Source: Verrucomicrobia bacterium LW23 (GTDB taxonomy: Bacteria > Verrucomicrobiota > Verrucomicrobiia > Methylacidiphilales > UBA1321). Taken from it: a stretch of 64,000 bases of DNA. Under the pieces are notes generated by a model. It was given only the letters and a program-made list of their open reading frames with translations. It made no database searches and had not been told where the DNA came from. The position numbers and the translations under genes are program-made. Positions 1-64,000 of the stretch are shown in pieces (the first letter of the stretch is position 1; each line of letters opens with the position of its first letter). The stretch covers positions 1 to 64,000 of the forward strand of contig QAZA01000010.1 in the NCBI GenBank assembly GCA_003054695.1, written 5' to 3'.

Positions 1-41
1 AGAGGGTTGCTTCCACGATGTTCAACCTTCCTTACGTTCCC

Positions 42-165
42 CCTTTATCCCCTGCTTAGAGCCTTGTATCCCCCTTAGCGCGAGACATCTGTGAAGCCGT
101 ACTGCAAGATGGAGGAGAATGTCTCGCTCTAAGGGGGATACAAGCCTCTAAGCAGGGGATAAAGG
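42..165. repeat. Long imperfect palindrome downstream of gcvH
   Basis: Two 46-base arms (42-87 and 120-165) are inverted copies with about two mismatches, around a 32-base spacer. The arms begin CCTTTATCCCCTGC and contain GTATCCCCCTTAG. The element lies just past the gcvH stop codon and could fold as a very long hairpin in the gcv mRNA. Its length is more like a mobile palindromic intergenic repeat than an ordinary terminator. No coding sequence was seen in it. Confidence 0.85.
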
Positions 166-188
166 AAGAGGCCAAATGTCGACAGCCT

Positions 189-563
189 CTAGCTGATCTG
201 CGCGATGTACTCCGCGGCGCTTTTGAGCTTTGCCGCTTCGGAGGGATCGCTGAGCTTGAGCTTGAACATCCAGCCCTGACCGAAGGCGTCGGTGTTGACA
301 AGCGACGGGTCCGAGAGGGCGGGGTTGACTTCCGTAACCGTGCCGCTGAGGGGGGAGTAGATATCCGACGCGGCCTTGACGCTGTCCACCGTGGCGGCGA
401 CGGCGCCGGCGGTGAAGGTGGCGCCGACTTTGGGGAGTTCGACGTGCACGACGTCGCTGAGTTCGCTCTGGGCGTGGTCGGTGATGCCGACGGTGGCGGT
501 GTCGCCGTCGATGAGGGCCCATTCGTGGCTCTCGGCGTATTTCAGGGTATCAGGTACGTTCAT
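189..563 (-). CDS. gcvH: Glycine cleavage system H protein
   Basis: A 124-residue lipoyl carrier that shuttles the aminomethyl group of glycine between the P, T and L proteins of the cytoplasmic glycine cleavage complex. The length is normal for the family. The N-terminus ([14 protein letters not shown]) and the lipoylation loop [11 protein letters not shown], with modifiable Lys63, are typical, as is the strand pattern [10 protein letters not shown] after the loop. It follows gcvT with a 66-base gap on the same strand, so the two are probably cotranscribed. gcvP would be expected beyond the left edge of the window. Confidence 0.97.
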
Positions 564-629
564 GGGATGGGAAGTTATTGCAGGAGATGAAGTTATGAAT
601 CAGAAACAAAGAAAGCCCGGGCGCGGCGC

Positions 630-1802
630 TCAGGATTTCGCCGCCTTTTTGTAGATGGGCTTGGCCACGATAACGGCGGGGATCTTGTTGCCGCGCACGT
701 CAATCTCGATCGCCGTGCCTTCGGTGGCGCCGGCCGCGATTTCGACATAGCCCATGCCGATGCCGCCGCCCAGGCTGGGGGAGAACCCCCCGCTGGTCGT
801 CTCGCCGATCTGCTTGCCGTTGAGGAGGATAGGATTGTGCGAGCGGGGCGGTGCGCCTTTGCCGGTAACGCTGAAGGCGATGAGGTGCTTCTTCAGCCCC
901 GCCTCCTTTTGCGCCTTAAGGGCCGCCTGGCCGATAAAGCCGCACTCCTTATCCAGTGCCACAAACTTGCCCAGGCCTGCCTCCAGCGGAGTAATCTCCT
1001 CGCTTAAGTCGTTGCCGTTGAGTGGGTAGCACATTTCCAGGCGCAGCGTGTCTCGGGCGCCCAGGCCGCAGGGGACGAGGCCGTGGGGCTCGCCAAACTT
1101 GCGCAGCTCCTTCCACAGGTACTCGGCGTCCTCGCGAATGGTAAAGATCTCAAAGCCGTCCTCGCCCGTGTAGCCGGTGCGGGCGATAAAGAACTCGCGA
1201 TGCTCCACGTCGTGCGCGATGATGCCGCTGCGCGGAAGGGTCTCCAGCGCGCACGGGCCGGTGTGCTCGGCATCACTGGCCAGAAAGGCGCTGAGGATCT
1301 TCTGCGCGTTGGGCCCCTGCAGGGCCACGGCCGCCAGCACATCGCTCTCGTTAAACAGGTGCACGCGCTCCGCCTGGGGGTGCTTGTGCGTCCACGGCAG
1401 CTTGTCGCGCAGCCAGAGGAAGTCCTGCTGAATGCGGGAGGCGTTGATAACCGCCAGGTAGCGCTCCGGGGTAATGCAGTAGACGATCAGGTCGTCGATC
1501 ACGCCGCCCTTGTCGTTGAGCAGGAACGTGTACTGGCCGCGCCCGGGCTTGAGGCGGCTGACGTTGTTGGTAAGCACGGTATCGAGCCACGCGGCAGCCC
1601 CTTCGCCGGTGATGAGCAGCTCGCCCATGTGGGAGATATCGAACAGGCCGGCCGCTTCGCGCACAGCCTTGTGTTCCTGAAGAATGCCGCGGTACTGGAC
1701 CGGCATGTACCACCCGCCAAACTCGACCATGCGGGCGCCTTCGGCAATGTGGGTGTCGGCAAGCGCCGTGCGGAGTAACGTATCGGTAGCTGTCGATTGC
1801 AT
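630..1802 (-). CDS. gcvT: Glycine cleavage T protein (aminomethyltransferase)
   Basis: A 390-residue tetrahydrofolate-dependent aminomethyltransferase that takes the aminomethyl group from lipoyl-GcvH and forms methylene-THF plus ammonia. Family signatures are present: the N-terminal stretch ending [10 protein letters not shown] (about residue 60), [10 protein letters not shown] (99-108) with the catalytic-site aspartate, [10 protein letters not shown] (211-220), and GARDTLRLE in the folate-binding fold. The C-terminal beta-barrel domain is complete. First gene of a gcvT-gcvH pair. The start at 1802 gives the expected N-terminus and is preceded by an intergenic inverted repeat. Confidence 0.97.
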
Positions 1803-1832
1803 GAGTCCGCTAACAATTCATTGGCAGGCGGT

Positions 1833-1887
1833 GCGGTGTCAATGAGAATGCGGCGTAAAGGTGCGCAATGCGAGCAGTTGACACCGC
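1833..1887. promoter_or_regulatory. Inverted repeat upstream of gcvT
   Basis: GCGGTGTCAA at 1833-1842 is exactly inverted as TTGACACCGC at 1878-1887, 31-86 bases before the gcvT start. The wide spacing suggests a leader-RNA stem or paired protein sites. I looked for the glycine riboswitch consensus here and did not recognise it. A regulatory role is inferred only from position. Confidence 0.35.
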
Positions 1888-1933
1888 TGACAAGTTGTAA
1901 GCGATAACCAGATCTGGACCAGCAAGGCAATCT

Positions 1934-2160
1934 GACAACCTCGAAGAGGTTGTATATCTTAGCCCAGGGTTCCCCGAACGAAGAGAGGGAACCCTGGGGA
2001 AGGATTCGCTTCTGAACAACCCCAACGTGGGTTGTATCCCTTTACGTGAGAATGGGATACGACCCTCGTTGGGGTCGGTCTGATTTGGCCTTAACCCAGG
2101 GTTCTCTCGCTTCTCTCGGGGAACCCTGGGCTACGATATACAACCTCTTTGAGGTTGTCG
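1934..2160. repeat. Nested palindromic intergenic repeat
   Basis: The left arm 1934-1998 (GACAACCTC...AACCCTGGG) is matched, with a handful of mismatches, by the inverted right arm 2095-2160. A second palindrome is nested inside: CAACCCCAACGTGGGTTG near 2017-2034 pairs with the GACCCTCGTTGGGGTCG region near 2060-2076. The element fills the gap between gcvT and the phosphatase gene. Its sequence is unrelated to the repeats at 42-165 and 13206-13355. It looks like a compound non-autonomous palindromic element. Confidence 0.85.
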
Positions 2161-2193
2161 GATCGCATTGAATACCTTGACACCTGTCACGCA

Positions 2194-3435
2194 CTAAAAG
2201 CGGATGTGCAGCAGGCTGAAGTCGTCCTCAAACGGCAGGCCGCCGCCGGCGGCACGCATGTGTTCGGTAATGATATCGACGTTTTTTTTGGGCGAGGTGA
2301 TGGGCTGGGCGAGGTAGGCGGAGAACTCGTCGTAGGAGAGCATGGTGCCGTCGGGTTTGGCAATCTCGTACACGCCGTCGCTGACGACGTAGAGGTCCGC
2401 GCCGGGGGGCACGTCGTACTCGCTGGCGTTGTACGCTACGCCTTCGCACATGCCCAGGATCATGTTGGGCTCGCCCATCTCCACTACTTGCTTCACGGCA
2501 TCGCGCGCGCCTATGGTGAGCAGGGGCGGCGGGTGGCCGGCGGTGGAGGCGCTGAGTTTGCGCGTGGGGGCGTGGTAGACGCCGTACCAGATGGTGAAGG
2601 TGAGGTCGTTCTGATTCTCCATCAGATACGCGTTGTTCAGCGCCGTCAGCACCTGCGCCGGGTTGCGGAAATCGACGCCCGGCAGGCTGCGGTTGCGCAG
2701 CGTATTGGCGGCGGAGACGCTGAGCAGGGCGGAGCCGACGCCGTGGCCGCACACGTCCAGCAGGTAGATGGCGAAGTTTTCCTTGTCCACCCAGTGGTAG
2801 CCAAAGCAGTCGCCGCCCAGCTCCGTGCACGGGTCAAAGATCCAGTTGATCTGGAACGGCTCGCTCATGGTGCGCGGCAGCAGACTCTCCACGTAGGTGC
2901 AGGCTTCGTGCAACTCGTGCTGCAGGCGGGTGTTGGCGGCGTTCAGCTCCTCGTAGGCGCGCTTGAGGTCCTCGCGGCTGTGCTTCAGGTCCAGGTGCGT
3001 GCGCACGCGTGCCAGCAGTTCGGGCGCTTTAAAGGGCTTGGAGACATAATCCACAGCGCCGATGCTGAAGCCTTCCACCACCATGTCCGTCTCCGTATGC
3101 GCGGTAAGGAACACGACGGGAATCTCGCGCGTGGAGGGATCGGCCTTGAGGCGGCGGCATACTTCAAAGCCGTCCATCTCGGGCATCATCAGGTCCAGCA
3201 GAATCAGGTCCGGCCGCTGCGTCTGCACGCGCTCCAGGGCTTTGGCGCCGCTGGTTACGGCCATCACCTCGTAGCCCTCCGCGCGGAGCATGGTGCCCAC
3301 TACCTGGATGTTCTTGGCAACGTCGTCGACCACCAGAATGATGGACGTGTGCGCCGGCGGCGCGGGGGTGGAAGGCGTGGAGATCATGGAGCGCGGTATA
3401 GAAGCGGGGGCGGTGGCTGGTGCGGTGGAATGCAT
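2194..3435 (-). CDS. Response regulator with PP2C/SpoIIE-type serine phosphatase output
   Basis: This 413-residue cytoplasmic protein has an Ala/Pro-rich N-terminus (1-29) and a receiver domain (about 32-150) with acidic pocket Asp37/Asp38, phosphoacceptor Asp81 in LLDLMMPEMDG, Thr111 and Lys133 in VSKPF. A short coiled coil (about 150-185) joins it to a PP2C-type phosphatase (about 190-413) with metal-site motifs GGDCFGY, LLDVCGHGVGSALLS and the terminal EDDFSLL. This is the RsbU-like architecture that dephosphorylates anti-anti-sigma factors. The hybrid kinase ends 118 bases upstream on the same strand, so it is the likely phosphodonor (inference from adjacency). No anti-sigma partner is encoded nearby. 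Confidence 0.92.
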   Translation of the reverse strand: MHSTAPATAPASIPRSMISTPSTPAPPAHTSIILVVDDVAKNIQVVGTMLRAEGYEVMAVTSGAKALERVQTQRPDLILLDLMMPEMDGFEVCRRLKADPSTREIPVVFLTAHTETDMVVEGFSIGAVDYVSKPFKAPELLARVRTHLDLKHSREDLKRAYEELNAANTRLQHELHEACTYVESLLPRTMSEPFQINWIFDPCTELGGDCFGYHWVDKENFAIYLLDVCGHGVGSALLSVSAANTLRNRSLPGVDFRNPAQVLTALNNAYLMENQNDLTFTIWYGVYHAPTRKLSASTAGHPPPLLTIGARDAVKQVVEMGEPNMILGMCEGVAYNASEYDVPPGADLYVVSDGVYEIAKPDGTMLSYDEFSAYLAQPITSPKKNVDIITEHMRAAGGGLPFEDDFSLLHIRF

Positions 3436-3553
3436 GGCGCGCGGCGACCCAGAGGGACGGCGGGAGGAAGAGGAGGAGAAAGAGAGCGGAAAGGAATGGT
3501 GCGCGTGGTGCGAAGGTAGCCGTCCCGCGCGCGCTGGCGAAGGTTTAGCTTAC

Positions 3554-6500
3554 TTAAGTGAGCGTTTTATACAAGGCTGGAAACTCATCGAGCTTCGCAT
3601 TGATCAAATCTACATCGAAAAGATCGGAGGCCTCAAGCAATTGCGCACCATAATCTTTGAGAGGCTTGCAGCTATGCTCCACGCCCAGGCTGATGATATC
3701 GCGGGCAAAGCTCTCCACCTCCCCCATCAGCTGGCTCTCGCGCAGCCGCTTGTAGCTGGTTTCGCGCAGCTCGGTCAGCCGTTCCGCCAGGGCCGGGTCG
3801 ACGACTTTGGGCGGCGGGGGCGGGGCCGACAGCCCCTTTGGCTGGGCGGGTGCAATGTCGCCGGTGGGGCGCGTCGCGGGGGTGGGCAGCACGGACGCAC
3901 CGGTAGGCGGCGCGTTCATGATGGCCGCTTTGTGCTGCGCGGAAAGCGCTTCGATCAGGTCCGGAAACTCGTTAAGCGTGGCGGGCAGGTTGTCGAGGTC
4001 GAACTCTTCCGCCTGGGCAATCAGCTTCTTGCCGTAGGCGGTAAGGGTGGCGGCGTTGTACTCCGTGCCCATGTCCCGCAGCCTGGCGCCGAACGTCTCG
4101 ATCTCGCCCAGCATTTGCGATTTCACCAGCTCACTCCATGTGCCCGCGCGGTCGGCGCGCAGTTGGTAGATAAGCCCGGCCCACTCCGCCGCGGGATCCG
4201 CCTGAGCCACGGACGTGGGGGGCGCGCCGGCTCCGTCGGCCCCGGGCAGCAGCGAGGAGACGGTAACCTCCGTGGGCATGACGACTGCGCCGGCGGCCGG
4301 GCGAGCAGGCGTGCCATCCGGGGCTGGTGCGGAAAGTCCGACAGCCTTGCCCCCGAACCGGGTGGGAGCCCCGGGCGGAACGCTGTCCGCCACGCGAGAG
4401 CTTGGGGCGGGCGGAGCGGAGGCAAACAGCCCCGTCATGGCGGAGTCCGTATTCCGCCCGGGGGTGACGCCGAGCGTGCTGGCGCTGTCGCCGGGCTCCC
4501 CCGCCGCGGCAGGAGCGGCAGGAGCAGGGGATGTGCCGGCGGTGCTGGCCGTCGCCGCCGGCGCGATGGATGCGGTCGGGCCGGGCACGACGGACGCCGT
4601 TTTGGCCGGGGAGGGGGCGGAGGCGGCGCCAGTTGCGGGCGGCTCGTCTTTCTTCTCCACAAACGCGGCCACGGCGGCCACCTGGGCGGGGAATTTCTCC
4701 AGCGTTTGCGCCATGGCGTCCAGATCAAAAAGCTGCACCTGCTCCAGCAGGTCGGCGGAGTACTTGCCCAGGGCGGGCGCCTTGTATGCTTCCGCCCACT
4801 CGGTAAGGGTGCCGCAGAAGGTTTCGATCTCGCCCATCTTTTGGTGCTGAATGAGCCCGGGCACGGTGCCGGTCTCCGCATCGCGCAGCAAATCCAGCAG
4901 TTTGGGCCACAGCTCGGGGTCCCCCGCGCCGGCATCCACGTGCGCGTGGGCACCCCCGGCCGCCTCGGCCTCGGCGGCGGCGGCTTCCTCCGGGGAGATC
5001 TCCTCCAGCGGCAGGTACTTCTTCATCATCTCCACCAGGTCGCGCTTGGAGACGGGCTTGGCCAGGAAGCCGTCGACGACTTCGCGCACCTCGTCCTCCT
5101 GGTGCTTCAGCACGCTGGCCGTAACGGCGATAATCGGGATGTGTTTAAGCTCGTCGATCTTACGGATGGCCAGGCTGGCCTCCACACCGTCCATCTCGGG
5201 CATGCGCACGTCCATCAGAATGATGGCGGGCTTGTGCTCCTGCGTCAGCTCCACCGCTTCGCGGCCGTTTTCGGCCATGTAGAGCGTGTGTTTGCTGCCC
5301 TCAAAGTAGCCGGCTATCAGCATGCGATTCAGGTCCACGTCGTCCGCCACCACAATTTTGGCCGGCTTGAACTGATCGACCCGAATCGACGCAGCGTCGC
5401 CCAGCCCGTTGTCCTGGAAGGCGGTGACGGTGACGTTGGGGAAGAAGAACGAGAACGTGGAGCCCTCGCCAGAGCGCGAGCGTACCGAAATCTTGCCGCC
5501 CATCATCTCCGTGAGCCGCTTGGTGATGGTGAGGCCCAGACCGGTGCCGCCGTACTTGCGGGTGCTCTGGCCGCTCACCTGCGTAAAGGCGGAGAAGATG
5601 CGGTCCACCTGGTCGGCGGGGATGCCAATGCCGGTGTCGGTCACCTCAAACAGCAAGTCCACCTTGGTTTCGTCGTCCTCCTTGATGGTGGTGCGGACGA
5701 CGACGGTGATGCCGCCTTTTTCCGTAAACTTGAGCGCGTTGCCGATGACGTTGAAGAGAATCTGCCGGATGCGCACTTCGTCCAGCAGCAGGCCGCCCGG
5801 CACGTCGTCGGGGATGTCGGTATTGAGGTAGAGGCTCTTTTCGGACGCTTTGGCGGAGAAGATGTGCTTGATCTCATTGAGCAGGTTACGCACCGAGGAG
5901 GGCTCATACTGGAACTCCAGCTTGCCCGCCTCAATCTTGCTGAGATCGAGGATGTCGTTAATCAGGGTAAGGAGGGAGCGGCCGGACGACGCGATGGCCT
6001 GGAGATACGACTTCTGCTTGCCCTCCTGCACCATGCCGGCGAGCAGGTCGGAGAAGCCGAGGATGGCGTTCATCGGCGTGCGCAGCTCGTGCGACATATT
6101 GGCCAGGAACTCGCTTTTGGCCTGGTTGGCGGTCTCTGCGGTCTGGCGGGCGGCGCGGGCTTCTTCCTCGGCCAGCTTTTGGCTGGTAACGTCGGCGTTA
6201 ACAATAATGTAGTTGGAGTAGGCGCCGCTGTCGTCGTAGGCCGGCTGCGCGTCCATAAACACCCAGAGGGGGAAGCCCTCTTTGGTATCCAGCAGCAGCT
6301 CCGCCTGCACGGGGATGGTGCGCTCGATGGCGTCGAGCGTGGCGGCGATGCCTTCGCGGCTGTATTCGGGGCCCTTCATAATGTGGGCCATCGCCTTGCC
6401 TTTCACCTCGTCCATCGCGTAGCCGATCATGCGGTGGAAGCCTTCGTTGACCCAGTCGACACGCTTTTCTTTGTCCAGAATGATGACGGCGTTGTCCGTA

Positions 6501-7906
6501 CGGCTGGCTACCAGCGCAAGCTTTTGCGATTCAATCTGTTCCGCACGCAAATCGGCTTCCGCCTGCTCGCGCCGCATGCGGCTGCCCGTCAGGAACCACG
6601 CCACGACCGCAGCCACCGCCGCCGCGGTGAGTCCGCCCTGCAACACGTGCCAGCGGGAGGAGAGGATATCGGCCAGCGCCGCTGTGCTGATGAAGTTGAC
6701 GAACTTCCAGTTGTAGCCCTTGTACTTGAGGTTGGGATTGAGCGTGCGCAGGGCGTCCAGAGGGGAAACGGTGGCGAAGACAAAGTAGCCGTCGCTGGTG
6801 TAAAACTCGCCAATGTCTTCTTTGCCGATCTTCTCCCACGCATCGGGGTAGCGGTCCGCAAATTTGACGTTGCGGCGCTCGATGCCCACGGCTTTGAGTT
6901 CCTTGTCCATCCACGCCCACTCCAACCCCTGGTTGGGCGCCATCAGCCAGTAGGAATCCTCATTGAGCAGGAAGAGATCGCCGGGGCTGGGAGCGGCCAG
7001 GTCGCGCATGTCGCGCAGCATGTTTTGCTCCGGCAGGTAGCTGATGGTGATGATGCCGAACGGCTTGCCATCGGGCTTGACCCGCTCGGCCGGAGTAAAG
7101 ACGGGACTGCAAAAGCGGATCATCGGCTTGTAGTGGCCGTCTACCAGCTCGATATGGCCCCACTCAATGGAGAGGTCGAGCGGCGTGATGAAGATTTCGC
7201 CAGGCTTGAGCGCCAGCGTCTCCTTCACAAAATAGCGGCCGGCTTTACTCTGGAGCTCGCCGTCGGGAACAATCCGCGGCTGAAAGCGCTCGAAGTTGAC
7301 GCGCACGCGCTCCATGCCGGTGCGGTCGATAAAGCGGAGCTGATCGTAGAAGCGCTTGTGGATGCCCAGCGAAACAAAGTCCTTTTTCAGCGCGTCGATG
7401 GCCAGTTCCTGTTCCTCGGGCGAGCCTTCCATCATGGGAATCTCACTGGCGTCGGAGATGACGAGCAGGTCGGAGGCGAGATTCTGCACGCTGCGCTTGG
7501 CCAGCGCCACTTCCAGCTCCAGCATCTCCGTAATGCCCCTCTGCGTCTCGCGCATAATGGCCTCGGTGTAGAGATTCCACAGCACCCAGGTGGCGACGAA
7601 GAGCAGGGCCCATATGGGTAGCGTCAGCATCAGCCAGCGACGTACAAATTGCCAGCTGATGCCTGTCTTTGAGCCGGAGGCCGAGCTGCCATTGCTGCCG
7701 GAGCCCCCCGTGCCACCACTTACGGTGGGGCGCGGGCTGATAATGGTGGTGGCGTTGTACGTCGGCCGGCCGCTGGAGACCGAGGAGGCGGACGACACAC
7801 CCGGTACCGCGCCGGGCAGTACCGTGGCGGTGGGAGACAGGGGGGCAGCCCCCGCGGAGGAGCTGGCAGAGCCGGAAGAGGGGGGAGGAGATGGCTGCGC
7901 GGTCAT
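3554..7906 (-). CDS. Hybrid sensor histidine kinase with three C-terminal helical repeats
   Basis: A 1450-residue membrane kinase. Order: low-complexity Ala/Ser/Gly/Pro N-terminus (1-85); TM1 (about 90-112); large extracytoplasmic Cache-like sensor (about 113-430); TM2 (about 432-450); PAS (about 455-575); HisKA with His606 in NMSHELRTPMNAI; HATPase with the GIGIPADQVDRIF and GGTGLGLTI boxes; receiver with phosphoacceptor Asp899 in LMDVRMPEMDG. The C-terminal third has three related all-helical blocks of about 80 residues (about 1000-1085, 1242-1325, 1370-1450), each with a MGE(I/V)E(T/S)F core and a (F/L)FD(L/V)D...FP ending, joined by long Ala/Pro linkers. None has a clear HPt histidine. 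Its start overlaps the stop of the LrgA-like gene by ATGA, indicating coupling. Confidence 0.93.
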   Translation of the reverse strand: MTAQPSPPPSSGSASSSAGAAPLSPTATVLPGAVPGVSSASSVSSGRPTYNATTIISPRPTVSGGTGGSGSNGSSASGSKTGISWQFVRRWLMLTLPIWALLFVATWVLWNLYTEAIMRETQRGITEMLELEVALAKRSVQNLASDLLVISDASEIPMMEGSPEEQELAIDALKKDFVSLGIHKRFYDQLRFIDRTGMERVRVNFERFQPRIVPDGELQSKAGRYFVKETLALKPGEIFITPLDLSIEWGHIELVDGHYKPMIRFCSPVFTPAERVKPDGKPFGIITISYLPEQNMLRDMRDLAAPSPGDLFLLNEDSYWLMAPNQGLEWAWMDKELKAVGIERRNVKFADRYPDAWEKIGKEDIGEFYTSDGYFVFATVSPLDALRTLNPNLKYKGYNWKFVNFISTAALADILSSRWHVLQGGLTAAAVAAVVAWFLTGSRMRREQAEADLRAEQIESQKLALVASRTDNAVIILDKEKRVDWVNEGFHRMIGYAMDEVKGKAMAHIMKGPEYSREGIAATLDAIERTIPVQAELLLDTKEGFPLWVFMDAQPAYDDSGAYSNYIIVNADVTSQKLAEEEARAARQTAETANQAKSEFLANMSHELRTPMNAILGFSDLLAGMVQEGKQKSYLQAIASSGRSLLTLINDILDLSKIEAGKLEFQYEPSSVRNLLNEIKHIFSAKASEKSLYLNTDIPDDVPGGLLLDEVRIRQILFNVIGNALKFTEKGGITVVVRTTIKEDDETKVDLLFEVTDTGIGIPADQVDRIFSAFTQVSGQSTRKYGGTGLGLTITKRLTEMMGGKISVRSRSGEGSTFSFFFPNVTVTAFQDNGLGDAASIRVDQFKPAKIVVADDVDLNRMLIAGYFEGSKHTLYMAENGREAVELTQEHKPAIILMDVRMPEMDGVEASLAIRKIDELKHIPIIAVTASVLKHQEDEVREVVDGFLAKPVSKRDLVEMMKKYLPLEEISPEEAAAAEAEAAGGAHAHVDAGAGDPELWPKLLDLLRDAETGTVPGLIQHQKMGEIETFCGTLTEWAEAYKAPALGKYSADLLEQVQLFDLDAMAQTLEKFPAQVAAVAAFVEKKDEPPATGAASAPSPAKTASVVPGPTASIAPAATASTAGTSPAPAAPAAAGEPGDSASTLGVTPGRNTDSAMTGLFASAPPAPSSRVADSVPPGAPTRFGGKAVGLSAPAPDGTPARPAAGAVVMPTEVTVSSLLPGADGAGAPPTSVAQADPAAEWAGLIYQLRADRAGTWSELVKSQMLGEIETFGARLRDMGTEYNAATLTAYGKKLIAQAEEFDLDNLPATLNEFPDLIEALSAQHKAAIMNAPPTGASVLPTPATRPTGDIAPAQPKGLSAPPPPPKVVDPALAERLTELRETSYKRLRESQLMGEVESFARDIISLGVEHSCKPLKDYGAQLLEASDLFDVDLINAKLDEFPALYKTLT

Positions 7907-8349
7907 GGATTTTTGTCGCGTCCCGGGGAGGTGGAAGGCATGCCGCCGTTGATCTCGGCGGTTGCGTCATCTGCGTTATCGCCTTCCAGGCGCCGGTTGA
8001 GAAATTGCGAAAAGTGGCCCACGACGATCCACATCACCGCCACGGCAACCATCATGCCGGGCACGATGACCCAGCCCCACTGCGCCCACAGCGCCTTGTC
8101 GCGCGCGGCCATCACATAAATCGGCACAAACAGCATGGGCAGAAAAAAGAGCAGCCACTTGCTGGCCGGCTCCACCCAGGAGACGGGGAGCACGCCGGTG
8201 CCGAGGAGGGCGAGCATCAGGAACAGGCCGATGACGTTGTCGGGGATGATGAGCCCGAACGCCGACTTGATAAACGCGCCGGCGTAAAAGCAGCCGACGA
8301 TAAGCGCGGCGCCCAGCGCCACCCATCCGATCTCGCGCAGCGTGTTCAT
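7903..8349 (-). CDS. LrgA/CidA-family holin-like membrane protein
   Basis: A 148-residue integral membrane protein with four hydrophobic segments. The family-like stretch IIPDNVIGLFLMLALLGTG and the LLFFLPMLFVPIYV helix identify it as LrgA/CidA-like. Family members are linked to murein hydrolase export, cell lysis or transport of small organic acids. The start at 8349 is chosen because it overlaps the stop of the upstream gene (ATGA) and begins just before the first helix; the longer reading frame adds an unlikely Arg-rich tail. No LrgB partner is encoded next to it. It is instead coupled to the hybrid kinase downstream. Confidence 0.85.
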   Translation of the reverse strand: MNTLREIGWVALGAALIVGCFYAGAFIKSAFGLIIPDNVIGLFLMLALLGTGVLPVSWVEPASKWLLFFLPMLFVPIYVMAARDKALWAQWGWVIVPGMMVAVAVMWIVVGHFSQFLNRRLEGDNADDATAEINGGMPSTSPGRDKNP

Positions 8350-9398
8350 GATGTGGGACCTCCTGCGGAGGGGCCGGAGGCCGGGGATGTGGAGGATGGC
8401 CGGAGCGTGCCGGATTGCTTCTCCACCACATCGGGAAGGGCCACCCCTGAATGGGATGGCGGCTTCTGATCCTCCCACTCCAGATTGCGCGAGCCGGGCG
8501 TGGCGTTAATGTAGGCCTCGAAATACCAGCCGCCGGGACTGCGGGAGGAGCCTCCATGGACCTGAATGACGCCCCGCATGTAGCGGCCGTCGGGCAGCTT
8601 TGCAAAAAAGTGATGCGCCTTCCAGTTCGTCCAGTCCTTGCCGTAGGGCGGCACCGTACCCTCCGTGCGCGCCAGCTTGTAGTTTGCGGCAGGGGCCATA
8701 AAGGCCAGCCGGTCCTCACGAGGCAAACACTCCGCTCCCTCAAACTCAATGCTGTAGTACCACGAACAGCGCCCCTGCGAGTCAGCATCCTCAGTACTGT
8801 TATGGATATTCAGGACGATCGCGCTCTCCGCGTAGGCGTGCTGCCGGCCGGTAAGCATGTTAATGCGATAGCCATTCGGCGACACCTCCCTGGGCGATAC
8901 CGAGTGCCGCACGTGCTCCATCGGCTCCAGCTCCAGCTTTTTGACCAGTCGGAAGATCTGCGGATCTGTAATCGGCGGGAAGGCTTTGCCTTTCAAGCCC
9001 TTGGGGTGGATGATGGTGCCGTAAAAGTCGCTCTCCGGCCGGGTGTGGTAGCCAGGGTGCGCCACCTTGGCATTGATAGCGTAAGCCGTGCCGGAGAGGG
9101 CCATGCGCCCGTGCTCGTCGCTCGTTGCTTTGGATTCCCCCGCCGACATATCGCCTTTAGCGTTGCGCCCTGTTACCGTAAAGGTAACCGTGGCGCCCTG
9201 CACAGGCTGCCCCTTCTCGTCCACCACTTTACCGTAAAACTGAAAGGGCAGCGGATCGACCTGCTGCGCGACCGGCCCGCGCGTGACGGGCGCCGGGCTG
9301 GTCGCCGCCGGCTGCTGCCCCTGCATGACGGTAACGCCGGCGCTGAACAGCAGGGCTGCCAGCAGCCACATTACCATCATGCAAGGGCGCGCAATCAT
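8346..9398 (-). CDS. Secreted protein with carboxypeptidase-regulatory-like domain
   Basis: A 350-residue exported protein. An N-terminal hydrophobic signal segment (about 7-25) is followed by a Pro/Ala linker and a beta-sandwich of the carboxypeptidase regulatory (transthyretin-like) type beginning FYGKVVDEKGQPVQGATVTFTV, about residues 54-115. The rest is not recognised; it ends in a Ser/Pro-rich tail. The gene is first in a coupled chain with the LrgA-like gene and the kinase (ATGA overlap at 8346-8349). A sensory or envelope role with the kinase is possible but is only suggested by position. Confidence 0.75.
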   Translation of the reverse strand: MIARPCMMVMWLLAALLFSAGVTVMQGQQPAATSPAPVTRGPVAQQVDPLPFQFYGKVVDEKGQPVQGATVTFTVTGRNAKGDMSAGESKATSDEHGRMALSGTAYAINAKVAHPGYHTRPESDFYGTIIHPKGLKGKAFPPITDPQIFRLVKKLELEPMEHVRHSVSPREVSPNGYRINMLTGRQHAYAESAIVLNIHNSTEDADSQGRCSWYYSIEFEGAECLPREDRLAFMAPAANYKLARTEGTVPPYGKDWTNWKAHHFFAKLPDGRYMRGVIQVHGGSSRSPGGWYFEAYINATPGSRNLEWEDQKPPSHSGVALPDVVEKQSGTLRPSSTSPASGPSAGGPTS

Positions 9399-9464
9399 GA
9401 ATGAGTGAGGGATGTCGAGCGATGTCGAGCGTTAAGTCGTTGGTGCCGGGCGCTTTGCCCGGGC

Positions 9465-10340
9465 TTAGCTCTTGTAGATCTCCACGCCCGTGGAGCGCGT
9501 CAGGTCTTTAAAGAGCGCCATCAGCTTTTCCGTAACGGGGCCCACGTGGCCGGAGCCGATGGTGCGGCCGTCCACCTCGTACACGGGCACCACTTCCGCG
9601 CCGCTGCCGGTCAGGAAGATTTCGTCGGCGACGAACAGGTCGTAGCGCGTCAGGTTGGTCTCCACCACCGTCTTGCCGATGGATTTGGCCAGGTCGAAGA
9701 TGACCTTGCGGGTAAGGCCGCCAAGCGCGCCCGCATAAATAGGCGGGGTAAAGATCTCGCCCTTTTTGAGGACAAAGATGTTATCGCCCGTGCACTCCGC
9801 CACGTAGCCGTCCTGGTTCAGCATCACCGTCTCCTGCGCGCCGTAGAGGTTGCCCTCGATCTTGGCCAGGATGTTGTTGAGGTAGTTGAGCGACTTGATG
9901 GCCGGGCTCCACGCCGCCACGTTAATGCGCTGCGTGGCCGCGGTGTTGACGCGCAGGCCCTTGGTGTAGCACTCCTCGGGGTACAGGGAGATCGTGTCCG
10001 CAATGATAAACACGGTGGCCTTCGGGCACTTCTCCGGGTTGATGCCCAGGTTGCCCACGCCGCGCGTCACCACAAGGCGGATGTAGCCGTCCTTGAGCCC
10101 GTTGAGGCGGCAACACTCCAGCGTCGCTTCCTTGATCTCCTCATATGTCATGGGGATGTTGAGCATGATCGCCTTGGCGCTGTCCCAGAGGCGGTCCAGG
10201 TGCTCGTCCAGCAGGAATACGCGGCCGTTGTAGATGCGGATGCCTTCAAAAATGCCATCGCCGTAGAGCAAACCGTGATCGAACACGGATATTTTCGCGT
10301 CGGCTTTGTCCAGATATTGACCATCGATAAAGATCTTCAT
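9465..10340 (-). CDS. ilvE: Class IV PLP aminotransferase (IlvE-like)
   Basis: A 291-residue cytoplasmic fold-type IV aminotransferase, best matching branched-chain amino acid aminotransferase (BCAA + 2-oxoglutarate to keto acid + glutamate). The N-terminal FIDGQYL...VFDHGLLYGDGIFEGIR block and the PLP lysine Lys149 in SPAIKSLNYLNN are present, as are AECTGDNIFV and the cofactor-phosphate region around DEIFLTGSGAEVVPV. D-amino acid aminotransferase or aminodeoxychorismate lyase are the alternatives in this fold. Its start overlaps the stop of the LolD-like gene by four bases, an unexpected partner for an ABC transporter. Confidence 0.88.
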   Translation of the reverse strand: MKIFIDGQYLDKADAKISVFDHGLLYGDGIFEGIRIYNGRVFLLDEHLDRLWDSAKAIMLNIPMTYEEIKEATLECCRLNGLKDGYIRLVVTRGVGNLGINPEKCPKATVFIIADTISLYPEECYTKGLRVNTAATQRINVAAWSPAIKSLNYLNNILAKIEGNLYGAQETVMLNQDGYVAECTGDNIFVLKKGEIFTPPIYAGALGGLTRKVIFDLAKSIGKTVVETNLTRYDLFVADEIFLTGSGAEVVPVYEVDGRTIGSGHVGPVTEKLMALFKDLTRSTGVEIYKS

Positions 10341-11185
10341 GTGACTAATTGTCCGTCTCTCATCTGAAAGCGGAAGTGCCCCATGGCCGCCACGCTTTCG
10401 TCGTGAGTAACAAGGATTAATGTTTTCTGCTTTTCCCTTTGCAAGGCAAGCAGCAAATGGACGATCTCGCGTCCAGTTTTCGGATCGAGGTTGCCTGTGG
10501 GCTCATCCGCCAGCAACAATTCGGGGTCGTTGCGCAGGGCGCGGGCAATGGCCACACGCTGCTGCTCGCCGCCCGACATCTGTCGCGGCTTGTGGGTGGC
10601 GCGCCCCTTAAGTCCCACCATCTCAAGCAGTTCCTCCGCCTTTTTGCGGCTGCCGCGACGGGCCAGCATGGCGGGGATATCCACATTTTCCCACGCCGTC
10701 AGCTCCGGCAACAGCTGGTAGCTTTGAAAGATAAAACCGACGTTGAGGTTGCGCCACTCCGCCAGTTTATTGCGGCTCCACCCATAAATGCTTTCGCCCC
10801 GCCACATCACGCGCCCGCCGTCCGGCCGGTCGAGCCCGCCCAGCAAATGCAGCAGCGTGGATTTGCCGGAGCCCGACTGCCCCTGGATAATGCACGAGAG
10901 CCCGGCGGGGAAGTCCACATCCAGCCCGCGCAACACATCTAACTTGCTGGTGCCCATGGAGTACTGGCGCGTCAGCCCCTCCGCCCACAGCCGCACGGTA
11001 ACGTCCTGCCCGCCGCCGGCCGGCAGGGCAGCGCCGCCCAGCTTGAGGGCCGGGTTGTAAATCTCCTTTTGCGGCGCCAGCGCGGGCGCGGACGGCCCGG
11101 CCGGCGTGTGCTGCTGCTGCGCGGGGGAAGGCGCCGGCCTGGGATCGGATGGTGCAGGGGAGGATGCGGGAGGCGGATTACTCAT
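10337..11185 (-). CDS. lolD: LolD-like ABC transporter ATPase
   Basis: A 282-residue ATPase of the LolD/MacB branch. Walker [10 protein letters not shown] (102-110), Q-loop in [20 protein letters not shown], signature [15 protein letters not shown] (203-217), Walker [14 protein letters not shown] (223 on) and the H-loop ILVTHDE are intact. A Pro/Ala-rich extension of about 60 residues precedes the domain and is longer than usual for LolD. It overlaps the permease gene by eight bases, so the pair should form a lipoprotein-releasing or similar inner-membrane exporter. Confidence 0.93.
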
Positions 11186-12569
11186 GGCGCAAGGCTTTCA
11201 CGGGGTCGATAAGCGCCGCGCGCATGGCGGGCAGCAGCGCGGCAAACACGCACACGCAAATCGCCGCAATAACCACGGCGACAACAAGCTCAGGCTCCAC
11301 AATGGCCGGAATGTTGGTAAAGCCATAAATATCCCTTGGAAACGCTTCGATGCCGAAGTTTTTGCTGAGAAAGGCGAGAAAGTCGTTGCGAATGTGCAGG
11401 CAAAACAGCCCCAGAATCACGCCGATGATGGAGCCGCACACCCCCACCACCAGCCCGTACATCGCAAAGATGGATCCCACCTGCAAGTCGTTGGCCCCCA
11501 TCGCCTTAAGCACGCCGATCTCGCCGGCTTTCTGCACCGTTACGGTAATGAGCGTGGAGCACAGGCCAAACGCCGCCACCACCATCACCACAAAAAGGAT
11601 GAGCGCCATCACCGCACGCTCCGTCGCAATTGCGCCCAGCAGCGATTTGTTGCGCTCCATCCACGGCACCGCGCGAATCGGCGGATCGGCAGAGCGCCAC
11701 GTCGGCAGCGACTCCAGCGCCTTTGCCGTGGCCATCGCCTGGATCGGATCCTTGATTTTTACCGCAATGCCATGCACGGAGCGCCCCAGCTTGTAAAAGC
11801 GCTGCCCGTTCTCCAGCGACACGATAAGGAAGTTGGAATCGAACGCATAGTACCCGGTGGCAAAGATGCCTGTTACCGTCATATCCACCGGCAAAATGCG
11901 CTCCTCCATGTCCGGCTCCGGCAGCGGGTCCTGTCCCGGCTGGTTGCCCTGCGGCGGCCGGCTAGTCGCGTTGGTGGCCCCGCCCGAGCCCTGCGGCGCC
12001 TCCGGGCCGATCGCCTCGCGAAACGCCTTGCTCTCCGTAATGGTGCTGGGCGCAAACACGGTAATCGTATCGCCCACCAGCACGTTGTTGCGGCGCGCCC
12101 AGTCGGCGCCCACCAGCACGGAGTCGCCGCGCAGCTCAAACTCGCCCGGAGGAGAACCCTCCGCCTCCGTGCGGATATAGCGTTTGACCGGCAGCACCGG
12201 GTCATCGCGATCGGGCGGAATCCCGCGAATGGTAGGCGTGGACACCTTGCCGGACCGCGGCGACTTGACCAGCACCGGCCCCACCGCAAATGGCGTAGCC
12301 GCAAGCACATCCGGCTGCCGCAACACTTCCTTTACCAGCTGGTCCGGATCGTCCAGAAGGCCGTCGCGCACCACGTCAATATGCGCGTTAAACTCGGTAA
12401 TCTTGTCCGTAAGCTCCTTGCGAAACCCGGACATCACGCTCAGCACCAGCACCAGCACTGCCACACCCAGGGTAACGCCCAGGATGGAAATAACGGTGAT
12501 AACAGACACGAAATTGCGCTGCGGCCGAATGTACCGCACGGCAAGAAACAGCTCAACAGGCAGATTCAC
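11178..12569 (-). CDS. LolC/LolE-like lipoprotein-releasing permease (FtsX family)
   Basis: A 463-residue permease with one N-terminal helix (SVITVISILGVTLGVAVLVLVL), a large periplasmic MacB-PCD-like domain and three C-terminal helices, the topology of LolC/LolE. The motif SVMSGFRKELTDKI after TM1 and KAMGAN before the last helices are characteristic. A GTG start at 12569 is proposed because the protein then begins MNLPVELFLAVRYIRP, the usual LolC start; the frame is open further upstream. A Gln/Pro-rich insertion near the middle of the periplasmic domain makes it longer than the usual 400-415 residues. Confidence 0.88.
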   Translation of the reverse strand: MNLPVELFLAVRYIRPQRNFVSVITVISILGVTLGVAVLVLVLSVMSGFRKELTDKITEFNAHIDVVRDGLLDDPDQLVKEVLRQPDVLAATPFAVGPVLVKSPRSGKVSTPTIRGIPPDRDDPVLPVKRYIRTEAEGSPPGEFELRGDSVLVGADWARRNNVLVGDTITVFAPSTITESKAFREAIGPEAPQGSGGATNATSRPPQGNQPGQDPLPEPDMEERILPVDMTVTGIFATGYYAFDSNFLIVSLENGQRFYKLGRSVHGIAVKIKDPIQAMATAKALESLPTWRSADPPIRAVPWMERNKSLLGAIATERAVMALILFVVMVVAAFGLCSTLITVTVQKAGEIGVLKAMGANDLQVGSIFAMYGLVVGVCGSIIGVILGLFCLHIRNDFLAFLSKNFGIEAFPRDIYGFTNIPAIVEPELVVAVVIAAICVCVFAALLPAMRAALIDPVKALRHE

Positions 12570-12630
12570 GCCGACAGCATAGCCGTATCCCAGCAAACGG
12601 CAATGGTTTATCCCCGGCAAATTGCCTCTC

Positions 12631-12966
12631 CTACCCAAGCCCGCTGAACAGCCCGCCAATGCCCTCCGCCACGGCACCCACCGCGGCGGATGCGCCTTCC
12701 GCCACCGGGCTCAGCAGCCCGGCACCGGTGGAGACAACCGTTTCGGTTGCGCCGGCAACGGTGCTTGTGGTGGAGGTTACCACCTCGATAAGGCTTCCCG
12801 TCACGTCCGCCAGGTCCAGCGCGTTTCCTGCTGCATCCCCAACGGTGCTGTCGACTTGCGTGCCCTGCCGCCTCGCCTCATCGGCATGATGCTGCGCCAT
12901 AATCTGCCGTACACGCTCGGCGGACTCCGCCTCCGAAAGAGGCTGCTGGGGAAGATAAGGGTTCAT
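12631..12966 (-). CDS. Hypothetical protein, Ala/Gly/Val-rich C-terminus
   Basis: A 111-residue product of unknown function. The first 35 residues are charged and helical (EAESAERVRQIMAQHHADEA); the rest is rich in Ala, Gly, Thr and Val without a clear membrane span. The start at 12966 (MNPYLPQQPL) is preferred over a longer frame. It precedes the Lol permease on the same strand, 61 bases upstream, and may be cotranscribed. No family recognised. Confidence 0.6.
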   Translation of the reverse strand: MNPYLPQQPLSEAESAERVRQIMAQHHADEARRQGTQVDSTVGDAAGNALDLADVTGSLIEVVTSTTSTVAGATETVVSTGAGLLSPVAEGASAAVGAVAEGIGGLFSGLG

Positions 12967-13487
12967 GAGAGTTGTGTATTTTAGCGAAGGGAAGGAAGAG
13001 AAAAGCCGCAAGGCGACCACTGTCGACCGACCCGCGCACTGCCGGGATAACGAAGCAGCGGCGAAAACTTATGCACCAATCTCGCCCACGCAAGCGCTTT
13101 TTCCACACGCCTGCGCATCTCACACATCTAAACAGTCGCGGCGTGAACCACGATCGGCGATTCGAATAACACTCGCGAACAAGCCTGCACTGACAATCGT
13201 CCCCTCCCCCGTAGCGTACGTTGCGCGTCTGCCCGTTGCGGCCGTTGCGTGAAAATCCGCTCCACGCCTCGCTACACGCGATAACTCGGCATAGTCCATA
13301 GAGGATTTTCACGCAACGGCCGCAACGGGCAGATACGCAACGTACGCTACGGGGGGAAGGGAAAACGTGAGCAGGCCTTGCACTGAGTCAGCGATGAACA
13401 ACGGGTAGCGTCAAAAACTGCATACACCTTTACTTAACACGCGCTCCCCTTAGGCCACTTCGTACCGCTGTTTGGCCTTTTAAGGAA
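12967..13487. other. Gene-free intergenic region
   Basis: No convincing gene was found in these 521 bases. The central part is occupied by the palindrome at 13206-13355. The flanks contain only short frames without family features. Confidence 0.7.
13206..13355. repeat. Long imperfect palindrome
   Basis: The arm 13206-13258 (CCCCCGTAGCGTACG...AAAATCC) is matched by the inverted arm 13303-13355 with about two mismatches, around a 44-base spacer. The near-perfect 53-base stem resembles the design of the repeats at 42-165 and 1934-2160 but has a different sequence. Confidence 0.88.
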
Positions 13488-13667
13488 CTACTCCCGTCCC
13501 ACGCGCTTCAGCAAATACCGGGCCACGCGTTGCGCCTCCACCAGCTCCTCCTTCAGGCGATCCACCGCCTTGCGAGCCTGCTTCAGCTCCCCAGCCACCA
13601 GCTTGCGCCGGGCGCGCTTTTGCAATGCGCTGGGGGTAAGAGATGGTGCTGGCTTGGAATCATTCAT
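13488..13667 (-). CDS. Small coiled-coil protein
   Basis: A 59-residue frame read directly from the sequence, MNDSKPAPSLTPSALQ then basic helical sequence with heptad-like KQARKAVDRLKEELVEAQRV. It is strongly basic and predicted helical. Function unknown. It stands alone between the palindrome at 13206-13355 and the hairpins downstream of the superoxide dismutase gene. Confidence 0.5.
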   Translation of the reverse strand: MNDSKPAPSLTPSALQKRARRKLVAGELKQARKAVDRLKEELVEAQRVARYLLKRVGRE

Positions 13668-13753
13668 AGTGTGCCCCGAGATACATCCGCATTTGCAGGT
13701 GCGCGGCTAACATCGCACAACACCGGGCCAGAGTCACGCCCGTCTCACAACAA

Positions 13754-13796
13754 AGGAGCAGGTTTCCCTGCAAGATGCAAGGAAGCACCTGCTCCT
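13754..13796. repeat. Hairpin upstream of the small coiled-coil gene
   Basis: AGGAGCAGGT (13754-13763) is inverted as ACCTGCTCCT (13787-13796), and pairing continues inward with one mismatch (TTCCCTGC / GCAAGGAA). It sits between the dismutase gene and the small coiled-coil gene, both on the minus strand. It may act as a terminator or attenuator, without a clear U-tract. Confidence 0.5.
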
Positions 13797-13817
13797 GAAG
13801 CCGCTTTTTCCCAACGC

Positions 13818-13844
13818 ACCACCACCCGCACGCGGGGCGGTGGT
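13818..13844 (-). terminator. GC-rich hairpin after the superoxide dismutase gene
   Basis: ACCACC...CGC and its inverted partner GCG...GGTGGT form a very stable stem 41 bases past the dismutase stop codon. No clear run of U follows on the minus strand, so intrinsic termination is possible but not certain. Confidence 0.4.
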
Positions 13845-13884
13845 CGTCGTAAAGGCTTTACTACCAGGCGCTAAACGCCAGTTC

Positions 13885-14499
13885 TCAGGCCTTGGGCAGA
13901 CGCGCGGCTACCGCCGTCCAGTCCACGTGAGCCAGAAACTCGTCGATGTAGCCGGCGCGCGCGGTGTAGAAATCCGCGTAGTACGCATGCTCATACACGT
14001 CCAGGCCCAGCAGCGGCGTTACGCCCCACACGGGGTACGTGTTCTGCGCGTCGCCAATGTAGTTGAACAGCTTGCCGGTCTCGTTATCGATACCCGTCCA
14101 GGCCCAGCCGCGCGCTGCGATGCCGGTCGCCTTAAGGTCCTTCTTGTACGCCTCAAACGATCCGAAATCGCGGTCAATCAGCTCCGCAATCGCGCCCGTG
14201 GCCACGCCGTCGCCACCGAGAATGTCGAAATAAAGCTCGTGATTCTTGAGACCGCCCACCGCAAACGTGAAATCCACCTTAAGGTTGCGGATAACCGAAG
14301 CGATCTGATTCGCCACCGCCGGATCAGCGGGATCGGGCGTGCCCAGCTTCTCAATGGCCTCCAGGATGCCGTTGGACTTGTTGACGTAACCCGTATAGAG
14401 CTTCAGGTGCTCTTCGTGAGTTTTGTCGGAGATTTTCCCGGTCTTGCCTTTAACTTTGGCGAGGAGAGCTGCCTGTTTGTTCTCGTATTTATATGCCAT
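13885..14499 (-). CDS. sod: Fe/Mn superoxide dismutase
   Basis: A 204-residue cytoplasmic superoxide dismutase. The start at 14499 gives MAYKYENKQAALLA and a family-typical length; the frame extends upstream but that part is not protein-like. Ligand regions are present: DKTHEEHLKLYTGYV for the first histidine, GLKNHELYFDILGG for the second, and GLDVYEHAYYADF, supplying the Asp and last His. The first helix deviates from the common HHxxHH pattern (THEEHL). I cannot tell Fe from Mn preference. Monocistronic by spacing. Confidence 0.92.
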   Translation of the reverse strand: MAYKYENKQAALLAKVKGKTGKISDKTHEEHLKLYTGYVNKSNGILEAIEKLGTPDPADPAVANQIASVIRNLKVDFTFAVGGLKNHELYFDILGGDGVATGAIAELIDRDFGSFEAYKKDLKATGIAARGWAWTGIDNETGKLFNYIGDAQNTYPVWGVTPLLGLDVYEHAYYADFYTARAGYIDEFLAHVDWTAVAARLPKA

Positions 14500-15041
14500 A
14501 ACAATGCAATTGCAGTTTGGTTGCTGCCAGGCGCGCGCAGGTTCAGAGCGATATCGCCGCCCCTTGCTCCCACGCTGTCCCGGCACGTCCCTGTCTGTGT
14601 GTGTAGCGGAGCTAAGCATCCCAGCCTAAGCCACCCCGCCGCCCCGGTCAAGTTGGATGACCACGACGTACACGGCGCAGCCCGGCAAAGCCTGTATGGG
14701 CCGGGAGCAGGGACTGAATCCTGTAAAGATGACAGACTTTTGAGGAATTTCAATGCCAAACAGGACAAAACTCATCTTGTATAAAAGATGGGGGATGGCT
14801 CGGTGTGGGACGCAAAGACAATGAGATTCAAGCTCACAGGCCTGTCCTGTAAGGAGTGTAAAGTGTTGATGCGACACCCGGGGAACATTCTTGGTTCCGC
14901 GCTTTACACTCCCGCAAATAGACAAACTTGGCAAGGGCGAGTAAGTCGCCATTGCCTCCGATGCCGAGATCGCGCGTCCTCATCCCTCGCGACGGCGCCC
15001 GATGCGCCGTCCGCTACCGGGGTTCCAGCGCCGCGCGCTGG
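14500..15041. other. Intergenic region with stem-loop
   Basis: No gene supported here. GGAGTGTAAAG (14853-14863) and its exact inverse CTTTACACTCC (14902-14912) form an 11-bp stem, and ACAGGCCTGT near 14836 is a perfect palindrome. The region follows the isomerase gene and precedes the dismutase gene on the minus strand, so it should hold the isomerase terminator and the dismutase promoter. Confidence 0.5.
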
Positions 15042-15959
15042 CTAGACGGGATTCGGCACGAAGTAACCGCCGCGGCACTGCTTCAGATAATTCAGCCCGT
15101 GCACCTGGCCGGTCATCTCCAGGTCGCCCTTGTAAATCGGGTCGTGCCAGCCTTCAATATCGATCGAGCCGGTGAAGCCGCCGATGCGCAGGTCGCTGAT
15201 AATATCCGTCCAGTTGCAGTCGCCAAAGCCGGGCGTGCGGTGGAAGACAAACGGCTTGTTGCCGCCGATGCCGTTCTTCTTCACCACGTCCCAGTGAATC
15301 GTCGCGTCCTTGCCGTGCACGTGAAAGATCTTGCCTTTGCCCAGCCACTCGCGCAGCTGCGGCATCGGGTCGGTCAGCTCGCACATCTGGTGGCACGGCT
15401 CCCACTCCAGGCCGATGTTGGCGTCGGGCACGGCGTCAAACATCAGCTCCCATGCGGCGGGGTTGTGCGCAATGTTCCAGTCGCCGGATTTCCAGTTGCC
15501 GCCCATTGCGCAATTCTCAAACGCCAGCTTGACGCCCTTGTCCGCGGCGCGCTTGGCCAGGTCGCTCCACACTTCCTTAAACCGTGGGATGGAATCCGGG
15601 ATGGAAGCGCCGACGACGCGCCCGGTAAAGCCGCACACCAGGTTGGTGCCAAAGGCCGATGCGCTATCGATGGCCGTGCGCAGCCCCGCCAGCGTCTCCG
15701 CGTCGATCTCCTTGGTGCCCATGGGGTTGCCAAACATGCCGATGGACGAGACGATGGCCCCGGAGCCATCCTCCGCCAGCACATCGAGCGTGCGTTTGCC
15801 AAGGTCCTGCAGGTCAACGCCATCCAGCTTTTGCCAAAAGTTGATCTGGAAGCTTTCAAACCCGTGCGGGAGAATCTGTTTGATGTAAGCCGGGGTATCC
15901 TTACCCTTGCCGGCCAGCGTACCAATGCGAATCTTTTCGAGCGAGAGATCGTGTTTCAT
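15042..15959 (-). CDS. Sugar phosphate isomerase/epimerase (AP endonuclease 2-like TIM barrel)
   Basis: A 305-residue protein of the xylose-isomerase-like TIM-barrel superfamily. Metal-site acidic and His residues are expected in KLAFENCAMGG, IGLEWEPCHQ, IFHVHGKDA and the C-terminal SIDIEGWHDP. Members interconvert ketoses or keto-sugar derivatives in carbohydrate and inositol catabolism; the substrate cannot be read from sequence. The start at 15959 yields MKHDLSLEKIRIGTLAG. The next gene of similar metabolic flavour (Gfo/Idh/MocA) is on the far side of the prophage, suggesting the insertion split a carbohydrate locus. Confidence 0.85.
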   Translation of the reverse strand: MKHDLSLEKIRIGTLAGKGKDTPAYIKQILPHGFESFQINFWQKLDGVDLQDLGKRTLDVLAEDGSGAIVSSIGMFGNPMGTKEIDAETLAGLRTAIDSASAFGTNLVCGFTGRVVGASIPDSIPRFKEVWSDLAKRAADKGVKLAFENCAMGGNWKSGDWNIAHNPAAWELMFDAVPDANIGLEWEPCHQMCELTDPMPQLREWLGKGKIFHVHGKDATIHWDVVKKNGIGGNKPFVFHRTPGFGDCNWTDIISDLRIGGFTGSIDIEGWHDPIYKGDLEMTGQVHGLNYLKQCRGGYFVPNPV

Positions 15960-16144
15960 GAAGAAGTGAGAAGTCAGGAGCAGCCCGCGCTGACAGGGTG
16001 CCTCAGGGGGAGTTAAAGGCGGTGATGCGGGCAATCCTGATGTGTGGTGTATAGCACTTGAACCAAAAGAAAAGCGAAAATTTGTGGGATGCGTCCCCCC
16101 GTGCACAGCGGCCACCCGCCATGCACCTGAAGCGAAAGGGCTCT

Positions 16145-16200
16145 TTTAACCACGAAACACACGAATCACACGAAATTTACGGAGGGGACGAAAAGGGGAT
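16145..16200 (+). repeat. TTTAACCACGAA repeat, left copy
   Basis: TTTAACCACGAAACACACGA... through GGAGGGGACGAAAAGGGGAT is matched in inverted orientation by 56461-56510 on the other side of the prophage, with about 10 extra bases here from a duplicated ACACACGAAT unit. In the uninterrupted chromosome the two copies would be only about 310 bases apart and facing each other. Confidence 0.8.
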
Positions 16201-16586
16201 TGGGGGGAGGGATTGTAAGTTAAAGTGTCGGGTAAGTGTACGTAGTTATTACTTTACTCATAATGAGATAATCTTAGAGGAAAGTTAATAAGCTGATTTC
16301 ATGAAGATAATATATATATCATGAAGTCTGTGCGTTAATCCTCTCATACGGTTTCTCATCCCCCTTCGCGTCTTTTGCGTCCTTTGCGTCCTTTGCGCGA
16401 ACTCCCCCACACGTATTGCATGACGAATAGGTGAGGCAAAGCGCTTACCTGATTCCGCGCAGAGGACGCAACGAACGCGAAGGTCGCAAAGGGGGGGGGG
16501 AGGAGTCAGATGAAAGATAATAAGAGTAAAAAAGCTTCCTGCTTATCTCAAGATAAGCAAAGACTCACTCCATACACAACCACCCA

Positions 16587-16591
16587 CAATC
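16587..16591. repeat. Candidate target-site duplication, left copy (CAATC)
   Basis: CAATC directly precedes the left end of the prophage and recurs at 56449-56453 directly after its right end. Five base pairs is the duplication made by Mu-family transposases. A shorter CAAT match is also possible, because the exact terminal base is uncertain. Confidence 0.6.
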
Positions 16592-16598
16592 GTAACCG

Positions 16599-16665
16599 CC
16601 CAAAATAAATGAAAAGGGTGGCCCAAAATAAATGAAAAGGGTCGAGGGGCCAAACGGAAAAGGGT
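16599..16665 (+). repeat. Left-end transposase-binding repeat array
   Basis: Two identical 21-bp copies (core AAAATAAATGAAAAGGG) at 16599-16619 and 16622-16642, spaced 23 bases apart, and a degenerate third copy at about 16650-16665 (CCAAACGGAAAAGGGT). Inverted copies occur only at the right end. By analogy with the Mu attL/attR subsites these are the likely MuA binding sites. Confidence 0.85.
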
Positions 16666-16670
16666 GTGGG

Positions 16671-17165
16671 TCAACTTGGCGCGGGGGGCCAAGCACCGGC
16701 CCAGGCGGGTTTGACCTGTGACCGGTAGGCCTTCAGGAATGACTTTGCCAACGCGCGGGTGGGCAGGGTGTGGATGTGCTCATGGATGTCCATGAGAGCT
16801 TCCGGGGCTTCGGGATCACCATCGGCGTCCAGGACACCCATGGCGCCGAGATCGGCCATCAGGGCGGTGTAGTCCCCTACTGTTACGCCAAAGACGATGG
16901 TCTTGCCTTCGAGGGTGATGGGGCATCCGGCGGCGGCTGCGTTGGTGATGGACTGGAGGCGGCTCGCTTCCGCTTGCTTGGCAGCGGCTACGTTGGAGGG
17001 GTAGTCTGTGGTCAGGATGGCGTTACCGGCGGCGACTTGCTCCGGGCTGGCCTCGGGCTGGTAGGCAATCGAGAGGGCATCTGCCCCAGGGCCGGGGGTG
17101 ATGATGATCTGCGCGTACGGGATCTCCGCGGCGTCCAGCAGGGATTTGAGGGTGGCGATGCTCAT
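16671..17165 (-). CDS. Phage tail fibre-associated / assembly-like protein
   Basis: A 164-residue protein at the extreme left end of the prophage, stopping six bases from the end-repeat array. It follows the fibre gene with 21 bases between, the usual place for a fibre chaperone. Helical, Ala-rich central part (AAAKQAEASRLQSITNAAAAGCP), with an acidic Asp/Glu/Pro stretch (VLDADGDPEAPEAL). No definite family assignment; chaperone role inferred from position. Confidence 0.55.
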   Translation of the reverse strand: MSIATLKSLLDAAEIPYAQIIITPGPGADALSIAYQPEASPEQVAAGNAILTTDYPSNVAAAKQAEASRLQSITNAAAAGCPITLEGKTIVFGVTVGDYTALMADLGAMGVLDADGDPEAPEALMDIHEHIHTLPTRALAKSFLKAYRSQVKPAWAGAWPPAPS

Positions 17166-17186
17166 GATCGTTGGCTGTGGGGGGGG

Positions 17187-19061
17187 CTAGCGCATGATGT
17201 AGACGTGCATGCCCGTCTGGTGGATGGTGCTGCCGGAGTCGCCGCGCCAGTTGGTCGTGCCCACTGCGTTGGAGATCTCCAGCCGCCGGATGGAATGCAG
17301 GCCCAGGCCAGGGTACCCGCTGTAGTCGGCAGGCACCACAGCGCCGTTGGACGACACAAACCCGCCGTATAGCTGGGCGCTGTTGGTGCTGCTGCTGTCG
17401 ATACCAATACCCGACGCCACCGTGGTCAGGCTGCTGGCGTTGTATACGATGGAGTGAACCCGCGCCCGCACCAACCCCCGGCCCAGTCCGTCAATATATT
17501 CCACGCGGCTGGTGCCGACTGTGCTGGAACCGTTGGCCTCACGATACGTCGCTACGGTGTAGTCCCAGTTGTCGGTGGTGTCGGTGGCCCGCAAAACCTT
17601 TTCGACCTGATTGTCCGTGTTCCACACATAGCTCCGGCTGGTGGAGTCTTCCACCGTGTTGGTGCCGCTCGAGCGGATTGTGCCGAGAAACCGCCGCGTG
17701 GCGTCCCCGTTCTTCACCAGCACGCCATCCTGCCACGTAAGCGACACGCTTACGCGCGTCTGCGAGTCGGTGCCGCCGGCGCCGCCCGTGGTGTCCCACT
17801 GGGCTACCTCAATCGCCACGGTCCCGCTGTTGTCGTACGCAAACACGTCGAAGTTGCGCGAGGCGGTCAGGCTTAGCGTCAGGTTGGTGGTGCCGCTGGC
17901 GCTCACGGTGCGGATCACCCACCCGCCGCCCGAGTAGAGGGCGATGCGCCCCGCACCACTGCCGCCGGCGTAGGACGTAGGCTTGGCGGCTGGCACCAGG
18001 TACAGCGTCCCTGCCCCTACCTGGTCTGTGGCCGGCACGGGATCGGTGCTGGCGCTGATACGGCACCCCATCGTAAGGGGATCGATGCTCGTGGTGGGCG
18101 TCGTCCAGCTGATGGTGGTGCTGGTGGATCCCAGCACCTGCCCGTCGCTTCCGCGCGCAAACCGTACCCAGTTGCTGCCGTTGTACATACTGAGATCGCC
18201 CGTAACAGGCGACCCGGGCATCAGGTTGTTGAGCGCGGTTTGCTGGGTAGTCGCACCCGTCCCACCGTTAGCGATGGAGACAGTCCCCAGGGCGATGGTG
18301 CGATTCGCGCTCAGGTCCGCGCTGGAGCCGCCGCCGATCGTCAGGGGGCTGGTGGCCGTGATGGTGCGGGAGGACGGCACCGCATCGGTGATGCCGTAGC
18401 CGCTCAGTGTGGTGGGCTTGCTGGCGATGTCCGCAAATGAGAGCGAGCCCACGGTGATGGTGCCGCCGGAGCTGCCTTGTTGCAGTACGTGGCCGGCGCC
18501 GCCTGTGGCCGTCAGGTCAATCCCCACGCCGCCGTTGGCTTTGGGCAGGATGCCAGTGACGTTGGCCGTGAGGGAGATGGAGGGCGTGTACCAGCCGCCT
18601 GTAATGCCGGAGTCAAAGCCGTACACCTTCCCCGCGCTGGGGGAGTTGGTGGCCATCAGCGCCCACGGGCTGACGGTGTTGGTGGCGTAGCGGCCGGGCG
18701 GGATGTACCCGGTCGTCAGGTTGGTGGCGTTGTCGGTGCCCAGGTTGGTGCGCGCCGTGGGCGCGTCGTCCACGTCGCTGAGGTTGTTGGCGGCCAGCAT
18801 ATCGCCGGTGCCGCCAACGGGCGCATCGATCACGTTGGTGTAGTACACCAGCACGCGGTCCTGATTCGCCGCCCAGAAGTTGGTGGGGAACGTCACCACG
18901 CTGTTACTGCCGCCCACCATCACCGTACGGCTGACGGGCTCGGGCAGTGTGGGCGCGCCAATCAGGGTGGCTGAGGCCGTTATCAGCAGCAGCAGGACGC
19001 CAAAGGCGGTGATGATCCAGTCGCGGAAATCCGACGTGCGTTCGTGTTTGTGGGGGGACAT
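17187..19061 (-). CDS. Tail fibre/adhesin with N-terminal hydrophobic segment
   Basis: A 624-residue Ser/Thr/Gly-rich beta-structured protein with fibre signatures: LPKANGGVGIDLTATGG, IANGGTGATTQQTALNNL and repeated AAD/NLS-type short units. It probably forms the trimeric receptor-binding fibre. The start at 19061 (MSPHKHERTSDFRDW) is just after the upstream gene. Oddly, residues about 14-36 (IITAFGVLLLLITASATLIG) look like a signal anchor or signal peptide, which virion fibres normally lack. The C-terminal half contains the likely tip domain (LVRARVHSIVYNASSL...). Confidence 0.72.
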   Translation of the reverse strand: MSPHKHERTSDFRDWIITAFGVLLLLITASATLIGAPTLPEPVSRTVMVGGSNSVVTFPTNFWAANQDRVLVYYTNVIDAPVGGTGDMLAANNLSDVDDAPTARTNLGTDNATNLTTGYIPPGRYATNTVSPWALMATNSPSAGKVYGFDSGITGGWYTPSISLTANVTGILPKANGGVGIDLTATGGAGHVLQQGSSGGTITVGSLSFADIASKPTTLSGYGITDAVPSSRTITATSPLTIGGGSSADLSANRTIALGTVSIANGGTGATTQQTALNNLMPGSPVTGDLSMYNGSNWVRFARGSDGQVLGSTSTTISWTTPTTSIDPLTMGCRISASTDPVPATDQVGAGTLYLVPAAKPTSYAGGSGAGRIALYSGGGWVIRTVSASGTTNLTLSLTASRNFDVFAYDNSGTVAIEVAQWDTTGGAGGTDSQTRVSVSLTWQDGVLVKNGDATRRFLGTIRSSGTNTVEDSTSRSYVWNTDNQVEKVLRATDTTDNWDYTVATYREANGSSTVGTSRVEYIDGLGRGLVRARVHSIVYNASSLTTVASGIGIDSSSTNSAQLYGGFVSSNGAVVPADYSGYPGLGLHSIRRLEISNAVGTTNWRGDSGSTIHQTGMHVYIMR

Positions 19062-19075
19062 GGGAAAAGTCAGGT

Positions 19076-19789
19076 TCAGGTTTCGGCGGGGCCCAGCTCC
19101 AGGTGCGCGGCCGCGCCAACGCCGGCCACCGTCACGGTGTGCCATGCGCCGGATACACCCTCGTCAGGGTTCCAGATCTGCAGGAAGTTGCCGTCTTCGT
19201 TGGAGATAAAGCGGTAGCTGCCATTGACTGGCGCCCGCACTACCAGGTCGCTCGGGCTGGGGTACAGCGGCGTGGCGGGTGTCGGGCTGCTCTCGGTGCC
19301 CTTGTAAATCTGCCGGGCGACATCAAGTTCAAACTGGTGAGTAATGCGCCGGGTATTGCCGCTGTCTTGCACCTCAATATCCACGTGCATTGGCACCAGC
19401 GTGGTGCTGGAGGGCAGCGCGGCAAATACCGCCTGCAGCTCCGTGGTGTTGAGGTTAATTTCACCCTCGTAGTACGTCTCCGTACCTTCCACCACCTCGG
19501 CAAAGGTATCCGTCTCAAAGTAAAGGGTTTCGCCACCAAGCTGCGCATCAATCTTCCCGCTCACCACAAGGTTCCAGCCATCACCCAGATCCAGCGATTG
19601 CGTGGCCGCACTTACCACTGCCGTCTTCCGGCGATACCACACCCGCAGAATAAACTGATCTGCCTGCACCCACTGCACCCGGTCAAAAGGCCAGCGCGCC
19701 GGGCTTGTCTGGCTGGCCAGCAGCGGAAAACTCCCGTACGCGTCGGCGTCGATGTAGAGGTTGATAATGCGCTGCCAGGGTAAGGACAT
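19076..19789 (-). CDS. Distal tail/fibre-connecting protein (hypothetical)
   Basis: A 237-residue beta-rich protein just upstream of the fibre. It begins MSLPWQRIINLYIDADAYGS and has SYRFISNEDGNFLQIWNPDEG near the C-terminus. No enzyme motif. Its position between the Erv-like gene and the fibre, with gaps of 5 and 14 bases, suggests a baseplate or fibre-attachment component. Family not recognised. Confidence 0.6.
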   Translation of the reverse strand: MSLPWQRIINLYIDADAYGSFPLLASQTSPARWPFDRVQWVQADQFILRVWYRRKTAVVSAATQSLDLGDGWNLVVSGKIDAQLGGETLYFETDTFAEVVEGTETYYEGEINLNTTELQAVFAALPSSTTLVPMHVDIEVQDSGNTRRITHQFELDVARQIYKGTESSPTPATPLYPSPSDLVVRAPVNGSYRFISNEDGNFLQIWNPDEGVSGAWHTVTVAGVGAAAHLELGPAET

Positions 19790-19794
19790 TGCAC

Positions 19795-20214
19795 CTAGCC
19801 TCTCACGCCACCCTTTTCCGGGCTACCCGCTGTGCGCCCCGTGCCGCCATTGCCGTCCACCGTCCAGATGCAGTAGGCCTCGCCCAGCGAGATTTCTGCT
19901 TTGCCGAGGCGGCCATTGACAGCGTTGTGCGCGTCCACCGTCCACCCAAACCACTCCGCGGCGGTCCCGCGGAGTGGCGGCGGATGCGCCGCGCACCAGG
20001 CGCGCCAATGGGCGCGGCAGTTGCAGCCGATGCCATGCACTCGGGCGGAAAAGGCGGCGAGCCAGGCGACGTCCCGCTCATCCCCCACGGGAACGTAGCA
20101 ATGCAACTCCGCCCATGTTGCGGGGCTGGCCTGCGGTGTGGGCGTGGGACCGATAGGGCGATCGACGACTCCCTTCAGACGTCCCGATTTGTCGTAAAGA
20201 CGTACCTCGCTCAT
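19795..20214 (-). CDS. Erv/ALR-like protein in the tail operon
   Basis: A 139-residue protein whose C-terminal half resembles the Erv1/Alr sulfhydryl oxidase helical core: GIGCNCRAHWRAWC (Cys64, Cys66, Cys74) followed by W..DAHNAVNGRLGKAEISL (96-109), the HNxVNxxLgKp flavin-site signature. The usual redox CxxC is replaced by CxC, so activity is uncertain. Classical Erv proteins use FAD and oxygen to make disulfides in partners. It overlaps the start of the next upstream gene's reading frame by ATGA (20211-20214); that gene encodes a Cys-rich protein, a plausible substrate. Assignment rests on motif resemblance only. Confidence 0.6.
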   Translation of the reverse strand: MSEVRLYDKSGRLKGVVDRPIGPTPTPQASPATWAELHCYVPVGDERDVAWLAAFSARVHGIGCNCRAHWRAWCAAHPPPLRGTAAEWFGWTVDAHNAVNGRLGKAEISLGEAYCIWTVDGNGGTGRTAGSPEKGGVRG

Positions 20215-20747
20215 GTAATAGTGATGGTCAACGTCCCTGAATACCCCACGGTGGGGCTGAATGTCTCGGTATGGGTGGCCCCTCCCGTGCCCAGCGGCAA
20301 TGCAAACTCCCGTTCAAAAGAGTAGTGAGATACGAACAGGGAGGATATCTGCACCCGGATCTGGCACTTCCGTGGTTCGTCAGGGTCGACCTCGACGAAC
20401 ATGTAGTCAATGCCGAATGAGCCTCCATCAATCTCTGCTTCATGGCAGGCATTGTCGGCAGGGGGAATGAGTTTATGGTAGGACCCTCCGATACCAGTCG
20501 GCCCGCCAATTTGAATAAAAGGGCAGCCACAGCATCCGAGGCCCAAAAAGGAGAAGGTCCCAACAGGCTGCGCGTTAATCGGGCCGCTGTCCGCGAGGGT
20601 TAGAACAAACGAATCTGAAAACCCGTTGGATGGCCCGGAGTCGCCGTCGCAATGGGCAATCTGTGACGCGGAGACCGTAATAGTGCTGAACACCGCCGGC
20701 CGTCGCACGGTTGCTGAGCACTCCCCCAGAAAGTTTTGGCCAGGCAT
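20211..20747 (-). CDS. Cysteine-rich tail protein
   Basis: A 178-residue beta-rich protein with an unusual number of cysteines for a phage structural protein, including LGLGCCGCPF, NFLGECSA, HCDGD, NACHEA and RKCQ. Disulfide or metal cross-links are likely. It lies four bases after the preceding tail gene and overlaps the Erv-like gene by four bases. Base composition is somewhat AT-richer than its neighbours. No known family recognised; the genetic coupling suggests it works with the Erv-like protein. Confidence 0.6.
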   Translation of the reverse strand: MPGQNFLGECSATVRRPAVFSTITVSASQIAHCDGDSGPSNGFSDSFVLTLADSGPINAQPVGTFSFLGLGCCGCPFIQIGGPTGIGGSYHKLIPPADNACHEAEIDGGSFGIDYMFVEVDPDEPRKCQIRVQISSLFVSHYSFEREFALPLGTGGATHTETFSPTVGYSGTLTITIT

Positions 20748-20750
20748 GGG

Positions 20751-21335
20751 CTACACCAGGCCGAAGAGATGGCCCCCTCCGCATTGCAGGTAAGCCTGCG
20801 ACCCACTGACGCCGCCCTCCTGGTTCGTCACGCTCGCCACCCCGCCGGCGATGGCGACGGTGATATACGCGCATACCTGGTAGGCCGTGCTCGCGCTGGA
20901 TGTCGGCAGCGTGCTGCCCGATTCGATCTCGATCGTATCGATGTTGCCCTCTTCGGTGATCGTCAGCTTGAACCAGACAATCGTGTCGCCCGTACCCACT
21001 GTGAGCGCCGGGTACTCCGCCGGATCGCCCGTTGTTGTGTTGATAGGGGTGCCGCCGATCGTCGGAACAATGCCGTTGTGGTTACCGGGTCGTACACGGA
21101 TGCGGGGCGTCGCACCAGTGCTGGCGTCGTACACCTGGTAGCTGTGCTCGGGGGCGGCTGAGCCGCCGCGGCGGCCAGGGTTCTTGATCTTCCAGCTCAG
21201 CCCGTTGGCGTCCCACTCTGGCGCAATGTCGGGCGACGACGTGGGGGTGAGCGAGCGCACAAAGGCAAGGAGCTTGCGGCCCCATGCAGCTCGCAGCGGT
21301 TCGCCCTCGTTTGGGGGATCGGGAAGTGTGGGCAT
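20751..21335 (-). CDS. Tail-associated structural protein (hypothetical)
   Basis: A 194-residue protein starting MPTLPDPPNEGEPLRAAWGRKLL. A short N-terminal helix is followed by Gly/Thr-rich beta sequence (SYQVYDASTGATPRIRVRPG) and a regular strand pattern with SASTAYQVCAYITVAIAGGVASV near the C-terminus. It resembles small tail-tip or hub-attached proteins by location only. Start chosen after the upstream stop at 21344. Confidence 0.6.
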   Translation of the reverse strand: MPTLPDPPNEGEPLRAAWGRKLLAFVRSLTPTSSPDIAPEWDANGLSWKIKNPGRRGGSAAPEHSYQVYDASTGATPRIRVRPGNHNGIVPTIGGTPINTTTGDPAEYPALTVGTGDTIVWFKLTITEEGNIDTIEIESGSTLPTSSASTAYQVCAYITVAIAGGVASVTNQEGGVSGSQAYLQCGGGHLFGLV

Positions 21336-21343
21336 GGTGCTGG

Positions 21344-22069
21344 TTACTCGTAAATGTCGGGGTCCCACTCATCCACGCCGGTCCACTCTTCAATCAACTC
21401 CCACCGGCCAAAAGTGCCTGTCTTGGTTCCCCTGCACGCTGTCTTCAGGTAGTCGTAGCCAGACGGCGCTTTGCACCCGGCTGGAGGGTTCTCCCGCACG
21501 CCGCAAGGTGTAACAGTCGGCATATTGTTCACCAGCATGGTGCGCCGCGCGATCGGCGTGTAAATCAGGTAGGTGTCCTGACCTCGCGCCTTTTTGTCGG
21601 CAAGCTCTTTGGCTAACGAGCTGAGCGCCGCATATGCAGTAGCACGCTCCGACGCTTTGTCTTTGCCCTCCCATTCGCGAAGCTTGTCTAGATCACTTGT
21701 CGTCAGATCACGAAAGTACGTATGGCTTTCCAGCTTCTTCTCCACCCGCAGCCACTCCACTTCGTATTTGGCCTGGTAGGGTTCCTCCTCTTCCTCGCTG
21801 TCGCCCCGGCCCTCCTTGCTCAAGGTAACAGTGAGCTCCCCTTTGCCGCCCTCCATGTGCACCACGCGGGCGTTGCTCACCAGCAAATCGGCAGGGGTGC
21901 CGCTCATCGCCTGGTTCATGGGTGGGCGCGCGGCCAGGCAGGACTCGTAGGGGCCTTGCCACACACGGGTTACCTGCTCACGTCCGGCCTGAAAATTCCA
22001 GTCGGGCGAGCCAGGCTGCTCCTCTAACTCGTGGGAGCCGTTCCATACGGGTTGCGTGGGGAGTGCCAT
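21344..22069 (-). CDS. Tail tip/distal tail protein candidate
   Basis: A 241-residue protein immediately after the tape measure (gap of three bases). An N-terminal beta-rich part (VWNGSHELEEQPGSPDWNF) surrounds a long acidic coiled segment (EEEEEPYQAKYEVEW...LDKLREWEGKDKASERATAY). It ends in a beta segment with PSGYDYLKTACRGTKTGTFGRWELIEEW. Position after the tape measure is where distal tail and hub proteins are encoded in siphophages; no domain match is claimed. Confidence 0.6.
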   Translation of the reverse strand: MALPTQPVWNGSHELEEQPGSPDWNFQAGREQVTRVWQGPYESCLAARPPMNQAMSGTPADLLVSNARVVHMEGGKGELTVTLSKEGRGDSEEEEEPYQAKYEVEWLRVEKKLESHTYFRDLTTSDLDKLREWEGKDKASERATAYAALSSLAKELADKKARGQDTYLIYTPIARRTMLVNNMPTVTPCGVRENPPAGCKAPSGYDYLKTACRGTKTGTFGRWELIEEWTGVDEWDPDIYE

Positions 22070-22072
22070 GGT

Positions 22073-23956
22073 TTAAGTCCAGGTGCCGGAGCTCTTTTTC
22101 TTCTGCTCTTCCAGAAACTGCTTGTTCTGGGTAATGAGCGTGTCGTTCTGCTTAACCAAACGCTCCGTATTTCCCGCCGTGGCGCGGGCGTAGTCAAAGC
22201 CGGGCCCCTGCCCGCCCACAAAGCCGCCGATGCGCGCCAGGTTATCGGGCGCCTCCAGTTTCGCGGCCTTGAGCGGCTTCGGGCCGGGTGCGTCGGCCCC
22301 CTTCTTGGGGTCGGTAAACATCATGCCGGCCTTTGCGGCCGCGCTACCCGCCATGCCGGCCATCATGTCGCCCAGCCGCGCAGCCGCCGTGTTCTGGATC
22401 ACGTCTCCCGCCTCCGCAAACTGGGAAACGAACACTTTACCGGCATTCACGGCCGTCTTGGTCATCGCCTCACCCAGGGGCTTGGTAACGCTCAGCACCT
22501 GTGCGCCGCTGCTCATCACGTTTTGCAGCCCGGCCTGAAACCGCTCCGACACGCTGCGACTGTCCTGAATCTGTTGCATCCCCGAGGCGATGTCCGAGGC
22601 GCCGCCCTGGAGCAGCGAGGCCGTTCCCGACCCGCGCATGGTCGCTCCCTGGACATCCTTGAACACCTCGCCAAACGACCGGTCGTCGTCCTTCCAGCCG
22701 ATCTGATCCTTCACCATCTTCGGCAGGCGATTCATCACACCGGACATGCCCGTCACCATCGCCGCCACAAAGGCTGCGGGGACGGAAAGAAACATCTCCA
22801 TCAGCTTCCCCACCACGCTTTTAAACGAGCCGATGATCACCGAACCGATGCCGCCCCAGAAGGAGGAGTCGCCCAGCAGGTCAAACCCGCCGATCATCAT
22901 GTTGGCCGCGCCGGCTGCCATGCCTCCAATAGCCGTCCACAGGGAGGGGTTCCCGATAACCTGCACGGCAGTCATCAGCATCCGGGGCACCTGAGTCAGC
23001 ACCGAATGCAGCGCCGCGCCGGCGCCGATCATCAGCCGCGCAAACACATTCACGCCCGAGACAAAAGCGGCCTCAAGCGCTGTAAAAAGCACGGATGTAA
23101 TGGTGCCGTCCGCAAACGATTCCGTCAGCAAACGCAGCGAGCCGCCGATCGCATCCCCCACTGAGGTGGCCAGCGGCACCAACTGCCCCAGCATACCGGT
23201 CGCCGCATCCAGCAGCGGCCCCAGCGTCTCGATGATCGGGGTGCCGAACGCCACATAGAGTTCAGTCACGCCATCTTCAAACGCAGACATCCGGCCTAGC
23301 CAGTTCTTGCTCTGCTTGTCCATCTGCCCGCCGAAGCGCATCAGGCTCTTTTCCACCAGAGCCCACACCTCCGGGCCTTTCTTGCCCATCTCCAGGGCAG
23401 CAACAACTGCCGCTTTTGTTTTGGCGTCGATCAAGCCCAGCTCATCCGACAGACGCGCCAGCGACTCGCCGCCAGCCGTGCCGTTTTGCGTGGCACTGTA
23501 GATGCGGCCGATGTGAAGCGCCACTTCATCGAGCTGCGCCATATCCGGCACCACCGCCGCCGCGTCACCCACCAGGCGCAGACCTTTGCCGGCGGAGAGA
23601 GCGTTGCCCGTCAGATTCTGCAACATCGTGCTGGCTTTCACCAGGTCTGCCGTGCCGTAGTTGGTGGTGGCGGCCATCGCCCGCAACTCGCCCATGCGAG
23701 TCTTTGCCGCACCCAGCGAGCCCAGCAACGTCTCAAACGTGCCGGTGCTTTGCTGCACCCTGCCTGCGGGATCCAGCGCGGCAATCAACCGCTCACCCGC
23801 CATTGCCGCGAGGTTGAGAGCGCTCTCCAGCCCGGTAATCACCTGCCCCAGGCTGCCCAGTGCGCCCAGCGCGCCGCCCACGCCGCCCGACATGGATCGG
23901 AGCGTGGACATGAATCCGCCCCCCTCCAGTGTCAGTGTTGCGGCAAGGTTCAGCAT
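22073..23956 (-). CDS. Tail tape measure protein
   Basis: A 627-residue protein with Gly/Ala-rich amphipathic N-terminus (MSGGVGGALGALGSLGQVI), the tape-measure-like motif TNYGTADLVKASTMLQNLTGNALS, and several long hydrophobic helices in the middle (LVPLATSVGDAIGG; ALEAAFVSGVNVFARLMIGAGA; ATVAFVAAMVTGMSGV-like). The Gln/Lys-rich C-terminus ends EEQKKKSSGTWT. By the usual relation of about 0.15 nm per residue it would set a tail of roughly 95 nm (inference). It follows the frameshifted chaperone genes, the canonical order. Confidence 0.9.
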   Translation of the reverse strand: MLNLAATLTLEGGGFMSTLRSMSGGVGGALGALGSLGQVITGLESALNLAAMAGERLIAALDPAGRVQQSTGTFETLLGSLGAAKTRMGELRAMAATTNYGTADLVKASTMLQNLTGNALSAGKGLRLVGDAAAVVPDMAQLDEVALHIGRIYSATQNGTAGGESLARLSDELGLIDAKTKAAVVAALEMGKKGPEVWALVEKSLMRFGGQMDKQSKNWLGRMSAFEDGVTELYVAFGTPIIETLGPLLDAATGMLGQLVPLATSVGDAIGGSLRLLTESFADGTITSVLFTALEAAFVSGVNVFARLMIGAGAALHSVLTQVPRMLMTAVQVIGNPSLWTAIGGMAAGAANMMIGGFDLLGDSSFWGGIGSVIIGSFKSVVGKLMEMFLSVPAAFVAAMVTGMSGVMNRLPKMVKDQIGWKDDDRSFGEVFKDVQGATMRGSGTASLLQGGASDIASGMQQIQDSRSVSERFQAGLQNVMSSGAQVLSVTKPLGEAMTKTAVNAGKVFVSQFAEAGDVIQNTAAARLGDMMAGMAGSAAAKAGMMFTDPKKGADAPGPKPLKAAKLEAPDNLARIGGFVGGQGPGFDYARATAGNTERLVKQNDTLITQNKQFLEEQKKKSSGTWT

Positions 23957-23977
23957 CGGGGTGAGTGGGGTGAGTCG

Positions 23978-24750
23978 TTAGGCCTGGGCCGCGGCTGCGG
24001 CGGCTTCCGCTTTCGCCAGGGCGTCCAGCATGTCCATATCGGCGTACTTGGGTCCGCGCGGGGGGCGGCCATGCCGGGCGCAGCAGGCGGCGTACAGGCA
24101 AAACGCTTTGGCTATATGCATTCGCAACACGTATTCCGCCGTCCATCCGTACTCACTGCACAGCGTATCCAGCAACGTGAGCGCCCAGCCCAGCCCGTTG
24201 CTTGTCTCCGGCACATCCCAAAAGGCGGCGGCTAGTTCGGGGCTGTCGCCGGCGCCGCCTGCTCTTTTCCCGGCGCACCCTGTGCGCCAGGGCCCGGCAC
24301 AGTGGACCAGCCCAGAATAAAGACTTTCTTCACGGCCTCGCCGATTTCTACCGCCTTCTTCGGTGTCACCGTGCGGCTGAAGGCCAGGGCTTTGGCGCGG
24401 AAGGTGCCGTCGCCCACCACTTGTTCAAGCTCGTCAGCAGAGATGGTGAGGGCGTAAAACGCTTCCAGCAGATCCCGGAAGGTCACCTTTCGCTCTTCAG
24501 CCTGCGCCTGCTGATCCACGAGCGCGTTACCCACCTGTTCCAGTAGCATGAAGGTGTGAAGCGAGACAGGGTGAAGCTTTATCCCTTCCACTGTGACGAC
24601 CTCAGGGTAGAATGCATTCACCACTCGTGTGGGGTTGTTGAGCTGATTGCGCTCCGCGGACTGCTGGACGACGGCGGCGAGTATGGGATCCGCAGGATTG
24701 GCCGGAGCCGCGGGCTTAACCGGGACGGGGGCAGGAGGAGGATTCGACAT
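23978..24750 (-). CDS. Frameshifted tail assembly chaperone (long form)
   Basis: Joins codons 1-162 of the upstream chaperone frame (from 24750) to the -1 frame that runs open to 23978, through the slippery heptamer at 24265-24271. After the slip the frame reads RAGGAGDSPELAAAFWDVPE and continues through GWALTLLDTLCSEYGWTAEYVLR to the end. The second frame has its own possible GTG start at 24214, but it is open all the way back to the slip site. This equals the lambda G-GT arrangement, where the minor fusion product loads tape measure for tail-tube assembly. Confidence 0.82.
24232..24750 (-). CDS. Tail assembly chaperone (short form)
   Basis: A 172-residue helical protein between the tail tube and tape measure genes, the place of the G-type tail assembly chaperone. 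The N-terminus is Pro/Ala-rich (MSNPPPAPVPVKPAAPANPA); the core (LHPVSLHTFMLLEQVGNALVDQQ) is typical of tail chaperones with a binding-to-tube-subunit role. The start at 24750 is chosen because the longer frame adds a non-conserved Arg/Ser tail. It ends APATAPN 10 codons after the slippery site. Confidence 0.85.
   Translation of the reverse strand: MSNPPPAPVPVKPAAPANPADPILAAVVQQSAERNQLNNPTRVVNAFYPEVVTVEGIKLHPVSLHTFMLLEQVGNALVDQQAQAEERKVTFRDLLEAFYALTISADELEQVVGDGTFRAKALAFSRTVTPKKAVEIGEAVKKVFILGWSTVPGPGAQGAPGKEQAAPATAPN
24265..24271 (-). other. Programmed -1 ribosomal frameshift site (G GGA AAA)
   Basis: On the minus strand the bases read G GGA AAA in the frame of the upstream chaperone (GGA is codon 161). 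This is the X XXY YYZ rule for tandem -1 slippage and differs from lambda's G GGA AAG by one base. The -1 frame is open from here to 23978. GC-rich sequence follows and could provide a stimulatory structure. Confidence 0.82.
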
Positions 24751-24832
24751 GGATGAAGGGAACGAGGTTGACCGCCGGACACGAAGCCGGCTGAGGGGCG
24801 GCGGCACCACTCAGCCGGGCGAAGCGGTTGCG

Positions 24833-25180
24833 TTAAATCTTGGCGTACTTGGTGGCCTTGATGCTCATCTCCACCACACCGGCCTGAGCCCAGTTCACGT
24901 CTGCATTGTCCACCTGGCAGTTCACCAGGCCGGCCACGGTGATGAGGTCACCGGAGTTGAACTCAGGGATGGCGCCGCGCACCACCATGGTAAACTCGCA
25001 CTCGCCCTTGTGGTTAAAGTAGATAGTGGTGACAACGTAGCCGGTGTTATCCTGCACCTCGACCTTGTCGGAGGTGTTGCTCTTCTTCGCGGACTTGATG
25101 TAGCCCGTGTTGAAAACGCCGTTGCTGCCCCATATGACGGTATTGTCGCCACGAATGACGGGATTGGTAGGTGCGGCCAT
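24833..25180 (-). CDS. Major tail tube protein
   Basis: A 115-residue all-beta protein located between the completion protein and the tail chaperone, the canonical position of the tube subunit. It has the strand pattern VIWGSNGVFNTGYIKSAKKS...NHKGECEFTMVVRGAIPEFNSGD. Small for a siphophage tube protein but consistent with one tail-tube-fold domain. An 82-base gap to the chaperone may contain a terminator that lowers downstream expression. Confidence 0.68.
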   Translation of the reverse strand: MAAPTNPVIRGDNTVIWGSNGVFNTGYIKSAKKSNTSDKVEVQDNTGYVVTTIYFNHKGECEFTMVVRGAIPEFNSGDLITVAGLVNCQVDNADVNWAQAGVVEMSIKATKYAKI

Positions 25181-25183
25181 AAA

Positions 25184-25753
25184 TTAAGTGGGGTCGAGTG
25201 TGTCGGTGGGGATGGTGAGGAGACGTAAATCGGCGGCGGGATCGTCGTAAGCGCCGGTCGGGCCGGGAATTGCGCTGGTCAACTCGAAGCGCATGCGCAG
25301 AGCGGCAAGCACCGCCGTTTCCACGGTGATTGTTTCGGCGCCCTTGTAGTGCAGAAGGTCGCTGGTGTTCGCCTCAGGCGGGAACTGGCAGGTCAGCAGG
25401 CGGCGGCGCACTTCGGCCACCAGGCGCATCAGGCTGGCGGTGTGCGGTGCGTCCTTGTACATCGCCGAGTTGGGATCGGCGGGCAGGCCGCTGGGGCGGG
25501 AAACCGCCACGGAAATCTTTTGCAGGCAGATGTTGCCCTCGCGGGCCGTGGCCGATGTGTTGGTGTCGCCTGTCCACACCAGAATGATGCGCCCGCCCTT
25601 CGGCGCTTCCACCAGCAGGCCCAGCATGTCGTATTCGTCCTGGGCCACCTTCACCTGGGGGCTGATGCCGAGCTCCGCGCGGCACGTGGGGATCCACGCG
25701 GTAAGATCGGCTTCCAGCATCTGCAGGATCTGGTCGGGGCGAAGATTGCTCAT
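25184..25753 (-). CDS. Tail completion/minor tail protein (gp37/DUF1834-like position)
   Basis: A 189-residue alpha/beta protein three bases upstream of the tail tube. It begins MSNLRPDQILQMLEADLTAWIP and has IILVWTGDTNTS and ETAVLAALRMRFELTSA. In Mu-type siphophages this slot encodes the tail terminator or gp37-like protein. Assigned mainly by gene order. Confidence 0.6.
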   Translation of the reverse strand: MSNLRPDQILQMLEADLTAWIPTCRAELGISPQVKVAQDEYDMLGLLVEAPKGGRIILVWTGDTNTSATAREGNICLQKISVAVSRPSGLPADPNSAMYKDAPHTASLMRLVAEVRRRLLTCQFPPEANTSDLLHYKGAETITVETAVLAALRMRFELTSAIPGPTGAYDDPAADLRLLTIPTDTLDPT

Positions 25754-25780
25754 GGCAAAAGTTTGGAAAGGGAAAGTGGC

Positions 25781-26209
25781 TCAGGCGGCCATGGATCCAG
25801 TGCTGCTGTACGTTTTGCTGGGCTGGGCGATGATGCCGCCGCTGGGCAACTCGCGCTTGACCTCCGGTACCAGGGGCTCTTCACCCCGTCCGATGGCGCT
25901 CAGCTTCTCGTCCAGCTTCTCCGCCTGCTTTGTCCAGGGGTTCTGATCTCCCGCGAAGCCGCGGCGCAGATACAGCAACTCAGCGGCAAACACCTTGGCT
26001 GCCCGCTTCAGGATGTCGGGCACCGGCGAGATGGCGATCGGCACCGTGTATCGTTGATTGAGAGGCGTATGCACCCGCTCCTCCGCGCTGATGTAGACCT
26101 TGTCCCAGGCGCCGGCATCACCCGCGCCGTCCCGGTTGTCGTCCACGCCCTGCAGCAGGTAGTCTGCGGGGATCATCCCCTCCATATCGCTTTGGGTGAT
26201 GTAGGGCAT
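25781..26209 (-). CDS. Head-tail joining protein (Mu gp36/DUF1320-like)
   Basis: A 142-residue protein with the family-like start MPYITQSDMEGMIPADYLLQGVDD, the central WDKVYISAEERVHTPLNQRYTVPI and the helical DILKRAAKVFAAELLYLRRG. Mu gp36-like proteins sit downstream of the capsid gene and act at the head-tail interface. Length and order agree with the family. Start ATG at 26209. Confidence 0.8.
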   Translation of the reverse strand: MPYITQSDMEGMIPADYLLQGVDDNRDGAGDAGAWDKVYISAEERVHTPLNQRYTVPIAISPVPDILKRAAKVFAAELLYLRRGFAGDQNPWTKQAEKLDEKLSAIGRGEEPLVPEVKRELPSGGIIAQPSKTYSSTGSMAA

Positions 26210-26314
26210 GGGTGCGGGTGGAGCGGAGGAGGGTGCCGGATTGCCCGTGAGTGGGCGGGCGCACCGATCCGGCGCGGCGCAGGCTGGTTACCTTATGAGG
26301 GTTCAGCGCAGCTG

Positions 26315-26695
26315 TTAGGCCTCGGAGACAGCGACAGCCAGGTCGCTGGATCCGCCTGTGGCCTTGACGTAGTAGACCACGCCGGCTTTGCACGGGATGT
26401 AGAGCGCATCGCCGCCTCCGGTTTTGCCGTTAGGCTGAGGGGCAAGCGTGGCAAACGCATCTGCCGCCTCGGAGTCAATCGCGACATCAATGGGGTAGGC
26501 GCCCAGATTCTGCAGCGCCAGGTGGCCGGCCGCAGAGGCGCCGCCAATCGCGATCGCCACCGCCGAAGTGCCGATCGTCTGGATTGCCGACAACAGGTTG
26601 TTACCCGCAATGTCGCGCGTGTAGCTGGCATTCAGCTGGATGTTGATCCCTTTGCGGGCCTGCCAGTTGATGGATAGAGAGCTTTCGTCGGCCAT
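26315..26695 (-). CDS. Hypothetical virion protein between capsid and gp36-like genes
   Basis: A 126-residue Ala/Gly/Ser-rich beta-type protein starting at 26695 (MADESSLSINWQARKGINIQ). The regular strand pattern (TIGTSAVAIAIGGASAAGH; YVKATGGSSDLAVAVSEA) suggests a small capsid decoration or tail-like beta domain. The longer frame is rejected because it would extend through the structured intergenic segment downstream of gpT. Confidence 0.6.
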   Translation of the reverse strand: MADESSLSINWQARKGINIQLNASYTRDIAGNNLLSAIQTIGTSAVAIAIGGASAAGHLALQNLGAYPIDVAIDSEAADAFATLAPQPNGKTGGGDALYIPCKAGVVYYVKATGGSSDLAVAVSEA

Positions 26696-26726
26696 AAGTG
26701 TGCGGGAAGAAAAGGTTGCGCTGCTG

Positions 26727-26811
26727 TAGCCCGATTGGCCTTGGTGGCAGCAGCTCCACTGCAAAAATCGAGGGGCGTATTAGGAGCGCCCGCCCCTCGG
26801 AGATCGGGCTA
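26727..26811 (-). promoter_or_regulatory. Double stem-loop downstream of the major capsid gene
   Basis: TAGCCCGAT (26727-26735) pairs with ATCGGGCTA (26803-26811), enclosing an inner stem CGAGGGGCG (26769-26777) / CGCCCCTCG (26791-26799). It lies after the gpT stop on the minus strand. Such structures often stabilise the abundant capsid transcript or attenuate downstream transcription; no U-tract follows. Confidence 0.55.
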
Positions 26812-26869
26812 TCCTCCATCGTAAGGCGCTGTTTCCCATGCGCGGAAAGCGGGGGACGGATCAGACCGA

Positions 26870-27787
26870 TCAGGCGGCGTCGGCGCCCGTGGAGCCGTAG
26901 GCGAGCTCGGGCAGGCCGTAGCCGGCGTTGTACCGGCCGTAAGCCTGGTAGATGAAGCGGTGGTTGAGCAGCATGTCCACCGAGTTGGGCGCGGTGGCGG
27001 AGGTGAGCGACACCGGCTTTTCCTCCTGGAAGATGAAGGGCTTCATCACCTGGCCCAGGTCGACCAGGAACCACTTATCCGGGTCCGCCGCCAGGCGGGG
27101 CCACACGATCAGCTTCGCCGTGCCCTTGTCCACGTTGGTGCCGGCCGCCGTGCCGCCGGCGTTGATGATCAGGTCCGCTTCCAGGATCTGCCGCGCCGTC
27201 GTCTCGTAGGCGGGGGAGACGATGAGCGTGAGGCCGGAGCCCAGGTTCATCGGGCGGCCCTCGGCGTTCAACCGGCTCTTGATGTTCTCGCGCGCTGTGG
27301 CGTAGTTGGCCGCGCTGATCTTCTTGGTGCCGCGATTGGAGAACCCCGTCTTATTCGCCTGGGGCATGTGGGTCGTGGAAAAGAACGTGGTGCCGGTGTA
27401 GCAGTTCTGCGTAAAGCCGTTGAGCAGCAGATTGGCCACGAGCTCGTCCGCATGCTCCGCAGCCACGCGGCCCATCGCCTGGAAAAGCGGGTTATACAAG
27501 CCGTACGAGTCGCGCTCGATATCCTTGCGCTTGATCTCGATCGTGTCCTCCCACTCCTTATTCAGGATGGTGAAACCGTGCGCGGCCAGGTTGCGGATCT
27601 GGACGGAATCCACGAGCTCGCGCATGCCGGGGATGCTGCCCAGGAAGTTGTACGTCTCGTCCGCGTTGGACGAGGTAGTGCGGAGCGCCATCTGGGGCCA
27701 CATGGGCTGCCCGGCCTGGTAAGCCTGGTCGAAGAGCACCCGGTACCCCTTGTTCAGGGCGGCGATAGAGTCGGCGTTGATAAGCAT
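26870..27787 (-). CDS. Major capsid protein (Mu gpT-like)
   Basis: A 305-residue capsid subunit of the Mu gpT (HK97-fold) family. Signatures: N-terminal MLINADSIAALNKGYRVLFDQAYQ, RELVDSVQIRNLAAHGFTILNKEWEDTIEIKRKDIERD, and the C-terminal DLGQVMKPFIFQEEKPVSL...NHRFIYQAYGRYNAGYGLPELAYGS. Length matches Mu T. It is preceded by decoration and protease/scaffold genes and followed by head-tail joining genes, the canonical morphogenesis order. Confidence 0.95.
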   Translation of the reverse strand: MLINADSIAALNKGYRVLFDQAYQAGQPMWPQMALRTTSSNADETYNFLGSIPGMRELVDSVQIRNLAAHGFTILNKEWEDTIEIKRKDIERDSYGLYNPLFQAMGRVAAEHADELVANLLLNGFTQNCYTGTTFFSTTHMPQANKTGFSNRGTKKISAANYATARENIKSRLNAEGRPMNLGSGLTLIVSPAYETTARQILEADLIINAGGTAAGTNVDKGTAKLIVWPRLAADPDKWFLVDLGQVMKPFIFQEEKPVSLTSATAPNSVDMLLNHRFIYQAYGRYNAGYGLPELAYGSTGADAA

Positions 27788-27908
27788 AGTGTGAGGGGGC
27801 TGCGGGGTTACGGAGAGAGGGAAAGGGATGCCGGATCGGGGGAGGTGAACCCGTTGTGATGGAGCGGTCGTCCGGCGCGGCCGCCTGGTTCGTGGCGGCG
27901 AACAGGGG

Positions 27909-28631
27909 TTACGCGGCAGCGCGGAAGGCGACGAATCCGACCTTTACGCCCGCGCCGGGATCCTCATTAAAGAGGAAGGTGATGGTGTTGGTGGTGGGCT
28001 TGGCTTCCAGCAACTGGAGATCGTTGTTGCTGCCGTTGTCCTGGATGAAGGGCAGGATGATGTCGGTGGCGGCGACACCGGTGACGGTGAACGCCTCCGA
28101 GGCGTTACCGCCCAGAGTGGTGAGGGCCGCGTTGCCGTACTTGGGCACATGGCTGGGCGTGATGCCCGCAGCCAGCTTGGCCAGAGTGACGGCGCCGTTG
28201 CTGATGCTGTTGGTCGGGTGCACCACCAGGGCGGTATCGATGCGCACTTTGCCGTCCGGCTCAAGGCCCAGCACCAGGCCGGCGCGGACGCTGTTGCTGC
28301 CGGCGGCGGAGGTGACGGTCTGGTCGTCCTCGACGTAAGCGAACTGCCCGACGTGCGCGATCGTCACCGGGTTGCTGATGCTGTTAGCCAGGCAAAAGGT
28401 GCCGCGACGTACGAGAATAGAGGTGTCACCGGCAGAGCCCGCGTTCACACTCTTGTGCTCCGCGCGGCCCAGCACCACATGGCCGGCCGTATCGGCCGCG
28501 GGCGCCGCGTAGCCGGAGGAGTTAGCCGCCACCAGCGTGCCGGCGTAGATCGTGTTCGAGGCCGCCTGCGGCACCAGAATCAGGTCCGGCTGCGGAAAGT
28601 GCGGCGTATCAATGTTGTCAGTCGCGGGCAT
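27909..28631 (-). CDS. Capsid decoration/stabilisation protein candidate
   Basis: A 240-residue protein between the Mu I-like scaffold and gpT-like capsid genes. The N-terminal half (AASNTIYAGTLVAANSSGYAAPAADTAGHVVLGRAEHKS) resembles DUF2190/gpD-like decoration proteins with small Gly/Ala-rich beta domains. The C-terminal half is a second beta-rich domain (VTGVAATDIILPFIQDNGSNNDL...). A two-domain decoration protein is inferred; no enzymatic motif. Confidence 0.68.
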   Translation of the reverse strand: MPATDNIDTPHFPQPDLILVPQAASNTIYAGTLVAANSSGYAAPAADTAGHVVLGRAEHKSVNAGSAGDTSILVRRGTFCLANSISNPVTIAHVGQFAYVEDDQTVTSAAGSNSVRAGLVLGLEPDGKVRIDTALVVHPTNSISNGAVTLAKLAAGITPSHVPKYGNAALTTLGGNASEAFTVTGVAATDIILPFIQDNGSNNDLQLLEAKPTTNTITFLFNEDPGAGVKVGFVAFRAAA

Positions 28632-28706
28632 AGAGGGCGATCAGGTTGGGGGTGTGGGTCAGGGAAAGTGTCCCGGAGGGTTGTTTCACGACGCAGCCGG
28701 GTCTGC

Positions 28707-28750
28707 GGCTCACGCTATTCGCGGGATAAGCCATCTGCGGCGCGTGAGCC
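28707..28750 (-). promoter_or_regulatory. Stem-loop between scaffold and decoration genes
   Basis: GGCTCACGC (28707-28715) and GCGTGAGCC (28742-28750) are exact inverses around a 26-base loop in a 152-base gap. It may process or attenuate the late transcript. No U-tract follows on the minus strand. Confidence 0.45.
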
Positions 28751-28783
28751 TTCAGAGACAGCAACCGCATCGGGTAGCCTTGA

Positions 28784-29809
28784 TCAGGCCGCCTTCTTCC
28801 AGACGTCCTCGGAAATGTTGAGGTGCTTCATCACCTCGCGTTCGGTGTTGCTCATGGCAGTGCCAGAGGTGCTGTGCGCGGACACATTGCCAGGCGTGTT
28901 CGCCGCGGTGGGCACCACGCCGGCGGGCAGCTTCTCGATGAGCTCCGACAGCGCGGCGATCGGCAGCAGGGCGATGTTATCGGCGGAGAGCGGCACCACC
29001 TTGCCCAGCTGGGCGGCCTGCTCCAGCAGGCGGGTGCGGGCGGCTTTATCGCCCTCGGTGCGCATCGCCTTCATCTCACCGGCCAGCGTCTGCACCTGGG
29101 CGGACAGCGCCGCGATAGCGCCGGCGTCGGGCGTGCGAACGGAGAGATCTTCCGGCTTGGGATCCTTCGTGGACTCCTCCGGCTTCTTGGTGGCGGCCAG
29201 CGCCTGAATCTTGGCCTGGATCGCGGTGTCGTCTGCCGTCTCCGGCAGACCCAGGGCGGCGCACAGCGCCTTCTTGTAGTCCATGGTGTTGGGTTGGGAA
29301 GCGCCGGCCGGGCCGAACGCGGAGTAGAAGGTCAACCCCTCCACCGCACCGTGCGGCGTGAGAGCGACCGAATGCAGGAAAGTGACAGCGTGGGCCTCAT
29401 CCTTGGCCACAGCCGGGGACAGGTCGTGATAGTCGCGGGCAAACTCTTCGCCCTTGGGCGTCCAGGTGATGTTCTCCAGAAACATTCCCTCGCCGGCCAC
29501 CAGGGCGGGCGTGCCGTAGCCGGCCACATGGCGCGGATCCGGCTGATAGGTGGGCGAGCCCGGCAGGCTGTTGTGGTTGAAGTCGATCGCCACGCGATCA
29601 AACCCCAGCGACTTCTGGAAGCCGGGCAAACCCGTTGCCGTGGCCTCGGTAACATGAAAGGGCCCTTTCGTGCTGAGGTTTTCACCCCAACTCATCACCT
29701 TCAGCCGCGTGGGCAACTCCTTGGCCTGCAGCGCACCGTTGCTCACGTGCAGCGTGTGAATCGCAGAGGGGTAAGGTTTCAGGCCGTTTTTCATTACGGC
29801 GCTGATCAT
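28784..29809 (-). CDS. Prohead protease/scaffold (Mu I protein-like)
   Basis: A 341-residue protein with the layout of Mu gpI/gpZ: an N-terminal protease domain (GFDRVAIDFNHNSLPG, YGTPALVAGEGMFLENITWTPKGEEF, DLSPAVAKDE, LHSVALTPHGAVEGLTFYSA) followed by a helical, charged scaffolding tail (AIAALSAQVQTLAGEMKAMRTEGDKAARTRLLEQA). The internal segment starting MDYKKALCAALGLPE could give a separate scaffold by internal initiation, as in Mu (inference). It immediately precedes decoration and capsid genes. Start at 29809 or MKNG at 29794. Confidence 0.88.
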   Translation of the reverse strand: MISAVMKNGLKPYPSAIHTLHVSNGALQAKELPTRLKVMSWGENLSTKGPFHVTEATATGLPGFQKSLGFDRVAIDFNHNSLPGSPTYQPDPRHVAGYGTPALVAGEGMFLENITWTPKGEEFARDYHDLSPAVAKDEAHAVTFLHSVALTPHGAVEGLTFYSAFGPAGASQPNTMDYKKALCAALGLPETADDTAIQAKIQALAATKKPEESTKDPKPEDLSVRTPDAGAIAALSAQVQTLAGEMKAMRTEGDKAARTRLLEQAAQLGKVVPLSADNIALLPIAALSELIEKLPAGVVPTAANTPGNVSAHSTSGTAMSNTEREVMKHLNISEDVWKKAA

Positions 29810-29894
29810 CGCTCATCCGCAGAAAACCAACTACCCGCTGTGCGCTCCGTGCCAGCGCGCGGACCCTTTTCCGTTAGCCCCCGAGGGGCACACC

Positions 29895-30395
29895 TCAGAA
29901 TCCGGCCTGTTTCATCATCGCATTCACCTTCGCGAGGCCTACCTTTTCAATCTTGTCCTGTGCTGTCTGAGTCATCTGGCCGCCCGCGGTAAACGGGAAA
30001 AACGGGCGTGGAGGGATCTCCACCTGCTTCGCCATCACCAGACGGCCGGCGATGCGGAACCGCAGAAACTTCGCGTTCACCGGGCGGATGATGCCGCCGA
30101 ACTGCTGCAGCGCAGCGTACTTGCGATCGCTCCCCACCCGCACGAAGGTGCCGTTGACTTCCGTAATTCGGATGGACTGCCACAGCGCCCCACTCTTACG
30201 CAGCAAATTATGCCCGCCGTAGTTGTACTTGTGCGGCTTCCACGGCGACGGCCGCAGCGAAGCATCCGAAAATGAACGCTTCGTCAGGCTCACCAGCTGC
30301 AGCCCCATCGCTTCCAGGATGGGTGTCTTATCCGCAAACGCCGAGGCAAGCTGCCGCAGTGCAGGGGATAGCTGGTTGGAGATGCGCAGGCTCAT
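29895..30395 (-). CDS. Phage virion morphogenesis protein (Mu gpG-like)
   Basis: A 166-residue protein of the Mu G / phage tail S family: MSLRISNQLSPALRQLA, TKRSFSDASLRPSPWKPHKYN (the xPDGxxWxPL-like block), LLRKSGALWQSIRITEV, KYAALQQFGG (yaaiHqfGg motif) and IPPRPFFPF (RpFLG-like end). The start at 30395 overlaps the stop of the zinc-ribbon gene by ATGA. In Mu gpG acts in tail completion or head-tail joining. Confidence 0.9.
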   Translation of the reverse strand: MSLRISNQLSPALRQLASAFADKTPILEAMGLQLVSLTKRSFSDASLRPSPWKPHKYNYGGHNLLRKSGALWQSIRITEVNGTFVRVGSDRKYAALQQFGGIIRPVNAKFLRFRIAGRLVMAKQVEIPPRPFFPFTAGGQMTQTAQDKIEKVGLAKVNAMMKQAGF

Positions 30396-30589
30396 CCTCC
30401 CTCCTCTTCTGCCGTTCCCGATACGCGAATACGGGCGGTAAACCACAGGCAACGATCCCCGTTTTCCCCTCCAAGATCTTCAGATTGAAGCGTAAGGATA
30501 GCCCCACAACCTTGACACGGAAACGAATCCCATCCATGCACAGGGTTTTCAGTTTTGCAAACAGGGCAGGCGCAGGATTCCAGGAACAT
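30392..30589 (-). CDS. Small zinc-ribbon protein
   Basis: A 65-residue protein with CACPVCKTENP and FPCQGCGAILTL, two CxxC knuckles that should bind one zinc. Such inserts (Com-like) occur in Mu-type phages; Mu Com is a small zinc-binding translational activator of mom, but no direct homology is claimed. It overlaps the gpG-like gene by ATGA and follows the 86-aa gene with a nine-base gap. Confidence 0.68.
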   Translation of the reverse strand: MFLESCACPVCKTENPVHGWDSFPCQGCGAILTLQSEDLGGENGDRCLWFTARIRVSGTAEEEGG

Positions 30590-30598
30590 GGGATCTTT

Positions 30599-30859
30599 CT
30601 AAGTTGTCTCGCTCATGACATCATTTTCGTCGGGCCATTCGCCATCCCTCTCGATACTAAGACGAGCCCCCGCATCACGGGCAAGCCTCTCACAGTAAAG
30701 TTCAAGGCTGATCGACGACGCATCACTGCACTCCGCGACCGCTTCGTGATCGGTCCAGCCAGACCACTGAACTGGGCGGATCTGTGTCGCCCTCTCTGCC
30801 TGCTGTACTGCAGTTGTTGTTCTGCCGTCCAGCCACTCAATAATGCACGTTGTTCTCAT
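30599..30859 (-). CDS. Small acidic protein after the MuF-metallopeptidase gene
   Basis: An 86-residue product starting MRTTCIIEWLDGRTTTAV with an acidic tail (ERDGEWPDENDVMSETT). Its ATG overlaps the stop of the MuF-metallopeptidase gene (30856-30859), so translation is coupled. Visibly AT-richer than the structural genes. Unknown family. Its size, acidity and coupling make it a candidate immunity or chaperone protein for the upstream effector domain (inference). Confidence 0.6.
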   Translation of the reverse strand: MRTTCIIEWLDGRTTTAVQQAERATQIRPVQWSGWTDHEAVAECSDASSISLELYCERLARDAGARLSIERDGEWPDENDVMSETT

Positions 30860-32583
30860 TCAAAGAAAATAGAAAAAACAATTTCGATGGTTTCCCGACG
30901 CTCAGGAATATTCCAGTGTGACGCAAACTCAAAAGGAGAGGCAAGCAACTCAGCCATCCGGGTAGGTATTTCACAACCTTTGTCGATATATGTTGTACCG
31001 TCCCCATAAATGCGGCCCATGTAAGGATCCGGAAACTTATCCTTCTTGCCCTCCACTCCCTTACGGTAGTTGGGAAGTTGCGCCTGTTTCTCTCCTGCCG
31101 TACGTGCGTCAAAGTGATTCTCGATCGCGCTATAGTAGGCAGCCCCACCGTTGAGGTGGACCCAGTGCATCAACTCGTGGTAAATGGTCTGCTGACGATC
31201 GAGTGCGTCGGCAAGCCTTGAGGAGTTGAGTTTCAATGTCCGCGTCTGATAGCTGTAATTACCCAGCGCATTCATGTTGCGCATGGTTTCAATGGTGAAG
31301 GATGGGAGCGAGTTGATGACCTTCTGGGGAAGGAAGTCCAAAAACCCTTCCACGTGCAGCCGTGCATAGGCATCCCAAACCGGAGGGACACCGCGTTGCC
31401 GGCTGAGGCTCCTGACCTTCGTGTAGTTCGCGATTCCGTGCCCCTTGCGGAGGGACTTAATAATCGCGGTCGCTTCCTGAGTTGTAATGTTGTCAGGGTC
31501 CGCGGCGAGCCGAGACACAGCTTCCGCAATGGTTGCCGGCGGCGCTGGGGCTGGGGCGGGAACAGGCGGGGTTGGCTGAGGAGGCTGAGGAGTGGGAACA
31601 ACGGGAGGTCGGAACAGGGGCGGCGGCGCAGGTTGGGGCGGCGGCGGTGGAACTGGAGCGGGTGCGGGTGGGGGAGTGGGCGCAGGCGCGGGAGGGGGGA
31701 CCGGCTGCGGTTGCGGCGGAGGTGTGGCTCCGGGGTTCAGCCACTGCCACACTGTGCGCGGGTCGCTCGAATGCACCTTCTGCTGCTTGGCCCACTTCTC
31801 AAAGTCGGAGAACTCCTTTGCCGAGTACCGCGCGCGAATCATGTTCAGGTCCATGGACTGATGGGCCGGTTGCCACTGGTACGACTTGGGGTCCCCCGTC
31901 TTTTCAAACGGCGTGCGCACATCAAAAATCTGGTTGAGGCCGCGCACCAGGCGACCTTGCTGAAGGAGCATGTTCATCACCGCCGGGCTGGGAATGCTAC
32001 GTTCTTCCACCGGCTTGCCCGCGTCCGCTTTCTCTATGTCCTCGTAATCGTCCTGGGTCAGGGGTACCACCTGGCACCTGCAGTTCCAGTCCCACGGCGG
32101 CGTATGTCCATTCCAGAAAGGAGAGGAGGCAGGCAACACCAGGCCATGCAGCGCGGCGTGCGTCGGACGCACCCTCTTATCCTCCATGGAGAGATACTGC
32201 CAGTACGGAAACACATCCATCTGCCGCATGTTCACCGCATACTGCGCCGCCGCATTTGCCTGAAAAACATGCGTGCGCAGCAGCAGCGTCGCCCGCCGCT
32301 CCGCCGCCGCCTTATCCAGGAGAGAGCCGTCCTTGTTGGTGATGTAGGGAGAGATCTCCTCCACAATTTTCTTCTTCGTCTCCTCCCAGTCCGCGCCCCG
32401 CGGAACCTCCGCGATCATGTCGCGGACGTCCTGCAGCACATCCATGGCCGCAATGCCCGTGATGATAAACGCCTTCGCGCGCAGCTCCGGCAGCAACCCG
32501 TAAAACACAGCGCGGGATGTCACCGCCTTATCGCTGATCGTGCGCGCGGCTTCTTCGTGGGGCGTGGGGCCAAAGAGGAACAT
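30856..32583 (-). CDS. MuF head morphogenesis protein fused to HExxH metallopeptidase domain
   Basis: A 575-residue protein. Residues 1-260 are a Mu gpF-like minor head protein with PYWQYLSMEDKRVRPTHAALHG and the cysteine motif PPWDWNCRCQVVPL (162-175). A low-complexity Pro/Ala linker (about 286-350) follows. The C-terminal domain (about 351-575) carries YHELMHWVH (His469, Glu470, His473), a gluzincin-like zinc site, with Glu545 in TRMAELLA as a possible third ligand. This matches the layout of MuF polymorphic toxins, in which a virion protein carries a variable C-terminal effector. The C-terminal part looks AT-richer, consistent with domain exchange. Target unknown. Confidence 0.87.
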   Translation of the reverse strand: MFLFGPTPHEEAARTISDKAVTSRAVFYGLLPELRAKAFIITGIAAMDVLQDVRDMIAEVPRGADWEETKKKIVEEISPYITNKDGSLLDKAAAERRATLLLRTHVFQANAAAQYAVNMRQMDVFPYWQYLSMEDKRVRPTHAALHGLVLPASSPFWNGHTPPWDWNCRCQVVPLTQDDYEDIEKADAGKPVEERSIPSPAVMNMLLQQGRLVRGLNQIFDVRTPFEKTGDPKSYQWQPAHQSMDLNMIRARYSAKEFSDFEKWAKQQKVHSSDPRTVWQWLNPGATPPPQPQPVPPPAPAPTPPPAPAPVPPPPPQPAPPPLFRPPVVPTPQPPQPTPPVPAPAPAPPATIAEAVSRLAADPDNITTQEATAIIKSLRKGHGIANYTKVRSLSRQRGVPPVWDAYARLHVEGFLDFLPQKVINSLPSFTIETMRNMNALGNYSYQTRTLKLNSSRLADALDRQQTIYHELMHWVHLNGGAAYYSAIENHFDARTAGEKQAQLPNYRKGVEGKKDKFPDPYMGRIYGDGTTYIDKGCEIPTRMAELLASPFEFASHWNIPERRETIEIVFSIFFE

Positions 32584-32586
32584 AGG

Positions 32587-32820
32587 TCAGAGAAATATCG
32601 GGCGATCCGAAGGTCCGTCGATCGTGAAGCCCCTGGGGAGCTTGGCCACGGGTTGCAGGTAGATCTCGCCACAGCGGCAATCCAGGCCCATGTCGGCCAG
32701 ATAGGTGGCGATGTGCTCTGTGACATTGCCGTCGTCCGTGCGGATCCACCACCCCCGGATCTCAAACTTGCCCAGGCGCCCATGCTGGCCGCTGGCGGTG
32801 AACTTGTAGAACTGGATCAT
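32587..32820 (-). CDS. Hypothetical phage protein
   Basis: A 77-residue protein starting MIQFYKFTASGQHGRLGKFEIRGWW, with a CRCGEIYL segment in the middle. It lies between the ASCH-like gene and MuF, six and three bases from its neighbours, in the same transcription unit. No family recognised. Confidence 0.55.
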   Translation of the reverse strand: MIQFYKFTASGQHGRLGKFEIRGWWIRTDDGNVTEHIATYLADMGLDCRCGEIYLQPVAKLPRGFTIDGPSDRPIFL

Positions 32821-32826
32821 GGCGGT

Positions 32827-33267
32827 TTACCAGGTAATAAGGCTCCCCTTAAACACCCCGGCCGGCACCCAGAAGAACCGGGACAGATCGGCAGCGCACA
32901 CGAAGCCGTCACGACGGGCCAACTCATCGCACTCGCGCTCCGAGAGGATGACCGGGACGCCCAGGGGAAGCGTGGGCGTCAGGAAGGGTGCCGTGATGCC
33001 CGAGGGAAACATGACGTCCGGCGCACGGTACACTGTGGGCATGCCGGGAATATCGTGCCCAGCCGGGACAATCACCACCCGATCCACCGTCCGGCACACG
33101 GCCTGACCCAGCTTGCGGCAACCTTTGGTGCGCATGCCTGTAAAGAAGTGGAGCGTGTCGCCAGGGACGATCTGGCGTCCGTCCTTGCGGTCCGCGCGCA
33201 TGGTGCAACGTTTGTGGCCCAACTCAACAGCGGGTGCGAACTGGACCTTGAAATTAAGGGATGGCAT
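32827..33267 (-). CDS. ASCH/YqfB-like domain protein
   Basis: A 146-residue protein whose N-terminal half fits the ASCH (PUA-like) fold: LNFKVQFAPAVELGHKRCTMRAD (the exGxKtqTiR core) then QIVPGDTLHFFTGMRTKGCRKLG. The C-terminal half (SERECDELARRDGFVCAADLSRFFW) resembles the rest of the YqfB-type domain. ASCH proteins bind RNA or hydrolyse modified nucleosides such as N4-acetylcytidine. In a phage a role in nucleotide modification or counter-defence is possible (inference). Confidence 0.68.
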   Translation of the reverse strand: MPSLNFKVQFAPAVELGHKRCTMRADRKDGRQIVPGDTLHFFTGMRTKGCRKLGQAVCRTVDRVVIVPAGHDIPGMPTVYRAPDVMFPSGITAPFLTPTLPLGVPVILSERECDELARRDGFVCAADLSRFFWVPAGVFKGSLITW

Positions 33268-33376
33268 GGAAAGTTTAGATGGTCCGCGGAAGTCCGCGGA
33301 ACCGGGTTGGCGCCACGCGACGGCGCGGCTGGTGTGTTTATACGTCCGAATCGTTCCTGAGGCGTTTTAGAGCGCT

Positions 33377-33859
33377 TTACCGGTCAGCCCGGGATTTTCC
33401 GCCGGCACGCGCTTTGGCGCGGGTGTGCTCGCCGGGGCCGGAGTTCTTCCAGCTGGAGTTGTAATGCCGCACACGCTTGTCATTCCAGAACTCGGGATCC
33501 GCGGCGCAGCGGTCGAGATGGTTAAACCAGCTCTGGAGATTGATGAGCCAAACGCGCGGGCTTACCTTGATCCCTTCAATGAAGCCGCCCATGATCAGCC
33601 GCATCAGCGTCTCGCGGCTGACGTTACCCATCGCTTCAAGCAGCTCGTCGGTAAGGCTCTGGAATTTCTCGAAATTGCGCGGCACCATCCGGCACGTGCC
33701 GTCGTTGTTACCCACCACATCGCAGATAATAATCTTGGGCGCCTGCCCGTGCCCCACCTGCACGAACTTGCCGGGCGCGCACTCGCTCAGCTCGCCCATC
33801 AGCTTTTGGCCGGTCGGGGGCAGGCCCTTCATCGGGAGATCGGGTTGTGTGGAGGCCAT
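33377..33859 (-). CDS. Hypothetical DNA-binding-like phage protein
   Basis: A 160-residue protein starting MASTQPDLPMKGLPPTGQKLMGEL with a basic, Lys/Arg-rich C-terminus (GPGEHTRAKARAGGKSRADR) and a helical centre (SLTDELLEAMGNVSRETLMRLIMGG) suggestive of a helix-turn-helix. Follows the winged-helix-like gene by 14 bases. The 109 bases downstream contain tandem TCCGCGGA palindromes and may hold a terminator before the ASCH-like gene. Confidence 0.5.
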   Translation of the reverse strand: MASTQPDLPMKGLPPTGQKLMGELSECAPGKFVQVGHGQAPKIIICDVVGNNDGTCRMVPRNFEKFQSLTDELLEAMGNVSRETLMRLIMGGFIEGIKVSPRVWLINLQSWFNHLDRCAADPEFWNDKRVRHYNSSWKNSGPGEHTRAKARAGGKSRADR

Positions 33860-33873
33860 GGCGGTTGGTGGGG

Positions 33874-34191
33874 TCAGAGCAACGGCAGCTGCTTAATCTC
33901 GGGCTCGTCAAAGCGGCGCTCCCAGCGGGCCTGCACCACTTTCTCCGGCACCACGCGGTACACGCCCTCGGTGCCGGTGGGTTGATGTTCGACGAGCTCC
34001 AGGAAGCCGAGTTGAAAAAGCTCCGTGGTGCGCGGGCGGAAGGTGAGGATGTCGATTTTCGCACGCACCGATACCTCGCGGGTGGTGCCAGGGCCCCAGT
34101 GCATCCACGCCATGTAAACGGCGCGGCGCAGGCCGGTGAACCGCTCCTGAAGCTGGGCAAAGGTTTCGTTGCGGAAATCGACGGGTTTCAT
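33874..34191 (-). CDS. Winged-helix-like phage protein
   Basis: A 105-residue protein chosen to start at 34191 (MKPVDFRNETFAQLQERF). The pattern RRAVYMAWMHWGPGTTREVSVRAKIDILTFRPRTTELFQLGFLELVE fits a winged-helix DNA-binding fold with a following beta hairpin. A longer frame in the track region is out of context with the neighbouring small gene at 34203-34325. Possible transcriptional regulator of the late arm. Confidence 0.55.
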   Translation of the reverse strand: MKPVDFRNETFAQLQERFTGLRRAVYMAWMHWGPGTTREVSVRAKIDILTFRPRTTELFQLGFLELVEHQPTGTEGVYRVVPEKVVQARWERRFDEPEIKQLPLL

Positions 34192-34202
34192 GGTCGTGTT
34201 GG

Positions 34203-34325
34203 TTAGCGGCTGAACCAGAGTCCGGCCTGTATCAGGAGGAATGCGAGCCCCCAGAGGGGGGATGAAAGCACCAGCAGGAGGAAAACCCACAGGGCCATCT
34301 CGGCGAGAAAGCGAAGCGTTTCCAT
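34203..34325 (-). CDS. Tiny membrane protein (40 aa)
   Basis: Read by eye: METLRFLAEMALWVFLLLVL followed by SSPLWGLAFLLIQAGLWFSR and a stop. It is almost wholly hydrophobic with one or two helices and fills the gap between the 233-aa and winged-helix-like genes with 3- and 11-base spacings, which supports translation. Possible membrane-acting phage peptide. Confidence 0.5.
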   Translation of the reverse strand: METLRFLAEMALWVFLLLVLSSPLWGLAFLLIQAGLWFSR

Positions 34326-34328
34326 GGC

Positions 34329-35030
34329 TCAATAAGGGGTATCCATTCCCGTCTGCGGCGCCGCCGGCGGGGCGGGGCGCTGGCGGGCGGCTTTGGGTTT
34401 GGGTTGGCTGAAGGGTTTGCCTTTGGCGCCGGCGGGCGCCGCGGTGGGGGCGGGGGCGGCGGGGATGCCGAGGGAATCGAGCACGTCGTCCACCGTGCTG
34501 CCGGCGGAGATGCCGCCGCCTTTGGCTTTGGCGCGCAGGCTTTGCACCTTGCGGCGGATCATGTAGACGCAGCCCCATACCGTCTTGGCGTCGGCCTGCT
34601 CCAGGGTGATGCCGCCTTTGGAGTTGCGCAGGTAGCCGCGTACGTAGCCCATGGGATTGCGCATCAGGGCTTCCGCCGCCTTGCACTCCTGCTGCAGGTG
34701 GTGCATGGCCACGCGTACCGGGCGGGTTTCGGCGCGCAGAGCGTAGTCAAACGCCTTGTCGCTGTTGCCCAGCAGGTTCTCGAAGTGCATCATGATGGGC
34801 TCGAAATCCTTACCCACGCACTCGCGCAGCGATTCCATGTCCACCGCGCACGCCTGCTGATCCCGGCGCCAGTCGTTGAAGTCAATGCCGTCCGCAATCA
34901 GCTTCTGCTTGCGCAGCGCGTCAAACGCCTCCTTCGCGCGGATGCAGATCTGCCCCTTCTGCTTGTGGGAGAGCGGGGCGTTGTCCGCGCCGGCCATGGC
35001 ACGGCGGGTATGGTGGGCGCCTTTTTTCAT
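34329..35030 (-). CDS. Hypothetical early phage protein, helical with Pro/Ala tail
   Basis: A 233-residue protein starting at 35030 (ATGA overlap with the upstream stop). The N-terminal half is helical and charged (KQKGQICIRAKEAFDALRKQK; MHHLQQECKAAEAL); residues about 130-170 contain MRNPMGYVRGYLRNSKGGITLE. The C-terminal 45 residues are a Pro/Ala/Lys-rich tail. Not recognised; a Mu GemA-type regulator was considered but no clear motif supports it. Confidence 0.55.
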   Translation of the reverse strand: MKKGAHHTRRAMAGADNAPLSHKQKGQICIRAKEAFDALRKQKLIADGIDFNDWRRDQQACAVDMESLRECVGKDFEPIMMHFENLLGNSDKAFDYALRAETRPVRVAMHHLQQECKAAEALMRNPMGYVRGYLRNSKGGITLEQADAKTVWGCVYMIRRKVQSLRAKAKGGGISAGSTVDDVLDSLGIPAAPAPTAAPAGAKGKPFSQPKPKAARQRPAPPAAPQTGMDTPY

Positions 35031-35422
35031 GGCCTGGCCTCCTCTGAGATCTGCCAATCAGACCAGTCCTGAAGGGAGACACCCAGCGCCTCTTCGTGCG
35101 CCTCAACGTCTCCACGTCCACACACACCAACCATCCCGTACAGGCCTTCGAAATCGATAAGTTGGCGGAATACCTGTGTTGCCTTTTCCCGACCCAACTG
35201 GCGGAATAGGATCACCGCGAGCCCCCGATGCACACAAACGAAATCGTGGGCGTTGCAGTTCTCTGCCTGTTGATCCATGAGATCGGCCATCGTTTCCAGA
35301 GTAACTTCCTCGGACTTGGCCTCGCGGTGGGAAAAGCAATGCAGAGGATTCCATGAGAGGTATTCGTCATCCTCTTCACTTCCTCTAACCATATAGAGTT
35401 TACGGGATTTTAAAGCGCTCAT
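35027..35422 (-). CDS. Hypothetical acidic phage protein
   Basis: A 131-residue, acidic, AT-richer gene product starting MSALKSRKLYMVRGSEEDDEYLSWNP. Contains HREAKSEEVTLETMADLMDQQ and a C-terminal acidic segment. It is coupled to the next gene by ATGA and lies six bases after DnaB. No family recognised. Composition and lack of conservation suggest an accessory (moron-like) gene. Confidence 0.5.
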   Translation of the reverse strand: MSALKSRKLYMVRGSEEDDEYLSWNPLHCFSHREAKSEEVTLETMADLMDQQAENCNAHDFVCVHRGLAVILFRQLGREKATQVFRQLIDFEGLYGMVGVCGRGDVEAHEEALGVSLQDWSDWQISEEARP

Positions 35423-35427
35423 AGGAT

Positions 35428-36894
35428 TTACCTCGCGGGAACAGTCCGAGGATCCTCGAACCGGGTGAAGGGTGAGTTGTACGCAATCTGCAGCTTGTCC
35501 ACCGGGCCGCTGCGTTGCTTGGCGATGATGAGGCTGTACGGGAGGGCGCCGGGCTGGGGCGTGGCACCTTCCTCCAGTTCGTGGCGGTGCAGCATGAGAA
35601 CCATGTCGGCGTCCTGCTCAATGGCGCCGGACTCGCGCAGGTTGTGCAGGGCGGGTTCCGCCTTGCCTTCCTCGCTCTTGCGGTTGAGTTGCGCCAGGAT
35701 GATGACCGGGACGCCCAGCTCTTTGGCCATGCCCTTGATGCCGCGCGAGATCTCCGCCACCTCCACCTGCCGGTTATCCTTGGCCTGGCCGCTTTCGCTG
35801 CGCAGCAGCTGCAAATAGTCCACCACCACCAGGTCAATGCCGTAGCGATCTTTCATCCGGCGCGCCTTGCCGCGCAGCTGGTTAATGGTCATGAACGACG
35901 AATCGTCCAGGTAAAGCGGCATCTGCTTGAGGGCGGCGCCCGCCTGGGCCAGCAGCTCCATCTCCTTGTCGGTCAACTCGCCGCGGCGGATGCGCTGCAT
36001 GTCCACACCGCTCATGCTGGAAAGCAGGCGGAGCATCAGCTGCTGGTTGGTCATCTCCAGCGAGAAAAAGCCGACGCCGTAGCCGGGCCGCACCCATTCG
36101 TCCAGCGTGTCGTCATAGCGCGCATCCAGCGCGTGCCGGGCAAAGGTGAGCGCCAGGGCGGTCTTGCCCACGCCAGGGCGCGCGGCCAGCACGATCATGT
36201 CGCCGGGTTGCCACCCGGTGGTCAGCTGGTTAAGCTGGTAAAAGCCGGTAGGGATACCGCTCAGGCGCCCCTTGCGGGACTGCCATGTGGCGGCCACCGC
36301 CAGAGTGCGATCGACTTCATCCCGCACGCACACGATGGAGTTGCCAATGCCCTTGTTGGTGATGGCGAACACGGACGTTTCCGCCGCGTCCAGTACGCCA
36401 GCCGCGTCGTCCGGCCGGTCCGCAATGTGCTGCACGATCCCCGCGCACACGCCCTGCAGGTTGCGCAGCAGCGCCTTGTCGTACACGATGCGGATGTACG
36501 CCGCGCAGTTGAGGTGCGTGGCCAGGCCGGCCGCGAGCTCCGCCAGGTAACCGGGCGCGCCAATCGCCTCGGCAATCTTTTTGTCGACCAGGTACTGGTG
36601 CAGCGTGGTGATATCGATCGGCGTACGCGCGTTGTGCATGGCGGCCAGCGCGGTAAAGATCTCCTTGTGCGCCGGCACAAAGAAATCCTCCACCCGCAGC
36701 GCCTCCAGCACCGTGTCAATAATCTCGTCCGGCCGCGACATCATCGAAGCCAGCACCGCCTTCTCCGCGTCCGCGCTGTACAGCGGGCCGGGGATAAACG
36801 TGGCCGGGTTGAGGAGCTCCGCTGTGTGCACCGGCTCCGCCTTGCGGCGGCGCCGGGACTTTGCGGGGGCCTCGTAGGTGGGATCGTAGCTCAT
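35428..36894 (-). CDS. Phage DnaB-type replicative helicase
   Basis: A 488-residue hexameric helicase. The N-terminal domain (about 36-165) includes SADAEKAVLASMMSRPDEI. The RecA-like domain follows with Walker A ARPGVGKTALAL (238-249), a FSLEMTNQQLMLRLLSS helix (277 on), Walker B LVVVDYLQLL (355-364) and IEQDADMVLMLHR. Length and motifs are those of DnaB, not a loader. Mu-type phages use host DnaB through PriA, so an own copy is unusual. Its start overlaps the previous gene's stop by four bases (36891-36894). Confidence 0.93.
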   Translation of the reverse strand: MSYDPTYEAPAKSRRRRKAEPVHTAELLNPATFIPGPLYSADAEKAVLASMMSRPDEIIDTVLEALRVEDFFVPAHKEIFTALAAMHNARTPIDITTLHQYLVDKKIAEAIGAPGYLAELAAGLATHLNCAAYIRIVYDKALLRNLQGVCAGIVQHIADRPDDAAGVLDAAETSVFAITNKGIGNSIVCVRDEVDRTLAVAATWQSRKGRLSGIPTGFYQLNQLTTGWQPGDMIVLAARPGVGKTALALTFARHALDARYDDTLDEWVRPGYGVGFFSLEMTNQQLMLRLLSSMSGVDMQRIRRGELTDKEMELLAQAGAALKQMPLYLDDSSFMTINQLRGKARRMKDRYGIDLVVVDYLQLLRSESGQAKDNRQVEVAEISRGIKGMAKELGVPVIILAQLNRKSEEGKAEPALHNLRESGAIEQDADMVLMLHRHELEEGATPQPGALPYSLIIAKQRSGPVDKLQIAYNSPFTRFEDPRTVPAR

Positions 36895-37196
36895 GACTGT
36901 TCGATCTTTTCGAGGATGATGTGAGGAGCCATGTCGAACTTTACCGAGAGCGTTTTGAGCATCTCGTACAGGGCGTATTCATCCCGCTCAAAGCCTGCGA
37001 CAGGGATGAAAACTACCGTGGGCGTGTAGATATCCCCTTGCATCTCTTCCCGGCAGTAAACAATGCGAGGGGAGTTGGAGCAGAAAGTTCTGCCTATCCG
37101 GTGAAATCCTCGGGCCTCCAGAAACGCATAGCATCTGTCTGGACTTGGGGGCATAACGTGCACATAGGTTTCGACCTTGATTCTCTTTTCAGCCAT
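36891..37196 (-). CDS. Hypothetical phage protein
   Basis: A 101-residue, AT-richer product beginning MAEKRIKVETYVHVMPPSPDR, with a mixed alpha/beta pattern (RCYAFLEARGFHRIGRTFC...NSPRIVYCREEMQ) and a helical C-terminus (LYEMLKTLSVKFDMAPHIIL). Coupled to DnaB by ATGA and one base from the membrane gene before it. No family recognised. Confidence 0.5.
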   Translation of the reverse strand: MAEKRIKVETYVHVMPPSPDRCYAFLEARGFHRIGRTFCSNSPRIVYCREEMQGDIYTPTVVFIPVAGFERDEYALYEMLKTLSVKFDMAPHIILEKIEQS

Positions 37197-37197
37197 C

Positions 37198-37416
37198 TCA
37201 GTTCCTTTCCGCGGCTCTGGCCGCTGTGTCTACTCCGACAACCGGCGTGCACCTCTGCCACGCCTTCCGTGGTTCTCCCGGCTCGCGAGTGAGAGCGCAC
37301 CGGATGTTCTCGCGGGAGATCTGCCATGCAGATGCGAACCCGAAGAAGAAACCGACCGTCGCGGCGCTCACCAGGCCGCCTGCGACGATCAGCGTGATGC
37401 TAAAGATCTCGATCAT
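37198..37416 (-). CDS. Small membrane protein
   Basis: A 72-residue protein with one strong N-terminal membrane segment (FSITLIVAGGLVSAATVGFFFGFASAW written in two parts: FSITLIVAGGLVSAATVG and FFFGFASAW) followed by a soluble basic tail of about 40 residues with two cysteines. Coupled upstream by ATGA. Possibly a superinfection-exclusion-type peptide, by analogy only. Confidence 0.5.
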   Translation of the reverse strand: MIEIFSITLIVAGGLVSAATVGFFFGFASAWQISRENIRCALTREPGEPRKAWQRCTPVVGVDTAARAAERN

Positions 37417-37922
37417 GCCGCCTTCTTTCGGGCGTGATGGATGTTGTAGACGTTCTCCGGCTCTGCGGCCTGGGCTGCCAGGCTGGTGATCTTCACCGCC
37501 AGGGCGCCCTTGCGGGTCACAATGGCCATCACCTGCTGCAGCTTCTTGTCCTTAAGCAGCACGCGGGCCGCGTCGCGGAAACCTTCCGCCGGCTTGTGGA
37601 CGATGTTACTGCGCACCAGTTTGCTGTAGTTGCGCTCGCCCACCAGGGTGCGGATGCACTGCGCCTGGTCGTCGTCCAGGGTGGCAAGCAGCGCATCGCC
37701 CTGCTGCATGATGAGCGCGGCGCCGACGTTGCCGAGAAAGCGCATCGTCCAGCTGACGGGATCCGCCGTGTTGGCGGCCTGGGCAGCGGCCTTCAGCTGG
37801 GCCTTGATGGCGTCCAGCCGTTTGGTGCGCTCCGCAATTTCCTGGCTCAGCGTGTAGCCTTCATCCACCAGGGCGATGAGGGCGGGATTGGGTTGGTCGG
37901 GCGTGGGGGTTGGGGAGTTCAT
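37413..37922 (-). CDS. Hypothetical helical phage protein
   Basis: A 169-residue mostly helical protein: Pro-rich start (MNSPTPTPDQPNPALIALVD), coiled-coil-like IAERTKRLDAIKAQLKAAAQ, then QAQCIRTLVGERNYSKLVR and a Lys-rich C-terminus. Location in the early cassette next to a zinc-finger protein suggests a nucleic-acid function. A Gam-like role (DNA-end binding in Mu) was considered on position but there is no motif evidence. Confidence 0.5.
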   Translation of the reverse strand: MNSPTPTPDQPNPALIALVDEGYTLSQEIAERTKRLDAIKAQLKAAAQAANTADPVSWTMRFLGNVGAALIMQQGDALLATLDDDQAQCIRTLVGERNYSKLVRSNIVHKPAEGFRDAARVLLKDKKLQQVMAIVTRKGALAVKITSLAAQAAEPENVYNIHHARKKAA

Positions 37923-38158
37923 AGGAGGGAGTTAGGTGATGGGGTTTCGGTGGTGGTTGGGGGTGAAATATTCCGCCGGGCGGCGGGAGGGCGGCGGGAC
38001 GGCTCGCAGTCGATGTATTCCATCCACCTGCACATCCGGTGGGCCACCATGGCGTGGGGCATGCACTCATCGCACACCCACCCGCCCAGGTCCGGGCAGT
38101 AGTGGATGGCCGGCGCCAGGCGCTCGCAGATGGCGCAGATCTGGTGGCCCTCGCTCAT
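37919..38158 (-). CDS. Zinc-ribbon/treble-clef small protein
   Basis: A 79-residue protein starting at 38158. MSEGHQICAICERLAPAIHY then CPDLGGWVCDECMPHAMVAH supplies six cysteines, including two CxxC pairs that would bind zinc. The tail is Pro/Arg-rich. Both ends overlap neighbours by ATGA, as do most genes in this cassette. Likely nucleic-acid or protein interaction module. Confidence 0.6.
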   Translation of the reverse strand: MSEGHQICAICERLAPAIHYCPDLGGWVCDECMPHAMVAHRMCRWMEYIDCEPSRRPPAARRNISPPTTTETPSPNSLL

Positions 38159-38391
38159 CTGAAGCTCCTGTTTCTTTCTTCGACGACTTGTCCGCCCGAA
38201 ATGTGTTGGTAGCCGCCGCCTTCTCCAAGCAGCACGCCATAGCACATATGGCCGAATCGAATGAGCACGCCGCGGGAATCCTGAAGGTAGGTGATAACAC
38301 CGCGTATCTCGACGCGCCCCAGGTGCCGGCCATCGATCCAAAACTCCACCAGGACGTCCATGTTGCCATGCAAGCATCTTGTAAGTTTCAT
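38155..38391 (-). CDS. Hypothetical small phage protein
   Basis: A 78-residue protein with start at 38391 chosen because it overlaps the previous stop (ATGA). Beta-type sequence MKLTRCLHGNMDVLVEFWID then GRHLGRVEIRGVITYL suggests a small barrel. The frame is open upstream, but that part overlaps the neighbouring gene. No family recognised. Confidence 0.5.
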   Translation of the reverse strand: MKLTRCLHGNMDVLVEFWIDGRHLGRVEIRGVITYLQDSRGVLIRFGHMCYGVLLGEGGGYQHISGGQVVEERNRSFR

Positions 38392-38582
38392 CTGGCCTCC
38401 CGCGGGTAGGTCAGGCGAAGAAATATGCAGGCCTTGCGGGTGGCGCGCGGCCAACCTTTGACGAGACGGCAGGCATTCCGATAGACACGGCGCATCTCGT
38501 ACGGACGGCGGGCCGCCCACCGGTGCCAGGGACGGCATGGCCAACTTTGGAAGACGTAGTAACCTGTCAGAGCTGTCTTCAT
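38388..38582 (-). CDS. Hypothetical small basic phage protein
   Basis: A 64-residue, Arg/Trp-rich protein (MKTALTGYYVFQSWPCRPWH, then RWAARRPYEMRRVYRNACRL). Start at 38582, coupled on both sides by ATGA overlaps. Strongly basic. Unknown function. Confidence 0.5.
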   Translation of the reverse strand: MKTALTGYYVFQSWPCRPWHRWAARRPYEMRRVYRNACRLVKGWPRATRKACIFLRLTYPREAR

Positions 38583-38833
38583 CGCGCACCGCCTTCCGGC
38601 AGTGCGTAGACGCCGCGCTTCACCATCACAATCCGGGCCTCGCGCTTCATCCAGCACAGCACCTCGTCCAGGCTGTGCTCGCTGCACTTGGCGGAGGTGA
38701 TCTTGTCCCAGAGGTCATGCCGGGACGTGGGGCACCCGGCGGCGGCCAGCGCCTTCAGGATGTCGGCGGCGATGGCGTCCGCGCCAATGACGAGGCGGGT
38801 TCCTCTCGGGGGCTTGACTTTGAGTTTGCTCAT
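38579..38833 (-). CDS. Small winged-helix-like early protein
   Basis: An 84-residue protein (start 38833, MSKLKVKPPRGTRLVIGADA) with a winged-helix-like arrangement: ADILKALAAAGCPTSRHDLWDKI, then SLDEVLCWMKREARIVMVKR and a terminal wing GVYALPEG. Coupled on both sides. Probable DNA-binding protein of the early region; no named family. Confidence 0.55.
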   Translation of the reverse strand: MSKLKVKPPRGTRLVIGADAIAADILKALAAAGCPTSRHDLWDKITSAKCSEHSLDEVLCWMKREARIVMVKRGVYALPEGGAR

Positions 38834-39204
38834 CGCACACCTCCCGTCGCCGTCGTCGCGGCAACCTGAGCCGCCGCCACACGAACCGCCCGGCCGGCGG
38901 CCCGCGCCGCCTGCACCTGCAGCCGCACGTGGGCGATCGCCCGCTCGTACTGCGCGCGGATCACCAGTGCCTGGCGCCACGCCTCGCGCCGCCCGCGCCC
39001 GGAGATCCCCACCCAGCACCCGCCGCCCCGGCCCCCGCGATCCACGCGGAAGCCGTTGCGCGAGTGACAGTAGCTGATGCCGGCCACGCCTGTGTTGCTG
39101 CGCGGGGACGCCGTGCGAAGGTGCGCCAGGCGCGGCCCCTGGCGGGGCACCCAGACGCGGCCCAGGCGGTAGGCGCCATCGGCTTGGGAGGTGAGCACGC
39201 TCAT
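38830..39204 (-). CDS. AP2/ERF-like domain phage protein
   Basis: A 124-residue protein with a segment resembling the phage AP2-type DNA-binding domain: NTGVAGISYCHSRNGFRVD (the 'GvsydkrrgkWra' strand pair), then GCWVGISGRGRREAWRQALV (the last strand and helix). The basic N-terminus and Ala-rich C-terminal helix flank it. AP2 domains are typical of phage homing and regulatory proteins. Overlaps MuB-like and 84-aa genes by ATGA. Confidence 0.58.
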   Translation of the reverse strand: MSVLTSQADGAYRLGRVWVPRQGPRLAHLRTASPRSNTGVAGISYCHSRNGFRVDRGGRGGGCWVGISGRGRREAWRQALVIRAQYERAIAHVRLQVQAARAAGRAVRVAAAQVAATTATGGVR

Positions 39205-40214
39205 CGCCGGGGCTGTGCCTCCTTCACGGTCTTAAGCTCGGTGCGGGCCTTCACCGCCTGGTGAAACACGTCCATGGTGGGCGCGTCCTTGCCGGCCAGC
39301 TCGCGCACTTTCTTGATGACCTCGCGGACAAAGGCGAGGTTGCCGCGGTTGACGGCGGCGATGAGCAGCACGTGCACCATGGTTTGCATGTGGGGGCGCA
39401 GCTCGGGCAGGCGGTTTTCCAGCATGATTTCCACGTCGCCGGGGTCGCAGTCGTTGAGCTGGATCACCGCAGCCAGGCGGTTGCCGGTGAGCTGGCGCGC
39501 CTCCTCAAAGGCGGCGAGCTCCAGGCGGCGCCACAGGGTGCGCATGCTGGCCACGATCACCTCGCCCGGCGTCTGGTTGATCAGGCTCTTGATGACGTTG
39601 AGGATCTTCGGGCCCATGTGGTGCCCCTCGTCCACAAACAGCGCCACGCGCGGCTCGGTCATGTGGCGGACCAGCATGCTGAACCGCTCCATGGAGGTGC
39701 GGGGCACATCCTTCACGCCGAACGCGCCCAGGGCGCATTGCATGAAGCTCATCGGGTTGTCGCCGATGACCTGGTTCATCTCCATGCCCACGATGCGCGG
39801 GCCGTATTTCTCCTGCAGCGCGCGCTTCAGCGACGATTTGCCAGAGCCGGTATCACCCAGCACCAGGATAAACCGCGCGTTGTCGCACTCGGTCATCGCG
39901 GGCAGGAACACGGAGCGCAGCTTGTTGACGCCCGACATGCGGTCGTACATCTGCTCCCGCTCCCGCTCCGCCGCCATGCTGCGCACCAGCGCCGCCACCG
40001 TCCGGTAACTGGCTAGCCACTTCTCGCTGTCCAGCTCGGAGTCCAGAATCTTGCCGGCGGCAATGATGCTCCACGTCTTGCTGGAGCCCAGCCCCGGAAA
40101 CATCCGGCACAGCGCCTCAGTCGACAGACCTTTGCGCTGCTGAAAATCGCGAACCTGCTGGACAATCGTCGCCAGCTCGTCCGCATCCATCTGTGCAAGT
40201 ACCTCGGGAGCCAT
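39201..40214 (-). CDS. MuB-like AAA+ target-capture ATPase
   Basis: A 337-residue protein with an N-terminal helix-turn-helix-like segment (STEALCRMFPGLGSSKTWSIIAAGKI, about 31-56 as separate pieces) and an AAA+ domain: Walker A LGDTGSGKSSL (119-129) and Walker B VALFVDEGHH (190-199). MuB binds target DNA, activates MuA and gives target immunity. It follows MuA with one small gene between (40219-40665), a small departure from the direct A-B order of Mu. Confidence 0.92.
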   Translation of the reverse strand: MAPEVLAQMDADELATIVQQVRDFQQRKGLSTEALCRMFPGLGSSKTWSIIAAGKILDSELDSEKWLASYRTVAALVRSMAAEREREQMYDRMSGVNKLRSVFLPAMTECDNARFILVLGDTGSGKSSLKRALQEKYGPRIVGMEMNQVIGDNPMSFMQCALGAFGVKDVPRTSMERFSMLVRHMTEPRVALFVDEGHHMGPKILNVIKSLINQTPGEVIVASMRTLWRRLELAAFEEARQLTGNRLAAVIQLNDCDPGDVEIMLENRLPELRPHMQTMVHVLLIAAVNRGNLAFVREVIKKVRELAGKDAPTMDVFHQAVKARTELKTVKEAQPRR

Positions 40215-40218
40215 AGGG

Positions 40219-40665
40219 TTACTGCGCCTCCCCTTCTGCCATACGTTTCATACGGGAGATCATCTCCTCTTGGGCCATGACGACTGCGCCACGCAACCCC
40301 TGGATAACAAAGACTCCTTGCTCACCAGTGAGCGCCGGATAACCTTGCTGCCTTAAAGTGTCTGAGATTCGCTGGTAGATATGTGTCACCAGTGCTTCCA
40401 TGGGGTCGGGAAGACTCCCCACAAAGCCCTGCCCAGGCCGGGCAGGCGCGCCACACTGCTCCATAGCGGCAACGCACGTTGCCCCGATTTGACGGATCTC
40501 GTGAAGGGCTCCATCATTACCCTTTGAGAGCCAAGCTCTCTGAGCATCCATTTGGAGCTTCCCGATGATGAGAAGCCATTCCCCAGGCGTATGCAGATGG
40601 TTTGGCCATTTAGCGTCCTGATAAGTCCGCTCACTTTTAAGCGCGTTATATACGTTGATTTTCAT
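40219..40665 (-). CDS. Hypothetical protein between MuA- and MuB-like genes
   Basis: A 148-residue, AT-richer product starting at 40665 (MKINVYNALKSERTYQDAKW). A central segment (HTPGEWLLIIGKLQMDAQRAWL) and GATCVAAMEQCGAPAR give an alpha-helical profile similar in outline to small phage proteins of the Gp-ATP-lid type, but no family is certain. The insertion between A and B genes with distinct composition suggests an acquired gene. Confidence 0.5.
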   Translation of the reverse strand: MKINVYNALKSERTYQDAKWPNHLHTPGEWLLIIGKLQMDAQRAWLSKGNDGALHEIRQIGATCVAAMEQCGAPARPGQGFVGSLPDPMEALVTHIYQRISDTLRQQGYPALTGEQGVFVIQGLRGAVVMAQEEMISRMKRMAEGEAQ

Positions 40666-40721
40666 GGGAGGGGGGTGATGTAGGTAGGGTTGAGGGAAAG
40701 GAAAGGAAGGGTGCTCGACGC

Positions 40722-42596
40722 TCAATAAGCCCAATCGGGCACTATCGTGCCGCTGTCGCGCAGCGCATCCTCCATCTGCTGGAGACGCTCATGCTCCGCG
40801 TCACGGGCGGCGGCGCTGGGTGTGGGCGCGGGGGAGCTCTCCCGCGCCGGCGTCTCAAACGCCGCGGGCTCCGCGCGGGGAGTGCGCGGGGCCTGCGCGG
40901 GCGTGTCGCGGGGGGCGGCGGGAGAGGAGGCGGGGGCACCGGCCGGGCGGCGCGTATTGCGCTCCACGCGGGCCACCTGGCCGTCGTGGGTGCGCATCTC
41001 GGAGACGGCGGCGCGCGGTACCATGCGGCCGTGGGAGAGGCCGGTGGTGCGGTACTCGGTGCGCACGGCGGCGTTGAAGCGGCGGCGAGCGTCGTTGGCG
41101 TCGGCGCGGGCGTCACCGGCAAAGCCGTCTGCGGCCAGGGTAAAGACAGGCGTTTCCGCCTCCGCCGTGGTGTCGCCGATAACGTGGCCGGCGCGGTACT
41201 CGCTCCACGCCTCGGCAAGGATGAGGCGCGCGGGGGCGTCGGGCATGTAGGGATCAAAGTGCACGTCGATGCGGCGGCCCTCGTGTATCCACAGGTCGTC
41301 GTGACGGAAATACATCTGCACCTTGCCGCCGGGCGTCTCCACGGTGCCGCCCACAAACGCCTTGCGGGCCGTCCACTGGCGGCGCTCCGGGGAGAAAAGC
41401 CAGCGTTGATCGGCGGAAAGCGGGCGCATGGGGCGCTCGGCAAGCTCCTGCTGCCAGCGCACGGCGGGGATCCAGTGGCCGCGGCGCTTGCTCTCGATCG
41501 GCTCGGCGTTTACCCACTCGATAGCGGCGGCCAGGCGCTCCATCGCTTCCTCCAGCGACATGAAATGCTCACGGGGATTGACGGCACCGGACTGGCAGCG
41601 GCTCAGCATCTTGCTGTTCCACTCAAAGCTGCCGCGGGTGCGGCCCACGTGGCCGGGGAAAAGGGAAAGCGGCGTCCACAGGCGCCCGAAATAGTTCTCG
41701 ATAAAGGGCTTGCCGTTGCTGCTGTAGGCATAGAAAGGTTTGGTGCCGGCGGCGTTCAGGGCGGTCTGCACGCTCTGCGCCTTCCAGGTGCCCTGCTCCA
41801 GCCCGGTCACCAGCGGCACGCCGACATCCGTGTAGGCCTGGCCCATCACGCCCAGAATATCCGTGGCCCGGTAGGCCTCATGCGGCCGCACCACAAAGGA
41901 GTAGGCCGGGCAATAAAGCGTCGCCGCGTCCACCGCCAGCAACAGCTGGAACCGGCCCACGCGACAACCCCAGCGCTCCGAGCACTTGTCGCCGCCCCAC
42001 GGCCAGTCCACCACCACAGGGAAATTGATCGTGGCGTCATCCCACTCCCACAACGCGCCCGCGTGCATCGGCACTTCCCGGCCCGTGTGATCCTCATAGG
42101 TATTGCCACGTAACGTCATATAAAAATCCTTCGCCGTATCGGACGGCCGGCGATGGTGCTGCACCACCGCCTTGGGCACATCCATCACCCGCCGAATCAC
42201 CGACGTCAGCTTGTGCTTGCTGGAGCGCGGGCGCAGAATCGCCTCCCGCAACTCCTCCGAACACCGCGCCGACTGCGCAAACATCCGCGCCGCCGCCGTC
42301 TTGCTCCCCGCCTCCGCCGTCCGCTCCGTGGAGATGTATATTGCCTTAAGCGCCTGATCCTCAGCCGGGGTGATTACGCAGAGGGGATCACGACCACGCG
42401 CATCGAAGGCGGGGACCAGGCCTTGGAATCCGCGCTCCGCGTGGGCTTTTCGCCACCTGGATATGGTTGCTTGGCTCAGCCCTAGGGCTCGACACGCACG
42501 AGATTCAGACCCCAACTGAGCGATTTTTTCATCCACCCGCCGCAGCGTATCCATGCGCTGATTGGCGATTGTCATATGATCCTCAGTTGGGGGCAT
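40722..42596 (-). CDS. MuA-like DDE transposase
   Basis: A 624-residue transposase/integrase. An N-terminal helix-turn-helix (RACRALGLSQATISRWRKAH, 33-52) precedes an RNase-H-fold core: WEWDDATINFP (Asp186/187), LLAVDAATLYCPA, then GLEQGTW (265-271) and GKPFIENYFGRLW with Glu300. The second catalytic position, Asp in Mu (Asp336), appears to be Glu267 here. A Mu-C-type beta barrel (KVQMYFRHDDLWIHEGRRID) and a Pro/Ala-rich, ClpX-recognition-like tail follow. It is expected to act on the end repeats at 16599-16665 and 56276-56440. Confidence 0.93.
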   Translation of the reverse strand: MPPTEDHMTIANQRMDTLRRVDEKIAQLGSESRACRALGLSQATISRWRKAHAERGFQGLVPAFDARGRDPLCVITPAEDQALKAIYISTERTAEAGSKTAAARMFAQSARCSEELREAILRPRSSKHKLTSVIRRVMDVPKAVVQHHRRPSDTAKDFYMTLRGNTYEDHTGREVPMHAGALWEWDDATINFPVVVDWPWGGDKCSERWGCRVGRFQLLLAVDAATLYCPAYSFVVRPHEAYRATDILGVMGQAYTDVGVPLVTGLEQGTWKAQSVQTALNAAGTKPFYAYSSNGKPFIENYFGRLWTPLSLFPGHVGRTRGSFEWNSKMLSRCQSGAVNPREHFMSLEEAMERLAAAIEWVNAEPIESKRRGHWIPAVRWQQELAERPMRPLSADQRWLFSPERRQWTARKAFVGGTVETPGGKVQMYFRHDDLWIHEGRRIDVHFDPYMPDAPARLILAEAWSEYRAGHVIGDTTAEAETPVFTLAADGFAGDARADANDARRRFNAAVRTEYRTTGLSHGRMVPRAAVSEMRTHDGQVARVERNTRRPAGAPASSPAAPRDTPAQAPRTPRAEPAAFETPARESSPAPTPSAAARDAEHERLQQMEDALRDSGTIVPDWAY

Positions 42597-42629
42597 AGCC
42601 TTGATGCGTAACGACTTGTGAATGTCAAA

Positions 42630-43502
42630 CTAGATGAGCGCCCGAAGGTCGTTCGGCAACTCCTTCAGTAATTTCGCGAACTCGTCCACAAAGGCGGACC
42701 TCGCCTTTGATTCCAGCTTGTCCCACAAAGAGAACCCCTTCCGAAGAGAGTTGAATGCGGTCGGAAGCGTTCCAGACAGCTTGCCGTTCTCTCCGAGAGT
42801 CAGGATGGTGGGATCTGGGCGGGCCTTACCTGCCATGTTGAGGCGACTGATCAGCCCCGCGTGAGCACCTCCTGCACCCTTTTCCTCATTGAGGATCGCC
42901 TCACGAAACCACCGCCATTCCGCCTCATAGATCTTCTTAGCGCCAAGGTCATTCGTGCCAAGGGCCTTGGCCTCAGTCTCAGCGTACGCCTGTTTGATAT
43001 ACGTGAAGTAGTCCCGAGGAATGCCGTACTTATCAGCGAGCTTGATGAAGCTGTCGCTTAACTCCTTGAGAGCCGCACCTGTAGAGGAGATTTCAGGGTT
43101 TCCAGAAACCTGTTGTTCAGCAACAGGTTTTTTTGGTCTCCCTCCTTTGTTCCCAAGTATGTAGGGGCATCGCTCAAAAAGCACTAAGGCGATGCCGCTC
43201 TTTGTAAGCTGGCGACGAGCTACTACAGAGTCCAGGGCTATCACGAAAGGATCCTCGTCCGTGACTACAACAGGTACTCGGCTCAGGCCAAGAATCCCTG
43301 CCACCTTGAGCCGGTGACGACCGTCAATCACTTGATAGCGATCAGGCCGATCCGTCCTGATGACCTTGAGAGGGTCTGCGATACCCACATCCTTGATACT
43401 GTCTGCAAGGACGTGGTAAGCAGCCGGAGACAACTCCGGCATTTGCTCAGCGGCTTCATGGACCGTGAGATGTGTGATATCGATATGTTCGATTTGGTTC
43501 AT
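42630..43502 (-). CDS. ParB/Srx-domain phage protein
   Basis: A 290-residue protein with an N-terminal ParB/Spo0J-type domain: LADSIKDVGIADPLKVIRTD, then YQVIDGRHRLKVAGILGLSRVPVVV. The rest is helical (AETEAKALGTNDLGAKKIYEAE...). The next upstream gene ends only four bases into it, so they are cotranscribed. Phage ParB-like proteins can be nucleases, CTPases or regulators; the role here is open. Markedly AT-richer than the transposase. Confidence 0.72.
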   Translation of the reverse strand: MNQIEHIDITHLTVHEAAEQMPELSPAAYHVLADSIKDVGIADPLKVIRTDRPDRYQVIDGRHRLKVAGILGLSRVPVVVTDEDPFVIALDSVVARRQLTKSGIALVLFERCPYILGNKGGRPKKPVAEQQVSGNPEISSTGAALKELSDSFIKLADKYGIPRDYFTYIKQAYAETEAKALGTNDLGAKKIYEAEWRWFREAILNEEKGAGGAHAGLISRLNMAGKARPDPTILTLGENGKLSGTLPTAFNSLRKGFSLWDKLESKARSAFVDEFAKLLKELPNDLRALI

Positions 43503-44224
43503 AGGAAATCAAAAAAGTCAGGCTCCACCTCGACATCGGAAAGGGAGGACAAAGCTTCCTTGACGATGTGACGGGGGTAGCAGTTCACGGCCCTCCAACT
43601 AGTAGGTGCCCACAGGGGGATGATCCGAACGTTCTGCGCTGTCGCCAGCGCCTTGACAGCAGCGGCCAAGCGGAGCCGGGAGCTGGGGTCTTTACTTAGA
43701 TCCACCTTGAATCCACGGAGGTGGGAGGCTATGGTGGCGTAGCCCTCTGGCAGCGGCTCTCGCAAGTTCTCCACCGACTGGCGGATGTGGCTCATCTGGC
43801 TGGTTACCTTTGCCTCAAGCCTGGCCAACTCAGCATCTTCCTCTGAGCCAAACACCGAGTAGTAGCCACGCTCGCGGATGGAGGGAAGCACTTCACTGGT
43901 TATCCAGACCCGGAAGCGGCGGGCCGCTTCCTTGCGGCTCTTGAAAACAAGTGCGTAGACCCCAGACTCACTGACCAGGTTGACATTGGGGTTGCCCCTT
44001 CCAGTACCGTTGTGAGGTGGAATACCGTCGGCATTACCGACGGTATTCTCGCTCAGAGACATCATGCAAACCTCGTCGGGTTCAAGGTCAGAAATGGCGT
44101 CTCTATTGTTTCTGATATCCAGGATGCGACATACATCGATCGCAACAAACCAGGGTTTACCGTCGATCGTGCACGACCGGACAGGCAAGTTGGAGTAGGG
44201 AAAGTTAAAGGACAGTAGCTTCAT
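43499..44224 (-). CDS. BRO-N domain antirepressor-like protein
   Basis: A 241-residue protein with an N-terminal BRO-N domain: VRSCTIDGKPWFVAIDVCRILDI, NRDAISDLEPDEV, LVSESGVYALVFKSRKEAARRFRVWITSEVLPSIRERGYY (given in parts). The C-terminal domain (KVTSQMSHIRQSVENLREPLP) may bind DNA or protein partners. BRO proteins commonly act as antirepressors in temperate phages. Coupled to both neighbours by ATGA and four-base overlap. AT-rich relative to the structural genes. Confidence 0.8.
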   Translation of the reverse strand: MKLLSFNFPYSNLPVRSCTIDGKPWFVAIDVCRILDIRNNRDAISDLEPDEVCMMSLSENTVGNADGIPPHNGTGRGNPNVNLVSESGVYALVFKSRKEAARRFRVWITSEVLPSIRERGYYSVFGSEEDAELARLEAKVTSQMSHIRQSVENLREPLPEGYATIASHLRGFKVDLSKDPSSRLRLAAAVKALATAQNVRIIPLWAPTSWRAVNCYPRHIVKEALSSLSDVEVEPDFFDFL

Positions 44225-44388
44225 TTGGATTTCTCGGCTTCGCTTTGAACAAGCGCATCATAGCGGGTTTTGAGGATGCGGCTTACGCGCTTGCCGACGA
44301 GGACTCGCCACAAATGGCTGTCGGTGACCCCTAATTCGCGAGCGTGTCTACGTAGACCAGGGAACCGCGGGATTTTACTTGTTTTCAT
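44221..44388 (-). CDS. Cro/Ner-like small DNA-binding protein
   Basis: Read by eye, 55 residues: MKTSKIPRFPGLRRHARELG, then VTDSHLWRVLVGKRVSRIL and a Lys-rich tail. LRRHARELGVTDSHLWRVLVGKR is a helix-turn-helix-like stretch. It is the first gene left of the divergent control region and overlaps the BRO gene start by ATGA. Position and size match Ner/Cro repressors that shut off early transcription. Confidence 0.68.
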   Translation of the reverse strand: MKTSKIPRFPGLRRHARELGVTDSHLWRVLVGKRVSRILKTRYDALVQSEAEKSK

Positions 44389-44484
44389 TGAGAGGCTAAT
44401 GCATGGTTATGCGTGACTGCGAGCAAGCGATACATAAAATGAAGTACATCATATGAGCATGCTCGTAAAGAACAATCTTCCCAA
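44389..44484. promoter_or_regulatory. Divergent control region between repressor and Cro-like genes
   Basis: A 96-base AT-rich spacer between the leftward early genes and the rightward repressor. It holds the perfect palindrome GAGCATGCTC (44455-44464), a related GCGAGCAAGCG near 44419, and the small inverted repeat GCAT-GGTT-ATGC (44401-44412). These are likely operators for the repressor and Cro-like proteins. The -35/-10 elements are not clear enough to assign. Confidence 0.6.
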
Positions 44485-45042
44485 ATGGATAATTCTTCAT
44501 TTTCCACTCGTTTGAGGGAGGCTCTTCGTGGCGCTAAAATGAGCCAATTAGCCCTTACAAAGGCTGTGGGCGCATCGCCTAGTGCAACTTATCGATGGCT
44601 CCACGCTGGCGCTTTGCCTCATAAGCGCATCCTAAAGGAGATTGCTAAAGTCTTGAAAGTGAACGAGAACTGGTTGCGGACAGGGAGTGGATATATGAAA
44701 CCGTTTGGTAAGTCTGACTCTGAACCTCCTCTGGAAAATGATTCCGATCTTGAAGATCTTGAAGCCCTTTTAGGCCCCCGGGAGGAGCAGGAGCACAACG
44801 AAGACAGTTCTGAAGACGACGACTTGGAACTCCTTCTGGGTAATCGTGTAGAGGAGTCCCCCCCCATGAGTACGGCGTCGCTCAACTATAAAGCTAAACT
44901 GTACGAGGTAGTCTCGTTACTGCCGCCTAGTCAGTTGCTCGTTTTAGCTTCACAAACACTCGTAGGCGTAAAAGCAGGCGACTTGGAGTCGATTTCCTTT
45001 CTTGAACACATCGTAGAAACCCTCAAAAAACGAACCTTATGA
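44485..45042 (+). CDS. Phage repressor (HTH_3, cI-like)
   Basis: A 185-residue protein with an N-terminal helix-turn-helix (MSQLALTKAVGASPSATYRWL, 19-39 as two parts) and an acidic middle segment (EDLEALLGPREEQEHNEDSS). The C-terminal part has a helical end (LYEVVSLLPPSQLLVLASQTL) that may dimerise. No Ser/Lys S24 peptidase domain was seen, so classical RecA-triggered self-cleavage is unlikely; the BRO-N antirepressor may provide induction. Faces the Cro-like gene across a short operator region. Its stop overlaps the next gene's start by ATGA. Confidence 0.88.
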   Translation: MDNSSFSTRLREALRGAKMSQLALTKAVGASPSATYRWLHAGALPHKRILKEIAKVLKVNENWLRTGSGYMKPFGKSDSEPPLENDSDLEDLEALLGPREEQEHNEDSSEDDDLELLLGNRVEESPPMSTASLNYKAKLYEVVSLLPPSQLLVLASQTLVGVKAGDLESISFLEHIVETLKKRTL

Positions 45043-45626
45043 AACCGCTTGTGCTTGCAGTTGCACTTATTGCTTTGCCCGCCCTGGCTGCCTCGGCCCA
45101 GGACGTTCCCTCGTCTCCCGTTGCCCCTGCGCCCACCCCACCACAGCCGATCAAACTCGGAGAGATGAAGCTCAAGGACGGGCGGACGTTGAAGGATGTC
45201 ACCATCAAAGAGGTGCTGCCCGAGGGTTTGCGCGTCAGTCACTCGGACGGCGGCGGGCGCATCCTCGCGGACCAGCTGCCGGATGATCTGCGCAAGCGCT
45301 TCCAGCTGGACACACCCGAGACGGACAAGGCCGTGCAGGCGTTCAAGGATAAGCAGGCGGCGGAAGTGAACAATGTGGCGGAGCAGTCAATCAAGGATGC
45401 TAACGCAAGGTCTGCTCAGAAAAGTGCGAATGCTGAAAAGATAAAGCCGTTGCAAACTAAGTTGGCAACTCTCAGATCAGAGCGGGATAAGACCAAGGCT
45501 GATATCGAGAAAAAGCGCGAGGAAAACAAGTACGGGGCTCGCTCTATTCCAGCCCTTGAGAGGTTTGTTGTAAAGATTGAGGATCAGATAAAAACACTCG
45601 AAGCAGAGATAAAGTCCCTCCAATGA
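45039..45626 (+). CDS. Secreted protein co-expressed with the repressor (moron-like)
   Basis: A 195-residue protein with a signal peptide (MKPLVLAVALIALPALAASA, cleavage about residue 20/21). A small beta domain reads LKDGRTLKDVTIKEVLPEGL then RVSHSDGGGRILADQLPDDL, a motif pattern I associate with secreted Verrucomicrobiota/Planctomycetota proteins. A coiled-coil tail follows (KLATLRSERDKTKADIEKKR). It overlaps the repressor stop (ATGA), so it should be made in lysogens; an envelope-modifying or lysogenic-conversion role is inferred. Confidence 0.82.
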   Translation: MKPLVLAVALIALPALAASAQDVPSSPVAPAPTPPQPIKLGEMKLKDGRTLKDVTIKEVLPEGLRVSHSDGGGRILADQLPDDLRKRFQLDTPETDKAVQAFKDKQAAEVNNVAEQSIKDANARSAQKSANAEKIKPLQTKLATLRSERDKTKADIEKKREENKYGARSIPALERFVVKIEDQIKTLEAEIKSLQ

Positions 45627-45874
45627 GCACACCCAAGCGCAGCGGCCCGAAGCCCCCGGAGCCATTCAGATTTGAAGCTTCTCCAGAAGCTATGGCTATA
45701 GCCTTTTGTGAAAGGCTTCGGGACTGGTGTGATCAGAAGCGGGGGCGGCGCACACGAGTGGCCGCAACTTTGGGTGTAGCCAGGCAGCATGTGGACTTGT
45801 GGACTCGGTGCAAGGCAGTGCCTGATGGTGGCACAATACTTTTTCTTGCGGCACTTATGGAGAGGGAAAGCTGA
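45623..45874 (+). CDS. Small helix-turn-helix regulator
   Basis: An 83-residue protein with Pro-rich start (MSTPKRSGPKPPEPFRFEA) and a Cro-type helix-turn-helix (KRGRRTRVAATLGVARQHVDLW, about 39-60 in two parts). Overlaps the secreted-protein gene by four bases. The palindrome and promoter right after it (45874-45919) are the natural target, suggesting autoregulation or control of the rightward arm. Confidence 0.72.
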   Translation: MSTPKRSGPKPPEPFRFEASPEAMAIAFCERLRDWCDQKRGRRTRVAATLGVARQHVDLWTRCKAVPDGGTILFLAALMERES

Positions 45875-45919
45875 TTTGTCATAATTTCTTTTGACAAATT
45901 TCAGGGCTCATGGTTTATT
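45874..45919 (+). promoter_or_regulatory. Operator-overlapped promoter for the rightward arm
   Basis: TTGACA (45891-45896) with a 17-base spacer and TTTATT (45914-45919) fits a sigma70-type promoter. ATTTGTCA (45874-45881) and TGACAAAT (45892-45899) are exact inverses that overlap the -35. The next ATG (45926) starts about where the transcript should start, so a leaderless mRNA is possible. Confidence 0.6.
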
Positions 45920-45925
45920 GAGTCC

Positions 45926-46681
45926 ATGAACACACCCCTTACTCTCTCAGAAAAGAAAGAAACTCTGGCCTGCCTGATCGAGGTACTGACAGGAGATTGC
46001 ACTCCGAAGCCCTCTGAACAGGAGCGGGAAATGCTCTGCGACGAAGCGGACCGGCTGGCCCTGGAGATCGAGACGGAGGAGGCGAAAGCCTCTTCTGCGG
46101 GCGCGGCGCAGGCGCAGCAGGATCTGGCGGCGGTGATGGGGATGGAGATCCCTGCCTGGACGGCGCAGAAAGTGCGTGCGAACGGCACGCCTTACGGCTG
46201 TGCGCCGCGCCTGTTGCGCAATGAGGGTGAGGTGCTGGAGGAGACGTTCGAGTGCATCGTGCGGATGCTGGATGGCAGCGAATCGCGCATAGTGGGTGCG
46301 GCGGTGGCCGCCGGCGCCACGGGGTTGGCGGCGCAGTACTGGTGCCCCGCGGCGTATCACCTGGCGCGTGTGCGCCTGGCGGCGCGCGGGGCGCAGCCCG
46401 TGGTGGTGACCATCGACATGCGTTGGGACCTGGCCGCCCTGGCCTACGACATTCAGCGCAGTGGTGCGCGTGGAGAGGGCGCCCGCCTGGTGCTGCCCAT
46501 GCTCAACGAAGCCCAGCGCGAGGTAGTGGACCACGTGCTGCGCGTTGACGCTGACCTGGTGGATGTGGTGGAAGCCCCGGCCAACCCCGCGCCTCGGGAA
46601 GGTGAGCGCATCCCCCAGCGGTGCAACGTGATCCATCTGCCGCCCCGCTCCCTCGTTTCTGGCCTCCGCGCCGCCGCCTGA
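45926..46681 (+). CDS. Hypothetical phage protein after the operator promoter
   Basis: A 251-residue protein. The N-terminal quarter is acidic and helical (LSEKKETLACLIEVLTGDCT, EREMLCDEADRLALEIETEE); the middle part is alpha/beta (GSESRIVGAAVAAGATGLAAQ). No enzymatic motif. It has its own operator-bearing promoter and a possible leaderless start, so it is probably an early or middle rightward gene. Confidence 0.62.
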   Translation: MNTPLTLSEKKETLACLIEVLTGDCTPKPSEQEREMLCDEADRLALEIETEEAKASSAGAAQAQQDLAAVMGMEIPAWTAQKVRANGTPYGCAPRLLRNEGEVLEETFECIVRMLDGSESRIVGAAVAAGATGLAAQYWCPAAYHLARVRLAARGAQPVVVTIDMRWDLAALAYDIQRSGARGEGARLVLPMLNEAQREVVDHVLRVDADLVDVVEAPANPAPREGERIPQRCNVIHLPPRSLVSGLRAAA

Positions 46682-46751
46682 GCGGTGTCGTCATCGCCGC
46701 CCGCCCTCCTGATTCTCTCCTTCCACATTCCATCCCTTCCCTTCCGCACAT

Positions 46752-47357
46752 ATGCCCACCTCTCTTTCCATACTTCCCACTGTCGCCACCGCAGCTCCTG
46801 CCCTCCCGCGCGCGCGCAAGACGCCAGTGCGCCCGCGCCTGGGCCGGGGCCTTGACGTGCTGATCAAGTCTCAGTCTGTCCCCCAGGCGGAGCTCCCCAT
46901 CACCACCACCATGCCGCCCCCGCCGGAGCTCCGCGACACCTCCGCGGAAGCGCCGCGCAGCCCCGCCCTGGTAGCCCAGGTGCGGCTGGCGTGCTCTCCT
47001 GCCCACCGCCTCGCGATGTTCTGCGGAGCGCTGATGGGCGGCATCGTCGCATTCCTCGGCTACTACATCGCCCACCACGAGGCGCCGCAGCACGTGCTGG
47101 TTCCGGGCTGGCCCTCGCCCTTGTGGATCCTTGTGGCCGGCGCCCTGCTCTTCAGCGCCAAGACGGTATGGCAGTTCGGCCAGCGCGCCTTCAACGACAG
47201 GTGGAAGGCGACAGGCTTTGTGCTGATTCTGGAGGGCGTGATGGTGTTCAGCTCTACGGACTGGCTTGCGATGACCGCGCTGGCTTACCTCATCATCATC
47301 AACGCGATAGCCACAGGAACAAATCTTGCGCTGGAGGATGAGATTTCCATCAAGTAA
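46752..47357 (+). CDS. Membrane protein with a ParB-N-terminus-like LGRGLDVLI motif
   Basis: A 201-residue protein. Residues 20-38 read RARKTPVRPRLGRGLDVLI, like the LGRGLDALI peptide at the N-terminus of chromosomal ParB, which touches ParA. A Pro-rich linker and three to four membrane helices follow (RLAMFCGALMGGIVAFLGYY; LWILVAGALLFSAKTVW; WLAMTALAYLIIINAIATGT). A phage protein displaying this peptide from the membrane could bind host ParA, though resemblance may be accidental. ATG 46752 is 70 bases after the previous stop. Confidence 0.62.
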   Translation: MPTSLSILPTVATAAPALPRARKTPVRPRLGRGLDVLIKSQSVPQAELPITTTMPPPPELRDTSAEAPRSPALVAQVRLACSPAHRLAMFCGALMGGIVAFLGYYIAHHEAPQHVLVPGWPSPLWILVAGALLFSAKTVWQFGQRAFNDRWKATGFVLILEGVMVFSSTDWLAMTALAYLIIINAIATGTNLALEDEISIK

Positions 47358-47399
47358 ATGCTTGCGTGTTCACTGTTCCACCTCGCTACCTTTGCCCTC

Positions 47400-47684
47400 A
47401 TGCCTACTTATCGCTGTCCGGATCGCTCCTACGACTCGATTGTCCACATTCTTGCGAAGCACGGGCCTCTCACGGAGAAAGGCGTCTGGCAGAAGCTTCG
47501 CAAATCATCGCTGCCGGGGTACACTCTGCCCCGGTGGGAGGTTGCCGCCCGCCTTACCCGACTGGAAAAGGCGGGGCGCATCGTCTGCGACTGGGCGCCG
47601 TCCCCCATGCGCTGGGAGGTGCCGGAGCATTATGTCATCACGATACGCGAGGGGATGACGGTGGTGCTGGATGATAAGGATTGA
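47400..47684 (+). CDS. Winged-helix-like small phage protein
   Basis: A 94-residue protein (MPTYRCPDRSYDSIVHILAK). The pattern PLTEKGVWQKLRKSS and WEVAARLTRLEKAGRIVCDW is winged-helix-like. An alternative ATG at 47358, just after the previous stop (TAA ATG), would add a hydrophobic 14-residue extension. Possible DNA-binding factor for late genes. Confidence 0.55.
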   Translation: MPTYRCPDRSYDSIVHILAKHGPLTEKGVWQKLRKSSLPGYTLPRWEVAARLTRLEKAGRIVCDWAPSPMRWEVPEHYVITIREGMTVVLDDKD

Positions 47685-47784
47685 GTGCCGCAGCAGGCGG
47701 TTTTTGCGGCTGATTTTCGCCCGCTTCAGAGCGCGCGGTATGGGGTAAAAAAGGGTGGTGCGGCATGGAGCGCACAGCGGGTAG

Positions 47785-48234
47785 TTGAAAGGAGGGAAAA
47801 GGGTACGGTTGCAGCAGATGCACCTCCCTTTTCCCTCCTTTGTTTTTCTGGCGCAGCTTCCGGTTGCCGTGCCGTTGCCGCATGTGGCGAGCGCGGGCGA
47901 CCAGGGGCAGTTTTACGTGATGCTGTTCACGGCCATCGGCACGATTCTGGCGCTGCTGAATGGTGTGCTGCTGGCGGTTGCGCTGGTGCGGCAGGGGAAG
48001 CCGGTGGTGGTGTCCGCCCAGGTATCCGCGCAGGCGGAGTTTGCCACACGGGCGGAGGTGCAGGAGCTGGGGCACCAGCTCCGGCGGGAAATGACGAAGG
48101 ATAGGGAGGCGCAGCAAAAGGCGTCAGATGTCCTTTTTGACAAGATCGACAAGCTGTCTAACTCCGTAAGCCAGGGCTTTCAGGACGTGCAGCGCGATCT
48201 CGGCAAGCTGGAAGGGGGTGGCAATCGTGCTTAA
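47785..48234 (+). CDS. Membrane-anchored coiled-coil protein
   Basis: Up to 149 residues. One membrane helix (QFYVMLFTAIGTILALLNGV) is followed by a long coiled coil (EVQELGHQLRREMTKDREAQ, then VLFDKIDKLSNSVSQGFQDV). The start is uncertain: TTG at 47785 or 47809 or ATG at 47818; a GGAGGG box at 47791-47796 fits the later starts poorly. The end overlaps the next gene by 17 bases. Might be an i-spanin or holin-related protein. Confidence 0.5.
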   Translation: MKGGKRVRLQQMHLPFPSFVFLAQLPVAVPLPHVASAGDQGQFYVMLFTAIGTILALLNGVLLAVALVRQGKPVVVSAQVSAQAEFATRAEVQELGHQLRREMTKDREAQQKASDVLFDKIDKLSNSVSQGFQDVQRDLGKLEGGGNRA

Positions 48235-48520
48235 TCAACGCACTCGGGAGGAGTTGCGCGTGGCCGTGCTGGAGTACCTGGCGGACCGCTCGACGCTGGC
48301 CTTTGAGGTGCCGGCCATCCACCGCTGGATCACCACGCGCCGCACCGACCTGGACGAAACGCCCGGAGAGCAGGACGTGAAGGAGGCGCTGCTGTTTCTG
48401 GAGGGCTCCGGCTACGTGGCCGGCACGCCGCATCCCATGGGCGCCACGCTGTACTGGCGGGTAACCGCCGCCGGCACTGTCGCGCGCGAGCGTGGCCCGC
48501 TGCCGGCGCGGCCGATCTGA
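48218..48520 (+). CDS. Winged-helix-like phage protein (Mu gp26-like position)
   Basis: A 100-residue protein with GTG start (MAIVLNQRTREELRVAVLEY). Pattern STLAFEVPAIHRWITTRRTD, EQDVKEALLFLEGSGYVAGT and LYWRVTAAGTVARERG is a canonical winged helix with a beta wing. In Mu-like phages similar small proteins are encoded just before lysis and packaging genes. Overlaps the previous frame by 17 bases. Confidence 0.62.
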   Translation: MAIVLNQRTREELRVAVLEYLADRSTLAFEVPAIHRWITTRRTDLDETPGEQDVKEALLFLEGSGYVAGTPHPMGATLYWRVTAAGTVARERGPLPARPI

Positions 48521-48592
48521 TCTGATTTTCTGACTCTGAATCCTGTGCGGGCGGGAACGCCGCTCCCGCGTAACTCCCTGGAGGGAGTGAGG

Positions 48593-48910
48593 ATGTGTAC
48601 CGGCGTGACAGCGGGAGAGGCCGCACCAACACCAACCACCCTGATCCTGATGAAATCAATGGAATCGACCGGGCGCCTTTACCTGGCCCCGAAGCAACTT
48701 CCCAGCAACCGCAGCCTGGCCCAGATGAGCCGGCTAGGTGTGCCTGCGCACAAGGCCATGCGCATGAGCCGAGCAGAGCGGCGGCAGCACGTGCGTGATA
48801 GCCGGGGATACTCCGACATGGAGAAGCAGCGAGCCAAGCGTGCCCGCGACAAAGTCTCTCAGCGCCTCGCTGCCCTCATGCACGCTCGCGATACCACGCA
48901 TCCCATTTAA
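48593..48910 (+). CDS. Hypothetical basic phage protein
   Basis: A 105-residue protein with ATG at 48593, behind a strong Shine-Dalgarno (GGAGGGAG at 48580-48587). The C-terminal half is Arg/Lys-rich (MSRAERRQHVRDSRGYSDMEKQ, in parts), likely binding nucleic acid. An internal ATG at 48651 is an alternative. No family recognised. Confidence 0.52.
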   Translation: MCTGVTAGEAAPTPTTLILMKSMESTGRLYLAPKQLPSNRSLAQMSRLGVPAHKAMRMSRAERRQHVRDSRGYSDMEKQRAKRARDKVSQRLAALMHARDTTHPI

Positions 48911-48993
48911 CCCACCCAAATCCTCAACCCATGCACTGCGACGGTCCCGGCCTTATCCAACGCCTGGGCTATCCGTCTCAACGCCCCACACGT

Positions 48994-49278
48994 ATGGCTG
49001 ATCTCATCCCTCCGCAGCTTGTCCCTCCTCCCGAGTCCACCCCGCCCAAGGCGGTGAAGGTGGACTGGTGGCAGGCGACGGGTGTCGTGTCGTTCCTGGC
49101 CGTGGTTGCCACCAAACTGTGGGAGCAGTTCGGCTACCTGCTTCCGCAGGGGGAGCTGACGACGTTCATCGGCGCCGTCCTCTTCGCGATCGCCTCGGGC
49201 ATCGCTGTCTATTCCGGTACAACCCGTGTGCCGGCTAACCCCAACCAGCAGCAACCGCCCACCCCGCCCACGCCGTGA
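48994..49278 (+). CDS. Holin candidate
   Basis: A 94-residue protein (MADLIPPQLVPPPESTPPKA). Two hydrophobic segments (WWQATGVVSFLAVVATKLW; ELTTFIGAVLFAIASGIAVY) lie between polar tails, the topology of small phage holins. Upstream of a chain of tiny coupled genes and the endolysin (50197). The longer frame back to 48931 is unlikely to be used. Confidence 0.7.
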   Translation: MADLIPPQLVPPPESTPPKAVKVDWWQATGVVSFLAVVATKLWEQFGYLLPQGELTTFIGAVLFAIASGIAVYSGTTRVPANPNQQQPPTPPTP

Positions 49279-49454
49279 TCGAGCTGGCCCGCGCTTTTCT
49301 GGCCGCTGCGGCGGAGTATTTCGGCTGGCGCAAGCGAGTCGATCTGACTCCGGCGGAGAGGGAAGCGCAGGCCTCGCGCGAGAAGCGGGAGGAGGAAAGC
49401 AAGGCAATTGACCAGTGGATTGACTCCCAGAATCCCAAGAATCCCAAGCCATGA
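49275..49454 (+). CDS. Small amphipathic lysis-cassette protein (59 aa)
   Basis: Read by eye with GTG start at 49275, overlapping the previous stop. It is MIELARAFLAAAAEYFGWRK followed by a charged tail (RVDLTPAEREAQASREKREE and so on). Function unknown; its coupling and position suggest an accessory to the holin/spanin complex. Confidence 0.5.
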   Translation: MIELARAFLAAAAEYFGWRKRVDLTPAEREAQASREKREEESKAIDQWIDSQNPKNPKP

Positions 49455-49591
49455 ATCAGCCTAACCGCATCTGTGCCATTCTGCTGCTGCCCTTCTGCAT
49501 CCTGATCGGCATTGCCGTTGCTGCCGCGATGATAGTTGCGGAGCACTGCCAGATCCTGGCTGAAAACTGGGAGGAAATGCCGTGGCTCTGA
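49451..49591 (+). CDS. Tiny single-span membrane protein (46 aa)
   Basis: Read by eye: MNQPNRICAILLLPFCILIG, IAVAAAMIVAEHCQILAENW and a short tail. One membrane helix with cytoplasmic start. Overlaps the previous gene by ATGA and the next by 10 bases. Candidate i-spanin-like or holin-regulator peptide. Confidence 0.52.
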   Translation: MNQPNRICAILLLPFCILIGIAVAAAMIVAEHCQILAENWEEMPWL

Positions 49592-49887
49592 AGCGCCAAA
49601 AATCCGAGTGGGAACAGATGCAGGATCGGGCGTGGTGGAACGTGTTCGTCTGCTTTGCCCTTGCCGGTCCCGTGCTTCCCATTGTCCTGGTCACGCTGCT
49701 TGTTGGCTGCGCCATGATCCGCCCGCCGGAGGCCGCGGTGACGTCGCAGAACGTCCGCAGGCTTCAGGCCAGGCCTGACGCCCCGGCGGCGGTGCGCGCG
49801 GCGCCTGAGTGGGCCAGGGACGCACTGCAGACCATCTCCGCGCTGGAGGCGGAGCTGCGCGAGGAACGGATCCGGGAAACGAGGTAA
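49582..49887 (+). CDS. Lipobox-containing protein, candidate o-spanin
   Basis: A 101-residue protein with GTG start. A hydrophobic segment ends LLVGCAMI (residues about 39-46), a lipobox-like site that could give a lipoprotein with a helical Pro-rich tail (RPPEAAVTSQNVRRL...LEAELREERIRE). Overlaps the previous tiny gene by 10 bases in another frame. Nested or overlapped i-/o-spanin pairs are the rule in Gram-negative phages, so spanin is the inferred role. Confidence 0.52.
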   Translation: MALKRQKSEWEQMQDRAWWNVFVCFALAGPVLPIVLVTLLVGCAMIRPPEAAVTSQNVRRLQARPDAPAAVRAAPEWARDALQTISALEAELREERIRETR

Positions 49888-49957
49888 CGCGGCTTGTTCC
49901 GCACGGGTGAGACAAACCGGTTTGTTTATCAAAAACGCCCAAAAGTGAGAAACAACG

Positions 49958-50200
49958 ATGGCTAAAGAAATCAATATTCAGGTGTACGACCCGCACCTTC
50001 GTGAGCGAGCGAAAACGTGGTCGATCATGCGCAGTAAAAACCTGAGCGGCGGCGGGCAGATCTTTCCGACGCGCCTGACCTGGGAGAGGCCGATCATCGG
50101 CACGGCTGTCTCCAGCCACATCGTCTCCCATATCAAGGAGGAACCTTTCAAGGGCTACCGCCATTTTCTGGTCTCGCCCGTGGAGGAGAAAGCGACATGA
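49958..50200 (+). CDS. Hypothetical protein preceding the endolysin
   Basis: An 80-residue protein (MAKEINIQVYDPHLRERAKT). Mixed alpha/beta sequence including GGGQIFPTRLTWERPIIGTA. The stop overlaps the endolysin start by ATGA. Gap to the spanin-like gene is 70 bases. Function unknown. Confidence 0.52.
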   Translation: MAKEINIQVYDPHLRERAKTWSIMRSKNLSGGGQIFPTRLTWERPIIGTAVSSHIVSHIKEEPFKGYRHFLVSPVEEKAT

Positions 50201-51030
50201 CGATCCACGATCTTACCCCGCAGGAACAGGACTGGCTGGTGCGCGCCGCGCAGACGGGGCTGCGCTCCGTGGGCCACCGCCTGGGCAGCACTGGGCTGTA
50301 CAGCGACGGCGTGGACGGGGACATTGGCCGTCGCACCATTGCCGCGCTGCGGGATTATGGGCACACCTTTTTCCCTGTCAAAAACACGGGACTACTGTCG
50401 CCGGCCGCGCGCGATCTCATCATTGAGTTTGAGACAGGCGGGCAGAAGTACTACGAGGCGAAGCTCGACCGGGCCACGGTGCCAGGCGTAGAGAGCGGCG
50501 CGACGATCGGCTGCGGTTATGATCTGGGCTACTACACCCCGGATGAAATTCGCGCGGCGTGGGAACCGGTGCTGCCCAAGGCAGTGGTGAATCTGCTGGT
50601 GCTGGGCTCAGGCCTGCGGCGGACCGGTGCCCAGCGGTTTGTCGCCGACTACGGCGCCGCGATCGGCGACATCCCCTGGGTTGCTGCGATGGCTGTGTTT
50701 GACAATGTGACCACGCCGGAGGAGCTCCGCCTGACGAAAGCCGCTTTCCCAGGCGCCGAGGCACTGCCGCCCGACGCGTTCGGCGTGCTGGTCAGCATCG
50801 TGTACAACCGCGGTGACCAGATGGACGAGAAGCCCGGCCAGACGCGCCGCCGTGAGATGCGCAACATCCGCGAGCTGGTGCGCATCGGCAGTCGCGACGC
50901 CATCGCCGATATCCCCACACAGATCCGTGCGATGAAGCGGCTGTGGGACGGGAACGGGGAGGAGCGGGTGGAGGGGTTGCTGCGACGGAGAGAGGCTGAG
51001 GCGGTGCTTTTTGAGAGGGCAATCCAATGA
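50197..51030 (+). CDS. Endolysin with peptidoglycan-binding domain
   Basis: A 277-residue lytic enzyme. Residues about 8-55 form a peptidoglycan-binding-like domain (LYSDGVDGDIGRRTIAALRD). The rest (about 66-277) is a lysozyme/pesticin-like domain: IIEFETGGQKYY with Glu77/Glu79, GATIGCGYDLGYY and GVLVSIVYNRGDQM, as in T4-lysozyme-fold muramidases. No signal peptide, so a holin would be needed for export, consistent with the candidate at 48994. Central to the lysis cassette. Confidence 0.85.
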   Translation: MTIHDLTPQEQDWLVRAAQTGLRSVGHRLGSTGLYSDGVDGDIGRRTIAALRDYGHTFFPVKNTGLLSPAARDLIIEFETGGQKYYEAKLDRATVPGVESGATIGCGYDLGYYTPDEIRAAWEPVLPKAVVNLLVLGSGLRRTGAQRFVADYGAAIGDIPWVAAMAVFDNVTTPEELRLTKAAFPGAEALPPDAFGVLVSIVYNRGDQMDEKPGQTRRREMRNIRELVRIGSRDAIADIPTQIRAMKRLWDGNGEERVEGLLRRREAEAVLFERAIQ

Positions 51031-51365
51031 CGAAATTCACTGTGAGCCCTTGGACGGACCGTGGACGGCTCCTTGGAGTTGAGTTGTCCGCCGAAGAACA
51101 GGACATCTCAATCAAGATCTCGGCTGAATTGCGCCTGCGTCGGTTGGAGGTGGCAGGCTGTTCCATGACCCAGGAGCAGATTCTGACGGTTCTGCGCGAT
51201 GCTTTTCCCGCTGCTCAGCAGGCCCTTCAGGATATGGACCGGATTACAAAGGAGGAGCGAATCCGTCGCTTGAGGGAGATCATCCAGGATTCCGAGGATC
51301 GTATCCAGGCGGATTCAGCCTGCCTCGCCCGCAACAAAGCCGCTCTGGAGGAGGAATTGAAGTGA
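51027..51365 (+). CDS. Coiled-coil protein downstream of the endolysin
   Basis: A 112-residue protein (MTKFTVSPWTDRGRLLGVEL). The N-terminal part is mixed; the C-terminus is a long coiled coil (ITKEERIRRLREIIQDSEDR, IQADSACLARNKAALEEELK). Coupled to both neighbours by ATGA-type overlaps. Unknown function; may be part of lysis or a gp25-like packaging accessory. Confidence 0.52.
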   Translation: MTKFTVSPWTDRGRLLGVELSAEEQDISIKISAELRLRRLEVAGCSMTQEQILTVLRDAFPAAQQALQDMDRITKEERIRRLREIIQDSEDRIQADSACLARNKAALEEELK

Positions 51366-51541
51366 AAACCGCCATTTTTTTCGCGGTCACCGCCGCGTCC
51401 TTTTCCCTGTTCGTCCACGCCGTTTTCGCTCGGAATCGCGCTGAGCGCGAGCGTGTGAAGGATCTCGCCGCTCCACGGGTAGCCCGGTCGAACATGTTAC
51501 GGAGAGCCGCGATTGCTATCCGGCATTTGAAGGACGTTTAG
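51362..51541 (+). CDS. Small basic membrane protein (59 aa)
   Basis: Read by eye with GTG start at 51362: MKTAIFFAVTAASFSLFVHA, then VFARNRAERERVKDLAAPRV and a basic tail. The hydrophobic start is a signal peptide or anchor. Overlaps the coiled-coil gene; the gp27-like gene follows two bases later. Confidence 0.5.
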   Translation: MKTAIFFAVTAASFSLFVHAVFARNRAERERVKDLAAPRVARSNMLRRAAIAIRHLKDV

Positions 51542-51543
51542 TC

Positions 51544-52251
51544 ATGCCCACACCCACCCCCGAACCCGCCCGAGTCGGCAAGATTGCGCGCCTGCCTGTT
51601 GCCATCCGCAATGAGGTGTGCCGCCGCATTTACGACGGACAGCCGGGGCCGAAGATTATCGCGTGGCTGCACACTCAGGAGGATGTGTTGCGGGTGCTGG
51701 ATGAGCAGTTTCACGAAGAGCCGATCTCCCCGCAAAACCTCAGCGAGTGGCGCCAGGGCGGCTATCAGAACTGGCTCAGCCGCCGCGAGCGCATTGCGGA
51801 CACGAAGGATCTGGCCGAGTTCGCCCTCAAGCTGGGCGAGGCGGCGGGCGGCTCCATCATGGACGGCACCGCGGCGATTGCCGGCGGGCGCATCATGGGC
51901 GTGTTGGAAAAGGTGGATGATGAGAATTTCCCCAAGCTCATCGCCGGCATTGCGTCGCTGCGTTCTCTGGAACTGGAGGCGCGCCGCCAGAAATCCCACG
52001 AAGCCTTTACGCGCGAGCGCCTGGATCTGAAGGCGCGCGAGGTGGCCGCGACGGAGCTGCGCGTGCAGCTGCTCACCTGCGAAAAATTCCTGCAGTGGTA
52101 CAGCGACAAGCGCGCCCTGGAGGCCGCCAGCCGCCCGACAAAGGACGGCCGCGTGCAGGCGCTGATGGCCCTGATGTTCGGCGCAAAGCCGGCGGCCCCC
52201 GCCGATGATGCTGCGCCTGAGGAAGGAGGGACCGATGCCGCGGGCACGTAA
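51544..52251 (+). CDS. Terminase small subunit-like protein (Mu gp27/DUF3486-like)
   Basis: A 235-residue protein: VGKIARLPVAIRNEVCRRIY, ISPQNLSEWRQGGYQNWLSR (helix-turn-helix typical of small terminases), DLAEFALKLGEAAGGSIMDG and a Pro/Asp/Ala tail. The family and position before the large subunit fit Mu gp27. DNA-recognition and packaging-initiation role. Confidence 0.88.
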   Translation: MPTPTPEPARVGKIARLPVAIRNEVCRRIYDGQPGPKIIAWLHTQEDVLRVLDEQFHEEPISPQNLSEWRQGGYQNWLSRRERIADTKDLAEFALKLGEAAGGSIMDGTAAIAGGRIMGVLEKVDDENFPKLIAGIASLRSLELEARRQKSHEAFTRERLDLKAREVAATELRVQLLTCEKFLQWYSDKRALEAASRPTKDGRVQALMALMFGAKPAAPADDAAPEEGGTDAAGT

Positions 52252-53866
52252 ATCCGCCGCCGCGCCCGCCCCGGCCGGCCTCATTAAAATGCGCCCCTAC
52301 CAGGAGGAGGCGTTTTGGGCGGAGTACGGGCTGCAGCTGTGGCTGTGGGCGCGCCAGCGCGGCAAGAGCCGGACGATGGCGGCGAAGGCCATGCACTGGA
52401 TGGGCCTCAATCCCGGTTGCCTGGTCACCTACGCCAGCGCCAGTTTGCTGCTGGGCACGGAGTTGGCGGAGAAGGAGGCGGCCCTCTTCTACTCCACGCT
52501 GGATGAGATGCGCAAGCAGGCGGAAAGCCTGGGCATGCTGCTGCGGCTGCACGCCGCAGACCGCGAGGCGGCGATCGACGATATCAACGTGGACGATTTC
52601 AAAGATCTGTTCACCCGGCAAAAGCTGCAGACGCGCCTGTACCACAGCCCCTCCATCTACTCGCGCACGCAGGTCATCGCCCCCAACATCGCCACGGCGC
52701 GCGGCTGGAGCGGCTTTGTGCTGCTGGATGAGATCTGGTTTATTGAGGACTTCCGCGGGCTGTGGGAAGCGGTGGAACCGATCATTAGCTCGAGCCCCCT
52801 CTTTCAGGTGCGCATGTGCACGACTATTGGGCGTGACGACTCGCACTTTGCGTACGAGATGGCTGCGCCGCCCGAGGGCACCACGTTTGAGGTGAACCCG
52901 CGCGGCAACTGGTATCGCAGCCAGGCGGGGATCCGCGTGCACCGGGTGGACGTGTACGACGCGGAAGCGTGCGGCGTGAAGACGTACGACATGGACAGCC
53001 GCAAGGAGATCACCGCCGCCGAGGCTAAAGCGAAGGCCATGGACCGCGACGCCTACGCGCGCAATTTTGAGCTGATCATGCGCGCCGGCGGCATTAACGC
53101 GCTGGACCGCGCCGCGCTGCGCCACGCGATGGAAGCCGGTGCGTCGGAGTGCTTTGCGATCGATCGGGAAGACTTGCCCGCCGACTGGATGGCGCGCGCG
53201 AAGGTCGGCGACGGGCCGATCGCCCTGGGCTACGACGTGGCTACCACGGAAAACAAGACGAGCAACCCCAGCGCGCTGACCGTGGGAGAGAAGGTGGGCC
53301 ACCGCATGGTGGCCCGTTTCACGATGCGCTGGAAAAGCGCGGATCCCGACGACTGCATTGAGCTGCTGAAGCAGGTGGTGACGGAGATGTACCACGCCGG
53401 CAAGAAGCTGCGCCGCCTGTGCGTGGATGGCTCGAACGAGCGTTTCCACGCGGTGAACGTGAAGCGCGCGCTAATCCCGTGGATCATCGTGGAGATCGTG
53501 GTCTCCAGCACCAAGACGACCTACAAAGCCGAGGAAATGGACATGAAGACGTACCTCGGCAACCTCTTCTCCAACGCCGTGCAGGATGGGGAAGTGCTTC
53601 TGGCTCAGCACGAATGGCTCCGCAAGGACATGCTGCTGGTGAAGAAGGAGAAGGGCCGCTTCGTGACGGAGACGGACACCAGCGGCAACCACGGCGACAC
53701 TTTTGACTCGAGCAAACTCGCGCTCTACGGGCTGCGCCACGGCAGCGGCCCGGTGGAGGCGACAGGTGTGCAGGTGGGGCGGATGGAGATGAAGGCCCCG
53801 CGTGCAGGGATTCGTAACCCGTACGCGCCGGAGAATCTGCCGGCGCAAGAATGGAGGGCGGCATGA
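52235..53866 (+). CDS. Terminase large subunit (Mu gp28-like)
   Basis: A 543-residue packaging motor starting at ATG 52235 behind GGAAGGAGGG. Motifs: LKMRPYQEEAFW-like adenine-binding region, ARQRGKSRTMAAKAM (Walker A-like, QRGKS), FVLLDEIWFI (Walker B with Glu) and a C-terminal nuclease domain with LGYDVATTENKTSNPSALTV, LCVDGSNERFHA and GRFVTETDTSGNHGDTFDS. Length and order fit Mu gp28 terminase. The Walker A loop lacks the classical GxxxxGK spacing, common in terminases. Confidence 0.92.
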   Translation: MPRARKSAAAPAPAGLIKMRPYQEEAFWAEYGLQLWLWARQRGKSRTMAAKAMHWMGLNPGCLVTYASASLLLGTELAEKEAALFYSTLDEMRKQAESLGMLLRLHAADREAAIDDINVDDFKDLFTRQKLQTRLYHSPSIYSRTQVIAPNIATARGWSGFVLLDEIWFIEDFRGLWEAVEPIISSSPLFQVRMCTTIGRDDSHFAYEMAAPPEGTTFEVNPRGNWYRSQAGIRVHRVDVYDAEACGVKTYDMDSRKEITAAEAKAKAMDRDAYARNFELIMRAGGINALDRAALRHAMEAGASECFAIDREDLPADWMARAKVGDGPIALGYDVATTENKTSNPSALTVGEKVGHRMVARFTMRWKSADPDDCIELLKQVVTEMYHAGKKLRRLCVDGSNERFHAVNVKRALIPWIIVEIVVSSTKTTYKAEEMDMKTYLGNLFSNAVQDGEVLLAQHEWLRKDMLLVKKEKGRFVTETDTSGNHGDTFDSSKLALYGLRHGSGPVEATGVQVGRMEMKAPRAGIRNPYAPENLPAQEWRAA

Positions 53867-54591
53867 TCGTGATGCCAGCAAACTCTACCGGGTGGTTTTG
53901 GCATTGCCTTGCGCGCGAAACGTCTCGAATAGGGCACCTGTACTCCCCAGGTGCACAGCGAGGCCCTTGGCCATGGATTCCCTACGCTCTGGATAACGGA
54001 GTTTTCGCGTGTTGGAACCCCGTCGACAATTCTTTTGATGAGCAACGCTGGAAGGTTATTGAACCTCAGTGGAGAGAATTACTGGCTTGGGCGTCGGGAA
54101 ACTGGCAACAGAAACCTCTATGGGCGATTGTGCCTGACAGACCAGGGTGCCGATATGGTACCCTGCAACGGTGGCCTATCTATGCACCGTTGGTCCAGGG
54201 GTTGGAAATCCCCTTAGCTATCGCTGTGCAGAACGGGATGACGGCAGACGATATCCGGTCTCTAAAGCCGCTCCCCGATGTTATAGCCATCGGCGGGACA
54301 ACAAAGTGGAAGTGGGAGACGCTTCACCATTGGACACAGCATTTCCCTCGCGTACATGTTTTGCGCTGCAATAGCCCTGAAAAGCTCCAGCTGTTGGAGT
54401 CGCTTGGCGTTGAATCATGCGACGGGACAGGATGGCAGAGAGGTGACTTACGACAAACCTCTGGGCTAGAGGAGTGGGCCAGGTTGAATCCCACCCCGAT
54501 AGCTAGCCCTCTTTGGACATCCATTCGACTACAGACAGACGACTTATTTGTTGCTGCGGCTCGTAGTCGCATAAAGGAGGAGGAAATATGA
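53863..54591 (+). CDS. DpdA/TGT-like 7-deazaguanine transglycosylase
   Basis: A 242-residue protein resembling the phage tRNA-guanine transglycosylase-like (DpdA) superfamily. In order: YALDNGVFACW (Asp44), LWAIVPDRPG (Asp92), LAIAVQNGM (Gln123), VIAIGGTTKWKWET (GGT at 144-146), VHVLRCNSPEKL (His165, Arg168) and ESCDGTGWQRGD (Asp187, candidate nucleophile). Such enzymes swap guanine for a 7-deazaguanine in DNA (DpdA) or tRNA. No preQ0-making genes lie nearby, so host precursor would be needed. AT-richer than the packaging genes around it; coupled to terminase and portal by ATGA. Motif-based assignment. Confidence 0.72.
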   Translation: MIVMPANSTGWFWHCLARETSRIGHLYSPGAQRGPWPWIPYALDNGVFACWNPVDNSFDEQRWKVIEPQWRELLAWASGNWQQKPLWAIVPDRPGCRYGTLQRWPIYAPLVQGLEIPLAIAVQNGMTADDIRSLKPLPDVIAIGGTTKWKWETLHHWTQHFPRVHVLRCNSPEKLQLLESLGVESCDGTGWQRGDLRQTSGLEEWARLNPTPIASPLWTSIRLQTDDLFVAAARSRIKEEEI

Positions 54592-56276
54592 ACCTAGTAC
54601 AATGGGCCAAGGATCTGATGACGAGCCTGATTCCCGTGCAGCGGAAGACAATCTTCCGCACCATGTACGAGACGGGAACCACGCTGCCGAGCATGACGGT
54701 GGACCGCCTGCAGTCTATCCTGCGGGCGGCGGAGAACGGCGATGTGCGCCCGCTTTTCGCTTGCTACCGGGATATCATCTCCAGCCATTCCCACCTGCAG
54801 ACGGAGTTTACCAAACGCAAGCTGGCCGTGCTGGGGACGCCCCTCGCGGTGGAGCCGGGCAACGATCCGGCCACGCCGGCGGATGAGCAGGCCGCGAAAG
54901 CGGTGGCCGCCATGCAGAAGGGTTGCAAGGGATGGCTGCGCGCTGTGTCGCACCTGCTGGACTCCGCGCTTTACCCCGTCTCCGTGGTGGAGAAGATTTA
55001 CGAGCCGGTGCCCGGCGGCGGCTACCGGCTGCGGGAGCTGATTCCCGTTCCGTACGAGCTGCTGGATTACTCCCAGTGCGTCGGCGAGTTGCGGATCCGC
55101 GACACCAACCCCGAGACGGGCGAGCCGCTGAGCACGGTGCACGTGCCCGATCCCAACCGCTACATTGTGCACCGCGGCCACCTGCTCTCCACGCCGGATC
55201 ACTGGGGCGGCCCGCTGCGCTCCCTGCTGTTCTGGTGGTTATTCGCCACCCAGGGGCGCGAGTGGTGGATCCAGTTTCTGGACCGCTTCGGCACCCCCTT
55301 CCTGGTGGGCAAGTACGACTCGAACGACGACGCCAGCCGCACCCTGCTGATGCGCGCGCTGTCCGTCGCCACCCGGCTCGGCGGCCTTGTCATCTCCCGC
55401 GATACGGAGGTGGAGCTGAAGGAACGCACCAGCTCCAGCCAGGGCGGCGACGCCTTTCAGGCTTTCCACGAGGTGGCGTGCCGCGAGATGAGCAAGCTCA
55501 TCGTGGGGCAGACGCTGAGCGCCGACGCCCAGGCCACCGGCATGGGCTCAGGCGTGGCGGACGCCCAGGAGCAAGTGCGCGAAGACATCCGCCAGCTCGA
55601 TGCCACTCTGCTGAGCGAGACATTCAAGGAGCAGCTGACCGCCCAGTTCTGCGCGATCAATGGCCTCGCTGGGATACTGCCTGACATGCTGTGGGCGCCG
55701 GACTCGACGCGGCAATCGCTGGCCCTCTCCACACTGCTGAAGCAGCTGAAGGAGAGCAGCATGGAGCCGACAGACGACGCCATCCCCGTGCTGGCCAAGC
55801 GCTTCGGCTTCGGCATCCGTCGCATTGCGGCGCCGTCCGCGCCCAGCCTCCCTGGATTGCCCGGCCTGCCAGCACCGGGTACCCTGCCTGCGGGGGGAGG
55901 CGCGCCGCTGGCGCTGCCCGGCATCCAGGACGCCGCCAAGGCCCTGCGCATGGACGGCCACAACGTCACGTTGCCCCTGCCCATGCTCATCGCGTTGGCG
56001 TCCCGCGGCGCCGAAGATCGCCACGAGCAAAACCTCGCCGCCAACGACGCGATCATCAACGCCACCGCCCCCGACCTCGCGCGGGCCTTCCGCGGAACCC
56101 TCGCGCCCATCCGGCGGATCATCCTCGACAGCACCAGCCCCGAAGACTGCGAAGCCAAACTCGCCGCCTTCGCCGCCAACCTCAACGCCGCCCCCACCGC
56201 CAAAGTGGTTCTGGAAGCCCTATCCGCCGCCGCCCGCAACGGCGTCATCGTCGACATCCCCCCGCCCTCCACGTGA
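54588..56276 (+). CDS. Portal protein (Mu gp29/DUF935-like)
   Basis: A 562-residue portal. IISSHSHLQTEFTKRKLAVL, LIPVPYELLDYSQCVGELRI, PNRYIVHRGHLLSTPDHWGG, FWWLFATQGREWWIQFLDRF (given in parts) and SADAQATGMGSGVADAQEQV are typical of Mu gp29. The C-terminus is long, Ala/Pro-rich and helical. Position immediately after terminase fits. It is the last gene before the right prophage end; the MuF gene normally next to portal is on the other arm at 32583. Confidence 0.92.
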   Translation: MNLVQWAKDLMTSLIPVQRKTIFRTMYETGTTLPSMTVDRLQSILRAAENGDVRPLFACYRDIISSHSHLQTEFTKRKLAVLGTPLAVEPGNDPATPADEQAAKAVAAMQKGCKGWLRAVSHLLDSALYPVSVVEKIYEPVPGGGYRLRELIPVPYELLDYSQCVGELRIRDTNPETGEPLSTVHVPDPNRYIVHRGHLLSTPDHWGGPLRSLLFWWLFATQGREWWIQFLDRFGTPFLVGKYDSNDDASRTLLMRALSVATRLGGLVISRDTEVELKERTSSSQGGDAFQAFHEVACREMSKLIVGQTLSADAQATGMGSGVADAQEQVREDIRQLDATLLSETFKEQLTAQFCAINGLAGILPDMLWAPDSTRQSLALSTLLKQLKESSMEPTDDAIPVLAKRFGFGIRRIAAPSAPSLPGLPGLPAPGTLPAGGGAPLALPGIQDAAKALRMDGHNVTLPLPMLIALASRGAEDRHEQNLAANDAIINATAPDLARAFRGTLAPIRRIILDSTSPEDCEAKLAAFAANLNAAPTAKVVLEALSAAARNGVIVDIPPPST

Positions 56277-56440
56277 CCCTTTTCTGTTCACGCCCCTTAC
56301 CCTTTTCATTTATTTTGGGCACGCCGTGTGTGCCACTTTGACACTAAATAATGAAATGCTAGGCTCTGGTGCGTAAGTCGTTGATGTCGCAGGACATCAA
56401 ACCAAATCGCACCAGATCAACCCTTTTCATTTATTTTGGG
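56276..56440 (-). repeat. Right-end transposase-binding repeat array
   Basis: Two exact inverted copies of the left-end 21-bp element at 56299-56319 and 56420-56440, plus a degenerate copy at about 56276-56290 (GACCCTTTTCTGTTC). The outermost copies at both ends lie 7-8 bases from the CAATC duplications. The 121-base spacing between the two perfect copies differs from 23 at the left end, so the ends are asymmetric, as in Mu. Confidence 0.85.
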
Positions 56441-56448
56441 TGGTCGTG

Positions 56449-56453
56449 CAATC
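56449..56453. repeat. Candidate target-site duplication, right copy (CAATC)
   Basis: Exact copy of the CAATC at 16587-16591, directly outside the right end. See the left copy for the uncertainty of one base. Confidence 0.6.
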
Positions 56454-56460
56454 CTTATCC

Positions 56461-56510
56461 CTATTCCCCCTTTCGTCCCCTCCGCAAGTTTCGTGTGCTT
56501 CGTGGTTAAA
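56461..56510 (-). repeat. TTTAACCACGAA repeat, right copy
   Basis: Inverse complement reads TTTAACCACGAAGCACACGA...GGAGGGGACGAAAG, matching 16145-16200. The two copies flank the prophage in inverted orientation and would have formed a palindromic intergenic element before insertion. Confidence 0.8.
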
Positions 56511-56567
56511 TAATCCCCTCCTCCCCCGGCGTTCCCCTCGCGGCTGCAATTTCAACGAATGCTGCGC

Positions 56568-56595
56568 TTGCGTTGCTGTATGCTTTAAGTATACT
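56568..56595 (+). promoter_or_regulatory. Sigma70-type promoter for the GntR regulator
   Basis: TTGCGT (56568-56573), a 16-base spacer and TATACT (56590-56595). The ATG is 56 bases further; the C13 tract lies in the predicted 5' leader. Confidence 0.6.
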
Positions 56596-56633
56596 CCCGC
56601 GTCTCGGCAAGCACGCAAGCTTTGCCTTTCTCT

Positions 56634-56646
56634 CCCCCCCCCCCCC
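56634..56646 (+). repeat. C13 homopolymer before the GntR start
   Basis: Thirteen consecutive C residues end five bases before the ATG at 56652, in the expected untranslated leader. Such tracts often change length by slippage. It also lies in place of a Shine-Dalgarno, so length changes could alter translation. Confidence 0.85.
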
Positions 56647-56651
56647 TTTCC

Positions 56652-57794
56652 ATGGCCCGCAAGCAAATCCCGCGCGAGCTCCCCGCCCCGGAGCAGGTGT
56701 TTCGCGAGTTCACCGGCTTTCCGCAGGACGCCAGCAAGCAGTTTGTGCTGCTGACGGAGCTGCGCAAAGCCGCCAAAAAACTCAAAAAGCGCCAGCCCAT
56801 CCCCTTCTACAGCATGCGCGAGATCGCCGACCACTTCGGCACCCCGCTGCGCACCGTCGCCCTGGCCTACGAGACGCTGGAGCGCGAAGGCATCCTCAAC
56901 TGCATCCGCAGCAGCCACACCATGCTGGTGGGCAAAACGCAGGCCCCGCGCTCCCCCGTGCGGGCCGTGGTGGGCATCCCCATCTGGCTGCACTCCCTCG
57001 TCGTCTCCCCCTACGCCCGCACGCTGCACATGAGCTTTGAGGAGCTGCTGCGCGAAAACGGCTTTGTGGCGGACATGGTCTTCTTTAACGAGAACGAGGC
57101 CATCGAGCCCGGCTTTGCCCAGCGCCTGCTGCACCACAACCTGGACATGGCCATCTGGCACACCCCGCACCCCCTGGGCCTCAACGTCCTCCTCAGCCTT
57201 AAAGACAGCGGCGTGCAGCAGGTGGCCATTCAGCACACCGACAGCCCCACCTCCATCCCCGTCCCCACCTACTGGATGGACTGGGTCTCCGCCTACTACC
57301 GCCTGGCCAAAAACTGGCAGGACAGCGGCATCGAACGCGTCATCGTGCCCGATCCCGTCTACCTGCCCAGCAAACGCGCCCTCAAAAACTTCATCAACGT
57401 GCTGACCCAGCACAAGCTGGAGGTGGAGATGGCCGAATGCAGCGCGCACAGCATCATGGAAAAAGCCGCGTTCACCCGCCGCAAAGTCCCCACCGCCGTC
57501 GCGTTTGTGGACCAGCAAGGCGCCGACTCCATCTGCAGCGAGGACCCGGTGCTCATCGAGGAAATCATCCGCCTGGCCGCACGGGTGGGCTTCTGCCGCG
57601 GCCCCATCCGCCTCCCCTACTTCAACCACCGCCCCGCCAGCGTCGATGTCGTCGGCTTCCGCGCCCGCGAAGTAGCCGAGCGGGTGGTAACGGACCTGGT
57701 GCGCGGGATAGACGCAGGGAACGGGAATATCCATACCTTCTACGCAAATTACGACCCGCAAGTAAGCTTTAACCGGCAGACGGAGACGTTGTAG
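56652..57794 (+). CDS. GntR-family regulator with LacI/periplasmic-binding-like sensor
   Basis: A 380-residue transcription factor. The N-terminal GntR winged helix includes YSMREIADHFGTPLRTVALA and YETLEREGIL (about 52-85). The C-terminal sensor (about 105-380) has a periplasmic-binding-protein-like pattern with VVGIPIWLHSLVVSPYART and ATPTSIPVPTYWMDWVSAYY-like segments, as in GntR/LacI regulators of sugar loci. Start at 56652 (MARKQIPRELPAPEQVFREF). It is the first gene right of the prophage. It probably controls the nearby oxidoreductase/lyase genes or the isomerase at the other side. Confidence 0.88.
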   Translation: MARKQIPRELPAPEQVFREFTGFPQDASKQFVLLTELRKAAKKLKKRQPIPFYSMREIADHFGTPLRTVALAYETLEREGILNCIRSSHTMLVGKTQAPRSPVRAVVGIPIWLHSLVVSPYARTLHMSFEELLRENGFVADMVFFNENEAIEPGFAQRLLHHNLDMAIWHTPHPLGLNVLLSLKDSGVQQVAIQHTDSPTSIPVPTYWMDWVSAYYRLAKNWQDSGIERVIVPDPVYLPSKRALKNFINVLTQHKLEVEMAECSAHSIMEKAAFTRRKVPTAVAFVDQQGADSICSEDPVLIEEIIRLAARVGFCRGPIRLPYFNHRPASVDVVGFRAREVAERVVTDLVRGIDAGNGNIHTFYANYDPQVSFNRQTETL

Positions 57795-57851
57795 TGTACG
57801 TCTGTAAAGATTCAGTAAAATCCGACATGCCAGAACAAGGTATTCGGGGCG

Positions 57852-57922
57852 AACTGCTTCGAGCAGTTTGATACTGCTATAATGTTGGGAGTGGAGGAAC
57901 GGGAACGGCTGTTCCTCCACTC
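57852..57922. terminator. Tandem hairpins between converging genes
   Basis: AACTGCT-TCG-AGCAGTT (57852-57868) and GAGTGGAGGAAC (57889-57900) with exact inverse GTTCCTCCACTC (57911-57922). They lie between the GntR gene stop (rightward) and the DUF2188 gene stop (leftward), so they are likely shared terminators. T-rich tails are weak. Confidence 0.6.
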
Positions 57923-57926
57923 AGTG

Positions 57927-58148
57927 CTACCCTTCGGGGGGGAAGGGATCGTTGCCATAACTATTTCGCTCACGGATACGTCCATCAGTGCGGTGAATGA
58001 ATACTTCAGTTTCCTGATGTTTTGCGATTTCCGTAGCGGCTTCGATTGCCTCGCGTTGCGTATCGTGGACTGAGGTGACTCTTTGTGTTCCTTCACCTCG
58101 TACGGCCCATTGATCGCCATGCGGGACGACGTGCTGATTTCGGCTCAT
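57927..58148 (-). CDS. DUF2188-family small protein
   Basis: A 73-residue protein: MSRNQHVVPHGDQWAVRGEG, DTQREAIEAATEIAKHQETE and ending RNSYGNDPFPPEG, the DUF2188 pattern (V.P...W.V...A..A...A...A......E..iH..dG.I.ernsyGnDp.P). Function of the family is unknown. A textbook Shine-Dalgarno AAAGGAGG precedes the ATG, unlike most genes here, and there is a strong promoter at 58174-58202. The region is AT-rich relative to the surrounding DNA, suggesting acquisition. Confidence 0.85.
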   Translation of the reverse strand: MSRNQHVVPHGDQWAVRGEGTQRVTSVHDTQREAIEAATEIAKHQETEVFIHRTDGRIRERNSYGNDPFPPEG

Positions 58149-58173
58149 TACTTTTTCCTCCTTTCGGGTCTAC

Positions 58174-58202
58174 ATATAGTGTATTCATCCATAGGTTGTC
58201 AA
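58174..58202 (-). promoter_or_regulatory. Promoter of the DUF2188 gene
   Basis: On the minus strand TTGACA (58202-58197), 17 bases, CTATAT (58179-58174), followed by the Shine-Dalgarno AAAGGAGG and ATG at 58148. Confidence 0.65.
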
Positions 58203-58441
58203 TAGATTGTGCTTTGTTGTGGAAAGTTATTTGCATTGACTTTGTAATGGTCGCTTGCTTCTAGCGAACATGTTAACACATCATCACCGATTTTCCATGT
58301 CCAGGTCCTTGCTACTCAAATCTCTCAATAACATCTTTACTTGCTTGTGGTAGGTATGATATGTTTCCGTCTCGAAGAACACGCCATTTAGTCGCGTTCC
58401 GTCCATCTCTTTCCCCCCGCACCGCCCTCTCCCGCGCCCCT

Positions 58442-59437
58442 ATGCTCAACGTGGCCCTCTATGGATGTAACGGTCATCAGATCCAGAACGCCCTGGCCAG
58501 CCACCCCCACGCCCGCGTTGTGGCAGTCGCGCAAATTCCCCTGGAGAAGCTGCCGGATTCCATCCGCAACGACCCTTCGCTCGCCACCCACACCACGCTG
58601 GAGCACATCCTGCGCGATCCGAAGGTAGATTCCGTAAGTCTTTGCTCCCCAAGACGTTGCGACCAGGCAAGCGACGCCGTCCTCGCCCTGCGCGCCGGCA
58701 AGCACGTCTATGCGGAAAAACCCTGCGCCCTCTCCGAGGCCGAGCTCGACGACATCATCAGCGCCGCCAACGCCAGCGGCAAAATCTTCCGCGAGATGGC
58801 CGGCACCGCCTTCGGCGGCCCCTACCTGGCCATGCGCAACGCCGTCCGCGCCGGCCGCATCGGCGACGTCGTCCAGGTCATCAGCGAGAAATCCTACCCC
58901 TACTACGAGGGCCGCCCCCAGGACGAGCGCGTCGACGGCGGCCTCATCTGCCAAAACGCCATCCACGCCGTCCGCTTCATCGAGCACGTGGCCTGCACCC
59001 CCATCCGCAGCGTTGCCGCCGTGGAGACCACCAACGGCAACCCGTTGCGCAACGGCGGCTTACGCATGGCCTCGTGCATGATGTTCCGCCTCGCCAACGG
59101 CGGCGTCGCCAGCGTCACCGCCAACTACCTCAACCCGCGCGGCACCGGCGTGTGGGGCTACGAAACGCTCCGCATCCTCGGTACCCAGGGCATGGTGGAA
59201 AGCGTGGCCGGCACCGGCCGCACCCGCCTCGTCATCGGCGCCACCGACATGGGCGAACTGCCCGAAGCCACCTGCGAGGACTACCTCACCAGCTTCATAA
59301 AAACCGCCCTGGGCATCGGCACCATGCCGCTAAGCCTGGAGGAAGAACTGAGCCCCACCCGCTGGGTGCTGCGCGCCAAAGCCGCCGCCGAGGCCGCCGA
59401 AGCCCGGGAAGCCCACGCTGCCAGCGCCGCCGCCTGA
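58442..59437 (+). CDS. Gfo/Idh/MocA-family oxidoreductase
   Basis: A 331-residue NAD(P)-dependent dehydrogenase. The start at 58442 gives MLNVALYGCNGHQIQNALAS, a Rossmann-type glycine loop. The family motif AGKHVYAEKPCALSEAELDD (about 83-102) has the catalytic Lys of EKP; the C-terminal alpha/beta domain includes DERVDGGLICQNAIHAVRFIEHV. Typical substrates are sugars, inositols or sugar acids. It lies 205 bases before the giant lyase-like gene and is probably coregulated. The longer frame from 58361 lacks the fold. Confidence 0.9.
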   Translation: MLNVALYGCNGHQIQNALASHPHARVVAVAQIPLEKLPDSIRNDPSLATHTTLEHILRDPKVDSVSLCSPRRCDQASDAVLALRAGKHVYAEKPCALSEAELDDIISAANASGKIFREMAGTAFGGPYLAMRNAVRAGRIGDVVQVISEKSYPYYEGRPQDERVDGGLICQNAIHAVRFIEHVACTPIRSVAAVETTNGNPLRNGGLRMASCMMFRLANGGVASVTANYLNPRGTGVWGYETLRILGTQGMVESVAGTGRTRLVIGATDMGELPEATCEDYLTSFIKTALGIGTMPLSLEEELSPTRWVLRAKAAAEAAEAREAHAASAAA

Positions 59438-59644
59438 TTCAGGCAGAACCGCCGTTTGCCGAGCCCTTTCGCCAGAATCGCCTTTTTTGCTGTGCTTTTG
59501 AACTAGAACAAAGCCCCGCCACTGTTTACAATCTGTTCTGCTCGCCCCGCCTGCTTCGCCTCCACCACACTTTCCCCCAAACCGCGCACCTGCCCCGCCG
59601 CCCCTTTTGCCCGCTAACGCGCTCGTCCTCCAACCCTTTACAAC

Positions 59645-62600
59645 GTGAACACATCCTCCCCCATCCGCGACGCCCTTGCCGCGGAGCGCTACGAAACCGC
59701 CCGCCGCCTGGCTCTGCGCCACATGGCCGCCCCCGAGGGCCGCGACGCCGCAACCATCCTGGCCCTGCACGACGCACTCATCGCCCTGGCTGACTTTCAG
59801 GGCGCGCGTAAGCTGTTGGAGGACAACGCCTCCGCGTTCGCCGGCGATCCGTTCACCCTCGCCCTGAAGCTGGCGGAAGACTTCCACACCCTGGCCAACG
59901 AAGGCCACTACCGGCTCTCCGAAGAGACAAAGCAGGGCTACTCCGTCGACGAGTACTTGACCAAGTACCGCGCCCTCGCTCGCGCCAAGTTCGAAGAAGC
60001 CCAGTCCCTCGCCTCCGGCGATGCCCACAAAGCCGCGCTCATCGGGTCCCGCCCGGCCGTTCAGCTCGGCCTCATAAAGGCCTCGGATGCAAATACATCG
60101 GATGCGAAGGCAGGCGGGAGTGCGAATGTCTCCGGAGCCATGACGGAAGCGCACGCCACCTGCGGCCGCGTGCAGGGAACCCTCGTCTGGCCCGATGGCA
60201 GCCCGGTAGCGGGCGCAACCGTAACGCTGGGGCTAAAGCTTTACGTAAGTCGCGTCAATCCTGCTACTTACACGCTGTACGGCATGCATTACTCGCCTAC
60301 AATCGGCGAGCAGGACAAGCGCACGGCGCCGACAGCGGCAGATGGCACCTTCACGATCCTCGATGTCCCGCCCGGCACCCACGATTTTCTGGCCGTAACT
60401 CTCGATCCCGCCCGCTTTGAGATAGCGACACGCTTTCTCGCACGCGACATCGCTGTTTCCTCACAGGAAACGACAGGCCTGGGCCGCATTACCGTAAAGG
60501 AGTGGCAAAGCGCCGCGCCCCTGGGCTTCGAGGCCCTCGAATCGCGTGCCGCCGCGGCCGAAGCCGCACTCGCCAGCACCGAAGGCGCCGCCGTATGGAC
60601 GACGGTGAGCCGCGTCCCTCTTCGCAACCCGTTCCACTACAACTTCCCGCAACAGCTCCTGCGCCTTCCCTTTCCCGTCGGCATTGATCTGAGCAAGAAC
60701 GAGTTCCGTATTGTTGCGGTAACTGACGGAGACAACGCTGCCGCCACAGTACTGCCCTCGCAAAGCGTTCTGCCCGAAAGCTTTGGCTTGCCTGATGCGC
60801 CGCCTTCGCCTGCGGCCGAGGGCACCCCCACCGCGATCGCCTTTTTGGCCTCGCTGCCGGCAAAGAGTGAGCTAAGCCTGGCCATCCAGGCAAGGGCGAC
60901 CACCTCCGCGGCCGCAGGCAAGGTCGTGGATTCGCTTGTAAACGTAACGGGCGTAAGCACTTATATCGAAGAAGACGGGACGCTGCTTACTGTCGATACC
61001 GGACCTGCCGCTTTCCGATTCTCCTGGGGCGCAACCACTTATGCACCCATCCGCAGCATGCGTGGCGTGGACGGCGTGTGGCGCGGGAACGGGCGCTTTG
61101 TCCTGCCGAAGGATGTAAGTGTATCGAAAGCAAAAACTTATGTGCGCCAGGCCGGGCCCGTGCTTCTGGAGCTCGGCTTTGATTACACGCTAAGCAACGG
61201 CGCCCTCTACAGCCTCAGCGTCACGCTCCTGGCCGGCCAGGCGTATCTCGTTGTGCGCGAGACATCTGCGGAAGTTCCCGGCGCCGCGTTCGAGTTCTCC
61301 CTGCGCGAACTCTCGGGTGGGCGAGGCTTCCTGCACTGGACTCCCGAAGCGGGCGGCTTCCACTGGAGCACGCTCAAGGCTGCCGACGAGACGATTGCGC
61401 TGCTGCCCGAGTCCGTGCCGTGGTGGATTCCGCCCCAAGGCTTTGGCTATGCAATGACGCCCGAAGGGCTTGAGCATCAGGACTATATCGCCGTCGTTAC
61501 CCTGCGCCGCGGAACCTGGGTGGACCGCAAATTCGAGCGCATCGCGCAGGGGCCGATCGACGCGGCGGGCCGCGAGAACCGCGAGTTGGACTGGCCCTAC
61601 CCAGAGATGGTCGGATCGTCGATCTCGCCCATTACAGCGCACACTTGTGCGGATGGCGACGCGTTCTTCCGCTTCGCCATGTTTGACGGCGCCCGCAGCT
61701 GGGGCCTCCTCGTCTCCACTCTGGAGCGCAACGACGGGCCGTGGAAGGAAATCGCCGCCGTGCAGCACTCCAACTCGTCGCCGCGCCTGCAGGAGTTCAA
61801 GGACTGGCACCTGGATGTTGCAGATACCGTCGCCCGTCCAAATGGAGTGATCAAAAGATCGCAACTTTTTTCCCTGCGGGAAAAGACTCGCAGCAAGCGC
61901 CTCGGCCGAGTCTGGAGCAAGATCGCCAACCAGGAAGTGCGCGGCCCTGTCGAAGGCTTAAGCTTTGCCGTACAAGGAGATCCGTTGGTTGCATGGCGCA
62001 AGCGCGCGGAGCTTGCGGAGGTCGCGCCGGTGCGATCCAAGATGATTCTGCTGGGCCGCGACTGGAGCGATGTCTATTCGCCGGTAGGAGGTCGATCGAT
62101 CACGCAATGGGCCGAGGATTACGACATGCTTGCGGCCAGCGGCGTCTTCTCGGACGAGGAGGAGCGGGAGCTTCGCGCGTTCTTTATCCTTATGGGCCAT
62201 ATGTTTATGGAGGAAGACTTCATGAACTGGCGCTTTAACGCGCGCAATGCCAATTTTGAGGCGGACCGCACCGACATTATCGGTACGATCGGCGTGGTTT
62301 TTGATGGCCACCCCGATGCGCCCAAGTTTGTCGACCACACGATTGAGCGCACGCACAAGGCGCTGGGCGTTTACTGCACGCCGGGCAGCGGCAAGTGGTA
62401 TGAGAATCCGGCGTGCTACTATCTACATGCGTCAAAATGTCGCATGAATCTGGTGTACCACCTGGCGAAGCACGGGCGCCTGGATGTTGCACAAATCCCT
62501 CGCCTTAAGGAGTTTCTGCGATGGGGCATTGTGCTGCTGACCCCGCCGCAACCGGTGAGCTACGAGGTGATGCGCGAAGGCGACGCGGCCTGGTACGAGT

Positions 62601-64000
62601 CGACCGAGAAGGTGCGCAAGGTGCCGCCGATTGGCGATCACGCATGCCTGGGGCGTTGGATTCCGGAGCATTACTTCTTCATAGGCAAGCTTTTCCAGAA
62701 ATCGGACCCTGCGTTTGCGAAGGAGATGATCGACGCTTATTTTTGCGGCAGCGGCGATGGATTGAGGGTGATCGATGACTCGCACGCTGTTGACCAGGAG
62801 GGCGAGCATATTTTTCACGAGGCGTCGTCCGGTGCGGCGTTCGGCAATCTTTGCCTGTTTTTTGCGACGGCCGAAGAGGCGGATATTCCTGTCAAAGCGA
62901 CGCAGATTGAGTTGGAAAGCCGTCGCCTGGAGGGCTTTGGCGCTGTGCTGCGCAGCGAGGTTAACTCGTTGCGGGAGAATTACATCCTGATCAAGCAGGG
63001 GCCGGGTGGCTACCGCTTTCACCGCACGGAGGGGAGCATCCTTTTCTTTGCGCAGGGCAAGCCGCTGGTGTACGACGGCGGCGAGGCGGGTGAGACATGG
63101 CGTCACAGTACGCTGTCGTTTTTTGATACGCACATGCCGCTCTCCGCGGGGCATGTGGAGCGGATTCTGGTTCAGAATCCGGAGAACTCGCCTGCGTCGG
63201 AGGGGTCGGAAGTCCCGGTTCATCCTGCCTACCAGTTTGTGCAAGGCGTTCATCCTGAGATCATTAGGCCGGGTGAACCGGTTTTTCTCAGCGATACGTG
63301 CCGGCATGAGCTTGTGGAGGAGGCGTATCGCCGCCTGGCAAAGCCAAATCCCGCAGTGGCAAGGAGTTACGCCTGGGTGGGCGATCGTTATCTGGTGATC
63401 CACGACGCGTTGGATCTTCCTGCGGCGGACGCGGACATACCGGTGCACTGGCATCTGCAAGTGGTTGCGGATGAGAGTGATGAGGAGCGTGATGGCGCCG
63501 AAGCCGTGGCTCTGGCGAATGCCAGCGGCGGTCGTGGCTACCGGTTTGCGGGGCGTCACGGGCTGGATCTGGCGGTGGCGCTGCCGGGTCAAACCTTTGC
63601 GGCAGAGAGTATTACGCAGGATCCTATCCTGGAGTACCGGTCGACGCCGGAGCAGCGATTTGCGATGCGGCACCTGCAGTTGTCGCAGCCCGGCATGCGA
63701 TCCGCGCTGGCGGTACTGCTGCCGGTTGCGGCCGGGGAGAAGCTGGATTTGCATGCGGAAGCGCTTTATCCGCAGGATGTTAGCCCTTGCGACAAGCTGA
63801 TTGGAACGCATGTGCGCACAAAGCGTGAGGACGACTATATCTTCTTTGCGCACAAGGGTTTGCGTTGGCACGATGTGGATGTGTCGTTTGAGGGCTGTTA
63901 CGGCGCTGCCATGCGGCGCGTGGAAGCCGATACGCTGGTGCTTACCGGGGCGGGATCTATCAGCCTGGGCAATGATCAGGGGAGCGGATTCTCGGTCCAA
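59645..64000 (+). CDS. Giant heparinase II/III-like protein with TPR and carboxypeptidase-regulatory-like domain (partial)
   Basis: The frame is open from GTG 59645 to the window end (1452 codons, C-terminus missing). Residues about 1-170 are Ala/Leu-rich helical repeats (TPR-like, RYETARRLALRHMAAPEGRD). A carboxypeptidase-regulatory-like beta domain (GRVQGTLVWPDGSPVAGATV) follows at about 175-280. The centre (about residue 800 on) resembles the alpha/alpha toroid of heparinase II/III-type lyases: MNWRFNARNANFEADRTDII, GSGKWYENPACYYLHASKCR, PPIGDHACLGRW. Then comes beta-sandwich-like sequence (RFHRTEGSILFFAQG). No signal peptide is visible at this start, odd for a polysaccharide lyase. A fungal-type or intracellular role cannot be excluded. 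Confidence 0.68.
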   Translation, partial: MNTSSPIRDALAAERYETARRLALRHMAAPEGRDAATILALHDALIALADFQGARKLLEDNASAFAGDPFTLALKLAEDFHTLANEGHYRLSEETKQGYSVDEYLTKYRALARAKFEEAQSLASGDAHKAALIGSRPAVQLGLIKASDANTSDAKAGGSANVSGAMTEAHATCGRVQGTLVWPDGSPVAGATVTLGLKLYVSRVNPATYTLYGMHYSPTIGEQDKRTAPTAADGTFTILDVPPGTHDFLAVTLDPARFEIATRFLARDIAVSSQETTGLGRITVKEWQSAAPLGFEALESRAAAAEAALASTEGAAVWTTVSRVPLRNPFHYNFPQQLLRLPFPVGIDLSKNEFRIVAVTDGDNAAATVLPSQSVLPESFGLPDAPPSPAAEGTPTAIAFLASLPAKSELSLAIQARATTSAAAGKVVDSLVNVTGVSTYIEEDGTLLTVDTGPAAFRFSWGATTYAPIRSMRGVDGVWRGNGRFVLPKDVSVSKAKTYVRQAGPVLLELGFDYTLSNGALYSLSVTLLAGQAYLVVRETSAEVPGAAFEFSLRELSGGRGFLHWTPEAGGFHWSTLKAADETIALLPESVPWWIPPQGFGYAMTPEGLEHQDYIAVVTLRRGTWVDRKFERIAQGPIDAAGRENRELDWPYPEMVGSSISPITAHTCADGDAFFRFAMFDGARSWGLLVSTLERNDGPWKEIAAVQHSNSSPRLQEFKDWHLDVADTVARPNGVIKRSQLFSLREKTRSKRLGRVWSKIANQEVRGPVEGLSFAVQGDPLVAWRKRAELAEVAPVRSKMILLGRDWSDVYSPVGGRSITQWAEDYDMLAASGVFSDEEERELRAFFILMGHMFMEEDFMNWRFNARNANFEADRTDIIGTIGVVFDGHPDAPKFVDHTIERTHKALGVYCTPGSGKWYENPACYYLHASKCRMNLVYHLAKHGRLDVAQIPRLKEFLRWGIVLLTPPQPVSYEVMREGDAAWYESTEKVRKVPPIGDHACLGRWIPEHYFFIGKLFQKSDPAFAKEMIDAYFCGSGDGLRVIDDSHAVDQEGEHIFHEASSGAAFGNLCLFFATAEEADIPVKATQIELESRRLEGFGAVLRSEVNSLRENYILIKQGPGGYRFHRTEGSILFFAQGKPLVYDGGEAGETWRHSTLSFFDTHMPLSAGHVERILVQNPENSPASEGSEVPVHPAYQFVQGVHPEIIRPGEPVFLSDTCRHELVEEAYRRLAKPNPAVARSYAWVGDRYLVIHDALDLPAADADIPVHWHLQVVADESDEERDGAEAVALANASGGRGYRFAGRHGLDLAVALPGQTFAAESITQDPILEYRSTPEQRFAMRHLQLSQPGMRSALAVLLPVAAGEKLDLHAEALYPQDVSPCDKLIGTHVRTKREDDYIFFAHKGLRWHDVDVSFEGCYGAAMRRVEADTLVLTGAGSISLGNDQGSGFSVQ

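Follow-up and report, generated by a model that had tools for sequence, protein, structure and literature searches.

A putative CxC thiol oxidase of the Erv/ALR family, encoded by a Mu-like prophage and by many uncultured phages, commonly beside a cysteine-rich gene

More than 100 uncultured viral sequences were found to carry a gene for an Erv/ALR-like protein, most of them adjoining a cysteine-rich gene, which suggests that phages form disulfide bonds for themselves within the cell. In the stretch of DNA analysed here (64,000 nucleotides, hereafter the window), such a pair is formed by a 139-aa protein, P0001 (19795..20214, minus strand), which is proposed from its sequence and structural model to be a putative FAD-dependent thiol oxidase whose active site is CxC, and by a 178-aa cysteine-rich protein (20211..20747, minus strand), proposed as its candidate substrate and as a candidate tail component. 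We hold it to be probable that P0001 is a phage-dedicated cytosolic disulfide-forming enzyme which oxidises its cysteine-rich neighbour, the two genes constituting an enzyme-substrate cassette. The sequence-only reading of this DNA had described an overlap of the two genes, a HNxVNxxLGK motif in the shorter product and an abundance of cysteines in the longer one, all of which are real: both genes lie on the minus strand and share an ATGA stop/start overlap (20211..20214), the motif reads HNAVNGRLGK (residues 96-105; 19900..19929, minus strand), and the 178-aa protein has seven cysteines (positions 10, 33, 72, 73, 75, 101 and 128), a content of 3.9% (0.039), which among 236 phage genes of at least 120 aa ranks at percentile 97.9.

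The resemblance of the 139-aa protein to Erv/ALR, also noted earlier, goes beyond chance. P0001 matched PF04777 (Evr1_Alr) with an E-value of 9.6e-7 (29.5 bits, above the cut-off of 27.6) and had no PHROG match. Its AF2 model (mean pLDDT 82, with the helical core above 90) has the predicted helical-bundle fold of the family: the top solved structure (VIA) was ASFV pB119L (3gwl; Z 12.0 over 94 residues at 2.2 A), the 15 top structural matches were all Erv/ALR proteins (Z 9.6-12.0) and the next row fell to Z 4.6. Foldseek searches with the same model gave Erv/ALR proteins in all of rows 1-24 at a probability of 0.99-1.00, with a best E-value of just 1.6e-3. A profile of 62 phage members compared with PDB sequences matched 3gwl (E 4.4e-18) and 3o55 (E 1.3e-17), and each of the 62 aligned representatives matched PF04777 at E <= 0.01. 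The sequence-only reading had named the lack of a helical bundle as grounds for refutation, and the model shows no such lack. By sequence and predicted fold, P0001 is genuinely related to the sulfhydryl oxidases of the Erv/ALR family. Both flavin-site motifs are present, WAELH (Trp34 to His38; 20101..20115, minus strand) aligning with the conserved W..LH of ALR and HNAVNGRLGK, which holds the conserved HNxVN, aligning with HNEVNRKLGK of ALR; W34, H38, C66, W91, H96, V99, N100 and G104 are invariant across the 62 aligned members. The W..LH and HNxVN residues, invariant or nearly so in these members, we take to be FAD contacts, and we infer that the protein binds FAD and acts as an oxidase. Its cysteines lie at positions 39, 64, 66, 74 and 115, with Cys64-Asn-Cys66 (CNC; 20017..20025, minus strand) as the counterpart of the FAD-proximal CxxC; among the 62 aligned members one cysteine column is invariant, and none of the extra cysteines that might form a distal shuttle disulfide (39, 74 and 115) occupies an invariant column.

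The gene pair lies in a prophage which, as had been proposed, is Mu-like. PHROGs matched in the window were phrog_310, phrog_296, phrog_371, phrog_328 and phrog_220, and they include a MuA-like transposase (40722..42596, minus strand; phrog_310, E 6.7e-19), a MuB-like transposition protein (39201..40214, minus strand; phrog_296, E 7.1e-13) and Mu-type head genes for a head protein, a head protease and a minor head protein, the major head protein (26870..27787, minus strand) matching phrog_371 at E 2.3e-69. A DnaB-like replicative helicase (35428-36894; phrog_19, E 2.6e-101), unusual for a transposable phage, is also encoded inside this prophage. The gene order runs from the tape measure through a 241-aa, a 205-aa, the cysteine-rich and the Erv-like protein to a 237-aa and a tail-fibre-like protein. 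On the minus strand in this module, the 627-aa tape measure protein (22073..23956) matched phrog_5062 (E 6e-6) and the 652-aa tail-fibre-like protein (17187..19145) matched phrog_7389 (E 0.003); the 241-aa conserved tail-module protein (family A6; 21344..22069) belongs to a family present in 40/384 genomes of the window's class, and the 205-aa tail-module protein (20751..21368) matched P0009, its counterpart in G217 phage DNA, by BLASTP (E 5e-9). That G217 phage DNA also has an Erv-like gene. A tape measure gene was found upstream in the window and in the four other loci tested (L113, L058, L050 and L021), and the position of its gene downstream of the tape measure makes the 178-aa protein a likely tail protein. 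A candidate second prophage copy in the host assembly was rejected: host contigs C9 and C10 are perfectly identical over 60 kb or more (the start of C10 against the window stretch of C9, window bases 1-60000), and because the flanking chromosome is identical too, the match is probably an assembly duplicate and no second insertion, the alternative being a very recent duplication. Elsewhere, on contig C1 of genome G607, four copies of a relative of the 241-aa protein lie between 4485988 and 4593771, each 35,720 bases from the next, suggesting that a prophage of about 35.7 kb is repeated there in tandem.

Scanning with a degenerate DNA pattern for W....HN.VN..[LIVMF]GK, we found at least 120 matching stretches in uncultured viral contigs, including the window's own phage (L112) and the L012, L013 and L021 contigs, and eight in the bacterial and archaeal genome collection. 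Judged by their translations, the viral stretches carry the Erv core; for the eight genome stretches, PF04777 was present in 4/5 genomes checked and the other three were unrelated by translation. A scan of bacterial and archaeal genome contigs with query A2 gave 26 stretches, none confirmed. The Erv-like gene occurred in 3/384 genomes of the window's class and 3/387 of its phylum, and a planctomycete-side search, with a query genome reached via L029, found it in 1/294, this being the query genome itself. Among 50,697 cultured-phage records, tblastn gave no match for the window protein (E limit 1) or for the Erv queries from L113, L036 and L067 (E limit 0.1), and P0003 at an E limit of 10 gave four weak unrelated matches (E 5-9); one cysteine-rich partner likewise had no match in these records. 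As these five Erv queries gave no credible cultured-phage relative, the phage branch has probably been overlooked, and in the open-licence literature, by title and the start of the abstract, we recognised no description of a phage-coded Erv; the one paper found that brings PF04777 and phage together deals with NCLDVs. For comparative analysis, the 120 matches listed were joined by six added members (the window, L002, L006, L014, L015 and L019), and these 126 members fell into 33 lineages at 60% identity (among the matches listed). In the 11 lineages that offered usable pairs, median dN/dS was 0.05-0.25, showing at the level of coding sequence that purifying selection acts on the Erv-like gene in related lineages.

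Pairing was measured as the cysteine fraction of the directly upstream gene, taking the median member per lineage, against a null of 236 genes of at least 120 aa from one locus per lineage with the partner and the Erv vicinity left out (95th percentile 0.0271, with 5% expected above). Because many Erv ORFs escaped a simple gene caller, they were forced in. The upstream neighbour exceeded this percentile in 21/33 lineages among the matches listed (binomial p ~1e-19), and in the largest lineage (67 members among the matches listed) all 62 evaluable members exceeded the 95th percentile of a 1117-gene null. The reverse search, with ten partner queries from the largest and one neighbouring lineage, gave 63 partner loci, and in all 51 with enough downstream sequence an Erv-like gene stood directly downstream (51/51); as the phages are related, these are not 51 independent events. 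In support of the sequence-only reading, the pairing of the enzyme with a cysteine-rich gene that it put forward for the window extends widely to other phages. Together these sequences make up a phage branch of the Erv family that is common and usually paired with a cysteine-rich gene; its members here come from contigs of uncultured viruses and from a small number of bacterial genomes. At one such locus, the Erv-like gene overlaps at its 3' end with a gene (L113:7498-8394) that encodes a relative of calcineurin-like phosphoesterases/repair exonucleases (phrog_7339, E 1.3e-8; Pfam below cut-off), and genes of similar length come after the Erv-like gene in many relatives.

The pairing is not universal. 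In seven lineages with a CPC motif (group B, a grouping made once the data had been seen) a cysteine-rich neighbour was found in 0/7, which indicates that an Erv can be of use to a phage even where this partner is missing. Of the 26 lineages outside group B, five missed the cysteine threshold (L120/L141, L057, L074, L075 and L094). By eye, a cysteine-rich gene could still be seen in L075, where the called neighbour is an overlong ORF, while L141 has a 33-Cys gene two genes upstream and L094 (seen as L021) a 62-Cys gene on the other side of the Erv; L057 and L074 showed no cysteine-rich gene directly upstream. The L021 gene (6163-8082) encodes a 639-aa protein with 62 cysteines and adjoins an Erv-like gene with Cx5C spacing. 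Conversely, of 31 stretches from other genomes of the class that encode a homologue of the 241-aa protein, one (G234, L275) had an Erv-like gene, and the next positions of the remaining 30 held mostly cysteine-poor genes and some cysteine-rich ones. Three Erv-less tail modules, L261 (58 Cys), L262 (8 Cys) and L263 (18 Cys), contain genes resembling partner proteins, so a cysteine-rich gene can do without an Erv neighbour; the L261 protein, encoded on the reverse strand of a homologous tail module, is 724 aa long.

These unpaired cases lend some weight to an explanation in which the Erv fold and flavin are kept and the enzyme targets host or other phage proteins, the cysteine-rich neighbour being a bystander or one of several substrates: the group B Ervs adjoin no cysteine-rich gene, and cysteine-rich tail-region genes occur without an Erv. 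We nevertheless consider it unlikely, given the two-way pairing in the largest lineage (62/62 among the matches listed, and 51/51 in reverse) and the pairing of 21/33 lineages among the matches listed with genes that often overlap.

The sequence-only reading had found the chemistry uncertain on account of a CxC where CxxC is usual. The CxC is indeed present, and by the available part of PMC10598087, which gives C-X-X-C as the signature of the Erv family, P0001 with its CNC lacks that element; since it does so although its homology and fold are those of Erv/ALR, its sequence places it as a new CxC variant, a non-canonical member of the family. Within the phage family CxC is the rule rather than a defect, with 110 of 126 members against 15 with CxxC and one with Cx5C (23, 9 and 1 of the 33 lineages, all among the matches listed). 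On a tree of 81 cores, built from few alignment columns, the distribution of CxC and CxxC requires six changes. The departure from the family signature could also mean that the protein is catalytically dead and assists the cysteine-rich protein structurally or in the manner of a chaperone. A decayed site would be expected to lose a cysteine, yet the close pair (CxC or CxxC) is kept in 125/126 members among the matches listed, and the invariant flavin-site residues and low dN/dS also speak against a dead enzyme, which we therefore judge very unlikely. CxC pairs moreover carry out disulfide exchange elsewhere, as the CPC of Mia40 (in the text available from PMC4019985) and the Cys-X-Cys found among the shuttle pairs of cellular Ervs (in the accessible sections of PMC3509050).

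Several members differ from P0001 in architecture. The second phage Erv branch, that of the seven CPC lineages (L031, L036, L048, L015, L019 and relatives), has proteins of about 200-235 aa with a long N-terminal extension and no cysteine-rich neighbour, and a gene, where one ends directly before the Erv-like gene, often encodes a protein of 423-438 aa that has no convincing Pfam match (one scanned). The Erv-like proteins of L002 (7848-8333) and L012 (5779-6291) carry near the N terminus a cysteine cluster (CxxC ... CPLGLF or CPAGLF) with the look of a small metal-binding domain of its own. Longer C-terminal fusions to the Erv-like domain occur in L047, L109, L057, L077 and L149, among which the L057 fusion matched a methyltransferase (E 3.6e-9), that of L109 gave a weak match to glycosyltransferase family 8 (E 7e-4, below cut-off), and L077 has a rubredoxin-like start.

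The partners themselves match no known family with confidence. Of ten searched at E up to 0.1, nine had no Pfam match and none had a PHROG match, and the 178-aa protein matched neither database; folded alone, its AF2 model had a pLDDT of 38. Homology of the partners across lineages was considered and set aside, as the window partner showed no significant BLASTP similarity to its counterparts in L002 and L014; what links these three is their position and their composition. Cysteines made up 20/23 invariant columns in one partner alignment and 20/47 in another, as would be expected of disulfide-bonded proteins from their sequences. That the cysteine-rich protein instead binds zinc or an iron-sulfur centre, with the Erv-like protein guarding its thiols or aiding metal loading, is scarcely credible: many partners do begin with a dense cysteine cluster such as CCCxC, and the P0004 partner gave a sub-threshold zf-CXXC match (E 0.04), but structural disulfides better fit cysteines that run along the whole length and dominate the invariant columns, and nine of ten partners lack any Pfam match up to E 0.1.

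In the reading that we prefer, the gene pair would be an oxidative-folding cassette working in the bacterial cytoplasm, and we infer both the substrate of the enzyme and the place of that substrate in the particle. Erv enzymes pass electrons from substrate thiols to the FAD-adjacent disulfide, then to FAD and on to oxygen. By the same path, the Erv-like protein would bind FAD, its CxC disulfide would accept electrons from the thiols of the neighbouring cysteine-rich, probably beta-rich, tail protein, in which disulfides would thereby form, and the electrons would then move from CxC to FAD and from there to oxygen or some other acceptor. Through the coupled ATGA start, enzyme and substrate may be made at the same time and in the same place, and the disulfides would stiffen a part of the tail tip that must survive outside the cell after synthesis in a reducing compartment. 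A crude hydropathy scan found no obvious signal-peptide-like hydrophobic N-terminus in either P0001 or the 178-aa protein. Within the accessible text of PMC3509050, compact viral Ervs lack the shuttle disulfide, and disulfides have been made in the E. coli cytoplasm with yeast Erv1p (PMC11180911, in the part available). Direct cytoplasmic oxidation of the overlapping gene's product is proposed because of these shuttle-less viral Ervs, the Cys-X-Cys pairs, the Erv1p precedent and the absence of a signal-like start. On balance we also favour a broader proposal, with somewhat less assurance, that many uncultured tailed phages run their own cytoplasmic oxidative folding by means of a compact CxC Erv flavoenzyme dedicated to a cysteine-rich, multi-disulfide tail protein from an overlapping gene, and that some such enzymes, fused to glycosyltransferase-like or methyltransferase domains, may combine disulfide formation with other modification of the particle.

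Virus-coded disulfide formation has been described for large eukaryotic viruses and for baculoviruses. If the proposal is true, phages have a counterpart in the bacterial cytoplasm, tied to one tail protein, and have met the problem that those viruses face with the fold that they use. The production of disulfide proteins in E. coli could then profit from a natural CxC flavin thiol oxidase already functional in bacteria, and a class of very cysteine-rich phage proteins that match no known family would be explained.

Among known systems, ASFV pB119L was the top match of P0001 both by structure (Z 12.0) and by profile (E 4.4e-18), and both are small, single-domain viral proteins; pB119L, however, belongs to a virus of eukaryotes and has a CxxC active site in place of CxC, and to our knowledge its gene does not overlap that of a single cysteine-rich substrate. 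Human ALR and yeast Erv1 and Erv2 have the fold and the W..LH and HNxVNxxLGK motifs in common with the phage protein, whereas they are cellular, eukaryotic and equipped with CxxC and added shuttle pairs; the phage proteins, since a single cysteine column is invariant over 62 members, probably have no conserved shuttle. Mia40 is like P0001 in its CxC pair, but its fold is unrelated, it has no flavin and it is a partner of Erv1 rather than an Erv itself. The available part of PMC11654684 describes the baculovirus oxidase BSOX (Ac92/P33) as an Erv-type enzyme that forms disulfides in the nucleus at the site of capsid assembly, and the other viral holders of Erv named there alongside baculovirus are eukaryotic viruses. 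BSOX differs from the phage protein in its extra pseudo-Erv domain, its insect host and its connection with the capsid rather than the tail, and, on that same partial account, resembles what is proposed here in being a viral Erv-type oxidase that acts in a normally reducing compartment.
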